DNA of 41,608 nucleotides from an uncultured Lachnospiraceae bacterium (GTDB lineage: Bacteria; Bacillota; Clostridia; Lachnospirales; Lachnospiraceae), in the NCBI GenBank assembly GCA_947624815.1, contig CANQME010000014.1, positions 1 through 41,608 on the forward strand, given 5' to 3'. Below are positions 1-41,608 of the stretch, in pieces. The notes under the pieces were generated by a model. That model saw only the letters and a list, made by a program, of their open reading frames with translations. It did no database searches and was not told the DNA's origin. Position numbers and translations under genes: made by a program. Numbering within the stretch: position 1 is the first letter of the stretch; every line of letters starts with the position of its first letter.

Positions 1-94
1 ATCGTGCTAAATGATCTGAACTGCGGTCAGGGTGCGCTGAACTGCGACCGGGGTGGGCCAGAGCCCCGGAATAATCAGCAAATGGAGATATATG

Positions 95-124
95 CAGAAA
101 GGGCGCCGGCGGGCGCCCTTTCTG
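95..124 (-). terminator. Hairpin terminator downstream of the anti-sigma gene
   Basis: A perfect 13-bp inverted repeat (95-107 against 112-124) with a 4-base loop lies 52 bases beyond the stop of the minus-strand DUF4179 gene. Read on the minus strand it is a GC-rich stem ending in TTTCTG, so it fits a rho-independent terminator with a short U stretch. It is symmetric enough to act in both directions. The rest of 1-175 shows no gene I can support, only a short direct repeat of CTGAACTGCG near positions 15-45. Confidence 0.65.
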
Positions 125-175
125 ACTGTAGACAAAGCCTTCTGACTGTCGCGGCATCGTATCCGCGCCCGGCAT

Positions 176-1042
176 TCAGTTTTCGGATTGAACCAGCGCA
201 TCCAGCCACGCCTGGGCCGCGGCCGGGTCGGCGTGCGAGGGATCAAGCGGGAGCATAAAGAGGGCGTTCAGCCCCGGATAATTCTCGTCGCGGGTGATCT
301 CGCCGGTAGTCTCATTGTAGAGGAACGCGCCGTTTTTGTAGAAGGTTCCGTCGTTGACGCCGATGTAGACGCCGCGGTCGGCGAACAGCTCCACATTGGT
401 CGTCTCCAGGATCCGGTACCGGACGCCGTCGATGACTAGCTCCGAGTAGGAACCCTTCAGGGTAACGGCGTTGTAGTTCTGAGGATCCAGTCCTTTCACA
501 TAGGGAGAGACGAAAAATGCTTCGTCGCCGTATGCGTCGTCAGAGGTGGCCTGCATCGGCGAGCCGTCGGCATGTTCGATGGCCACAACGGTATAGAGAC
601 AGTCGTCTTCCAGCGCCAGATAGTTTCCGGCGGAGGACATATAAAAGGTTCTGTTGCTGCCGTGTTCCAGGAAGTCGCTGATATTTTCTCCGGCAACTGC
701 GCCTAAAAGCGTGACCCGATAATTGCCGTAAGTCTGCGATTCATTGACCAGAACCGCGTCTTTGCCTGTAAATGCGTCCGCCAGCTTCAGATCGCCGTGA
801 CTTTGCGCCACATCCTTTGCTCCAAGCAGTCTCCATGCGGCGTAGGTGGTGACGGAGCCGACGGCCAGGATGCAGCAGATGGCGGCTGCGGTAGCGAAGC
901 GGGCGCGCGGGCGCGGCCTGCGGCGGGTTTCGGTACCTGTAATTTCCTTTCCCTGGTTGAGAATACGCCGGTTAAGCAGGGGATCCGGCGTCATATCGGG
1001 AGTAAGGGCCTGTTTCAAAAGATCATCCATATTATGTTTCAT
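176..1042 (-). CDS. DUF4179-type membrane anti-sigma factor
   Basis: Probable regulator of the ECF sigma factor encoded just upstream. The 288-residue protein has a short cytosolic N-terminus (residues 1-48) rich in basic residues near the membrane, one transmembrane segment at about 49-69, and an extracellular region of about 215 residues. This is the layout of the DUF4179 proteins that accompany ECF sigma factors in Clostridia. The start overlaps the sigma gene by 11 bases and has an AAGGAGG site 6 bases upstream, within the end of the sigma gene, so the two are translationally coupled. I see no zinc-binding HxxxCxxC motif of the classical ZAS type. That the pair forms a sigma/anti-sigma system is inferred from gene order and topology; the signal sensed is unknown. 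Confidence 0.8.
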   Translation of the reverse strand: MKHNMDDLLKQALTPDMTPDPLLNRRILNQGKEITGTETRRRPRPRARFATAAAICCILAVGSVTTYAAWRLLGAKDVAQSHGDLKLADAFTGKDAVLVNESQTYGNYRVTLLGAVAGENISDFLEHGSNRTFYMSSAGNYLALEDDCLYTVVAIEHADGSPMQATSDDAYGDEAFFVSPYVKGLDPQNYNAVTLKGSYSELVIDGVRYRILETTNVELFADRGVYIGVNDGTFYKNGAFLYNETTGEITRDENYPGLNALFMLPLDPSHADPAAAQAWLDALVQSEN

Positions 1043-1640
1043 TGAAAACCTCCTTAAGATCCTGTTCCAACAGTTTCTTTGCTTTGTGGAGCCTGCTCTT
1101 GACGGTACCCGCAGGGATCTGCAGAGCCGCCGCGATCTCCGGGATCTTCATATCTTCCATGTAGAACAGGAGAACCGGGATGCGATACCGGTCGTGAAGA
1201 CGGGCGACAGCCTGCCGCACGGCCCGGGCTTCCTCGCTGGCGATGACCGTATCCAGTGGGTCGGGTGTATCGGAGGCGGGTTCGCCGCCGGAGGCAGGGG
1301 ATCCGAAGTCGGAATCCCATGACGCTGTAAATGTGCCTGCCGCAGGTGCGCGGTCCCCGCCTGCCTCCCGCAGGGAATCCAGCGACGCCACCGGACCTGT
1401 GATCCGCCGCCGCAGGGACATTTTTCGACGCCGGTTCCGCCAGAGGTTTATGGCGACGGACAGCAGGGCGCTTTTCGGATTCCCGTTCGCATCCAGCCGC
1501 CCGGAGATCTCCGCGGCAGTAAGGAAGGTGTCCTGATACAGATCGTCGGCCTCCCCGCGGCTGCGGGTAAGGTAGCAGCAGAAGGAATAAAGATCCCTGC
1601 CGTATAGCTCTATGTAGTTTTCCAGGTCGCTCATGTGCAT
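1032..1640 (-). CDS. ECF-type RNA polymerase sigma factor
   Basis: Sigma-70 family, ECF group: directs RNA polymerase to a small regulon, probably including its own operon. Region 2 is visible in the first 75 residues (motif DDLYQDTF, used in -10 recognition). Region 4 lies in the last 65 (PEIAAALQIPAGTVKSRL helix-turn-helix). Between them is an unusually long linker of about 65 residues rich in Gly, Ala, Ser, Asp and Pro. The start is taken as the ATG at 1640, with AAGGAG 8 bases upstream. An in-frame TTG at 1646 sits too close to that site and another ATG lies at codon 3. The gene overlaps the DUF4179 anti-sigma gene. No clear promoter is assigned in the 240 bases upstream. Confidence 0.9.
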   Translation of the reverse strand: MHMSDLENYIELYGRDLYSFCCYLTRSRGEADDLYQDTFLTAAEISGRLDANGNPKSALLSVAINLWRNRRRKMSLRRRITGPVASLDSLREAGGDRAPAAGTFTASWDSDFGSPASGGEPASDTPDPLDTVIASEEARAVRQAVARLHDRYRIPVLLFYMEDMKIPEIAAALQIPAGTVKSRLHKAKKLLEQDLKEVFNET

Positions 1641-1885
1641 AAGCAAGGCTCCTTCATCTTGTATTTTATTCCGGAAAGGACGCCGAAGGCGCCTTCCGCG
1701 GCGGACGTCCGCGGACAGGATGACTGTCCTTCATTACTATATTGTAACAGAAAATGGATTCGGTTCACGAATGATATCAAAAAAGGGAATCCACTCGGAT
1801 CGATTCTCTGTCAGGCAGAGAAAAGGGATACCAAATGGATTCCCGATAGTTGGCAATATGATGGGGCGTGTTCGGAAGATATTGG

Positions 1886-2737
1886 TCACGTAAGACTGAG
1901 AAGAGCCGCTGCGTTTCCTCCGAGGATGGACCGCTTCTCGGCGTCGGTCAGCGGCATCCGCTCGATCCGGCTGATGTAGTCCGCCTGGTCTTCCCATGGG
2001 GAATCGGTGGCGAAGAGGATCCGGTCTGTGCCGTGCTTTCTGGCGAGGCGCACGAAGGCTTCGTCTGTCAGGTTCATGGTGCGGAACGGAGGCTGGTCTG
2101 CATTCGCACACGGCGTGATCGGGCCGATGGCGAAGGCCGTATCCATCCAGACGGGAGCGCCGGCCAGGTCGCGTTCGACCGCATCCCAGCAGGCCCAGCC
2201 GCCCATGTGGGCCAGCACCAGACGCTGGGGCCGGACTTCCTTCAGCACATGGAGGATCTGGGCCACAGAGCAGTAATCGTGGTCGTGGATGCCGATGTCG
2301 ATGCCGGCGTGGGTGATAAGGATGAGTCCCAGTTCATTAGCATAGTCCAGGATCCGCATCATGCGGGGATCGTCGAAATCCACGCCCTGATAGGCCGGAT
2401 GAAGCTTGATGCCGGGAATACCGGCGTCCCTGAGGCGGCGGAGCTCTCCGCGGTAATCCTCAAGATCCGGGTGGATGCCGCCGAAGGTGATGATACCCTG
2501 GGCACGCAGCGTCTCCTGTCCGGCGATCAGCGAGGAATTCACTTTCTCCACCTGGCCTGCGTAGGTCATCACCGGCAGGTTGACGGACCAGTCCACGCCC
2601 GCATGCTTCATGGAAGCGGCCAGCGCGTCTGCAGAGCCGTCGGTGAAAGGAGCGCTGCAGGACTTTGCCGCCAGCTTCTCTACGATCCCGGAGGACACCT
2701 TCTTTGGAAATGTATGGGTATGAAAATCTATGATCAT
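1886..2737 (-). CDS. Amidohydrolase-family (Amidohydro_2) metal hydrolase
   Basis: A 283-residue TIM-barrel hydrolase of the amidohydrolase_2 type, cytosolic, substrate unknown. Metal-ligand motifs are in order: HTHTF at residues 6-10 near the N-terminus, KLHPAY in the middle, ITHAG (His), VLAHMGG (His) and the C-terminal FATDSPW with the catalytic Asp. These fit hydrolases or decarboxylases acting on ring or acyl substrates; the sequence does not separate the options. The start has AAAGGGG about 7 bases upstream. It is transcribed in the same direction as the sigma pair but 245 bases away, so it is probably a separate unit. It diverges from spmA across 250 bases, and no convincing terminator follows its stop. 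Confidence 0.85.
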   Translation of the reverse strand: MIIDFHTHTFPKKVSSGIVEKLAAKSCSAPFTDGSADALAASMKHAGVDWSVNLPVMTYAGQVEKVNSSLIAGQETLRAQGIITFGGIHPDLEDYRGELRRLRDAGIPGIKLHPAYQGVDFDDPRMMRILDYANELGLILITHAGIDIGIHDHDYCSVAQILHVLKEVRPQRLVLAHMGGWACWDAVERDLAGAPVWMDTAFAIGPITPCANADQPPFRTMNLTDEAFVRLARKHGTDRILFATDSPWEDQADYISRIERMPLTDAEKRSILGGNAAALLSLT

Positions 2738-2987
2738 CGGGAATCCCCTTTCGTCTTTTTCTTCCTATCATCATAGGGGAACTTCGCCCCGAAGTCAATC
2801 ACCGGAGAAAAAATCATTGGAGTTCTGTTCTCGGCATAAATATGAAGCAGCTTTTGTTGGTGGCGGCAGGCGCGTCTGTTTCGCACGTATGCTGTATTGG
2901 GATGGTTTTGAGGTCTGTGTCTTGCACAGTATCGGAATGCTGACATGGGGACGGACTGGCGTAGGATGATGGGGAAGGAGCCGAATC

Positions 2988-3602
2988 ATGCTGAATAATA
3001 TCTGGGCGTTCATGATCCTTACGGGGATCGTCTGGGCCGCTTTTCACGGGAATATCGCCGCTGTGACGCAGGGGCTTCTGGACGCGGCCGCTGACGCGGT
3101 CAGCATCTGCATTACCATGCTGGGCGTCGTCGCCATGTGGACAGGCGTTTTGAAGATCGGAGAGCGATCCGGCCTGATCGACCGGCTGGCAGGCAGGATG
3201 GAGCCGATCCTTCGTTTCCTGTTCCCGGAACTGCCTGCGGATCACCCGGCGCGCCGCTTGATTGCCGTAAATATGATCGCGAATATTCTGGGACTTGGAT
3301 GGGCCGCCACGCCTGCGGGGCTGCAGGCTATGAAGGAGCTAAGGCAGCTGGAGGAAGAGCGGAACAGCGCTTCTTCGCCGGGGATTGCCAGCCGGGAGAT
3401 GTGTACATTTCTGATTATCAATATATCTTCTCTGCAGCTCATTCCGGTGAACATGATCGCCTATCGCGGTCAGTATGGCAGTGCGGAGCCGGCGGCCATC
3501 GTCGGGCCCGCGATCGCGGCGACGGCGGCAAGCACGCTGGCTGCAGTCGTGTTCTGCAAGATGATGAACCGCAGAAGCGGGAGGTCGGGACGGCCGGATT
3601 GA
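2988..3602 (+). CDS. spmA: Spore maturation protein A
   Basis: Integral membrane protein needed in Bacillus for normal dehydration of the spore core; acts with SpmB, with which it shares a nucleoside-transporter (Gate) fold. The 204-residue length is close to the family norm of about 195. Hydrophobic segments are near residues 5-20, 35-55, 85-105 and 165-190. The stretches NMIANILGLGWAATPAGLQA and ISSLQLIPVNMI are characteristic SpmA motifs. GGGGAAGGAG lies 7 bases before the ATG. spmB follows after 261 bases rather than directly, the gap being filled by tandem repeats. Expression in the sporulating cell is expected, but I could not recognise a sporulation sigma promoter confidently in 2738-2987. 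Confidence 0.93.
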   Translation: MLNNIWAFMILTGIVWAAFHGNIAAVTQGLLDAAADAVSICITMLGVVAMWTGVLKIGERSGLIDRLAGRMEPILRFLFPELPADHPARRLIAVNMIANILGLGWAATPAGLQAMKELRQLEEERNSASSPGIASREMCTFLIINISSLQLIPVNMIAYRGQYGSAEPAAIVGPAIAATAASTLAAVVFCKMMNRRSGRSGRPD

Positions 3603-3654
3603 GCCTGCGGACAAATCGTCGTGACAGTCAGAACCCGACGCCAGAAGGGTCACG

Positions 3655-3811
3655 TGTTGGTAAAACCGCAGCAGCAACCAGATTCCTGCGACTGCAGAAC
3701 CGCCGGTCGTTGGCGTTGTCATGCCGGCAGAACCGCCGCAACAACCAGATTCCTGTGACTGCAGATCCGCCGACTGCCGGCACTGTCATATCGGCAGAAC
3801 CGCTGCGGCGG
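3655..3811 (+). repeat. 67-bp tandem repeat, about 2.3 copies, between spmA and spmB
   Basis: Copies begin at 3655, 3722 and 3789 (partial). They share blocks such as CAACCAGATTCCTG and GGCAGAACCGC with roughly 75-80 percent identity. The block separates spmA from spmB. It contains no ribosome binding site with a plausible gene, so it reads as a noncoding minisatellite-like insertion. Confidence 0.75.
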
Positions 3812-3863
3812 AATATATGCGGGGACAGCTCCATATGTATGTAGAAAAACAGGATGTTTTCAC

Positions 3864-4388
3864 ATGAGATTGATTCTGTGGCTTTCTGATTTTCTGATTC
3901 CCCTGACCGTTCTTTACATCGTCGGCTTCGGCGTGCTGATGCGGCGGCCGGTCTACGACGACTTCGTGGAAGGCGCGAAGGAAGGCGCCGGAACCGTATT
4001 CAGCGTGTTTCCCACGCTAGTCGGACTGATGACCGGCGTGGGTGCGCTGCGGTCGTCCGGCGTTCTGGACGCGCTGACCGATACGCTTGGGCAATGGATG
4101 TCGGCGGCGGGACTTCCGTCCCCGCTCCTGCCGGTGGCGGTCGTGAAGCTGTTCTCGTCCGGCGCGGCCACCGGCCTGGCGCTGGATATTTTCAAAACCT
4201 ATGGACCGGATTCGCAGTTGGGGCTGGCAGCGTCGCTGATGCTCAGCAGCACGGAGACGGTATTCTACACGATGAGCATTTATTTCCTGTCCGTCAACGT
4301 GAAAAAGACCCGCTATACACTGCCCGGAGCGCTTCTGGCGACTGCGGCCGGAATTGCCGCCAGCATATTCCTGGCCGGCCGTCTGTGA
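3864..4388 (+). CDS. spmB: Spore maturation protein B
   Basis: Partner of SpmA in spore core maturation, a membrane protein of the nucleoside-transporter Gate family. 174 residues, matching the usual 175-180. Family motifs are PLTVLYIVGFGVLMRRPVYD near the N-terminus, the TVFSVFPTLVGLMTGVGALR membrane segment, KLFSSGAATGLALDI and the STETVFYTMSIYF segment typical of SpmB. The start has only a weak site (CAGGAT about 10 bases upstream), so translation may rely partly on readthrough coupling to an upstream message. A 26-bp repeat array begins directly after the stop. Confidence 0.93.
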   Translation: MRLILWLSDFLIPLTVLYIVGFGVLMRRPVYDDFVEGAKEGAGTVFSVFPTLVGLMTGVGALRSSGVLDALTDTLGQWMSAAGLPSPLLPVAVVKLFSSGAATGLALDIFKTYGPDSQLGLAASLMLSSTETVFYTMSIYFLSVNVKKTRYTLPGALLATAAGIAASIFLAGRL

Positions 4389-4406
4389 GAGGCCGGTGGT
4401 CAGTGC

Positions 4407-4536
4407 GAGAGCATCCGTCCCGCCGGCCAAGCGAGAGCATCCGTCCCGCCGACCAAGCAAGAGCATCCGTCCCGCCGGCCAAGCAAGAGCATCCGTCCCG
4501 CTAGCCAAGCGAAGGTATCCGTCCGGCCAGGTGTGT
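4407..4536 (+). repeat. 26-bp tandem repeat, five copies
   Basis: Units starting at 4407, 4433, 4459, 4485 and 4511 share GAGAGCATCCGTCCCG followed by CCGGCCAAGC. The first four are nearly identical, the fifth is degenerate, and decayed pieces continue to about 4575. The array fills the gap between the convergent spmB and DUF885 genes. A short hairpin (CAGGCGC/GCGCCTG, 4556-4571) follows but has no T run, so no standard terminator is evident. Confidence 0.85.
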
Positions 4537-4599
4537 GCGGGAGAATCCGACCGGCCAGGCGCGAGCGCCTGCGGCCGGCCGCCTGTGAGCGCCCTCCCC

Positions 4600-6624
4600 T
4601 CAGTTCAGAGACTGCGACAGAAGCCATACCTGGAAATCTTCCCGGATCACGGTGAACGGCGCCGGCCCTTCGTCCAGAAGGAACTGGTGGAAGTCCTTCA
4701 GGGAGAACGCGCTTCCAAGCGCTTCCCGCGCCTGATCCCGCATCTGGATGATCTCCAGGTAGCCCACGTAGTATTCCAGATAATTCACCGGCGTGCTGAG
4801 CATGATGTTGTAGACGCTTTCCACCAGGCTTTCGTCGCTGACGTCGAAGTAGGGAGCGAGAAATTCCTTCACCTGCTCCCGCGTCCAGCCGAAATAATTG
4901 ATATTGATATCAATGATGGCGTGCAGGCCCAGGCTGGCCGCCGCATTGTGGGCCAGAAGGCTCCCCAGCTCCGGCGAAAGGCCGTTCTCCGTGGTGTAGG
5001 AGTAGTTCTCCACATAGAAGGCCCAGCCTTCGCTGTAGCTTGTGAAGGAAAGGATCCTGCGCAGGCTGTCGTTGCAGTGGGACAGGAAATAGGTGTTCTG
5101 GTACATATGTCCCGGGATCCCTTCGTGCGCCAGCGTGGTATACAGCGCCTGGGAATCCGAGGTACTGTCCGGATTGATATAAATGATGCAGTCGTCGTAG
5201 TCGTCGATGGGAGGAACCAGGAAAAAGGCGGGCCCCAGGGTATGAGCCAGTTCCTCCGGCACGTATTTGGTCACATAATTGCATTCAGGGCACTCAGGAA
5301 AGTCTTCGGTGATCTGGGACGCAAGCTGCGTAAGGATCTGCTCCGGGCCGGTATAGGCGAAGGAATAATCCATGATCTGGTCGGCGGTCTCCGGATGCTT
5401 CTCAATGATCTCCGTCATGTCCTGCAGATCCGAGTCAATCTGTGCGGAAATGGCGTCGCGCAGGGCTTCGATGCTTTCATAGGAGGTTCCGATCGAGGAG
5501 TTGACCAGATATTCATAATAGCGCCTGCCTTCGGGATCATAATATAGTCCCTGGTCATTGGTACTGCTGCCCTTCAGCTGCGTCAGTCCGTCCAGAAGAA
5601 GGTCGTAAGCCGGAACGAAATGTCCGTCGATCACGGCCCGGTTCTTCTCCTTGTATTCCGTCCGTTCCTCCGGAGTAAGGCCGTCGAAGGCGTCGATCCG
5701 CTGATCGAACATGGAGGTCATGAAATTGCGGTCAGACGGCAGCCGGTATGCGGCGCATTCCTCCACGATCTGATCGACGCAGGCGTCGGTCATAAACAGC
5801 CCCGCCGCCGCTTTCTCCCGCTCGAATTCCAGGATCTGTCCGTAGTAATCGTCAATATCGGAAAGGAGCGTCAGATAGTCGTCGATATCCTGACGCTTAC
5901 GGAACGAAAATTCCGCCAGCAGGATGGGAAGCTGGGCCTGTACGCCGGTGGAAGGCGTCAGTGGCTGATAATACAGCTCCAGACCGTCTCCGGATTCCTC
6001 CAACCGGAACGCCTCGTCTAAGATCCGGTAGGTCAGCTGCTGCTCTTCGCTGAGAAGCGTCGGATCGATCTGCCTGAGCTCCGCCCGGAATTCCTTCTGA
6101 CGGCTTCTGGCGTTCTGCATCTCCGTCAGGGAGAAACTGCCGAAATCCGGCGTGAAATCGGTGATGCCGTAATCTTCCGGAGAGATCAGCGAGTAGTGGA
6201 GATTCAGGAAGGAATCGCCCAGCTGCTCCTGAAGGAAACGCCGGCTCCAGCCGTCAAAGGAGGTGCGGGCCTGCGCAGCGGCCTCCTGCCTGTCTTCGGC
6301 GCTTATGGAAGAGCCGGCGTCCGACGTGTCGAAACCTGCACTGCCGGAACCTGCACCGCCGGAACCTGCGTTGCCGGAGCCCTGCGGGCCCGCCGGGTTC
6401 GCTGCATTTCCCGGCAGGTCTGCGGAATCCGCCGCATTCCCTGGCAGGTCCGCGGAATCCCCAGCGTGCGTCTCTGCCGGAGTTGGCGGAGCCTGACCGC
6501 CGGTTTGGGAACAGGCGGCAAGCAGGATCACGAGCGCGGCGCATAGAAGGAAACAGATCCCCGCGCGCCGCGGCCGTAACCGGCGCCCGGCGGACGGGAT
6601 CGATCGTATAGTCGGTTTATTCAT
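4600..6624 (-). CDS. DUF885-family lipoprotein, putative zinc metallopeptidase
   Basis: A secreted, lipid-anchored member of the DUF885 family, thought to be zinc-dependent peptidases. The N-terminus has basic residues, a hydrophobic stretch and the lipobox LLAAC with Cys38. Next comes a Gly/Ala/Pro/Asp-rich linker with a repeated DSADLPGNAA segment, then the catalytic domain to the end. The HExxPGH motif of the family is HEGIPGH at residues 500-506. The start is the ATG at 6624, because the GGAGGG ribosome site lies between it and the upstream in-frame ATG at 6639. That gives 674 residues, within the family range. A good promoter sits at 6646-6674, divergent from metG. Peptidase activity is inferred from the motif. 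Confidence 0.88.
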   Translation of the reverse strand: MNKPTIRSIPSAGRRLRPRRAGICFLLCAALVILLAACSQTGGQAPPTPAETHAGDSADLPGNAADSADLPGNAANPAGPQGSGNAGSGGAGSGSAGFDTSDAGSSISAEDRQEAAAQARTSFDGWSRRFLQEQLGDSFLNLHYSLISPEDYGITDFTPDFGSFSLTEMQNARSRQKEFRAELRQIDPTLLSEEQQLTYRILDEAFRLEESGDGLELYYQPLTPSTGVQAQLPILLAEFSFRKRQDIDDYLTLLSDIDDYYGQILEFEREKAAAGLFMTDACVDQIVEECAAYRLPSDRNFMTSMFDQRIDAFDGLTPEERTEYKEKNRAVIDGHFVPAYDLLLDGLTQLKGSSTNDQGLYYDPEGRRYYEYLVNSSIGTSYESIEALRDAISAQIDSDLQDMTEIIEKHPETADQIMDYSFAYTGPEQILTQLASQITEDFPECPECNYVTKYVPEELAHTLGPAFFLVPPIDDYDDCIIYINPDSTSDSQALYTTLAHEGIPGHMYQNTYFLSHCNDSLRRILSFTSYSEGWAFYVENYSYTTENGLSPELGSLLAHNAAASLGLHAIIDININYFGWTREQVKEFLAPYFDVSDESLVESVYNIMLSTPVNYLEYYVGYLEIIQMRDQAREALGSAFSLKDFHQFLLDEGPAPFTVIREDFQVWLLSQSLN

Positions 6625-6645
6625 GGTTAAACCCTCCATTTTTAT

Positions 6646-6674
6646 AGTATAATTTATATTGGCAGGTTTGACAA
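6646..6674 (-). promoter_or_regulatory. Sigma-A-type promoter for the DUF885 lipoprotein gene
   Basis: On the minus strand, TTGTCA (6669-6674) and TATACT (6646-6651) are separated by exactly 17 bases. The -10 hexamer ends 22 bases upstream of the chosen ATG at 6624. Confidence 0.7.
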
Positions 6675-6688
6675 CTCATGAAAAAAGA

Positions 6689-6717
6689 TTGACGAAAGCC
6701 ATGAAAAAAGGTACACT
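6689..6717 (+). promoter_or_regulatory. Sigma-A-type promoter for metG
   Basis: TTGACG (6689-6694) and TACACT (6712-6717) have a 17-base spacer, on the plus strand. It lies back to back with the divergent lipoprotein promoter, with only 14 bases between the two -35 boxes. It implies a metG leader of about 115 bases. Confidence 0.65.
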
Positions 6718-6728
6718 GATATAAACGT

Positions 6729-6756
6729 CCGGCAGCGGAAGCCGTAAGGCTGCCGG
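6729..6756 (+). other. Leader hairpin upstream of metG
   Basis: An 8-bp perfect stem (CCGGCAGC at 6729-6736, GCTGCCGG at 6749-6756) encloses a 12-base loop just after the predicted transcription start of metG. No T-box AGGGTGG core is visible. Its role, if any, is unknown; it may only stabilise the 5' end. Confidence 0.4.
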
Positions 6757-6840
6757 AAGACCGGAAATGCTTCGGAGGGAACCGGGCCACGGCGCATCCG
6801 CAGCGGCGGCAGCCGGGAATACCAGGAAGGAGAAACCTAC

Positions 6841-9000
6841 ATGTGTGACAAATGCAAGAAACAATATTATATTACCACTGCGATCGCCTATACGTCGGGC
6901 AAGCCGCATATCGGCAACACCTACGAGATCGTGTTGGCGGACAGCATCGCCCGCTATAAGAGGGCTCAGGGCTACGACGTGTTCTTCCAGACCGGCACCG
7001 ACGAGCACGGCCAGAAGATCGAGCTGAAGGCCCAGGAAGCCGGCGTGACGCCGCAGGAGTTCGTGGACGGCGTGGCTGCGCAGATCAAGTCGATCTGGGA
7101 TCTGATGAACACCTCCTATGACAAGTTCATCCGCACCACGGATAAGGATCACGAGCTTCAGATCCAGAAGGTCTTTAAGAAAATGTACGACCAGGGGGAC
7201 ATTTACAAGGGCTATTACGAGGGCCTGTACTGCACGCCCTGCGAGTCCTTCTGGACCGAGTCCCAGCTGGTAGACGGCAAGTGTCCGGACTGCGGACGGG
7301 AGGTGAAGCCCGCCCGGGAAGAGGCGTATTTCTTCCGTATGAGCAAGTACGCGGACAGGCTGATCCAGTATATCAACGACCATCCGGAGTTTATCCAGCC
7401 GGTGTCCCGCAAGAACGAGATGATGAACAATTTCCTGCTTCCGGGGCTGCAGGATCTGTGCGTGTCCAGAACGTCCTTTACATGGGGCATTCCTGTGACC
7501 TTTGACCCGAAGCATGTGACCTATGTGTGGCTGGACGCGCTGACCAACTACATCACCGGCATCGGCTACGACTGCGACGGCAACAGCTCCGAGCGTTTTA
7601 AGAAATACTGGCCTGCGGATCTGCATCTGATCGGCAAGGACATCATCCGGTTCCATACGATCTACTGGCCCATTTTCCTGATGGCGCTGGATCTGCCGCT
7701 TCCGAAGCAGGTGTTCGGCCATCCGTGGCTGATGATGAGCGGCGGCAAGATGAGCAAGTCCAGGGGCAATATCATTTACGCCGACGACCTGGTACGCTTC
7801 TTCGGCGTGGACGCGGTGCGCTATTATGTGCTGCACGAGACGCCCTTTGACAATGACGGCAACGTGGCCTGGGATCTGATCGTGGAGCGGTTCAATTCCG
7901 ATCTGGCCAATATCCTGGGGAACCTGGTGAGCCGGACCATTTCCATGAGAAACAAGTACTTCGGCGGCGTCGTGCATAAGACCGGCGTGGAAGAGGAGAC
8001 GGATGCGGATCTGAAGACCACGGTTCTGGAAGCCGTGAAGAAGGTGGACGCGAAGATGGAGGAGCTGCGGGTGGCGGACGCCATCACGGAGATCTTCGGG
8101 ATCTTCCGCCGCAGCAACAAATATATTGACGAGACTACGCCATGGGCGCTGGCGAAGGATGAAGCGAAGAAGGACAGACTTTCGGAGGTGCTTTATAATC
8201 TGACGGAGGCCATTACCATCGGCGCGTCGCTTCTGGAGCCGTTCATGCCGGAGACCTCGCAGAAGATCCTGGCTCAGCTGAACACCCAGAAGCGGGAGCT
8301 TTCGCAGATGGGTGAGTTCGGATTGTATCCGGACGGCGGCAAGGTGACGGAGAAGCCGGAGATCCTGTTCGCCAGACTGGACGTGAATGAGATCATGGAG
8401 AAGGTGAACGCCATGAACGAGGAGAGGGAGGCGGCGCAGGAGGCCGGGAATGCGGCGGATTCTGCAGATGCGGCAGCCGGGAAAGCGGAAGCGGCAGGAG
8501 CGGGAGCCGGGAGCGCAGCGGCAGGAGCCGCGGACGGCGGCAAAGCGGCAGACGGGAGCGCGGCTGGAACCGCGGACGGCGCCGGCAAAGCGGCAGACGG
8601 GCAGCAGGCGGACGCGAAGGGCGCGGCCGTCGCGGCGGGAGAGGTTGCTCAGGAGCTGTCTGTGGAGGCGAAGCCGGAGGTCACCTATGACGATTTCGCG
8701 AAGCTGCAGTTTGCGGTGGGCGAGATCATCGCCTGCGAGGAAGTGAAGAAGTCGAAGAAGCTTCTCTGCAGCCAGGTGAAGATCGGCGGAGAGGTCCGCC
8801 AGATCCTCAGCGGCATCAAGTCCCAGTATACACCGGAGCAGATGGTGGGCAAGAAGGTCATGGTTCTCATGAACCTTGCTCCCCGCAAGATGGCTGGTCT
8901 GGAATCCCAGGGCATGCTCCTGTGCGCCGAGGACGCGGAGGGCAATCTGGCCCTTATGACGCCGGAGACGGATATGCCGTCCGGAGCGGAGATCTGCTGA
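6841..9000 (+). CDS. metG: Methionyl-tRNA synthetase with C-terminal tRNA-binding domain
   Basis: Charges tRNA-Met with methionine in the cytosol. The class I signatures are the HIGN motif at residues 23-26 and KMSKS at 303-307. A zinc knuckle has Cys131, Cys134, Cys148 and Cys151. The anticodon-binding helical domain follows, and a C-terminal EMAP/Trbp-like tRNA-binding domain covers about 616-719. Between them, residues 531-612 are a roughly 80-residue linker almost entirely Ala, Gly, Asp, Lys and Glu, much longer than the short charged linker usual in Clostridia. Total length 719 against about 640-660 normally. GGAAGGAG lies about 8 bases upstream of the ATG. metG commonly precedes tatD in Firmicutes, and here a TraX-like gene sits between them. 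Confidence 0.97.
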   Translation: MCDKCKKQYYITTAIAYTSGKPHIGNTYEIVLADSIARYKRAQGYDVFFQTGTDEHGQKIELKAQEAGVTPQEFVDGVAAQIKSIWDLMNTSYDKFIRTTDKDHELQIQKVFKKMYDQGDIYKGYYEGLYCTPCESFWTESQLVDGKCPDCGREVKPAREEAYFFRMSKYADRLIQYINDHPEFIQPVSRKNEMMNNFLLPGLQDLCVSRTSFTWGIPVTFDPKHVTYVWLDALTNYITGIGYDCDGNSSERFKKYWPADLHLIGKDIIRFHTIYWPIFLMALDLPLPKQVFGHPWLMMSGGKMSKSRGNIIYADDLVRFFGVDAVRYYVLHETPFDNDGNVAWDLIVERFNSDLANILGNLVSRTISMRNKYFGGVVHKTGVEEETDADLKTTVLEAVKKVDAKMEELRVADAITEIFGIFRRSNKYIDETTPWALAKDEAKKDRLSEVLYNLTEAITIGASLLEPFMPETSQKILAQLNTQKRELSQMGEFGLYPDGGKVTEKPEILFARLDVNEIMEKVNAMNEEREAAQEAGNAADSADAAAGKAEAAGAGAGSAAAGAADGGKAADGSAAGTADGAGKAADGQQADAKGAAVAAGEVAQELSVEAKPEVTYDDFAKLQFAVGEIIACEEVKKSKKLLCSQVKIGGEVRQILSGIKSQYTPEQMVGKKVMVLMNLAPRKMAGLESQGMLLCAEDAEGNLALMTPETDMPSGAEIC

Positions 9001-9035
9001 CAGGCGGCCGGATAACAGACGGAGACCTTATAACT

Positions 9036-9072
9036 GGCGGCATATCGGAAGAAGTGTTTCCGGTATGCCGCC
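9036..9072 (+). terminator. Terminator-like hairpin after metG
   Basis: A stem of 9 perfect pairs (GGCGGCATA with TATGCCGCC) is extended inward by CGGAA/TTCCG, starting 35 bases after the metG stop. No T run follows, so it may be a weak or factor-assisted terminator or an mRNA 3' stabiliser. A second 13-pair hairpin (9149-9179) lies between it and the next gene. Confidence 0.45.
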
Positions 9073-9205
9073 GTGTTGGCGTCAGCGGGAATCCGGCCGG
9101 GGCGGAGAAGGATCCGCCCGGAAGGATGGAATGATGTATTAACGGGAGCGGCTGTTTCGCAGAGTATGCGGAACAGCCGGAAGAGATACCGGGGGTGGAC
9201 GATAG

Positions 9206-10015
9206 ATGGAAGAGGAACGGAAGGAGATATACCCGACGGCGGGATATGGGCCAACGGAAGACGCGCAGCCGGAGCCTGCGAAAGCACGGCCGCGGTACCA
9301 GGTGCTGAGCGGAAGCACGCTAAAGCTGATCGCCCTGATCACGATGATCATCGATCATGTGGGCGCGGCGGTCCTGGAAGCAGGCATCATACAGGGTTAT
9401 AACACGGGAGCCTTAAACATTTCCTATGAGACGGCGCTGTTCTGGTGGAATGTGGACAGCGTGCTGCGGGCGGTCGGACGCATTTCGTTCCCGATCTACT
9501 GCTTCCTGATCACGGAAGGCTTCCTGCATACGCGCAGCCCCAGGAATTACGCGATACGGCTTGGGATCTTCGCGCTGGTGTCGGAAATCCCCTTCGATCT
9601 GGCGTTCTACCGCACCTGGTTCTACGCCGATCATCAGAATGTATTTTTCACGCTGCTTTTGGGGCTTTTGGCCATCGTGGCAGTCGATTACTACGAGAAA
9701 CGCGGGAACAACCGGTGGGGCGGCCTGGCGGTTGCGCTCTGCTTCATCATGCTGGGCGATGTGCTTAAGACGGATTACGGCGCGTTCGGCGTGTTCTTCA
9801 TCGTGGTGCTGTACGCGTTCCGCAACTGCGGCTGGATCCGGACGGTGATTGGCTGCGTTCTGCTGGCCTGGGAGACGACCGCGCCGCTGGCCTTTATCCC
9901 GATCCAGATGTATAACGGGGAAAAGGGCAGGCTGCGGCTGAAATATTTCTTTTACGCGATCTATCCGGTGCATCTGCTGATCCTTTACGGGATCTGCACG
10001 GCGCTTCTGCGGTAG
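9206..10015 (+). CDS. TraX-family membrane protein
   Basis: A 269-residue integral membrane protein of the TraX family. The name comes from the F-plasmid pilin N-acetylase, but chromosomal Firmicute members are common and their role is unknown. A hydrophilic N-terminus (residues 1-32) is followed by about seven hydrophobic segments. The family pattern LKLIALITMIIDHVG leads the membrane part, with RISFPIYCFLITEGF and LGIFALVSEIPFDLAF following. Homology to membrane acyltransferases suggests transfer of acetyl groups to surface polymers or proteins, but that is inference. A GGGGGTGG site lies 7 bases before the ATG. No other conjugation genes are nearby, so a transfer function is unlikely. The hairpin at 9149-9179 lies in its leader. 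Confidence 0.85.
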   Translation: MEEERKEIYPTAGYGPTEDAQPEPAKARPRYQVLSGSTLKLIALITMIIDHVGAAVLEAGIIQGYNTGALNISYETALFWWNVDSVLRAVGRISFPIYCFLITEGFLHTRSPRNYAIRLGIFALVSEIPFDLAFYRTWFYADHQNVFFTLLLGLLAIVAVDYYEKRGNNRWGGLAVALCFIMLGDVLKTDYGAFGVFFIVVLYAFRNCGWIRTVIGCVLLAWETTAPLAFIPIQMYNGEKGRLRLKYFFYAIYPVHLLILYGICTALLR

Positions 10016-10034
10016 GAGCGGCCGCGGAGAGGAC

Positions 10035-10166
10035 GGGATACGGAGCCGGCGCCGGATCATGGCGGCCGGGGAACGGACCCTGGCGGAATGCGGTGAAGCC
10101 GGGATACTGGAATCTGCGCCGGATCATGACGGCCGGGGAGCGGGCCCGGACGGAAAGCGGCGAAAG
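10035..10166 (+). repeat. Roughly 66-bp direct repeat, two copies, upstream of tatD
   Basis: The blocks from 10035 and 10101 share GGGATAC, then GCGCCGGATCATG (10049 and 10116), GGCCGGGGA and a related tail, at about 80 percent identity. They fill the gap between the TraX-like gene and tatD. The tail of the second copy runs into the tatD ribosome binding region. Confidence 0.65.
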
Positions 10167-10185
10167 AGAGGGAGATTTGACAGAT

Positions 10186-10953
10186 ATGATCTTTGACACG
10201 CATGCGCATTATGACGATGACGCGTTTCAGGAGGACAGGGAAGAGCTGCTGGCCGGTCTTGCGGCGGCCGGCGTCGGTACGGTGGTGAACGTTGGGGCGA
10301 GCATCGCTTCCACGAAGACCACGCTTGCGCTGGCGGAGCGGTATCCGTTCATCTACGCGGCGGTGGGCGTTCATCCCAGTGAGACGGCGGAGATGGATGA
10401 AGACGGGATGAAGTGGCTTGAGGAAATGTGCGCCGCTCCGAAGACGGTCGCCGTCGGGGAGATCGGCCTGGATTATCACTGGGACGAACCGGCGCGGGAG
10501 GTGCAGAAGCGCTGGTTCCGGGAGCAGATCCGGCTGGCGCGAAGGACGGGCCTTCCGATCATCGTTCACAGCCGGGACGCCGCGAAGGATACGATGGACA
10601 TTATAAAGGAGGAGAACGCGGCGGAAGCCGGCGGCGTGATCCACTGCTTCTCGTACGGGGTCGAGGTGGCCCGCGAGTATCTGGATATGGGGTTTTATAT
10701 CGGCGTCGGCGGCGTGCTGACCTTTAAGAATGCGAAGAAGCTGAAGGAGGTCGTGGCGTATATGCCGGTGGACCGGCTGCTTCTGGAGACGGACTGTCCC
10801 TATATGGCTCCGACGCCTCACCGGGGAGAGCGGAATTCGTCCGTGTATCTGCCGTTGGTGGTAAAGGCGGTCAGCGAGATCAAAGGGATCCCGGAAGAAG
10901 AGGTCGTCGCGGCGACAGAGGCGAATGCACGGCGGATGTACCGGATTGCGTGA
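10186..10953 (+). CDS. tatD: TatD-family metal-dependent DNase
   Basis: TIM-barrel nuclease of the TatD/YcfH family, metal-dependent, linked to 3'-5' DNA or RNA trimming and repair; cytosolic. Motifs in order: FDTHAHYDD at the N-terminus (first metal pair), VGVHPSE, VAVGEIGLDYHWD (bridging Glu), PIIVHSRDA, VIHCFSY and LLLETDCPYMAPTPHRG. Starting at the ATG at 10186 gives 255 residues, the family norm. GAGAGGGAG lies about 10 bases upstream, and a longer reading from 10093 would run through the direct repeat. It precedes rsmA, as in many Firmicutes. Confidence 0.94.
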   Translation: MIFDTHAHYDDDAFQEDREELLAGLAAAGVGTVVNVGASIASTKTTLALAERYPFIYAAVGVHPSETAEMDEDGMKWLEEMCAAPKTVAVGEIGLDYHWDEPAREVQKRWFREQIRLARRTGLPIIVHSRDAAKDTMDIIKEENAAEAGGVIHCFSYGVEVAREYLDMGFYIGVGGVLTFKNAKKLKEVVAYMPVDRLLLETDCPYMAPTPHRGERNSSVYLPLVVKAVSEIKGIPEEEVVAATEANARRMYRIA

Positions 10954-11142
10954 GTACGGTTCGGGCCGGAAAACGCGGCGGCCAGTGTGGATCTGGCGGA
11001 GCCGGCCGGAAACACGTTAGCTGCGCGGACTGTCCTGGCCGGGGTGGGACTGTGATGCCGGTGCGGGTCAGACCGGTAGGAGACGGCAGCAGGCGAGTTG
11101 TCAGGGAAACCGAGAATAGTAGAGAGAGAAAGGACATGCACC

Positions 11143-12003
11143 ATGCCGACGCTTGGCAGCCCGAAGAACACGATAGAGATCATTCAGAAGTATCATTTCA
11201 TGTTTCAGAAGAAATACGGCCAGAATTTCCTCATCGACACCCATGTCCTGGACAAGATCGTCCGGGCGGCGGAGGTGACGAAGGAGGACTGCGTTCTGGA
11301 GATCGGTCCCGGTATCGGCACCATGACCCAGTATCTGGCGGAGAACGCCGGTCATGTGGTGGCGGTGGAGATCGATCCGAACCTGATCCCGATCCTTGAG
11401 GAGACGCTGGCGGATTACGGCAACGTGACCCTGATGAACGCGGACATCCTGAAGGTGGATATCGGGGAGATCGCGCGGGAATACGGCGGCGGGCGGCCCC
11501 TGAAGGTCGTCGCGAATCTGCCGTATTATATCACGACGCCGATCATCATGAACCTGCTGGAAGGCAGCGCGCCGGTCGGCAATATCACGGTCATGGTTCA
11601 GAAGGAAGTGGCGGACCGGATGCAGACCGGTCCCGGCGGGAAGGAATACGGCGCGCTTTCCCTGGCAGTTCAGTATTATGCGGAGCCGTATCTCGTGGCC
11701 AATGTGCCGCCGAACTGCTTTATTCCCCGCCCGGCGGTGGGGTCGGCGGTGATCCGGCTCAGGAAGCTGCCGCGGCCGGCGGTGGAGGTAAGGGATCCGG
11801 AGCTGATGTTTAAGCTGATCCGGGCGTCCTTTAACCAGCGGAGGAAGACTCTGGCAAACGGACTCGGCAACGCGGCGGAGCTGACGTTTCCGAAGGAGAA
11901 GATCGCGGAGGCGATCGCAGCCTGCGGTCTGGAGCCTGCGGTCCGCGGAGAGACGCTGACGCTGGAGCAGTTCGCGCGGTTGGCGGACACTCTGGCAGAC
12001 TGA
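11143..12003 (+). CDS. rsmA: 16S rRNA (adenine1518/1519-N6)-dimethyltransferase
   Basis: RsmA/KsgA dimethylates two adjacent adenines in the 3' terminal hairpin of 16S rRNA during late 30S assembly, using S-adenosylmethionine. Motif I is VLEIGPGIGTMTQYL, the acidic ribose-binding loop is VAVEIDPNLIP, and the catalytic motif IV is NLPYYITTPI. Starting at the ATG at 11143 gives 286 residues, typical for Firmicutes. AGAAAGGA lies about 10 bases before it, while the longer frame from 11098 has no site. In many Clostridia and Bacilli rnmV (ribonuclease M5) lies between tatD and rsmA. Here that gap is 189 bases with no such gene. mtnN, which recycles by-products of methyl transfer, follows. Confidence 0.96.
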   Translation: MPTLGSPKNTIEIIQKYHFMFQKKYGQNFLIDTHVLDKIVRAAEVTKEDCVLEIGPGIGTMTQYLAENAGHVVAVEIDPNLIPILEETLADYGNVTLMNADILKVDIGEIAREYGGGRPLKVVANLPYYITTPIIMNLLEGSAPVGNITVMVQKEVADRMQTGPGGKEYGALSLAVQYYAEPYLVANVPPNCFIPRPAVGSAVIRLRKLPRPAVEVRDPELMFKLIRASFNQRRKTLANGLGNAAELTFPKEKIAEAIAACGLEPAVRGETLTLEQFARLADTLAD

Positions 12004-12217
12004 GTGTGCAGCCGGTCTCCGGCGGAGAACCGCAGCAGACAGACGCCGGCGGGTGATCTGTCTGAAGAGACAGAAAACACAATAGAAAGAAGATCGAAGA
12101 CAACATCCGGGATGCGGCAGGGAAAAAGCCGGGATACGGCAGAGCAGACAGCCGGACACGGAAAAGCACGGATGGAATCCGGGTAAATTCAGATACATAA
12201 GATCGGGAGGAATCAGA

Positions 12218-12922
12218 ATGTTAGGAATCATCGGAGCCATGACCCAGGAGGTCGCGGCGCTTAAGGAGGCCATGAGCGGCGTGGAGGTCCGCACGGTGGC
12301 CGGGATGGATTTTTATAAAGGCACGATTTACGATCAGGACGTGGTGGTGGTGCGGTCCGGGATCGGCAAGGTGAACGCGGCCGTCTGCTGCCAGATCCTG
12401 GCGGACCGCTACGGCGTGGACGCGGTGATCAATACCGGCATCGCCGGTTCCCTGCGTTCGGAGATCAATATCGGCGATATCGTCCTCTCTTCGGACGCGC
12501 TGCAGCATGACATGGACGCGACCGGCTTCGGATACCCGGTGGGCGTGATCCCGCAGGCGGACGTATCCGTCTTCCCCGGGGACGCGGCGCTGATCCAGGC
12601 GGCAAGCGAGAGCTGCGCGAGGGTGAATCCGGAGATCGGCATCCATATCGGGCGCGTGGTCAGCGGCGACCAGTTCATATCCGACAAGGCGAAGAAGCGG
12701 TGGCTGACGGAGATGTTCGCGGGCTACTGTACCGAGATGGAGGGCGCGGCCATTGCGCAGACGGCGCATCTGAACGGGATCCCGTTCCTGATCATCCGCG
12801 CAATCTCCGACAAGGCGGACGATTCCGCGGAGATGGACTACGAGGAATTCGAGGCGAAGGCCATTGAGCACAGCGTAAGGCTGGTGCTTGATATGATCCG
12901 AAGCGGAGGCGCGTCCCGGTGA
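12218..12922 (+). CDS. mtnN: 5'-methylthioadenosine/S-adenosylhomocysteine nucleosidase
   Basis: Cleaves adenine from S-adenosylhomocysteine and methylthioadenosine, keeping methylation reactions such as that of RsmA from product inhibition and feeding the methyl cycle and autoinducer-2 route. 234 residues, the usual length. The catalytic acid Glu11 lies in IIGAMTQE. The nucleoside-binding segment is TEMEGAAIAQ and the catalytic Asp is in RAISDKADDSAEMDYEEF. NTGIAGSLRSEINIGDIV is the glycine-rich family signature. GGGAGG lies 8 bases before the ATG. The 214-base gap to rsmA holds a short CAGACAGA/TCTGTCTG hairpin but no T run, so cotranscription is possible. Confidence 0.95.
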   Translation: MLGIIGAMTQEVAALKEAMSGVEVRTVAGMDFYKGTIYDQDVVVVRSGIGKVNAAVCCQILADRYGVDAVINTGIAGSLRSEINIGDIVLSSDALQHDMDATGFGYPVGVIPQADVSVFPGDAALIQAASESCARVNPEIGIHIGRVVSGDQFISDKAKKRWLTEMFAGYCTEMEGAAIAQTAHLNGIPFLIIRAISDKADDSAEMDYEEFEAKAIEHSVRLVLDMIRSGGASR

Positions 12923-12937
12923 CGCGTTCCGCGTGAG

Positions 12938-12994
12938 GAAACGGCCCGGCCTGAGGCGTTCAGATTCGCCCTCAACCGGGTTGAGAATCGTTTC
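12938..12994 (+). terminator. Imperfect extended hairpin after mtnN
   Basis: Nested arms GAAACG/CGTTTC, GCCCGG/CCGGGT and TGAGGCG/CGCCCTCA form a long interrupted stem starting 15 bases after the mtnN stop. No T run follows, so termination is only suggested. Confidence 0.4.
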
Positions 12995-13032
12995 CTGTCA
13001 GTATTTGACGAACGATTCTAGGCGTTCTTAAC

Positions 13033-13061
13033 TTCCCAAAAGAAAAATCAACCGCTATAAT
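13033..13061 (+). promoter_or_regulatory. Promoter candidate for the 13172-14188 gene
   Basis: A perfect TATAAT (13056-13061) is preceded at 17 bases by TTCCCA (13033-13038), a 4-of-6 match to the -35 consensus. It lies in a locally AT-rich stretch between GC-rich genes. Confidence 0.55.
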
Positions 13062-13171
13062 GATGGCGTTAACCGGACATGCGGACCCATACATCAGAGA
13101 GCGCGCAAATGATGGCAGAGGACGGCGTGGACGGCGGAGCAGCTTATCATGACAGAAAGGGGAGTTATGCA

Positions 13172-14188
13172 ATGATGATTCAAATCCTGGAATCGGGACA
13201 GGCATTGTACGCGCTGGCGGCTGTCTGTGTGCTGGGGCTTCTGGCCAGGCTGACGGCGCGGACTCTCTACAAAAGACTGATCAGGGAAACCGACAACATG
13301 GCACTCACGAAGAACCGCTATCTGCGGGAATTTAAGCAAAAGGCGGAGAATACATACCGGCTGAACCAGGGGGTCGCCAACACCCAGGCGTATCTGGAGA
13401 AGCAGCTGTCGGCCTACCGCTTCCTGGGGATCGGCCTAAACGGCTGGGCCGGGCTGGCCGGACAGATGACGCTTCTGTGCTTCCTGCTCGGCGGGGCGGA
13501 GTCATTTCTGGCCTACTGGTACCGGTGCGATACCTATTATATCGTCCTGTACGCCTCCATCGGCATTCTGACGGGGCTTCTGACCATGGTTCTGGATATC
13601 GGCGTGAACCTGCCGGAGAAGCATTCCCAGCTGATCTGCGTTCTGCAGGATTATCTGGAGAATTCCCTCTGGGGCCGTCTGGCCCGGGAGACGGCGGCGG
13701 AGGAAGGTCCGAGGGCGGTCATCCGGGAAAATGTCCGCGACATCGGGCAGACGGACCGGGACGGCGTCAGGGAAATGCCGGACCGCGATGCCGCGGGGCG
13801 TGAAGCCGCCGGCAGCGTGATCCGCGGAGAGATCCGCAGCATTGCCCGCACAGCCCGCACATCAGAGAGGGACGGCACGGCGCTTTCCGGAGAGGGAGAC
13901 GGCCGGGAACGGACCGGGGAGCGGGGCGCCGATTTCGGCAGTGACGCCCGCCCGCTGAACCGCAGCCAGCGGCGCAGCGAGCGGGCCGTAAGGAAGAACG
14001 GACTGAAGGCCGCGGAGGAAGAGCCCGCCGCGGACCGGGGCAGGCCGGCCCCGGACGAGCTGAGGCGCAGCCTAGAGCAGATCGCCGCCAGCCGCGAGAA
14101 GAGCCGGATGGACGGCGACTGGCTGAAGGGGCTGTCGCCGGACGAGCTGGATCTGGTGGGAGAGATTCTGAAGCAGTATCTGCAGTAG
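13172..14188 (+). CDS. Membrane protein of unknown function with Arg-rich C-terminal tail
   Basis: I do not recognise a named family. The 338-residue protein has a hydrophobic segment at about 9-27, a basic and possibly helical cytosolic stretch (28-85), and two further segments at about 92-113 and 122-144. Residues 150-180 look folded (NLPEKHSQLICVLQDYLENS). The tail from about 180 to 310 is low complexity, very rich in Arg, Glu, Asp, Gly and Ala. The last 25 residues (KGLSPDELDLVGEILKQYLQ) look like a short amphipathic helix and may be a binding motif. The ATG at 13172 is chosen because AAAGGGGAG lies about 8 bases upstream; an extension to 13079 lacks a site. It has its own promoter and no operon partner on either side. 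Confidence 0.75.
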   Translation: MMIQILESGQALYALAAVCVLGLLARLTARTLYKRLIRETDNMALTKNRYLREFKQKAENTYRLNQGVANTQAYLEKQLSAYRFLGIGLNGWAGLAGQMTLLCFLLGGAESFLAYWYRCDTYYIVLYASIGILTGLLTMVLDIGVNLPEKHSQLICVLQDYLENSLWGRLARETAAEEGPRAVIRENVRDIGQTDRDGVREMPDRDAAGREAAGSVIRGEIRSIARTARTSERDGTALSGEGDGRERTGERGADFGSDARPLNRSQRRSERAVRKNGLKAAEEEPAADRGRPAPDELRRSLEQIAASREKSRMDGDWLKGLSPDELDLVGEILKQYLQ

Positions 14189-14260
14189 CAAAGCTTCGTC
14201 CTGCCGGGACAGATTATTTCCAAAAACTGCATATTTCGTATCGCAAATAGAGACAGAATA

Positions 14261-14269
14261 TGTTATACT
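14261..14269 (+). promoter_or_regulatory. Extended -10 promoter for pgi
   Basis: TGTTATACT combines the extended TGn element with a TATACT hexamer in an AT-rich stretch, about 125 bases before the pgi start. No good -35 is present, as is common for extended -10 promoters. Confidence 0.5.
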
Positions 14270-14392
14270 GTATACACAGACCAAGGGTTTTGGTACCGTC
14301 CGTTTACCGGTGCGGGAGACGGCGCCGGAACAGGAGGCCGCGCTTACTGACAGGCACTACCTGACAATATGATAAAAGGAGAGTGTATTACC

Positions 14393-15742
14393 ATGGGAAG
14401 AGAAGTAACGTTTGATTATTCGAAGACAGCCGGAGTCGTTTCCGCGGAAGAGATCGCGAATATGAAGGCTTCCGTCCTCTGCGCGAAGGACGTTCTGGTC
14501 TCGAAATCCGGCGCGGGGAACGATTTTCTGGGCTGGATCGATCTGCCGGTCGATTATGACAAGGAAGAATTTGCGCGGATCAAGAAGGCGGCGGCCAAGA
14601 TTCAGAGCGATTCCGACGTGCTTCTGGTCATCGGCATCGGCGGTTCCTATCTGGGAGCCCGCGCGGCGATCGAATTTCTGACCCACAGCTTCTACAATGT
14701 GCTCGACAAGGCGGACCGGAAGACGCCGGAGATCTATTTCGTAGGAAACAGCATCAGCAGCAAGTATATCAGAGATCTGCAGGATGTACTGAAGGGGAAG
14801 GATTTCTCCATTAATATCATCTCCAAGTCCGGCACCACCACCGAACCGGCCATTGCGTTCCGCGTGTTCAAGGAGATGCTGATCGAGAAGTATGGCAAAG
14901 AGGAAGCCAATAAGAGGATCTATGCGACCACCGACAAGGCGAGAGGCGCCCTGAAGAGCCTGGCGAACCAGGAGGGCTACGAGAGCTTCGTAGTACCGGA
15001 CGACGTGGGCGGCCGTTTCTCGGTTCTGACGGCGGTGGGTCTGCTTCCGATCGCGGTCAGCGGCGCGGATATCGACGGGCTGATGGCAGGCGCGGCTTAC
15101 GGGCGTGAGAAGGCCCTGAATACCCCCTATGAGGAGAACCCGGCGCTTCTGTACGCGGCAGTCCGCAACATCATGCTCCGGAAGGGCAAGAACGTTGAGA
15201 TCGTGGCCAATTATGAACCCAGCCTTCACTATGTTTCCGAGTGGTGGAAGCAGCTCTACGGCGAGAGCGAGGGCAAGGATCAGAAGGGCATCTTCCCGGC
15301 GGCGGTCGATCTGACCACCGATCTGCACTCGATGGGACAGTTTATCCAGGACGGCGCGCGCATTATGTTTGAGACCGTGATCTGCGTGGAAGAGTCCGAA
15401 GCGGAAGTGGTGCTTAAGAAAGAGGACGTCGATACGGACGGCATGAACTATCTGGCCGGCAAGACGGTCGATTTTGTGAATAAGAGTGCGATGAACGGCA
15501 CGATCCTGGCCCATACCGACGGCCATACGCCGAATCTGAAGGTGAACGTGCCGGCGCAGGACGCTTACAGCCTGGGGCAGCTGTTCTATTTCTTCGAATT
15601 TGCCTGCGGCGTCAGCGGCTATCTGCTGGGCGTGAATCCGTTCAATCAGCCCGGCGTGGAGAGTTATAAGAAGAACATGTTCGCGCTCCTTGGAAAGCCC
15701 GGTTACGAGGCGGAGCGGGAAGCGCTGTTAAAGCGGCTGTAA
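14393..15742 (+). CDS. pgi: Glucose-6-phosphate isomerase
   Basis: Interconverts glucose-6-phosphate and fructose-6-phosphate at the top of glycolysis, in the cytosol. It shows the SIS-fold signatures [32 protein letters not shown] (phosphate-binding), the PGI signature [14 protein letters not shown] and the C-terminal [12 protein letters not shown]. Starting at the ATG at 14393 gives 449 residues, the length usual for Clostridia and Bacilli and shorter than the roughly 550 of proteobacterial enzymes. AAAGGAGAG lies 9 bases before this ATG and directly after the upstream in-frame ATG at 14369, which rules the latter out. It is monocistronic, with its own extended -10 promoter and a strong terminator 27 bases after the stop. 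Confidence 0.97.
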
Positions 15743-15769
15743 GACATGACATGGATACATGGCTGACCA

Positions 15770-15811
15770 AAAGCCGCCCGCTGCGGAAGCGAATCCGCAG
15801 CGGGCGGCTTT
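15770..15811. terminator. Strong bidirectional terminator between pgi and the DUF5684 gene
   Basis: A perfect 17-bp stem (15770-15786 with 15795-15811) and an 8-base loop lie between two convergent genes. The flanks give TTTC on the plus strand and TTTTGG on the minus strand, so it can serve both. Confidence 0.85.
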
Positions 15812-15841
15812 CATAGGTTCATTCAGACCGGTTCAGACTGC

Positions 15842-16276
15842 TTAATCCTGCGGCCCCAGATACCTGGAACTGCCGAAGCCAAGGATCATCATGAAGATCG
15901 GTCCCAGGAAGATCAGGCCGATCGCGAAGCCGGTGCCGTGACCGAAGGATTGGGACAGCTTGATGGTGGCCAGAATGCCGATCACCATGGCGGCGACCGA
16001 ACCGACCGCGCCTACATAGGCGGCCCAGCTGTCGATGGCTCCGAGAATGAGTCCGGCGACGATGCAGGCAAGCCATACCCAGTACATATACGGAACCTTC
16101 CAGGAGATCCGAAACTGGGTGTACTGGTTATAGAACGGGATAATGGACTTCCATCCGGGCTGACCGGCCTTGGTGAAGACTCTCCAGTAGGCGATTACCT
16201 GCAGGATATACCAGATGAGTGCGATCACCAGATAGGTGCCGAGCGCGGCCAGAAGAAATGCTGCAGCTTCATTCAT
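15842..16276 (-). CDS. DUF5684 small membrane protein
   Basis: A 144-residue integral membrane protein that I assign to DUF5684. About four hydrophobic segments are seen (roughly 6-28, 60-80, 85-108 and 115-135). The family pattern ALIWYILQVIAYWRVFTKAG comes first, then PGWKSIIPFYNQYTQFRISW, which is typical of these proteins and of fused signal-peptidase-like relatives. Its function is unknown; relatives are often near protein-export or envelope genes. AAAGGGGG lies 8 bases before the ATG. A promoter at 16319-16347 sits between it and the upstream 88-residue gene, so it can be transcribed alone. Confidence 0.85.
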   Translation of the reverse strand: MNEAAAFLLAALGTYLVIALIWYILQVIAYWRVFTKAGQPGWKSIIPFYNQYTQFRISWKVPYMYWVWLACIVAGLILGAIDSWAAYVGAVGSVAAMVIGILATIKLSQSFGHGTGFAIGLIFLGPIFMMILGFGSSRYLGPQD

Positions 16277-16318
16277 AGAAAATTCCCCCTTTTATGGAAA
16301 AAGTTCGTTACAGTTGTT

Positions 16319-16347
16319 ATACTATACCCGTTTGCGAAATTTGTCAA
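16319..16347 (-). promoter_or_regulatory. Promoter for the DUF5684 gene
   Basis: On the minus strand a perfect TTGACA (16342-16347) stands 17 bases from TAGTAT (16319-16324), with overlapping alternatives TATAGT and TATAAC. It begins 2 bases after the stop of the upstream 88-residue gene. Confidence 0.65.
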
Positions 16348-16349
16348 AC

Positions 16350-16616
16350 CTACTCTTCAATTATCTGAATTTCCAGATAATCGAAGGGAATCTGTTCGAT
16401 AAAATGGTCCTGGCCGAACCGGGTCCGGGACCGCCGTTTGAATTCCTCCACATTCGCGTCCAGCCAGATCGGTTTGCCCAGATCCAGGGCGTAGCAGATC
16501 TCGTCCAGCGCCTGAAAGACCATCTGCGTCCGGGACAGGCTGTAATCCCCGTTGGAGACGGTGACGTCCCTTATGACTTTATTGTTCCTGATCAGTTTCC
16601 CCCACATACGAAACAT
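16350..16616 (-). CDS. Conserved-looking 88-residue protein of unknown function
   Basis: No family assigned from memory. The protein is compact, mixed alpha/beta in appearance and neither secreted nor membrane-bound. It carries the pattern RNNKVIRDVTV, a central helix (TQMVFQALDEICYALDL), then KPIWLDANVEEFKRRSRTRF and an acidic C-terminus (LEIQIIEE). Real coding is supported by a strong ribosome site (AAAGGGGGG 7 bases before the ATG), a near-consensus promoter at 16640-16668 and codon use like the neighbouring genes. The tight packing with the DUF5684 promoter suggests the pair are neighbours rather than obligate operon partners. Confidence 0.75.
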   Translation of the reverse strand: MFRMWGKLIRNNKVIRDVTVSNGDYSLSRTQMVFQALDEICYALDLGKPIWLDANVEEFKRRSRTRFGQDHFIEQIPFDYLEIQIIEE

Positions 16617-16639
16617 CCGGATGCCCCCCTTTCAGAGTC

Positions 16640-16668
16640 AAGATATCATCTTGCAGACAGGTTGTCAA
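16640..16668 (-). promoter_or_regulatory. Promoter for the 88-residue gene
   Basis: Minus strand: perfect TTGACA (16663-16668), a 17-base spacer and TATCTT (16640-16645), 24 bases before the ATG. It abuts the 22-bp repeat array, whose first unit starts 4 bases beyond the -35. Confidence 0.65.
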
Positions 16669-16671
16669 GAC

Positions 16672-16847
16672 CGTGCCGGGGATTTGCGCGGATCGTGTCG
16701 GGGATTTGCACGGACCGTGCCGGGGATTTGCGCGGACCGTGCCGGGGATTTGCGCGGACCGTGCCGGGGATTTGCACGGACCGTGTCGGGGATTTGCACG
16801 GACCGTGCCGGGGATTTGCGCGGACCATGTCGGGGATTTGCGCGGAT
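16672..16847 (+). repeat. 22-bp tandem repeat, eight uninterrupted copies
   Basis: Eight units of exactly 22 bp run from 16672 to 16847. Each contains CGTGCCGGGG (or CGTGTCGGGG, once CATGTCGGGG) followed by ATTTGC and GCGGAC or ACGGAC. The junction GCACGGACCGTGC forms a 6-bp inverted repeat, so every unit boundary of that type can fold back. It lies between divergent promoters and there is no credible gene in it. Together with its flanks it accounts for the 377-base gap from 16617 to 16993. Confidence 0.95.
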
Positions 16848-16886
16848 TCCGGCGGAGTTAAATTTTGCCGTATGTACGGCCGTATC

Positions 16887-16915
16887 TTGTAAGTTGTCAG
16901 ATTTTGGTGTATACT
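16887..16915 (+). promoter_or_regulatory. Promoter for the coiled-coil membrane protein gene
   Basis: TTGTAA (16887-16892) and TATACT (16910-16915) are spaced by 17 bases in an AT-rich island, about 80 bases before the ATG. Confidence 0.6.
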
Positions 16916-16993
16916 TTTCCTGTAAATCATGAAAAGTGCGTGAAAGGGCGTGGGCCTGACGGCGCGCGGTGCGTGGAAGGGGGAGCGTTTGTT

Positions 16994-18082
16994 ATGGCAG
17001 GAATCGTGGATTACCGGACATTTCTACAGCAGGCAAGAGCAGAGGTGCAAAATCTGCAGGCGCTGGAGGCGCGCCGCGACCAGGCGCTGCTGGACAAACG
17101 CCAGAGCGGCCGCGTCCTGGAGAACGAGAAAAAGGCTCTGGAGGAGGACATCCGCCTTACGACGAAAACGCGGCGGGACGAGGCCGCCGCCGTTTACGAT
17201 AAGCAGATCGCGGAGAAGGAGGAGAAGCTGCGCGGCGTGAAGAGCAGCCGGGACGACGCCAGGGGCCAGGGCGTGAAGGCGCGGATCGACGCGGAGACGG
17301 CCGGTCTGCGGGCCGAGAATCAGGAGCTGAAGGAGCAGATCCGTATCCTGTTTAAGAAATACTATGTGCCGTCCTTCTGCAATAACTGGTACTATTATGC
17401 GGTCTACTGCCCGAAACGGCTCTGGGAATATCTGGCGCTGTTTCTGTCGGCGGCGGCGGGACTGCTTCTGGCGCCATGGATCCTGTATAAGCTCCTTCCG
17501 GTGGAAGGGCTGATATGGAAGATCGTGGTCTATGTGGTCTTCGACGCGGCGTTCGTGGGTCTGTTCGGCCTTGTCGGCGGCTATATCCGGGAGGATCATA
17601 TCACGGCGCTTTCGAAGGGGCGGGAGATCCGCGACCAGATCCGCGCGAATAAGAAGAAGATCCGGGCCATTTCCAGATCCATCCGCAGGGACAAGGACGA
17701 GACGCTTTATGATCTGGGGCGTTTCGACGACCTGATCGCGCAGATCGGGCAGGAGATCACCAGTCTGAACGGGCAGAAGGACGAGGCGCTGAATACGTTC
17801 GACGTTGTGACGAAGAATATCATCGCCGACGAGGTCACGGCGGCCCATCAGGGGAAGCTGGCGGAGCTGAACGCGGACTGCGAGCAGAAGGCCAGGGACC
17901 TGGACGGTCTGGAGAAGGCCATCCGGGAGAAGAACCGGCTTCTGGACGAGAGCTATGCGCCGCACCTGGGGCGGGAATTCCTGACGGAGGAGAGGCTTAA
18001 CTCCCTGATGGAGATCATGGAGAACCGCCATATCACCAGTCTGGGCGAGGCCCTCAGCGAGTACCGCGAGACCCACGACTGA
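16994..18082 (+). CDS. Coiled-coil protein with a central pair of membrane segments
   Basis: Not a family I can name. The 362 residues divide into a long charged helix (about 10-118, heptad-like, rich in Arg, Glu, Lys, Asp, Ala), a Tyr/Trp/Cys-rich stretch before the membrane (123-145), two hydrophobic segments at about 145-167 and 173-197, and a second long charged helix (200-335) ending in a small acidic tail. Both coiled-coil arms should therefore face the same side, probably the cytosol, like a hairpin in the membrane. A structural or scaffold role is possible but unproven. The ATG at 16994 is chosen because GGAAGGGGGAG lies 8 bases upstream; the frame is open to 16865 but has no other site. 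It has its own promoter. Confidence 0.8.
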   Translation: MAGIVDYRTFLQQARAEVQNLQALEARRDQALLDKRQSGRVLENEKKALEEDIRLTTKTRRDEAAAVYDKQIAEKEEKLRGVKSSRDDARGQGVKARIDAETAGLRAENQELKEQIRILFKKYYVPSFCNNWYYYAVYCPKRLWEYLALFLSAAAGLLLAPWILYKLLPVEGLIWKIVVYVVFDAAFVGLFGLVGGYIREDHITALSKGREIRDQIRANKKKIRAISRSIRRDKDETLYDLGRFDDLIAQIGQEITSLNGQKDEALNTFDVVTKNIIADEVTAAHQGKLAELNADCEQKARDLDGLEKAIREKNRLLDESYAPHLGREFLTEERLNSLMEIMENRHITSLGEALSEYRETHD

Positions 18083-18153
18083 CGGGCGGCGGCCGAGGCA
18101 CGTCGCCGGCAGGACTGCCGCCGTGCCCGAAGTGTGCCGGAGCGCGGCGAAGG

Positions 18154-18336
18154 CGGTCCGCAGCCGGAGTGGCCGCCGCAGGGGCTGCGTTCGATCGAAT
18201 GTGGCGGGAAGACTGCCGCAGCAGGCGCAGCGGTCCGCAGCCGGAGTGGCCGCCGCAGGGGCTGCGTTCCATCGAATGTGGCGGGAAGACTGCCGCAGCA
18301 GGCGCAGCGGTCCGTAGCCGGAGTGGCTGCCGCGGG
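18154..18336 (+). repeat. 77-bp tandem repeat, about 2.4 copies
   Basis: The 77-bp unit repeats at 18154, 18231 and 18308 (partial), beginning CGGTCCG and containing GGCGGGAAGACTGCCGCAGC. Copies one and two differ at only a few bases, indicating recent duplication. The array covers most of the 331-base gap between the coiled-coil gene and yyaC. No gene is supported inside it. Confidence 0.92.
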
Positions 18337-18413
18337 CGCGCAGAGCGGCCGCATAATCCGGCATGCTCCTGTCTATAATAGAGATAAGAACCGGACAGGG
18401 TGGAACGATCGAT

Positions 18414-19013
18414 ATGGAAACAAAGAGACACAAAGCTCCCTTAAACCGCGGGGAGCTTTATTATTTTGACACAATGGGGGAATACGAACAGGTGAGGCTG
18501 GCGGCCCGCCTTTATCTTATGATCCGGGAGGCGCTTGAGAGGGAGAACAAAACGGAGGTCCTGATCCTGTGCATCGGCACGGACCGGTCGACAGGGGACA
18601 GCCTGGGGCCTTTGACCGGCTATCAGCTGCGGAAAAAGGGTCTGAAGCACATCCAGGTGATCGGGACGATATACAGACCTATACACGCCATGAATCTCCG
18701 GGAGACGACGGCGCTTCTGAAACGGTATTATCCGGACCATCTGATCGTGGCCGTGGACGCCTCCGTGGGGGCCGGAAGCCGCGTGGGAAGCGTCACCCTG
18801 GGACGCGGCGCCATCAAGCCGGGTCTCGGCGTCAGCAAGCAGCTGCAGCCGGTAGGCGATCTCTTCATTACCGGGGTGGTCAGCGGAGGCTGCGCCGGGG
18901 ATCCGATGATGCTTCAGAGCATCCGCCTCGGCACCGTCATGCAGATGGCGGAGTGCATCAGCGAAAGCATCTGTCTTGTCGAAAAATTATGGGAGCGGAA
19001 CGCGTCCGTTTGA
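18414..19013 (+). CDS. yyaC: Spore protease YyaC (DUF1256)
   Basis: YyaC proteins are spore-associated, related in fold to the germination protease GPR, and thought to be peptidases. Family motifs: LILCIGTDRSTGDSLGPLTG near the N-terminus (the Asp of the active-site-like loop), IHAMNLRE, LIVAVDASVGAGSRVGSV (second acidic site), KPGLGVSKQLQPVGDLFITG and the C-terminal TVMQMAECI. The ATG at 18414 gives 199 residues. A longer start at 18363 lies upstream of a TATAAT hexamer (18374-18379), so it may precede transcription. GGGTGG lies about 10 bases before the chosen ATG. A sporulation role is inferred from the family; I did not recognise a sigma-E or sigma-G promoter. Confidence 0.9.
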   Translation: METKRHKAPLNRGELYYFDTMGEYEQVRLAARLYLMIREALERENKTEVLILCIGTDRSTGDSLGPLTGYQLRKKGLKHIQVIGTIYRPIHAMNLRETTALLKRYYPDHLIVAVDASVGAGSRVGSVTLGRGAIKPGLGVSKQLQPVGDLFITGVVSGGCAGDPMMLQSIRLGTVMQMAECISESICLVEKLWERNASV

Positions 19014-19033
19014 CAGATTCCGCGCCTGCCCCG

Positions 19034-19042
19034 TGGTATGAT
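19034..19042 (+). promoter_or_regulatory. Possible extended -10 promoter for the LysM gene
   Basis: TGGTATGAT gives an extended -10 element 38 bases before the ATG at 19081. A TTGACA at 19010-19015 is 21 bases away, too far for standard use, so confidence is limited. Confidence 0.4.
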
Positions 19043-19080
19043 GATGCAAGGTATCAGAATGAACAGCGGGGTGATCAAGT

Positions 19081-20583
19081 ATGGGAGACTTATATAATCC
19101 GTTCCCGAAGCTGCCGAAGAATATCCGGCAGATCGGGGAGAGGGACCAGACGGTAAGACTGTATCTGGAGGACTATGTCAATACGTACCTGAAGCGTCTG
19201 TTCCCGAAAGGCGGACAAGACCTGCGGGCAGGAGTGCTTCTGGGAACGGCGGAGGAGCGGGACGGACTGCCGTATCTGTTCGTGGACGGGGCCATGGAGG
19301 TAGAGGATATCACGGAGCCGGGCGAGAAGGTCCAGTTCACGGAGCAGGCGTGGAGGAAGACTTACCAGGCCATGGAGCAGATGTTTCCGAAGCGGGTGGT
19401 TCTGGGATGGTTCCTCTGCGGAGCGCCCGGCTGTACGTTAAGCCCGCTGAATTACTGGAAGGAGCATGGGAAATATTTCGCGGGGAAGAACCAGCTGATG
19501 TATCTGAACGGCGGCTTGGACGGAGAGGAAGCCGTCTATGTGGCCGGCGAGGACGGTTTCTGCCGCCTGCGGGGCTACAGCGTATATTATGAGCGCAACC
19601 AGATGATGCAGGATTACATGATCCTGCGCAAGGACGTGCGGCGCGTGGAGACCGGAACCGGCGATCCGGTGATCCGCGACTTCCGGCAGCGGATGGAAGA
19701 GAATAAGAGCCAGGTGACGGCGCGGCGAGGAACGGTGCGGGTGCTGGGCAGCCTCTGTACGGCGCTGGGCGTTCTGGTGCTGGCCGGCGGCGTGACCATG
19801 CTGAATAATTACGAGAAGATGCAGGAAATGGAAGCCGTGCTTGCGTCGGTCCTGCCCGCCGGAGCGCTGGGTGAGGACGCCGCGGGAGGTTCATCCGGAA
19901 GCGGCCTGTCCGGGCAGAAGGAGAACGGGGAAGGTCTCTCAGGAACGGGTGGACAGGCCAGTCAGGTGGTCGTGGAGGAGATCAAGGGCAATCTGGAACC
20001 GTCGGTGGGCGGAAACGGCGGTCTTACCGCGGATGGCGCCGAAGGCGCCGCGGGGACAGGGTTCGCGGCTGGAGACGCAGCAGAATCTGACGCGGGGAAT
20101 GGCAGCGCTGACGGAGCAGGTTCGGCAGCTGGGAACGGAGCCGCCGGTAACGGAATGAACTTTGGCAACGGAGCAGAGTCGGAGGACGAATCGGCAGTCG
20201 GGAATGGATTGGCCGCCGGTAATGGAACGAATGTTGGCAGTGGAGCGGCAGCCGGAAACGGATCGGTAGCCGGGGGCAACACTGACGGAGCGGGGGCTTC
20301 CGCGGCAGGAAGCTCCGCCGGGACAGGCTCTGCGGGTGAGTCCGCAGCCGCGGCGGGAGGCTCCGGGGAGCAGTTCCAGACGGCGGAGGCGGCGGAAAGC
20401 GCCGCGTCTGCCCGCGAGGTGCTGGCCGGTCAGAGCCTTTATCTGGTTCAGCCCGGCGACACGCTTTACGGCATCTGCCTGGATCACTACGGCAGCGGCG
20501 CCATGATGCAGGAAATCTGTGAACTGAACGGTCTGGAGGATGAAAATACAATTAACGCCGGAGAGAATTTAATCCTTCCTTAA
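19081..20583 (+). CDS. Membrane-anchored LysM protein with an MPN-like N-terminal domain
   Basis: 500 residues in four parts. Residues 1-190 form a globular domain whose pattern (RAGVLLGTAEE, VVLGWFLCGAPG near 106-117, LSPLNYW, QLMYLNGG) resembles the MPN/JAMM fold. The zinc-binding HxH and Asp are replaced, so it is probably a catalytically dead relative. One membrane segment lies at about 219-241, giving a cytosolic N-terminus. Residues 255-440 are a low-complexity Gly/Ala/Asn/Ser spacer. Residues 452-500 are a LysM peptidoglycan-binding module (LYLVQPGDTLYGICLDHYG). The layout suggests a link between a cytosolic scaffold and the cell wall; that is inference. GGGGTGATC precedes the ATG. A DUF5711 membrane protein follows after 140 bases. 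Confidence 0.85.
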   Translation: MGDLYNPFPKLPKNIRQIGERDQTVRLYLEDYVNTYLKRLFPKGGQDLRAGVLLGTAEERDGLPYLFVDGAMEVEDITEPGEKVQFTEQAWRKTYQAMEQMFPKRVVLGWFLCGAPGCTLSPLNYWKEHGKYFAGKNQLMYLNGGLDGEEAVYVAGEDGFCRLRGYSVYYERNQMMQDYMILRKDVRRVETGTGDPVIRDFRQRMEENKSQVTARRGTVRVLGSLCTALGVLVLAGGVTMLNNYEKMQEMEAVLASVLPAGALGEDAAGGSSGSGLSGQKENGEGLSGTGGQASQVVVEEIKGNLEPSVGGNGGLTADGAEGAAGTGFAAGDAAESDAGNGSADGAGSAAGNGAAGNGMNFGNGAESEDESAVGNGLAAGNGTNVGSGAAAGNGSVAGGNTDGAGASAAGSSAGTGSAGESAAAAGGSGEQFQTAEAAESAASAREVLAGQSLYLVQPGDTLYGICLDHYGSGAMMQEICELNGLEDENTINAGENLILP

Positions 20584-20595
20584 TTGGAAAATGTG

Positions 20596-20604
20596 TGCTA
20601 TACT
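20596..20604 (+). promoter_or_regulatory. Extended -10 promoter for the DUF5711-glcK operon
   Basis: TGCTATACT, an extended -10 element 12 bases after the LysM gene stop. The region at -35 (TTCCTT) is poor. It would give the DUF5711 gene a leader of about 110 bases. Confidence 0.45.
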
Positions 20605-20723
20605 GTCCGTGAGAGTACCGGCTGCGCGGGCGGAGGGCCGCCTGCGGTCCGAAACGGCGCCTGTGGGCCGGGGCGCGCAGGCAGGAGCGGGCGCCGAGAA
20701 GCGCCTGCCAGGGAGAACCAAGG

Positions 20724-22112
20724 ATGAGCAGTTCCAATTCCACGAATCGTGAATTTAAGAAGAACCAGCTGCGCAGCCGGATGATTTCGGCTGGGCAGCC
20801 GGTTCCCGATACGATCCGTTCCGGCGGCGTGGCCTCCGGCGGGGACGGATCTGCACGTCAGACTCCCCGCGCCGCGGTCAGAGCCGTGTCGGCGGAGGCG
20901 AACCGCCAGCGCGAGGAGAGCGCGGCGACGATCCGCAAAGCCCATAACAGAACCATCCGCCGCCGTGTTATCGTGACGGCGGTCATTCTGTGCATTGCGG
21001 CCGGAGCCGTGGCCGGGCTTTACTGGTATAACCGCTTCGCGAAGCTGGAAAGCACGACCGTCGTATGGGAACGGCAGATGGAGCAGACCGAGGGCACCTT
21101 TACCGGCTACGCAAGCTTCGGCGAGAACGTGCTGAAGTATACCCGCGACGGCGCGTCCTATATCGACGCCTCCGGCAAGGACATATGGATCCAGAGCTAT
21201 GAGATGAACGCCCCGATCGTGGCCGTCTGCGGCAATTACGCAGCCATCGCGGACCAGCAGGGCAACAGCATCTATATCTGCGACCAGACCGGATGTCTGG
21301 GGATCGCGACCACGGTGCTGCCCATCTCCCGCATCTCCATTTCCTCCAGAGGCATGGTGGCGGCTATTGTGGAAGATCAGCTTTCCAGCAACGTCTACTA
21401 TTTCCAGCGGGACGGCTCGGAGATGGAGATCTATATCAAGGGCCTTTTAAACAGCGCCGACAGTCAGGACGATACGGGCATCGGCTACGTGCTGGACGCG
21501 GATCTGACGCCGGACGGCAACGTCCTGATGGGCTCCTATTTCTATATCCAGGGCGGAAGGCTAAAGAACCGGGTGGCGTTCTATAACTTCTCGGAGGTGG
21601 GCAAGAACGCCGTGAACCGGATGGTCGGCGGGTTCCATGAGATCTATGAGGACAGCATGGTGGCGAAGGTGGCCTGCTTAAGCGACAGCCGCGCGGTCGC
21701 GTTCGCGGACAACAGCCTGACCTTTTACAGCCTGCGCGACCAGATGTCTCCGGAGATGACGCTTCTGGTTCCTGTGGAGGAGGAGATCCGGAGTATCTTC
21801 TATAACGAGAATTATGTGGGCGTCGTCGTGTATTCCACGTCCGGCGAGAACGAATACCGCATGGACGTGTACGGAGCCGACGGAACGAAGGCATTTTCGG
21901 AAGAATTCAGCTACGACTACTCCGAGGTAGCCGTGGAAGGAGATATGGTTTTTCTGTACAACGAGGATTCCTGCAGAATCTATAACCGCTACGGCAATCT
22001 GAAGTATGAGGGGGCGTTCGACTACTCGGTCGCCAGGATCACGAAGGGCAGACTCCCCAACCAGATCATCGTGACGGGCCCCCAGACCATGCAGGAACTG
22101 TTACTACATTGA
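20724..22112 (+). CDS. DUF5711-family membrane protein with beta-propeller-like ectodomain
   Basis: 462 residues. A disordered basic N-terminus (1-75) precedes one membrane segment at about 81-103, then an extracellular region of about 360 residues. That region has repeated short beta patterns such as VAVCGNYAAIADQQGNSIYI, YVLDADLTPDGN and VACLSDSRAVAFADNSL, resembling WD40/PQQ-like propeller blades. I assign it to DUF5711; no activity is known. Positive residues before the membrane segment place the N-terminus inside the cell. AGGGAGA lies about 10 bases before the ATG. The glucokinase gene starts 16 bases after the stop, so the two are probably cotranscribed, though a functional link is not obvious. 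Confidence 0.82.
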   Translation: MSSSNSTNREFKKNQLRSRMISAGQPVPDTIRSGGVASGGDGSARQTPRAAVRAVSAEANRQREESAATIRKAHNRTIRRRVIVTAVILCIAAGAVAGLYWYNRFAKLESTTVVWERQMEQTEGTFTGYASFGENVLKYTRDGASYIDASGKDIWIQSYEMNAPIVAVCGNYAAIADQQGNSIYICDQTGCLGIATTVLPISRISISSRGMVAAIVEDQLSSNVYYFQRDGSEMEIYIKGLLNSADSQDDTGIGYVLDADLTPDGNVLMGSYFYIQGGRLKNRVAFYNFSEVGKNAVNRMVGGFHEIYEDSMVAKVACLSDSRAVAFADNSLTFYSLRDQMSPEMTLLVPVEEEIRSIFYNENYVGVVVYSTSGENEYRMDVYGADGTKAFSEEFSYDYSEVAVEGDMVFLYNEDSCRIYNRYGNLKYEGAFDYSVARITKGRLPNQIIVTGPQTMQELLLH

Positions 22113-22128
22113 GAAGGAGACGAGAGGA

Positions 22129-23076
22129 ATGGGAAAGTACTGTATCGGCATCGATGTGGGCGGAACCACAGTAAAGCTTGGCGTATTCGAACAGACAGGA
22201 ACGCTTCTGCGCAAGTGGGAGATCCCCACGAGGACGGAGCATAACGGCTGCAATATCCTGACGGACGTGGCGATTTCCATTCGCCGGACGCTGGAGGAGA
22301 TGGGGATCCAGTTCTCCGAGGTCGGCGGAGCCGGGATGGGCGTACCGGGACCGGTGGCCCGCAACGGCTATGTGCCCCGCTGCGTGAATCTGGGCTGGGG
22401 CGCCGGACATCCGGCCCGCGATCTGAGCCTGATGCTGGACGGACTTCCCGTTCTGTGCGCCAACGACGCGAATATCGCGGCGCTGGGCGAGATGTGGCAG
22501 GGCGGCGGAAAGGGCTACGACGATATCGTCATGATCACGCTGGGAACCGGCGTGGGCGGCGGCGTGGTGGTCGACCAGAAGATCATCGCCGGACGGCACG
22601 GACTGGCCGGCGAGATCGGACACACCCATGTGCGCGACGACGAGACGGAGTACTGCAACTGCGGCAGCCGGGGCTGCCTGGAGCAGGTGGCTTCCGCCAC
22701 CGGAATCGTCCGGGAGGCGAAGCGGTTTCTGGAGGCTTCCGGAGACGAATCGGTTCTGCGCGATATCGAGGAGAGCAGGCTGACGGCCAAGGACGTGCTG
22801 GACGCGGCCAAGGCAGGAGACAAGCTGGCCATGGATATCACGGAGTGCGTCTGCTACTATCTGGGACGTTCCCTGGCGCAGCTGGCGCTGACCGTGGATC
22901 CGGAGATCTTCGTCATCGGCGGCGGCGTGTCCAGGGCGGGGCAGTTTTTGATCGATCTGATCCAGAAATATTATGTACAGTATGAGACATTGTCCGAGGA
23001 CAGACCCCTGATCGGTCTGGCGAAACTGGGCAACGACGCGGGCATCTACGGCGCGGCGCGGATGGTCCTGGACTGA
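22129..23076 (+). CDS. glcK: ROK-family glucokinase
   Basis: Phosphorylates glucose with ATP in the cytosol, feeding the Pgi step of glycolysis encoded 6.4 kb upstream. The N-terminal phosphate-binding motif is IGIDVGGTTVKLGVF. The sugar-binding and catalytic segment includes LCANDANIAALGE (Asp base). ROK signature and zinc site: GEIGHTHV followed by CNCGSRGCLEQVAS, with three Cys and His ligands. 315 residues, typical for Firmicute GlcK. GAAGGAGA lies 9 bases before the ATG. Specificity for glucose over other hexoses is the common assignment for this subgroup but rests on family resemblance. A hairpin at 23147-23168 probably ends the unit. Confidence 0.92.
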   Translation: MGKYCIGIDVGGTTVKLGVFEQTGTLLRKWEIPTRTEHNGCNILTDVAISIRRTLEEMGIQFSEVGGAGMGVPGPVARNGYVPRCVNLGWGAGHPARDLSLMLDGLPVLCANDANIAALGEMWQGGGKGYDDIVMITLGTGVGGGVVVDQKIIAGRHGLAGEIGHTHVRDDETEYCNCGSRGCLEQVASATGIVREAKRFLEASGDESVLRDIEESRLTAKDVLDAAKAGDKLAMDITECVCYYLGRSLAQLALTVDPEIFVIGGGVSRAGQFLIDLIQKYYVQYETLSEDRPLIGLAKLGNDAGIYGAARMVLD

Positions 23077-23146
23077 TCCGCGTCCCGGCGCAGGCCGGAC
23101 GCACGGCTTTCGCGCCGCCGGTTTCTCCCCCGGACATGAGGAGACC

Positions 23147-23168
23147 CCGGCTGTTGCCAGCCGGGGCA
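23147..23168 (+). terminator. Hairpin after glcK
   Basis: A perfect 9-bp stem CCCCGGCTG/CAGCCGGGG with loop TTGC, 71 bases after the glcK stop. The following bases are CAATTATG, so the T tract is absent and termination efficiency is uncertain. The rest of the gap to 23351 is AT-rich (TATAAA hexamers near 23240 and 23273) and probably holds the ppaC promoter. Confidence 0.5.
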
Positions 23169-23351
23169 ATTATGAAAAAATCTATGTGCATAATGTCAAA
23201 GGAATGAATGGAAAAAACTTTGTTTCTGTGCATTTCTTATAAAATGATTGTAAGTGTATCGTATGAATTAGGTATAAACAAAATGTAAACAAATTGTGAA
23301 CAGAGTAAGGCAGTTTCCGGATGCTGCGAAAGAGAAGATTTCGGAGGAGTC

Positions 23352-25010
23352 ATGGCAAAGTATAATAAGAAAAAGACCCTGGTGATCGGCCATAAGAACC
23401 CGGATACGGATTCCGTCTGTTCGGCCGTCTGCTATGCGGCGCTGAAGCGGAGGCTTACCGGCGACGACTATGAGGCGGCCAGGGTCGGACATATGAATGA
23501 AGAGACTCTGTTCGTGCTGAGGTATTTTGGGGTGGAGAAGCCCACCCGGGTACGCCATGTGCGGACAGAGGTGCGGGATATCGATATCCGGCAGGTGCCC
23601 GGCGTGAACCGGAACATTTCCCTGAAGAACGCCTGGAACATCATGCAGAGGGACAGCCTGGTGACGCTGCCGGCGGTGACGGAGGACGGTACCCTGGAGG
23701 GGCTGATCACGGTCAGCGATATCGCCAGGACCTATCTGGACGTGCTGGACAGCAGCATCCTTTCCAAGGCCCATACCAGGTATTCCAACATCATCGAGAC
23801 GCTGGAGGGCCTGATGATCGTCGGCGACGAGAACGGGTATTTCTCCCAGGGGAAGGTCTTGATCGCGGCGGCGAATCCGGATATGATGGAGTACTACATC
23901 AGCGAGCACGACCTGGTGATCCTGGGCAACCGCTATGAGTCGCAGCTGTGCGCCATCGAGATGGGCGCCGACTGCATCATCGTCTGCGAGGGCGCGGCGG
24001 TCTCCCTGACCATCCAGAAGCTGGCCCAGGAGAAGGGCTGCACCGTGATGACCACGCCTTATGACGCCTATACGGCCGCCCGTCTGATCAACCAGAGCAT
24101 GCCCATCGGGTATTTCATGAAGAGCGATCATCTGATCACGTTCCAGGAGACGGACGTGGTCGATGAGATCAAGGACGTGATGGCCAGTAAGCGTCACCGG
24201 GATTTCCCGATCCTGGATGAGGACGGCAAGTACAAGGGAATGATCTCCCGCCGGAACCTCCTGGGCGCCAGAGGCAAGTCGGTGATCCTGGTGGATCACA
24301 ACGAGCGCTCCCAGGCGGTGGACGGCATCGAGAACGCGAGGATCGTGGAGATCATCGACCATCACCGGATCGGCTCCATCGAGACGATCGGGCCGGTGTA
24401 TTTCCGCAATCAGCCGCTGGGCTGTACGGCCACCATCGTCTACCAGATGTACCGGGAGAACCAGGTCGAGGTGGACCGGCAGACGGCGGGCCTTCTGTGC
24501 AGCGCGATTTTGTCGGATACACTTCTGTTCCGGTCGCCGACCTGCACGGAGATCGACCGTCGGGCGGCGGAGGAGCTGGCGGGGATCGCCGGCATCGACG
24601 TGGAGAAGTACGCCATGGAGATGTTCTCGGCGGGCAGCAATTTCGCCAGCAAGACCGAAGACGACATCATGTACCAGGATTTCAAGCTGTTCACGGTCGG
24701 CAAGATCACCCTCGGGGTGGGCCAGATCAATTCGCTGAGCGCGCAGGAGTTAGAGGCGCTGGAGGCGCGGATGCTGCCGTACCTGAAGGCGGAGCGGGCG
24801 CGCCGCGGGCTGGACATGATGTTTCTGATGCTGACCAACATCCTGACGGAGACGACGGTGCTTCTGTGCGACGGCCAGGGTGCGGAACGGATGATCCAGG
24901 ACGCGTTCCAGCTGGAGGACGACGGGAAGGCCAACTGGGTGCGGCTGCCGGGCGTGGTGTCCCGGAAGAAGCAGCTGGTGCCGGCGGTCATGGTGGCGCT
25001 GGAAGGATAA
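23352..25010 (+). CDS. ppaC: Manganese-dependent inorganic pyrophosphatase with CBS and DRTGG domains
   Basis: Hydrolyses pyrophosphate to drive biosynthesis; family II (DHH) enzyme regulated by adenine nucleotides through its CBS pair. Domain order: DHH part one with VIGHKNPDTDSVCSAV near residues 11-26, CBS at about 70-125, a DRTGG domain at about 130-240, a second CBS at 250-300, the rest of the DHH domain (LVDHNERSQ, IIDHHRIG, AILSDTLLFRSPT) and DHHA2 to residue 552. The regulatory insert makes it about 240 residues longer than simple Bacillus PpaC, as in Clostridium CBS-PPases. GGAGG lies 4 bases before the ATG. It leads a run of closely spaced genes, with the HicB-like gene 16 bases after it. 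Confidence 0.93.
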   Translation: MAKYNKKKTLVIGHKNPDTDSVCSAVCYAALKRRLTGDDYEAARVGHMNEETLFVLRYFGVEKPTRVRHVRTEVRDIDIRQVPGVNRNISLKNAWNIMQRDSLVTLPAVTEDGTLEGLITVSDIARTYLDVLDSSILSKAHTRYSNIIETLEGLMIVGDENGYFSQGKVLIAAANPDMMEYYISEHDLVILGNRYESQLCAIEMGADCIIVCEGAAVSLTIQKLAQEKGCTVMTTPYDAYTAARLINQSMPIGYFMKSDHLITFQETDVVDEIKDVMASKRHRDFPILDEDGKYKGMISRRNLLGARGKSVILVDHNERSQAVDGIENARIVEIIDHHRIGSIETIGPVYFRNQPLGCTATIVYQMYRENQVEVDRQTAGLLCSAILSDTLLFRSPTCTEIDRRAAEELAGIAGIDVEKYAMEMFSAGSNFASKTEDDIMYQDFKLFTVGKITLGVGQINSLSAQELEALEARMLPYLKAERARRGLDMMFLMLTNILTETTVLLCDGQGAERMIQDAFQLEDDGKANWVRLPGVVSRKKQLVPAVMVALEG

Positions 25011-25026
25011 AGGGAGGATTATAACG

Positions 25027-25305
25027 ATGACATTTACATACCCGGCGGTGGTCGTGCCGCACGAGGAAGACGACGGATACCATGTATATTTCCCGGATCT
25101 GGAGAGCTGCGAGGCGGACGGGCCGGATCTGGACGACGCCCTGCAGAACGCCAGGGAGGCGGCCTATGACTGGATCTGGGTGGAGCTGGAGGAGGACGAC
25201 GTGCTGATGCCGGAGGTCTCCCACGCGGAGGACATCCGGCTGCCGGAGGGCGGCTTTTTGCGCAATATCATGGTAACGGTGAAGCTGCTGCCGGATAACG
25301 ACTGA
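25027..25305 (+). CDS. HicB-like (UPF0150) protein, no HicA partner
   Basis: A 92-residue acidic protein with the HicB partial RNase-H-like fold: YPAVVVPHEEDDGYHVYFPDLESC, then DLDDALQNAREAAYDWIW, matching the HicB antitoxin core. Classical HicB antitoxins also carry a C-terminal DNA-binding domain and are paired with a roughly 60-residue HicA mRNA interferase. Here the C-terminus is only a short strand region and no HicA-like gene is found on either side. It is probably one of the solitary HicB-like proteins common in Clostridia, of unknown role. GGGAGG lies 9 bases before the ATG. The 16-base spacing to ppaC suggests cotranscription. Confidence 0.85.
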   Translation: MTFTYPAVVVPHEEDDGYHVYFPDLESCEADGPDLDDALQNAREAAYDWIWVELEEDDVLMPEVSHAEDIRLPEGGFLRNIMVTVKLLPDND

Positions 25306-25357
25306 AACAGGGCCGCAGGGCCGGCGTCAGGCCGGACGCGGCGGAAAGGAGCAGGAT

Positions 25358-25927
25358 ATGGCGAAGCAGAACTGGAAACCGGGGAATCTCTTATATCCGC
25401 TGCCGGTCATCATGGCCAGCTGCCGGAGACCCGGCGAGAAGCCGAACATTATCACGCTGGCGTGGGCGGGAACCGTATGCTCGACGCCGCCGATGGTGTC
25501 CATTTCCGTCCAGAGAGTGCGGTATTCCTATGACATTCTTAAGGAGACGGGCGAGTTCGTGATCAATCTGGTGACGAAGGAGCTGACCTTCGCGACCGAT
25601 TACTGCGGCGTCCGGTCCGGGCGGGACGTGGACAAGTTCGCGGAGATGAGGCTGACGCCCCTGCCGTCCAGGCATATCGCCGCTCCCGGTATTGCCGAGA
25701 GTCCGGTGAACCTGGAGTGCAGGGTGAAGCAGGTGCTTCCGTTGGGCAGCCACGACATGTTCGTGGCCGAGATCGTGGGAGTGACCGTGGAGGACAGCTA
25801 CATCGACGAAAGCGGCCGGTTCCGCCTAAACGACGCGGATCTGACGGCCTATTCCCACGGGGAGTATTTCCGGCTGGGAGAGCGGCTGGGGAAGTTCGGC
25901 TACTCCGTGGAGAAGAAGAGAACGTAA
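25358..25927 (+). CDS. Flavin reductase-family (FMN-binding split barrel) protein
   Basis: A 189-residue flavin-reductase-like protein that binds FMN in a split barrel. Relevant patterns are PVIMASCRRPGEKPNIITLAW near the N-terminus, CSTPPMVSISVQRVRYSYD with conserved Ser and Arg, and TGEFVINLVTKEL, followed by AECRV-type strands (VNLECRVKQV) and a DMFVAEIVGVTV strand. The strict-anaerobe relatives of this subgroup are annotated as flavoredoxin-like; the electron partner here is unknown. GGAAAGGAG lies 8 bases before the ATG. It sits in the ppaC run, 21 bases before the shikimate-kinase-like gene. Confidence 0.88.
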   Translation: MAKQNWKPGNLLYPLPVIMASCRRPGEKPNIITLAWAGTVCSTPPMVSISVQRVRYSYDILKETGEFVINLVTKELTFATDYCGVRSGRDVDKFAEMRLTPLPSRHIAAPGIAESPVNLECRVKQVLPLGSHDMFVAEIVGVTVEDSYIDESGRFRLNDADLTAYSHGEYFRLGERLGKFGYSVEKKRT

Positions 25928-25948
25928 TACAGACCATACGGACAGGAG

Positions 25949-26479
25949 ATGGATACGGATTTGGATAAGCAGCACAGGAATATCACCCTGATCGGAATGC
26001 CCGCCGCCGGCAAGAGCATGGTAGGCGTGCTTCTGGCCAAGCGTCTGGGGTATTCCTTTATCGATACGGACATCGTGATCCAGGAGCAGGAGGGACGGCT
26101 CTTAAAGGAGATCATCGCACAGGACGGACTGGACGGGTTTCTGGCCGTCGAGAACCGGGTGAACGCCTCTCTGACGCCCCGGCGCGCGGTGATCGCTCCC
26201 GGCGGGAGCGTGATCTACGGGCGGGAGGCCATGGAGCATCTTAAGGAGATCGGCACCGTGGTCTATCTGCGGGTAGCGTACGACGCGCTTGAGAAGCGCC
26301 TCGGGAACCTGAAGGACCGCGGCGTGGCCCTGCGGGACGGGATGACGCTTCGGGATCTTTATGAGGAGAGGACGCCCCTCTATGAGAAATACGCGGACAT
26401 CACCATCGACGAGGCCGGCAAGTCGGCCGGCGACATCGTGGATGAGCTGCGGGCGCTGCTGGCCGGTCGGAACCGGTGA
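25949..26479 (+). CDS. Shikimate-kinase-like P-loop kinase, substrate uncertain
   Basis: 176 residues of the shikimate kinase fold. Walker A is GMPAAGKS (16-23), the DTD acidic pair is at 39-41, and the lid region has ALRDGMTLRDLYEERTPLYE. Two substrate-contact sites differ from authentic AroK. The expected F-R before the second conserved Glu reads F64-L65 (sequence DGFLAVE), so the shikimate-carboxylate Arg is missing. The usual GGG loop reads GGS (85-87). The substrate may thus not be shikimate. Start uncertain: AGGAG abuts the ATG at 25949 with no spacer, so the TTG codon at 25961, 12 bases beyond it, may be used instead. A PfkB sugar kinase follows. Confidence 0.85.
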   Translation: MDTDLDKQHRNITLIGMPAAGKSMVGVLLAKRLGYSFIDTDIVIQEQEGRLLKEIIAQDGLDGFLAVENRVNASLTPRRAVIAPGGSVIYGREAMEHLKEIGTVVYLRVAYDALEKRLGNLKDRGVALRDGMTLRDLYEERTPLYEKYADITIDEAGKSAGDIVDELRALLAGRNR

Positions 26480-26590
26480 GCGGCGGGGATTCGTACATCG
26501 AAGGGATACGCATATACAGAATGAAGACGCCCTGCGACGGCGCAGGATGCCGGCCCGGGGCGCAGGAGACGAAAAGAAAGGACGGAAAAG

Positions 26591-27547
26591 ATGATGAAAC
26601 GGTTACTGGCAATCGGAGAGGCACTGATCGACTGGATCCCTGCGGAGTCCGGCAGACCCATCCGGCACGTCAGCTCATTTCAGCCGAAGGTGGGCGGCGC
26701 GCCCGCCAATGTGGTCGGCGCTTATGTGAAGCTGGGCGGCAGCGGGTCCATGATTACCCAGCTGGGAGACGATCCCTTCGGGGATAAGATCGTGGAGGAG
26801 CTGACGGGCTGCGGCATCGACTGCAGCTATGTGAAGCGGACCAAGGAGGCCAACACGTCGCTGGCGTTCGTGGCCCTGCAGGAGGACGGCAACCGGGAGT
26901 TTTCCTTCTACCGCAAGCCCGGCGCGGATATGCTGCTTCAGCCGGAGGCGGTGGAGGAAGCGTGGTTTAAGGATATCTTCGCGCTGCACTTCTGCTCGGT
27001 GTCTCTGGGCAACTGGCCCATGAAGGAGGCCCACCGGAAGGCGATCCGGTGCGCCAGGGAGGCGGGAGCGCTGGTCAGCTTCGACCCGAACCTGCGCCTG
27101 GCCCTGTGGGACGACACGGAGGAGCTTCGCCGGGTGGTGCGGGAATTCGCGCCGATGGCGGATATTCTGAAGGTATCGGACGAGGAGCTGGAATTCATCA
27201 CCGGCATGACCGATATCGCCGAGGCGCTTCCGGCGCTTCTGACCGGCAATACGAAGATGGTCATCTATACGAAGGGACCCGACGGCGCGGAGTGCTATAC
27301 GAAGACCGCGAAGGGCTTCGCCGCCGGACAGAAGGTCTCCGCCGCGGATACCACCGGCGCCGGAGACGGCTTCATCGGATCCTTCCTCTACTGCCTGTCC
27401 CGCGACGGCGTGGACGCGGCCGGGATCCCGTCCCTGACGGCGGAGAAGATGACGCAGTATCTGGCGTTTTCCAATAAGTTCTGCGCCATCAGCGTGACCA
27501 AGCTGGGCGCCATCGCGTCCTATCCGACGCTGGCGGAGATGGAGTAG
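26591..27547 (+). CDS. scrK: PfkB-family sugar kinase, probable fructokinase
   Basis: Ribokinase-fold enzyme transferring phosphate from ATP to a sugar, most likely fructose. The N-terminal signature is IGEALIDWIP. The PfkB signature one region is VGGAPANVVGAYVKLGGSG, and signature two is DTTGAGDGFIGSFLY with the catalytic Asp in GAGD. Middle motifs ANTSLAFVAL and SFDPNLRLALW fit fructokinases. 318 residues, as expected. AAAGGACGG lies about 6 bases before the first of two ATGs. The gap from the upstream kinase is 111 bases, and a strong terminator follows 55 bases after the stop, closing this operon. Fructose specificity is inferred from family resemblance. Confidence 0.9.
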   Translation: MMKRLLAIGEALIDWIPAESGRPIRHVSSFQPKVGGAPANVVGAYVKLGGSGSMITQLGDDPFGDKIVEELTGCGIDCSYVKRTKEANTSLAFVALQEDGNREFSFYRKPGADMLLQPEAVEEAWFKDIFALHFCSVSLGNWPMKEAHRKAIRCAREAGALVSFDPNLRLALWDDTEELRRVVREFAPMADILKVSDEELEFITGMTDIAEALPALLTGNTKMVIYTKGPDGAECYTKTAKGFAAGQKVSAADTTGAGDGFIGSFLYCLSRDGVDAAGIPSLTAEKMTQYLAFSNKFCAISVTKLGAIASYPTLAEME

Positions 27548-27602
27548 ATCGCTGCGTGGCCGCTGCGCAGCGCGCGGGCGGCAATGTGTTGGGAACACTT
27601 GG

Positions 27603-27631
27603 GCTGCGGCGGGAAACTGCCGCAGCTTTTT
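27603..27631 (+). terminator. Rho-independent terminator after the sugar kinase gene
   Basis: A perfect 8-bp stem GCTGCGGC/GCCGCAGC, an 8-base loop and a TTTTT run at 27627-27631. It separates the ppaC-to-scrK operon from the methyltransferase gene. Confidence 0.9.
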
Positions 27632-27684
27632 ATCTCACAGGAAGCTCAGAAGTCTGCCGTGGCAGAGAGCGGGAGGTGGACGCG

Positions 27685-28584
27685 ATGCCGGCACAGGTTC
27701 CGGAATTTCTGAAAAATATGCTGGATGCGCAGTACGGGGCGGAGACGGCCGCCCGGATCATGGACGGCTACGGAAAGCGCCGTCCGGCGACGCTTCGGGC
27801 GAATACGCTGAAGACAGACGCGGCGAGCCTGCGGAGGCGTCTTGATGAGGCGGGCATTGGCTGGCGGGAGGTGCCGTGGTATCCGGACGCGCTGATCCTT
27901 GACGAAGCGCGGGAGCCGGAGGTGCGCGCACTTGCGCTCTATACGGACGGGGAGATCTATCTGCAGAGTCTGTCGTCCATGATCCCGCCGCTGATTCTTG
28001 AGCCGTCGGCCGGCGAGTGCATCCTGGACATGGCGGCGGCGCCCGGAGGGAAGACGACCCAGATGGCCGCTCTTTCCGGCGGAGCCGCCCAGATCACGGC
28101 CTGCGAGAAGAATTACGCCCGGGCCCAGCGGCTGCGCTTCAATCTGGAGCGGCAGGGCGCGGCGAGGGTGGTGGTGATGAACGAGGACGCCAGGAAACTG
28201 GATCCGTTCTTTGCCTTTGACAAGATCCTGCTGGACGCTCCCTGCAGCGGCAGCGGGACGGTCAGTACGTGGCGGGACGGCGGCGAACCGGTCTCCAGGG
28301 AGCTGATCGCGCGCTCCGTCCGGACTCAGGAGGCGATGCTCCGCAAGGCGCTCGCGCTGCTGAAGCCGGGCTGCGTGATGGTCTATTCCACCTGTTCCGT
28401 ACTGGAAGCGGAGAACGAGGGGCTTCTGAAACGGGTGCTGCCGGGGGCGAAGGCGCGGGTGGTTCCCATCGACCATCCGATGCTTGGGGAGATTCCGCTT
28501 CTGCCGGTATCGATCCCCGGAACCGTCTGCGTCTGCCCGACAGAGCTGTACGAAGGCTTTTTCGTGGCGAAAATACAGAAATGA
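27685..28584 (+). CDS. rRNA cytosine-C5 methyltransferase (RsmB/RsmF, NOL1/NOP2/Sun family)
   Basis: SAM-dependent enzyme that methylates C5 of cytosines in rRNA (16S for RsmF, possibly tRNA in relatives). The N-terminal RNA-binding part includes PATLRANTLK. Motif I is LDMAAAPGGKTTQMA. The catalytic Cys motif is LLDAPCSGSG and the second Cys is in VYSTCSV. At 299 residues it is shorter than RsmF proteins that carry a C-terminal PUA domain (about 450), so it is the compact form. The ATG at 27685 has GGGAGGTGG about 6 bases upstream; the frame is open further back but lies in the terminator. The azlC gene starts 20 bases after its stop. Confidence 0.92.
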   Translation: MPAQVPEFLKNMLDAQYGAETAARIMDGYGKRRPATLRANTLKTDAASLRRRLDEAGIGWREVPWYPDALILDEAREPEVRALALYTDGEIYLQSLSSMIPPLILEPSAGECILDMAAAPGGKTTQMAALSGGAAQITACEKNYARAQRLRFNLERQGAARVVVMNEDARKLDPFFAFDKILLDAPCSGSGTVSTWRDGGEPVSRELIARSVRTQEAMLRKALALLKPGCVMVYSTCSVLEAENEGLLKRVLPGAKARVVPIDHPMLGEIPLLPVSIPGTVCVCPTELYEGFFVAKIQK

Positions 28585-28604
28585 CAAGAAGGGAAGAAAT
28601 ACAT

Positions 28605-29459
28605 ATGAACCGTAATCTGATCAGGCAGGTGATCATAAAGACGATTCCGGTCATGACCGGATACGTGGTGCTGGGCTTCGGCTTCGGCATCCTTTCCGAG
28701 AACGCCGGGTACGGCGTCGGCTGGGCGCTGGCCATGAGCGTGTTCATCTATGCCGGATCCATGCAGTATCTGATGGTCAGCCTGCTGACCTCCGGCGCGT
28801 CCGTGATCTCCACGGCGCTGGCGACCCTGATGGTCAACGCCAGGCACCTGTTCTACGGCGTTTCCATGATCGACCGGTATAAGGGCGCGGGCGCCAGGAA
28901 GCCCTATCTGATCTTTGCCCTGACGGACGAGACCTACTCTTTAGTGTGCCACGGGGACACGCCGGATGGCGTGGATCCGCATCTTTTCTATTTCCTGGTG
29001 TCGTTCTTCAATCAGATCTACTGGATCGTCGGGAGTGTTCTCGGCGCGGTCGTGGGTTCCGCCGTCACATTCAATTCGGCAGGCATCGACTTCGCCATGA
29101 CCGCCTTGTTCGTGACGGTCTTTGTGGAGCAGTGGCTGACGACGAAGAACCACATCCCCGCCGTGGCGGGCGTATGCATCACCGTGGTCTGCCTGGTGAT
29201 CTTCGGCGGCGATCTGTTCCTGATCCCGTCGATGATCCTGATCCTGGCGGGCCTGTCTCTGGGACGCCCGGTGCTGGATCGTGAGGAGAAAACGGAAGCC
29301 GGGGAGCCGCCGGCAGGAGGAGCCGGAGAGCTGCCGGACCGCGGAGAGAAGGCAAGTGCCGGAGAACTGCCGAATCCGGCCCGCCGGAGCATGGACAGTG
29401 CTCCGCAGGCGCCGGAGGCTGTGCCGGTCGCCCGGAAAGGAGGCGACCGTCATGACTGA
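28605..29459 (+). CDS. azlC: AzlC-family branched-chain amino acid exporter, large subunit
   Basis: Integral membrane subunit of the AzlCD exporter for branched-chain amino acids or azaleucine. AzlC signatures: IPVMTGYVVLGFGFGIL, FIYAGSMQYLMVSLL, TLMVNARHLFYGVSM and LTDETYSLV; about 6-7 membrane segments. The core ends near residue 223 and is followed by a 62-residue hydrophilic Glu/Pro/Gly/Ala-rich tail, unusual for the family. It overlaps the azlD start by 8 bases and contains the azlD ribosome site. The ATG at 28605 has GGGAAG 8 bases upstream. An in-frame ATG at 28581 overlaps the rsmF stop but lacks a site. Longer reading frames upstream are rsmF shadow. Confidence 0.9.
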   Translation: MNRNLIRQVIIKTIPVMTGYVVLGFGFGILSENAGYGVGWALAMSVFIYAGSMQYLMVSLLTSGASVISTALATLMVNARHLFYGVSMIDRYKGAGARKPYLIFALTDETYSLVCHGDTPDGVDPHLFYFLVSFFNQIYWIVGSVLGAVVGSAVTFNSAGIDFAMTALFVTVFVEQWLTTKNHIPAVAGVCITVVCLVIFGGDLFLIPSMILILAGLSLGRPVLDREEKTEAGEPPAGGAGELPDRGEKASAGELPNPARRSMDSAPQAPEAVPVARKGGDRHD

Positions 29460-29781
29460 CACCCGTGCCGTCGCACTGATCGCCGTGTCCGCCGCGGTGA
29501 CGGCGCTGCTTCGGTTCCTGCCGTTCCTTCTTCTGGGCGGCAAACGCAAGACGCCGGCCTACATCACCTATCTGGGCAAGGTGCTTCCCTACGCCATCAT
29601 GGGGATGCTGGTCGTCTACTGTCTGCGCGGTGTGGAGCCGCTGGTCTGGCCCCACGGTCTGCCTGAGCTTCTGGCGGTGGCCGCGGTAGCCGGCCTGCAT
29701 CTGTGGCGGCGGAACACGCTTCTCAGCATCGCCGGAGGCACAGTCTGTTATATGGTGCTGATTCAGTTCATTTTTAAGTAA
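29452..29781 (+). CDS. azlD: AzlD-family branched-chain amino acid exporter, small subunit
   Basis: A 109-residue membrane partner of AzlC; the two form the exporter. It has the AzlD pattern AVTALLRFLPFLLLG, then TPAYITYLGKVLPYAIMGMLVVYCLR and a last segment ending in VLIQFIFK, giving about four hydrophobic segments. The ATG at 29452 has GAAAGGAGG 9 bases upstream and overlaps the end of azlC by 8 bases, so the two are translationally coupled. No terminator is clear in the 106 bases before the BTAD regulator. That gap is AT-rich with two overlapping TATGAT hexamers (29806-29816) that could be its -10. Confidence 0.92.
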   Translation: MTDTRAVALIAVSAAVTALLRFLPFLLLGGKRKTPAYITYLGKVLPYAIMGMLVVYCLRGVEPLVWPHGLPELLAVAAVAGLHLWRRNTLLSIAGGTVCYMVLIQFIFK

Positions 29782-29887
29782 AATGTATGGATTTTTACGA
29801 AAGAATATGATATGATGCAGATATTAATGGGTATATTCGCGCAATTTGGACGGAACAGGCGCGGTTGAAAGGGAAGGAGGTGCGGAT

Positions 29888-31156
29888 ATGGGCGCTGCCG
29901 GCGATGGCAGAACGGAATATTCAGGCGGCGGGAATCCGTTCCCGGCGCTGAATGACGGTCAGGGTCTGCACGTCCGCATGTTCTCCGCATTCTCCATGGA
30001 ATATAACGGCGAGACCATCCAGATGACCCGCGGCGGCACGAAGGTGGAGCAGGTCTTCGCCCGGCTGCTGATCAGCGGCGACAAGGGCGTCTCCAAACGC
30101 GAGCTGATCGGCAATATCTACGGTCAGGGCCAGGAGGCGGGCGCCGATCTGAACCAGTATGTGAATAATCTGATCTACCGTCTGAAGAAGCGTTTGTCCG
30201 CATGGAAGATGGACGACGCGTCCATTACCCTGGAGAACGGGGTCTGCCGTTTCGAAGCGGGCTTCCCGGTGGTGGTCGACGCGGTCGTGTTCCAGCAGCA
30301 GACGGAGCGCGCGCTGAAGCTGGCCGGTCAGGAGAGGATCTCCCTTCTGGCGGATATGGTGGAGCTTTACAGCGGAGAGTTTCTGGAGGAATTCTGCACC
30401 GAGCTCTGGGTGATCCAGAAGCATCATGAGATGAAGCAGCTGTATTTCAGGGCCTGTGAGGTCCTGGGCGGGGAATACCGGAGGAGCGGCAGCCTGTATC
30501 AGGCGCGGGATATCTACCACCGTGCGGCGCTTCTGTTCCCCTTCGATTCCTGGCAGCTGTCGGAGATCGACTGCCTGATCGCGCTGAAGGATTACGACGG
30601 CGCGTACGCGGTCTATCAGGACACGGAGCGTATCTACGACGAGGATCTGGGCGCCAAGCCCGGAGAGGAATACGCCCGGCGGCTGGCGGTCATCGAGAAG
30701 CAGTCCATGCGTCCCGCCCGCAGGCTGTCGGACATTCTGCCGCCTCTTAAGGAAGAGTATCAAGAGGGCGCGTTCTATTGCTACTATACGGACTTTCTGC
30801 ATTTCTGCCAGATCCTGGCCAGGATCGCGGAGCGGAGCGGCCAGTCCATTTTCCTCCTTCTGTGTACCTGGAGCATGGGCCGCGGGGGAGCGCGGCAGCA
30901 GCCGAATTCCGGTCTGACGGCCCAGCAGATGGATCTGCTGAAGGAGGTCATCGGCCGTGTCTTTCGCCGGGGCGATATTTACACCCGTTACAGCAGCTGC
31001 CAGTACCTGATCCTGCTCACCGGAACCGACCGGGAGAACGGCGCGCAGGCGTTCGACCGTCTCCGCCGGGCGTGGGACCGGCAGGAGGGAGCCAAAGGCG
31101 AGCTCAGCTACAGCATGGATTCCCTGCTGGGCTTCTGGCAGACCGGTCCAAATTGA
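29888..31156 (+). CDS. BTAD (SARP-like) transcriptional regulator with degenerate GGDEF-like tail
   Basis: 422 residues. An N-terminal winged-helix DNA-binding domain of the OmpR/SARP kind spans about 28-125 (recognition part around ELIGNIYGQ and NNLIYRLKKRL). It is followed by a bacterial transcriptional activator domain (BTAD, about 130-270) of paired helices. The C-terminal part (about 295-415) resembles a GGDEF fold: RRGDIYTRYSSCQYLILLTG matches the usual region around GG(D/E)EF in spacing, but the active-site signature is gone. It is thus likely a sensor or dimerisation domain. It has no ATPase or sensor kinase. AAGGAGGTG lies 6 bases before the ATG at 29888. Target genes are inferred to be the small genes and the adhesin downstream. 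Confidence 0.87.
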   Translation: MGAAGDGRTEYSGGGNPFPALNDGQGLHVRMFSAFSMEYNGETIQMTRGGTKVEQVFARLLISGDKGVSKRELIGNIYGQGQEAGADLNQYVNNLIYRLKKRLSAWKMDDASITLENGVCRFEAGFPVVVDAVVFQQQTERALKLAGQERISLLADMVELYSGEFLEEFCTELWVIQKHHEMKQLYFRACEVLGGEYRRSGSLYQARDIYHRAALLFPFDSWQLSEIDCLIALKDYDGAYAVYQDTERIYDEDLGAKPGEEYARRLAVIEKQSMRPARRLSDILPPLKEEYQEGAFYCYYTDFLHFCQILARIAERSGQSIFLLLCTWSMGRGGARQQPNSGLTAQQMDLLKEVIGRVFRRGDIYTRYSSCQYLILLTGTDRENGAQAFDRLRRAWDRQEGAKGELSYSMDSLLGFWQTGPN

Positions 31157-31172
31157 ATATCGTGGTTATCTC

Positions 31173-31205
31173 GGGCGTTCCGCCGTCGGCGGGGCGTCTT
31201 TTTTT
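31173..31205 (+). terminator. Strong terminator after the BTAD regulator
   Basis: A 12-pair stem (31173-31184 with 31188-31199, including G-T pairs), loop GTC, then a run of seven T from 31199 to 31205. It isolates the regulator gene from the small genes and adhesin, so those need their own promoters. Confidence 0.9.
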
Positions 31206-31233
31206 ATCGTTTTTTTCCCTGTTTTTCCCTAAA

Positions 31234-31268
31234 TGATATAGTTCGTGAGATACGCCGCCTGCTATAGT
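31234..31268 (+). promoter_or_regulatory. Activator-type promoter one, with conserved 17-bp element
   Basis: TGATATAGTTCGTGAGA (31234-31250) is followed 29 bases from its first base by TATAGT (31263-31268) as -10. The -35 position reads AGTTCG, far from consensus, so an activator seems needed. Just upstream, TTTTTCCCT occurs twice, 10 bases apart (31212 and 31222). The same element and spacing recur at 31835. Confidence 0.6.
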
Positions 31269-31338
31269 TTCATCATAGGGGTAACCTGCCCATTGGGCGG
31301 GAATCTGCGTAGGGAACCGGGAAAGGAAGTGACGGTCT

Positions 31339-31842
31339 GTGGAATTGTCTGATTATAAAATGCATGCGCCAAACATGGTCTGTATCGGCGTGGACCGGAT
31401 GAACAGCGGCGACTGCCGGGGCCGGATCTGGCACCAGTATTCCGCAGACCCGGTGCTGTTTAAGACGACGGTGGGGCTGATGAAGGAGCTGGACGGTCTG
31501 TACGACCGGTGGAATTTCCCGCAGAGGTCGACGAGCGCGCGTACATTTGACGATCCTGGTCACAGAAATCCGGCGGCAACGAGAGAGAGGGAGAGAAAGG
31601 ATATGGATGAGAGGCGTCTGGCCGGCAAGACCGGAGAGATCGGAACCTTCCTGGTGCGCGTCAAATACCGCCAGAACGCCACATGGCAGGGCGAGATCGT
31701 CTGGGTCGAAGGCAATCAGCGGCAGTATTTCCGAAGCGCTCTCGAGCTGCTGAAGCTGATCGACAGCGCCCTTAAGAAAGAATCTGAGAATCAGGGGGAG
31801 CCTGAGGATAAAAAGCAGGAAAAACGCCCTTCGGTGATATAG
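31339..31842 (+). CDS. Two-module protein of the WQG/FRS type, adhesin-cluster partner
   Basis: A 167-residue protein with no named function. Residues 98-145 hold the module GTFLVRVKYRQNATWQGEI then YFRSALELLKLIDSAL. Residues 20-70 (GRIWHQY, FKTTVGLMKELDGLYDRW, ending STSARTF) align without gaps to it over about 32 residues, sharing G, I, F, L, K and D, so this looks like a divergent duplicate. A linker of charged residues (71-95) joins them and the C-terminus is basic and charged. No signal peptide or membrane segment. The start is GTG at 31339 with AAAGGAAG 9 bases upstream. An internal ATG at 31603 has AGGGAG 8 bases before it, so a shorter product with only the second module may also be made. 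Confidence 0.75.
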   Translation: MELSDYKMHAPNMVCIGVDRMNSGDCRGRIWHQYSADPVLFKTTVGLMKELDGLYDRWNFPQRSTSARTFDDPGHRNPAATRERERKDMDERRLAGKTGEIGTFLVRVKYRQNATWQGEIVWVEGNQRQYFRSALELLKLIDSALKKESENQGEPEDKKQEKRPSVI

Positions 31843-31869
31843 TTTGTGAGAGCCGCGCTTTGTTAAGAT
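31835..31869 (+). promoter_or_regulatory. Activator-type promoter two, with conserved 17-bp element
   Basis: TGATATAGTTTGTGAGA (31835-31851) differs at one base from the element at 31234. It is again followed at 29 bases by a -10-like TAAGAT (31864-31869), with AGTTTG where a -35 should be. The TAG inside it is the stop codon of the upstream gene. It would drive the 66-residue gene and probably the adhesin. Confidence 0.55.
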
Positions 31870-31927
31870 GGATTCAGAACATGAGTCAGCAGCCTTATCC
31901 GCTGCAGTAAGGAGGGAACCAAAGCCT

Positions 31928-32128
31928 ATGGAGGAGAACACAAACGCCAGAACCGGAAGTATCGGAACCTTTATCGTCCGCGTGCGGTGTTGTCAGAACG
32001 CCACATGGCAGGGCGAGGTCATATGGGCCGAGAAGGAGAAGCGGCAGCATTTCCGAAGCGCCCTGGAGCTGTTGAAGATGGTGGATGGGGCCCTGGATGA
32101 GGACCTGCGAGTATTCGAACCCAATTGA
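31928..32128 (+). CDS. Single-module WQG/FRS protein, paralogue of the upstream protein
   Basis: A 66-residue protein consisting of one module: GTFIVRVRCCQNATWQGEV, then an acidic-basic turn, HFRSALELLKMVDGAL and a short acidic tail. It is about 65 percent identical to residues 101-147 of the protein encoded just upstream, so the two arose by duplication. The fold may be two or three beta strands plus a helix, but I know no characterised member. The ATG at 31928 has GGAGGG 11 bases upstream. An earlier in-frame ATG at 31868 overlaps the -10 and is excluded. The giant surface protein gene starts 110 bases after the stop with no T-run terminator between (only a weak hairpin near 32142-32162). 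Confidence 0.8.
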   Translation: MEENTNARTGSIGTFIVRVRCCQNATWQGEVIWAEKEKRQHFRSALELLKMVDGALDEDLRVFEPN

Positions 32129-32237
32129 GAAAAACCGGCGCCGCTTCCCGTTCCGGAGCGGAGGCAGCGCAGAAAGATAAAACAGAAGTCCGGTTGTGAT
32201 AGAACAGAAAGGATAACGAAAGGAAAGGGAGATCACT

Positions 32238-35200
32238 ATGAAGGAGAGGAAAAGGATGTTCAGAGTGTCGAAGAGACAGTCGAGGATTCTGGCGGGCCTG
32301 ATGGCGCTTGTGCTGGTGTTCTCGAATATTGCGGCGAATGTGCAGACCGTGTATGCCGCCAGCCTGGGTGGGGCATTCCCGATCCAGCGCGACGAGGACG
32401 GCAACGTGACCGGCATCGGCAGTTACGAGTCCGGTCAGGACGATTTCGATGAGGAAGAGTTTGACGAGTGGGCAGAAGATGAATCCGAGGAAGAGGAGCT
32501 GCCCTTTGATTTCCATGTCGATATCTGGCCTGAAATGGAGAAGCCGGAGGAAGAGGAGAACGCCGACGTGGAGAATGAGGATGCAGAAGACGAGGCTGCG
32601 GACGATGAAGCCGGAACGGTATGGACCGGGAAATGGCAGCAGTATGAGTATGTGAGCAGCGGTGATTCCGGCGACGAGAGCTGGACCCTGGGTCAGGCGC
32701 TGCTGCTTTCCGATAAGTATAAGGCGCAGTACGGCGAACTGGATCCGAATCTGCCCGGCACCTGGAGCGGCGACAATGACGACGTAATGGAGGTCCGCGC
32801 GGACGGTACTGCCTTCGTAAAGGACGAAGGCTATGTGAACGTGACGTTTGTCTATGAACCCGAAGAGGAAGAAGAGACGGACGAGGAAGATGCAGCTGAT
32901 GAAGAGAAGGCTTCCGATGAGGAAGATGCAGCTGACGAAGAGAAAGCTTCTGATGAGGAAGATGCAGCTGACGAAGAGAAAGCTTCTGATGAGGAAGATG
33001 CAGCTGATGAAGAGAAAGCTTCTGATGAAGAAGATGTGGCTGACGAAGAAAAAGCTCCCGGAGAAGAAGATGTAGCTGACGAAGAGAAGGCTTCCGATGA
33101 AGAAGATGCAGCTGACGAAGAGAAGGCTTCTGATGAAGCAGATAAATCGGCGGCTTCCCAGAATGCGGAAGATGCGGAAGAGGATTCTTCCGATATGAAT
33201 GCAAACACTGAGGAAGGAAACGGGTCGGAAGAGATCGCAGGGGACGAGTCTACCCCAAATGAGGTGATCTCCGGTGAAAAGAAAGATACTACGGTAGAAG
33301 AGGCGGAGGCAAAGGAGTCCGAAAAGGAGAAGTCGACGACAATCGAGAATATCGCATCGGATGAAATCAGTTCGGAAGAGATCGATTCCGAGAATGAACT
33401 GGCGTCGATGAGGAAGACCAAAGTGGCGACTGACGGCAATGCGGAGTGGAACGACGACGCAGAAGATCCGGTAGAGCCTTCGGATGTCGTTGAGGCTACA
33501 AAACCGTCCAAAAAAGACGAAGCGACTGACCCGGCCGAGACCGACGAGTCGGTAGAGGAATCTTCGGAAGAGGAAGAAGAGAAGAAGAACGAATGCCCTC
33601 TCAAGGCTGGCGATGAACTCACCTGGGTTGTACAGGTGAAGTATATTGGGCCAGAGTTGATGGCGAATGCACCAGGGCTTACGTTTGAGGGGAAAAATGG
33701 GAGTGAATTAAAATATGATGGTACAAATCATAAAGCAACCATCACTGGAAGTGGAAAATTGACCGTCAGTGGAACGTTTAATGGCAAGATTGTCATTGAA
33801 AAAGGAAGGGTAGATATCGTCGGGGAGGGAAAAATTGATGCCCTCAATGCCGCGGGTGATAATAGAAGTGCTATTACAATAGAAGGCGGAACAACGACGT
33901 TAAATGGCAATATTACCATTACCGGTGGTGAGGGCACTGTAGCAACTGGTGATGCGGCAGCGCTGGAACCTAGAGGCGAAATCCGCATTGGTGGCGGTGT
34001 TTATGTGGAGAAGGGTACCTTTAATCTGGTAAATGGAACGATTAGCGAGAATACTGCTCAACGTGGTGGTGGTATTTTTGTGAGTAGTGGCCAGAATTTT
34101 GTTATGGAAGGTGGGACTGTTAGCGAGAATCAGACTGTAAGCACTGGTGGTAAATATGCAGGTGAGGGCGGTGGAATCTTCGTCTGGGGCACTGCGACTA
34201 TCTCTGGAGGCAGTATTACAGACAATACATGTAATTCTCAAAATGATCTGGGTGGTGGAGGCTTATATGTTAATAATGGAGGTATAGCCACTCTGATTAA
34301 CGCAAGAATCACAGGCAATACTGCAGATGGTTTTGGTGGTGGTATAGCTGGTTGTTGCCATGGGGAAATGTCGATAGTTGCTATAGATGGTGCTGCATTG
34401 TATGGGAATACTGCAAAGGGCATTAATCATACGGAAGCTAGATATAATACAGATGCAAGTAGAAATACTGCAGAGGTCATTGATGGGTACAAGAAAGCAA
34501 CTAGCGCAGGAATAACGGGAGCAAATTCAGAAGATTTTTATACTGCAGGTTCCTGCATTGTCAGTAATTATATGGCCGGTGGTGGGTCTGCGAAATACAC
34601 AGTAACTAGTCCGACTGATAAAGGAGTAACTCTTAGAGATGATGAGGTAAAAAAATACACTCAGACGGTAGTAGCGCTTAAAGCAAATCCTGATCAAGAA
34701 TCGATAAATAAGGTTGAGTCAGGAGTAGAGATATCAGGAAACCACTCCACTGTCCATGGTGGCGGCATCGGCTGTAATGGTGGACTCTATTTCGGCTCTA
34801 AGAAGAGTCAGACAATTGAGCTTAAGGTGCTGAATCTGGAATTAGAGGCGAAGAAAAGATTAGATGAAAAAGCACCGGGAGAAAATAAATATACTTTTGC
34901 ATTGTCGTATAGTGATGATGAGAACGGATGGGCCAATCCTATAGCAACGGCAACGAACGATGCCAGCGGTAAAATTAAATTTAGTCTTAGTGATTACTGG
35001 AATGATAGTATTGCAAACCGGGTGCATGACAAAAAGATTACGTTCTATTTAAAGGAAATTGCTGATAACCAAAATAGCGATGTAACGTATGACCAATCAG
35101 TATATAAACTGAACGTCACATTAGACGAAGAAATAACAACTGAACAGACAGTTACTCTAGGGCATACAACGACTAGTAATCGTTTTGAGGAAATTACGGT

Positions 35201-38200
35201 AACATATAAGAAACACATATATAAAGAAAAAAGTAAAACCATCGAAAAGGTTAGAGACTGGTATGGAAATGCAATATCAGGTAGTGGAGAGCCTGTTTCA
35301 GGAGATATTACTTTTGAGAACTATACTAAGAAGGTTACGTTTACACCTGTAGTAAAGAAAGAGATTTCTTCTGATGCTGGACTTATTGCTCCCATTAGAG
35401 AGTATACGTTTAATATTGCTTCTGAGGGTGGATGGCCTCTTCCGAACCCGGCTACAGCAACAGTAAAGGGACAAGGAACAGCAGTATTTGGAGAGATCAC
35501 CTATTATCAAACAGGAACGTATACCTATCAGATAACAGAAAACGATCCGAAAGATACTATTAATGAGGCCATTACAAAGGATGACAGTATAATTACTTTA
35601 GTAGTTACGGTTAGCGAAAATGCCAGTGGGGAATTGGTGGCATCGGGTGTGTATACAGGAGGTAAAGAACAGGATAAACCGGATACCTTTATCAATACTT
35701 TTGCGCCTGTGACCACATATGCTCCTCAGGTCAAGAAAGTGTTCGCTGGCGAGCGGATTGAGAACAGCAAAACATTTACTTTTAAGCTGGAACAGAATTT
35801 AGCTAAAGGTAATGAATATGATCCAAAAAATAACGTTGTGATGCCGGAAAATACCGCAGTTGAAGTGACAGGTGTACAACAAGGACCGAAAAGTTTTGAC
35901 GATATTACGTTTAAGAAACCGGGTACGTACTACTTTACAATTACAGAGGATAGCACTAATCCAGTAGATGGATATACTTATGATACGGCTCCTAGGGAAC
36001 TGAAGGTTGAGGTAACATATAATGAGACAGAAGGAAAACTAGTACCGACAGCTACATATACGTGTAACGGTGAGACGGTGACTGATGCGACATTTACGAA
36101 TACGTATACCAGTGAAGATACAACGTATGCTCCAAATGTGCGTAAGGTAGTAACTGGCGATGAGGTGCCGAAGAGAACCTGGCAGACATTTACGTTCGAA
36201 TTGTCTGCTGATGAAGGTAATCTTGAAGGAGCGAAATTGCCCGACAATCGTACACTTACTATTACGGACAATGGCACAGCGGAAGGTGTCAGCGCTAGCT
36301 TCGAAGCGATTACGTTCGAGCAGTCGGGGGTATATACGTTCAAAATAACTGAGAAGCGTGATGTCAGTATACCCGGGTATTCGTATGATGGAAATGATTG
36401 GACTGTGACGGTGGATGTTGGCGATGGAGATAGCAAACTCTACATTAGAAACGTCACTTACAAGAGAGATAACGGGGACTCTGTAGAGGGGGAAGACAAA
36501 GAGGCCAGGTTTGAGAACACGTACGATGTGCAGGATGCCCTTTATGCGCCGAGAGTAAAGAAGATTATCACTGGTGATGATAGAACGAACGATGAATATA
36601 AGAAAACATTTACGTTCAATCTGACGGCAGAGAAAAAGAATCCTGAGGGCGCCGTACTTCCGCAGAACACAACCGTTACGGTAACAGATGCTGGATCAGC
36701 AGCCTTTGCTCCGATTACATTTACAAAGGCTGGGATATATGTGTTCACAATTGACGAGGAGAAGCATTCCGAAAAAGGTTACACGTATGATGACACCATA
36801 TGGACACTTCAGGTTATTGTCAGAGATAAGGAAGTAACCGATGAAAACGGAAATAAGATTAGGCAGCTGGTAGCGGATTGCGATTACACTGCACAAGGGT
36901 ATCCGTCTTCAAAGGAAGAGGCTACATTCACGAATCAATACAAAGTGGAACCGGTTGATTATGCGCCCAAGGTAGAGAAGGCGGTGAGTGCAGAGAACGG
37001 GAAGTCTCCCAATCTAAATACGCAGGAATTTACGTTTAAGCTCAGCGGAGACTCTCAGGACGGTGCGGAACTTCCGAATGAGGCAACTGAGTCAACTGTA
37101 ACTGTGACAGGTACAAATACAAAGACTTTTGGAAAGATACATTTTACCAAAGCAGGAAGTTACCATTTCACGATAGAAGAATTGTCGGATGAGACGAAAA
37201 ATTATCCGGGTTATGTCTATGATGACAATAAGTGGACCCTGGATGTGGAAGTCAAAGACATTGACGGCAAGTTGACAGTGACCAATGTGACTTATGTCCA
37301 AACTGGCGAAGGCGCGGAAGGCAGATCGGAAGGTAAAAGCGAAGAAGAAATAGTAAGCGCGAAGGCAACGTTTACCAATGACTACAATGTTGAGCCGACG
37401 CATTTCCAGCCGGAGGTTGAGAAGCTGTTTACCGGCAATAGTGATCCCAGACCGCAGGATTATATCAAGACATTCAGTTTCACCCTCGCTGGTGAGCAGG
37501 ATGGAGTGACACTTCCTGCAGACTGTACAGCAGAGGTAACGAGCGAAAATGTAAGCAAAAACGGGGAAATGCCGAACAGGGCAATGTTTGATGCGATCGA
37601 GTTCACCAAAGCCGGAACCTACACATTCACGATCACAGAGGACGATTTGAATGAGAACGGCTACCTTGGCTACGGCCATGACGACTCGGAATGGACGCTG
37701 ACAGTAGTGGTGGAGGATGTGGACAGCAAGCTGGAGGTTAAGAGCCATACTTATACGAAGGCTGGTCTTGTAATTCCGAGCATTTATGCGACATTTACCA
37801 ACAGCTACCATGCGCAGCCGACCACATACCAGCCGAAGGTGACGAAGCAGGTCGTCGGAGAGGTTATTCCGGATCGCAAGTACTTCCAGTTCACCCTGGA
37901 GGCGGCTGAGAGTAATCCCGAGGGTGTGAAGTGGGATGAGCATGTAGAGAACGGAGTTGACTCCATCGGCGTCTATGGGCTGCCGGATTATCAGATCTCC
38001 CAGGGCAACTTCTATCCGGTCACTTTTGAGAAGGCTGGGCTGTATATGTTCACCATCCTGGAAGAGGATACCAATGAGATGGGCTATACCTACGACTCCA
38101 GGTTCTGGACGCTGGAAGTAGTTGTGGAGGACAGGGACGGCCAGTTGGAAGTGAAGAGTGCCATCTACTACGTGACTGATGAGAGCGGCCGGATCACAAG

Positions 38201-41200
38201 CTATCCGGACGTGGAGGATTTCAATAAAGTTGGAGACGGCGCGACAGCTCGGTTTGTCAATGAATACAAACCTGCGCCTACGCATTACGCTCCCGAGGTC
38301 ATGAAGCTGATCTACGGCAACGCGATGCCTCCGGAAGACAGAACTTATACGTTTGTTCTTGAACATGGATTCTGGTACCCGAACGGTGTCCTTACCGACG
38401 CCGGAGCGGTGATGCCGGAAGATCCTACCGCTACTGTAGTAGGTGTTGGACGCGGCAAATTCAACGAGATCGAATTCACCAAGGCCGGAACCTATAACTT
38501 CACGGTCAGAGAGAAAGACGAGGGCGGCGTGAACGGCTACCTCTACGATGACACGACATGGAACGTGGAAGTGACCGTGATTGACAACAACGGCCAGCTT
38601 GTGGTTACGAACGTGGCCTACACGAAGCAGGCCGGGAGCAGGACAGAGAACGTAGGGCCGGAGAACAGCGGTGAACCGCAGAAAGACACAAGCCATGTAC
38701 TGTTTGCCTCCTTCTATAATGAGTACAACGTACTCCCGACGGAGACGCAGCTTCATGTCACCAAGTATGTGACTGGTTCTGTGAGACCGGATAACAATGT
38801 AGCGACCTTCAACTTCCGACTGGCGCTGCTTGACGCGACCACAAGGAATGGAGCGACGCTCCCGGAGAATCAGACTGTGACGATCACAGGTCCGGGAAAT
38901 CCGGGAATCCTGGGAACGGCAGACTTTGATCCGATCAAGTTCACCCAGGCCGGTACGTACATCTTCGAGATCGATGAGATGACCGGGTTTGAGACGGATA
39001 CGCAGACGATGCCGGGTTATACCTATGATGGCAGCACCTGGAAGGTAAGCGTAGAGGTCGAGGATCATGACGGAACATTAGTTGTAACGAAAAAAGAGTA
39101 TAACCACCTGGTAAATGGAGAACGGGTTGACTCGTCAGATGTTCCTGCTGAGGAAGGCGCGAGATTTGTCAACGATTACGATGTGGAGTCTGCGAAATAT
39201 GCGCCGAAGGTAAATAAGGAATTCGCCCGCAGCGCTGCCGCGAGACCGACGGAGGAGACATTCACATTTACACTGGAGGCTGCTGAAGATTACGGCGACG
39301 ACATCACATTCAGCGAAACTGCGGCTGCGAAGGAAGTTACAGTCACCGGAGCCGGAATAGCGTCCTTTGACGACATTACGTTCAACGAAGCCGGAACCTA
39401 TGAGTTCATTATCAGTGAGACTGACAGCGGAAAGGCTGGTTATACCTACGATCCGGTGAAGTGGAAACTGACGGTGGAGGTTATCGATACCGGAAGACAG
39501 GCAGAGAACGTTAACAAGAGCCAGCTGCTCGTAAATACGGTTTCCTATGTCCAGATTGATACGGATGAACCGAAGTCTGGCGCGGGAATGGCGACATTTA
39601 CCAATGACTACCAGGCAAAGGAAGGCGGTTATGTACCGCAGGTGGAGAAGAAGCTGACCGGTGCGGACAGACCGACGGAGAAGACCTTCACATTCAGCAT
39701 TGTGGAGAACGGTTACACGCCGCCGGCATATGCACTGGCTCTGGAAAGCGGTCTGGTAATGCCGGAGAATACAGAAGCAACTGTGACTGGCGAGGGAACG
39801 GCATCCTTTGATGAAATCAAATTTACCAATGCCGGAATTTACAGCTTCCTGATCACCGAGAACAAGGGCACAGAAAACGGCTACACTTACGACGAGGCGG
39901 TATGGAACCTGATGGTGACGGTGGAAGATGTAGCGGGTCAGCTGACAGCGATGGAAGCCGTATACGAGAGCAATGGAATAGAAGCGGATAAGGCCACATT
40001 TACCAACGATTATCAGGTGAAGACGGCGAAATATGCTCCGCAGGTCAAGAAGACCATTCTGGGCAACCCGCTAGAGGAAGAGCAGTTCAACTTCACCCTG
40101 GAAAGCGATGAGGGAAATGATACGGAAGGTTTCGAATTTGCAGAAGGCGACAGCGGACGTCATGTATCAGTGAACGGAGCAGGAACCGGAAGCTTCGGCG
40201 GAATCACCTTCAAGAAGGCCGGAACCTACACCTTCAAGGTCAAAGAGACCAGCAGCAACAGCCCGTTCTGGGTAGATGACGACAGGACCTGGACAGTGAC
40301 AGTGGTAGTTGAGGATAAGGACGGACAGCTGGTGGTTACGAGCCACAGCTACGTGCGCGACGGCGAGGATTCTGTAACCTCGGATACCGAGGCGGAATTT
40401 GAGAATGAGTACCATGGCCCCGGCGATCTGTCGATCGAAAAGAGCGTCAGCGGTGATCGCGGCGAGCTGTCGAGAGCATTTAATTTCACGGTGACGCTGA
40501 CGAACCCGCAGGGACAGCCGCTTAAGGGAACCTATGAGTATACCGGCAGCAGTTCCGTGGCGGATGTGACGGCGCCTGCGGACGGCACGGTGACCAATGG
40601 CGTCCTGCATATCACGCTGGCTCATGGCCAGAGGGTTACGATTACGGGAATTCCTTCCGACACGAAGTATACGGTGACGGAGGCTGAGGCAGACGCTGAC
40701 GGATACACGACGAGTGTGGAGATCAACGGAGCCGGTCAGGACAGCGATACGGCGTCCGGAGAGATCGTACAGAACACCGAGACATTAGTAGAGTACCTGA
40801 ACTATCGTCAGAGCACACCGGAGAATCCGACAGAGCCGAATCCGGAGAACCCGACGGAGCCGAGTCCGGAGAATCCGACGGAGCCGAGTCCGGAGAATCC
40901 GGGAGGCAATACGCCTGGCAATCCGGGAAATACAACGCCTGGCAGACCTGGGAACACTACGCCTGACAGGCCGGGACTGAGCATTCCGGAAGCGCCTGTT
41001 CCGAGGACCGCGGGTATACCGGATATCGTAACGATCTCTGATGAGCCGACGCCGCTGGCCAACCTTGAGAACATCGAGGATGAGGATGTCCCGCTGGCCT
41101 TCCTGGCCCCGATGACAGGCGATAACAAGCCGGTCGGCGCGGTAGCCCTCTTCGGACTGGTTGCTCTGGGCATGATGGGAGCGTTTGGAATCCTTGCTAT

Positions 41201-41225
41201 GAAGAAGGATGAGGAAGACATGTAA
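32238..41225 (+). CDS. Giant cell-surface adhesin/pilin-like protein with about 13 isopeptide-type domains
   Basis: 2995 residues. A signal peptide (1-40, cleavage after VYA) is followed by an acidic Glu/Asp/Ser region to about 455 with a 12-residue repeat. A beta-helix-like part (about 490-850) is rich in GGGIFV-type turns. Then come about 13 domains of the FctA/Spy0128 type, starting near 862, 1032, 1161, 1297, 1436, 1575, 1723, 1864, 2017, 2170, 2321, 2465 and 2599. Each typically opens with YAPxVxK (the Lys), has an ITE-like Glu and ends in FTNxY (the Asn), the triad for intramolecular Lys-Asn bonds. A DUF7601/Cna-B-like domain (2731-2858), a Pro-rich wall spacer, LAPMTGD (2956-2962), a membrane helix and KKDEEDM follow. 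AAAGGGAG lies 6 bases before the ATG. No sortase is encoded here. Confidence 0.9.
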   Translation: MKERKRMFRVSKRQSRILAGLMALVLVFSNIAANVQTVYAASLGGAFPIQRDEDGNVTGIGSYESGQDDFDEEEFDEWAEDESEEEELPFDFHVDIWPEMEKPEEEENADVENEDAEDEAADDEAGTVWTGKWQQYEYVSSGDSGDESWTLGQALLLSDKYKAQYGELDPNLPGTWSGDNDDVMEVRADGTAFVKDEGYVNVTFVYEPEEEEETDEEDAADEEKASDEEDAADEEKASDEEDAADEEKASDEEDAADEEKASDEEDVADEEKAPGEEDVADEEKASDEEDAADEEKASDEADKSAASQNAEDAEEDSSDMNANTEEGNGSEEIAGDESTPNEVISGEKKDTTVEEAEAKESEKEKSTTIENIASDEISSEEIDSENELASMRKTKVATDGNAEWNDDAEDPVEPSDVVEATKPSKKDEATDPAETDESVEESSEEEEEKKNECPLKAGDELTWVVQVKYIGPELMANAPGLTFEGKNGSELKYDGTNHKATITGSGKLTVSGTFNGKIVIEKGRVDIVGEGKIDALNAAGDNRSAITIEGGTTTLNGNITITGGEGTVATGDAAALEPRGEIRIGGGVYVEKGTFNLVNGTISENTAQRGGGIFVSSGQNFVMEGGTVSENQTVSTGGKYAGEGGGIFVWGTATISGGSITDNTCNSQNDLGGGGLYVNNGGIATLINARITGNTADGFGGGIAGCCHGEMSIVAIDGAALYGNTAKGINHTEARYNTDASRNTAEVIDGYKKATSAGITGANSEDFYTAGSCIVSNYMAGGGSAKYTVTSPTDKGVTLRDDEVKKYTQTVVALKANPDQESINKVESGVEISGNHSTVHGGGIGCNGGLYFGSKKSQTIELKVLNLELEAKKRLDEKAPGENKYTFALSYSDDENGWANPIATATNDASGKIKFSLSDYWNDSIANRVHDKKITFYLKEIADNQNSDVTYDQSVYKLNVTLDEEITTEQTVTLGHTTTSNRFEEITVTYKKHIYKEKSKTIEKVRDWYGNAISGSGEPVSGDITFENYTKKVTFTPVVKKEISSDAGLIAPIREYTFNIASEGGWPLPNPATATVKGQGTAVFGEITYYQTGTYTYQITENDPKDTINEAITKDDSIITLVVTVSENASGELVASGVYTGGKEQDKPDTFINTFAPVTTYAPQVKKVFAGERIENSKTFTFKLEQNLAKGNEYDPKNNVVMPENTAVEVTGVQQGPKSFDDITFKKPGTYYFTITEDSTNPVDGYTYDTAPRELKVEVTYNETEGKLVPTATYTCNGETVTDATFTNTYTSEDTTYAPNVRKVVTGDEVPKRTWQTFTFELSADEGNLEGAKLPDNRTLTITDNGTAEGVSASFEAITFEQSGVYTFKITEKRDVSIPGYSYDGNDWTVTVDVGDGDSKLYIRNVTYKRDNGDSVEGEDKEARFENTYDVQDALYAPRVKKIITGDDRTNDEYKKTFTFNLTAEKKNPEGAVLPQNTTVTVTDAGSAAFAPITFTKAGIYVFTIDEEKHSEKGYTYDDTIWTLQVIVRDKEVTDENGNKIRQLVADCDYTAQGYPSSKEEATFTNQYKVEPVDYAPKVEKAVSAENGKSPNLNTQEFTFKLSGDSQDGAELPNEATESTVTVTGTNTKTFGKIHFTKAGSYHFTIEELSDETKNYPGYVYDDNKWTLDVEVKDIDGKLTVTNVTYVQTGEGAEGRSEGKSEEEIVSAKATFTNDYNVEPTHFQPEVEKLFTGNSDPRPQDYIKTFSFTLAGEQDGVTLPADCTAEVTSENVSKNGEMPNRAMFDAIEFTKAGTYTFTITEDDLNENGYLGYGHDDSEWTLTVVVEDVDSKLEVKSHTYTKAGLVIPSIYATFTNSYHAQPTTYQPKVTKQVVGEVIPDRKYFQFTLEAAESNPEGVKWDEHVENGVDSIGVYGLPDYQISQGNFYPVTFEKAGLYMFTILEEDTNEMGYTYDSRFWTLEVVVEDRDGQLEVKSAIYYVTDESGRITSYPDVEDFNKVGDGATARFVNEYKPAPTHYAPEVMKLIYGNAMPPEDRTYTFVLEHGFWYPNGVLTDAGAVMPEDPTATVVGVGRGKFNEIEFTKAGTYNFTVREKDEGGVNGYLYDDTTWNVEVTVIDNNGQLVVTNVAYTKQAGSRTENVGPENSGEPQKDTSHVLFASFYNEYNVLPTETQLHVTKYVTGSVRPDNNVATFNFRLALLDATTRNGATLPENQTVTITGPGNPGILGTADFDPIKFTQAGTYIFEIDEMTGFETDTQTMPGYTYDGSTWKVSVEVEDHDGTLVVTKKEYNHLVNGERVDSSDVPAEEGARFVNDYDVESAKYAPKVNKEFARSAAARPTEETFTFTLEAAEDYGDDITFSETAAAKEVTVTGAGIASFDDITFNEAGTYEFIISETDSGKAGYTYDPVKWKLTVEVIDTGRQAENVNKSQLLVNTVSYVQIDTDEPKSGAGMATFTNDYQAKEGGYVPQVEKKLTGADRPTEKTFTFSIVENGYTPPAYALALESGLVMPENTEATVTGEGTASFDEIKFTNAGIYSFLITENKGTENGYTYDEAVWNLMVTVEDVAGQLTAMEAVYESNGIEADKATFTNDYQVKTAKYAPQVKKTILGNPLEEEQFNFTLESDEGNDTEGFEFAEGDSGRHVSVNGAGTGSFGGITFKKAGTYTFKVKETSSNSPFWVDDDRTWTVTVVVEDKDGQLVVTSHSYVRDGEDSVTSDTEAEFENEYHGPGDLSIEKSVSGDRGELSRAFNFTVTLTNPQGQPLKGTYEYTGSSSVADVTAPADGTVTNGVLHITLAHGQRVTITGIPSDTKYTVTEAEADADGYTTSVEINGAGQDSDTASGEIVQNTETLVEYLNYRQSTPENPTEPNPENPTEPSPENPTEPSPENPGGNTPGNPGNTTPGRPGNTTPDRPGLSIPEAPVPRTAGIPDIVTISDEPTPLANLENIEDEDVPLAFLAPMTGDNKPVGAVALFGLVALGMMGAFGILAMKKDEEDM
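32880..33131 (+). repeat. 36-bp in-frame tandem repeat, seven copies
   Basis: Seven direct copies encode DEEDAADEEKAS with small changes (A to V, S to P, D to G in copies 5 and 6), at residues 215-298 of the adhesin. Exact multiples of three keep the frame, so copy number can vary by slippage without breaking the gene. Confidence 0.95.
40818..40901 (+). repeat. 24-bp in-frame repeat encoding a Pro-rich wall spacer
   Basis: Three and a half copies of a 24-bp unit encode PENPTEP followed by N or S. They are followed by a Pro/Gly/Asn/Thr-rich stretch of the kind that spans peptidoglycan next to a sorting signal. Confidence 0.85.
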
Positions 41226-41308
41226 GCGTTGAGAAGGAATGATGCGGAGAACCCGCGGGCCGGTTCTGTACCGGCCGCGGGGAACCGCGGAATGAATGGA
41301 ATGAAAAT

Positions 41309-41349
41309 AGCGGCCGCCGGGGATTCGGTTCCTCGGCGGCCGCTGTTTT
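41309..41349 (+). terminator. Terminator after the adhesin gene
   Basis: An 11-bp perfect stem (41309-41319 with 41334-41344), extended by four inner pairs around a short loop and followed by GTTTTG. It lies 83 bases after the adhesin stop. Confidence 0.8.
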
Positions 41350-41414
41350 GGACGATTGTCAGACTGGATTCACAGACTGCCGTCGGCATGTTGGTTCAGC
41401 GGATCCGTAACTGC

Positions 41415-41557
41415 TTACGGGTTCGCCTGTTCCATCTGGGAGCGAAGCTCCTGGAGCTGACGGGTCTGTTCCTCTATTCGTTTTTCGAGCTGAGCTAGTT
41501 GCGCGTTCTTCTGGTTCAATTGCTCATCTTTTGTTGCTGATCTCCCAGGAAGTCCAT
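41415..41557 (-). pseudogene. Small coiled-coil protein gene, apparently frameshifted
   Basis: On the minus strand an ATG at 41557 has AGGTGAT about 6 bases upstream and begins MDFLGDQQQK, but the frame stops after 13 residues. Shifting by -1 at the CAAAAG run opens a frame that continues DEQLNQKNAQLAQLEKRIEE and ends at 41415. Joined, they give about 49 residues of typical coiled coil with Gln/Glu/Leu heptads. This could be a decayed gene, a sequencing slip at the A run, or, less likely, programmed frameshifting. Upstream sequence runs out at the window edge, so the true start may be further right. No function suggested. It converges with the adhesin gene. Confidence 0.4.
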
Positions 41558-41608
41558 AAATAGATCACCTGGTTTGTCCTTGAACTGCTAACTTCGCTGT
41601 CTTTATTG

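Follow-up and report, generated by a model that had tools for sequence, protein, structure and literature searches.

The locus described here is likely to be a cassette for the regulation of a cell-surface structure; it combines an activator resembling the SARP regulators, a small-protein family, here termed W, and an interchangeable cargo. It was found in the window, a stretch of 41,608 nucleotides from an uncultured Lachnospiraceae bacterium. What is new is that many W promoters have the operator layout of SARP regulators: 7-nt direct repeats, 11 to 12 bp apart, abut the upstream side of an extended -10 element and represent putative binding sites for the activator.

Organization of the locus

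According to the open reading frames of the window, the genes for the regulator, two small proteins, and a giant surface protein are all located on the + strand. The regulator gene (29888..31156; 422 aa, ATG start) is followed on the same strand by an intrinsic-terminator-like hairpin (31173..31199) with a 12-pair stem and a T-run. Terminator-like matches were not in excess over the whole region (8 vs 10.2 in shuffles), and the stems of the seven others have 5 to 6 pairs. Next come W-long (31339..31842; 167 aa, GTG start), W-short (31928..32128; 66 aa, ATG start), and the gene of the giant protein (32238..41225; 8988 bp, 2995 aa, ATG start). An 86-aa reading of the short gene was rejected: its start falls within the gene's own promoter, and the 66-aa reading from the ATG at 31928 is therefore the likely gene. 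The preliminary description of this DNA had proposed a regulator closed by a strong terminator, two small genes that share a module and have matched promoter-like elements, and a surface protein gene of 8,988 bp on the same strand, and each of these was borne out.

A SARP-like regulator with a degenerate GGDEF-like domain

SARP regulators have been described from the antibiotic clusters of Streptomyces. Those compared here (AfsR, ActII-ORF4, and PimR) resemble the window regulator family in their combination of a wHTH with a BTAD domain and in the use, predicted for the window family, of tandem 7-nt direct repeats with a period of about 11 bp near the -10 element. BTAD (PF03704, E = 4e-8 in Pfam) was the only domain detected in the window regulator alone, and its N-terminal wHTH and C-terminal GGDEF-like domain were placed via an alignment of 38 family members, all of which matched BTAD at E ≤ 0.1, while 33 matched Trans_reg_C and 29 matched GGDEF (PF00990). 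The OmpR-like wHTH plus BTAD architecture of SARP-type activators is hence a finding on the family members. The family profile matched AfsR (8hvr) over positions 7-260 with an E value of 2.7e-20, ranking just under engineered TPR proteins. Unlike the Streptomyces SARPs, this family adds the GGDEF-like domain, in which the catalytic GG[DE]EF signature is absent, being replaced by YSxxQ in the family consensus and by YSSCQ in the window regulator (RRGD...YSSCQ).

Another difference from the Streptomyces proteins is that the regulator is paired with W and neighbors surface-fiber genes instead of antibiotic clusters. The neighbors identified at the W loci encode surface proteins, signal peptidases, sortases, or Maf proteins, in contrast to the antibiotic control for which the name SARP has historically been used. 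The regulator would therefore work like a SARP, yet it is not filed as one.

W is an unnamed protein family

The module common to W-long and W-short (59% identity over 68 aa, E = 4.7e-22) defines a real and so far unnamed protein family. W-short consists of a single WQG/FRS module, and W-long comprises two beta-beta-beta-alpha units, namely, a divergent N-terminal copy (residues 13-58) and the WQG/FRS module (residues 102-152), which hhalign aligned over 42 columns with a probability of 80.7 and an E value of 1.3e-5. AlphaFold models had a pLDDT of 83.2 and a pTM of 0.74 for W-long, and of 78.6 and 0.57, respectively, for W-short, in which strands are predicted at residues 15-23, 26-33, and 38-42 and a helix at 45-61. 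The two window proteins had zero matches in Pfam and NCBIfam at E ≤ 1 and a single weak match in PHROGs (E = 0.055), and 45 W-long members gave weak, scattered Pfam matches, the commonest being Rdx (4/45); none of these three collections provided an informative family or a match at the curated threshold.

Co-occurrence and linkage of the regulator and W

Among 397 genomes of the family of the window, 72 contain W, as do 35 of 398 genomes across the phylum. A regulator of the wHTH-BTAD-degenerate GGDEF type, detected by its profile at E ≤ 1e-80, was found in 69 of the 72 W-positive but only 24 of the 325 W-negative genomes; W is therefore seldom found without the regulator, and the regulator often occurs without W. 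The two are also physically linked, with a regulator at most 3 kb away from 61 of 129 W clusters (on the same strand in 55), the other 68 including some on cut contigs. In one scan of named genomes, which covered 79 loci and the window, the regulator was linked to W in 62 of 80 sequences, and in loci from another class it lay just upstream of W in 15 of 20 cases.

The proposal that the cassette recurs thus held for the regulator and W, and failed for the giant adhesin as a fixed part. A scattering of W genes without BTAD or large surface protein neighbors was not seen overall. However, downstream sequence of 4 kb was available for 108 W clusters, and 30 of these lacked both a regulator at a distance of up to 3 kb and any large, anchor-like, or signal-peptidase gene detected on the downstream side. 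In the genus of the window, four loci (L117, L118, L119, and L125) were seen by eye to contain W and a giant gene and to lack the regulator and the repeats. Small RHH-like or HTH-like genes were noticed by eye near these four loci.

Putative operator-promoter elements

The sequence GATATAGTTYGTGAGA matches the window at two positions (31235-31250 and 31836-31851), without a mismatch in either case, and each match is located 28 nt ahead of the TAnnnT of a TGnTAnnnT box; with 3 mismatches allowed, shuffled sequences contained 0.38 matches on average, and at least two matches in 4 of 100 shuffles. Operator-promoter 1 (31235..31268, + strand) reads GATATAG-N5-GAGATAC, with a 12-bp period, and is followed by the extended -10 element TGCTATAGT at 31260-31268; it scores 6/7 at lag 12 in the frame TGATATA/TGAGATA. 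Operator-promoter 2 (31836..31869, + strand) reads GATATAG-N5-GAGAGCC, followed by TGTTAAGAT at 31861-31869, and its degenerate second repeat (about 4/7 by eye) falls short of the 6-of-7 rule. A generic sigma-70 scan of the window listed neither promoter. The repeat-lag table has three rows for the window, of which two rest on an incorrect anchor. Operator 1 is conserved in locus L120 and ahead of a giant gene in L281/L298. L120 has the same two elements and no regulator on its 17 kb, and regulators are encoded elsewhere in its genome (G114), which was counted as support for action in trans.

The passages on SARP operators in two papers (PMC10972967, PMC5930380) describe heptameric direct repeats, classically in 11-bp units, that mostly overlap the -35 region. 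Among 71 regulator-near W genes with a TGnTAnnnT box, a repeat with at least 6 of 7 identities was present in 34 at lag 12 and in 13 at lag 11, as compared to 0 or 1 at each of the ten remaining lags, except for 4 at lag 14; at W promoters the 12-bp period is thus commoner than 11, which differs from the Streptomyces SARPs. The 454 control genes had such repeats in 19 cases at lag 12, in 25 at lag 11, and in 1.1 to 3.3% at the remaining lags. A second genome set gave 29 of 59 W genes vs 24 of 319 controls for lags 11 and 12 (Fisher 2.6e-13), with the internal control lags 14 and 15 likewise raised in W (8/59 vs 7/319). By the strict rule, an operator was found in only 17 of the 55 genomes with W near the regulator, against 1.65 expected from matched control genes, and in only 3 of the 20 loci from another class. 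Of 19 genes of at least 1000 aa with the box, 8 had the repeat at lag 11 and 2 at lag 12.

The giant protein and the variable cargo

The giant protein is composed of a signal peptide (identified by eye), an acidic stretch, a repetitive region, an FctA array, DUF7601, a Pro-rich stalk, and a putative sorting signal. The repetitive region resembles a beta-helix by eye. The Spy0128/FctA-type array (35340..40412, + strand) comprises 13 Pfam stretches (PF12892, 7e-180), or 12 repeats by phmmer with one repeat as the query, in which the Lys, Glu, and Asn motif positions matched 11, 12, and 11 times, respectively. On the basis of this profile and motif, the protein carries FctA/Spy0128 isopeptide domains, the bonds themselves being predicted. 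The sorting-signal-like motif APMTG (41106..41120, + strand) precedes a hydrophobic stretch and a charged tail; LPXTG_double (NF033073) scored 24.3 bits, under its cut-off of 48. Such FctA domains are shared with Gram-positive sortase-pilus loci, and several regulator-W loci resemble these by possessing pilins (GramPos_pilinBB, SpaA, LPXTG anchor), a sortase, and an S26 signal peptidase. The window differs from them in having one giant polydomain protein with a variant motif and no adjoining sortase gene, the two sortase matches of its genome lying elsewhere.

The cargo of regulator-W loci differs or is missing, so that the giant isopeptide adhesin, previously regarded as part of the cassette, is not a constant component: giant LPxTG-like adhesins, sortase pili, SipW/camelysin-type loci, T2SS-F loci, or none were found. 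L189 resembles SipW/camelysin (Peptidase_M73) loci in that genes for M73-type proteins and an S26 signal peptidase adjoin W; it differs in being headed by W, with no regulator on its 5.8-kb contig. In six loci (L044, L050, L064, L071, L076, and L079) a Maf gene follows the regulator and W, and the neighbors shown on the same strand include neither a large nor an anchor-like gene. The congener G543 has the element of the window, at the same 28-nt spacing, directly before a gene for a 4326-aa protein ending in IPKTG, which differs from the giant of the window, behind a relative of the regulator; this locus (L298) lacks W, and three W genes are located elsewhere in the genome.

Discussion

We infer that the activator would bind the tandem repeats at the -35 position, directly upstream of the extended -10 element, and recruit RNA polymerase to transcribe the W genes, with read-through from the W promoters supplying transcription of the giant adhesin gene. 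That the regulator would activate the surface operon is well supported at the level of sequence, and the earlier idea that it controls the small-protein and adhesin genes is probably correct, in view of the co-occurrence, the linkage, the tandem-repeat operators, and the element before the giant gene of the congener. Counted against it are the minority of genomes, and of loci from another class, with an operator by the strict rule, the raised control lags, the degenerate second repeat of the window, the W clusters lacking a regulator within 3 kb, the loci of the window's genus with W and a giant but neither regulator nor repeats, and the binding of similar repeats by OmpR/PhoB-type regulators. 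The regulator probably receives its signal through the GGDEF-like domain, and the surface cargo would be interchangeable between cassettes. The W proteins, as cytosolic single or double beta-beta-beta-alpha units, would be the first products of the operon. Their likeliest role, proposed tentatively and at somewhat less than even confidence, is that of a partner that tunes the regulator, either as a feedback inhibitor or as a co-activator. A more speculative extension is that W may form a phylum-wide class of small regulator partners that dock on SARP-like activators whose GGDEF domain is dead, providing a portable sensor-activator-feedback unit for unrelated extracellular structures of Clostridia.

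An unlikely alternative, though the most probable of three, sees in W a post-transcriptional helper dedicated to the surface protein, encoded just upstream of it and acting in translation control or as a pre-export chaperone. The lack of hydrophobic segments in W proteins fits this role, as do the loci of the window's genus in which W is directly upstream of large genes without a nearby regulator (L117, L118, and L124-L129) and the several short W proteins ending in ...GGSHEK, where the ribosome site of the next gene seems by eye to overlap. Against it stand the six Maf loci, with no large or anchor-like gene shown on that strand, and the dependence of W on the regulator at the genome level; the G543 locus, with element and giant but no W, argues weakly in the same direction, as the three W genes of this genome could act in trans. 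Rather improbable is that the repeats are bound by a response regulator of the OmpR/PhoB type whose gene lies elsewhere, with the BTAD protein serving another regulon. Regulators of this type bind similar direct repeats of about 11 bp, and repeats are also present at 10 of 25 W genes without a nearby regulator, many of which are on cut contigs or have the regulator elsewhere in the genome. The part of PMC10972967 on afsS describes the AfsR site there as shared with PhoP. Arguing against this, the BTAD regulator co-occurs with W and often adjoins it, and the element is retained beside the regulator's relative in G543 despite a different giant and a missing W. Least probable is that W is a HicB-like (partial RNase H/dsRBD-like) domain that binds nucleic acids or acts in the manner of a toxin-antitoxin system. 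The predicted beta-beta-beta-alpha arrangement of W resembles the HicB antitoxin N-terminal domain (best structural neighbor 2yzt) in fold only, with no detectable sequence relation between the two.

An activator with W as its putative partner remains the preferred reading, and the G543 locus, which has the element and a giant but no W in place, is a useful natural variant. An unnamed family has been defined and linked to a regulator across a phylum, and the recurrence of both, often beside surface-fiber genes, points to an undescribed way to switch on surface structures. If this is true, the SARP operator layout would make it possible to read from the sequence which adhesins and pili hard-to-culture gut Clostridia switch on, and by which regulator.

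Small proteins and regulator of the window

Everything that the preliminary description reported here (four genes, a terminator, and paired promoter elements) is present in the window as described. The module said to be common to the two small proteins, W-long and W-short, was also recovered, spanning about 50 residues (59% identity over 68 aa); its invariant positions in a 31-row alignment (A1) are F, WQG, F-x-S, and E. Both promoter elements are GATATAGTTYGTGAGA, and each begins 28 nt 5' of a TGnTAnnnT box hexamer on the forward strand (31235 to 31263 and 31836 to 31864). The first carries a 12-bp tandem repeat by a rule of at least 6 of 7 matches. In the second, spacing and first heptamer are retained and the second repeat is degenerate, with about 4 of 7 matches by eye. 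Given these positions, the short W gene probably starts at ATG 31928; an alternative start farther 5', ATG 31868, overlaps the gene's own promoter. Amid metabolic genes, the window also holds a HicB-like antitoxin ORF (25027-25305, +; PF15919, E 1.7e-8).

Neither window W protein has a Pfam or NCBIfam match at E<=1, and their sole PHROG match is weak (E 0.055). Profile searches for W were positive in 72 of 397 family genomes, 14 of 146 in the order sample, 11 of 16 in the genus sample, and 35 of 398 in the phylum sample, 33 of these 35 being labelled as sharing only the phylum, i.e., belonging to another class. A scan of named genomes (set 1) gave 117 relatives, of which the best 80, representing 79 distinct loci, are mostly from uncultured Lachnospiraceae by title. 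A separate set of genomes (set 2) gave 154 W ORFs, of which 83 are of the long form, 10 have two modules, and 61 are short or of other kinds. W-long is predicted to fold into two beta-beta-beta-alpha units (pLDDT 83), the N-terminal one being related to the module (hhalign probability 80.7, E 1.3e-5), and W-short into one (pLDDT 78.6). A check for 19-residue hydrophobic windows covered the 244 of 259 W ORFs that have a single module and are no longer than 240 aa (starts guessed), and it found none; from their sequences, W proteins are probably cytosolic. At L135, two equal-sized W genes lie head to head inside an apparent inverted duplication of flanking genes, possibly an assembly or recombination effect.

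A 38-member alignment of the SARP-like regulator (window 29888..31156, +) comprises wHTH, BTAD, and C-terminal domains. The latter matches GGDEF in 29 of the 38 members (E<=0.1) and lacks the GGDEF catalytic signature in this alignment. A PDB sequence search returned engineered TPR proteins first and AfsR next (8hvr, 2.7e-20). At L188 (9881-11719, -), regulator and W-long occupy a single 612-aa frame, which is probably not a real fusion, its linker resembling an intergenic stretch. A 683-aa protein at L172 (15720-17771, +) matches the family's C-terminal domain at its C-terminus (E 1e-25) and resembles, by eye, a receiver + HD-GYP + GGDEF protein.

Association of W with the regulator

W and the regulator were each searched for in 397 family genomes with the same handles, taken as one draw. 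The regulator (E<=1e-80) occurs in 69 of the 72 genomes with W vs 24 of the 325 without it (Fisher 2.3e-52, overstated because the genomes are related); the three exceptions (G037, G340, and G382) have weaker regulator matches. Among 129 W clusters at 121 loci (120 fetched regions and the window), the regulator lies within 3 kb of W in 61, of which 55 have it on the same strand, and in set 1 it is present in 62 of 80 sequences (79 loci and the window). A later check took one locus from each of 20 of the 33 other-class W genomes and placed the regulator 5' of W, on the same strand and with at most two ORFs between, in 15; in three of the remainder W is close to a contig start or a stretch of N, in one the regulator is two ORFs off on the opposite strand, and in one no regulator is in view. 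Of the 24 genomes positive for the regulator and negative for W, 20 contributed one locus each, and none of these loci yielded a W (best E 0.063). Some regulator loci without W adjoin genes of at least 1500 aa (L241, L248, and L250) or pilin-profile genes (L251 and L253), and one adjoins Maf (L242).

Operator repeats

The search covered the 220 nt 5' of each gene and looked for a TGnTAnnnT box directly preceded by a 7-nt repeat (at least 6 of 7). Among 71 box-bearing W genes near a regulator, the repeat lies at lag 12 in 34 and at lag 11 in 13, with 0 or 1 at each of lags 7-10 and 13-18 except for 4 at lag 14. The corresponding counts are 10 and 2 in 34 W genes without a near regulator (other lags 0-2) and 19 and 25 in 454 control genes (other lags 1.1-3.3%). 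Some controls are large genes of W loci that themselves carry the repeat (e.g., L130, L175, L190, and L222), so that the comparison is conservative. In set 2 alone, lags 11/12 occur in 29 of 59 W genes vs 24 of 319 controls of 150-999 aa (2.6e-13) and lags 8/9 in 3 of 59 vs 12 of 319, with a smaller W excess also at lags 14/15 (8 of 59 vs 7 of 319). Counted by genome, the operator was found in 17 of 55 vs 1.65 expected, the largest of 2000 draws being 7. Of 112 genes of at least 1000 aa, 19 have the box, with lag 11 in 8 and lag 12 in 2; only 3 of the 20 other-class loci have such an operator. The heptamer varies between loci (TGTAACG, GAGATAA, GTGCCAG, TAACAGC, and others), as would be the case if every regulator recognized a word of its own. 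The cited descriptions give SARP sites as direct repeats of heptamers, spaced by at least 4 nt, classically in 11-bp units and mostly overlapping the -35 (PMC10972967, PMC5930380).

Genes near W

The preliminary description would take repeated co-occurrence of small-protein homologues with BTAD genes and LPxTG-like giant proteins as support for a cassette. Of 108 clusters with at least 4 kb downstream, 78 are accompanied by a regulator or by a gene of the large, anchor-like, or signal peptidase kind, and the other 30 have neither. Across the 129 clusters, the downstream vs upstream counts are 53 vs 22 for proteins of at least 1000 aa, 27 vs 11 for anchor-like proteins, 20 vs 11 for signal peptidases, and 11 vs 6 for sortases. 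Representative neighbors include a backbone pilin (GramPos_pilinBB, SpaA, LPXTG anchor), a 1522-aa protein with SpaA and PA14 domains, a sortase, and an S26 signal peptidase; M73-type proteins (L189), sortases (L190 and L169), and a transglutaminase with T2SS-F (L179) also occur near W. In seven set 1 loci a Maf gene lies 3' of W, with the regulator in six (L044, L050, L064, L071, L076, and L079) and absent from L089; the neighbors shown at these seven include no large or anchor-like gene on the same strand. The surface gene of the cassette is exchangeable and sometimes absent. Tyrosine integrase genes near or beside W (L103, L124, L128, L133, and L209 by local HMM; L109, one cluster member, by Pfam) hint at mobility or site-specific rearrangement.

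Loci of the same genus

L120, in genome G114, keeps both window elements, at W-long and W-short, and no regulator was found on the 17 kb read; four regulator matches lie elsewhere in G114, which makes action in trans plausible. The G543 locus (L298, C7) has a regulator relative whose ORF is broken by a frame change in the assembly (identity 50% and 59% in its two frames). Behind it come the promoter element of the window, as AATATAGTTTTTGAGAGAGTTGCTTTGCTATAGT, and, directly after that, a 4326-aa gene with an IPKTG-type ending signal, in which no FctA domain was found. No W was found on the 18.5 kb read, so the operon itself does not have to encode W; because G543 has three W genes elsewhere, the locus does not show that the cell can dispense with W. 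At L117, L118, L121, L122, and L124-L129, W lies directly 5' of a large gene; most such loci without the regulator differ in their promoter regions and have RHH-like or HTH-like small genes close by (by eye), so W can stand under other regulators. At L117, L118, and L125, from the window's own genome and G114, small RHH-like genes (CopG-type by eye) adjoin W and a giant gene without a BTAD regulator, which suggests that a different regulator serves this kind of cargo there.

Proposed mechanism

Both the SARP layout and the FctA adhesins belong to known kinds; searches of open-licence papers found no combination of that layout with a dead-GGDEF regulator, the W family, and surface-fibre targets in Clostridia. 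The regulator would bind the repeats and activate, its GGDEF-like domain may serve as input, and transcription would read through into the giant gene (32238..41225, +), with W acting as a putative regulator partner or feedback element. We favor, without claiming proof, W as a modulator rather than an essential helper, because W rarely occurs without the regulator, the regulator often occurs without W, and W heads the operon.
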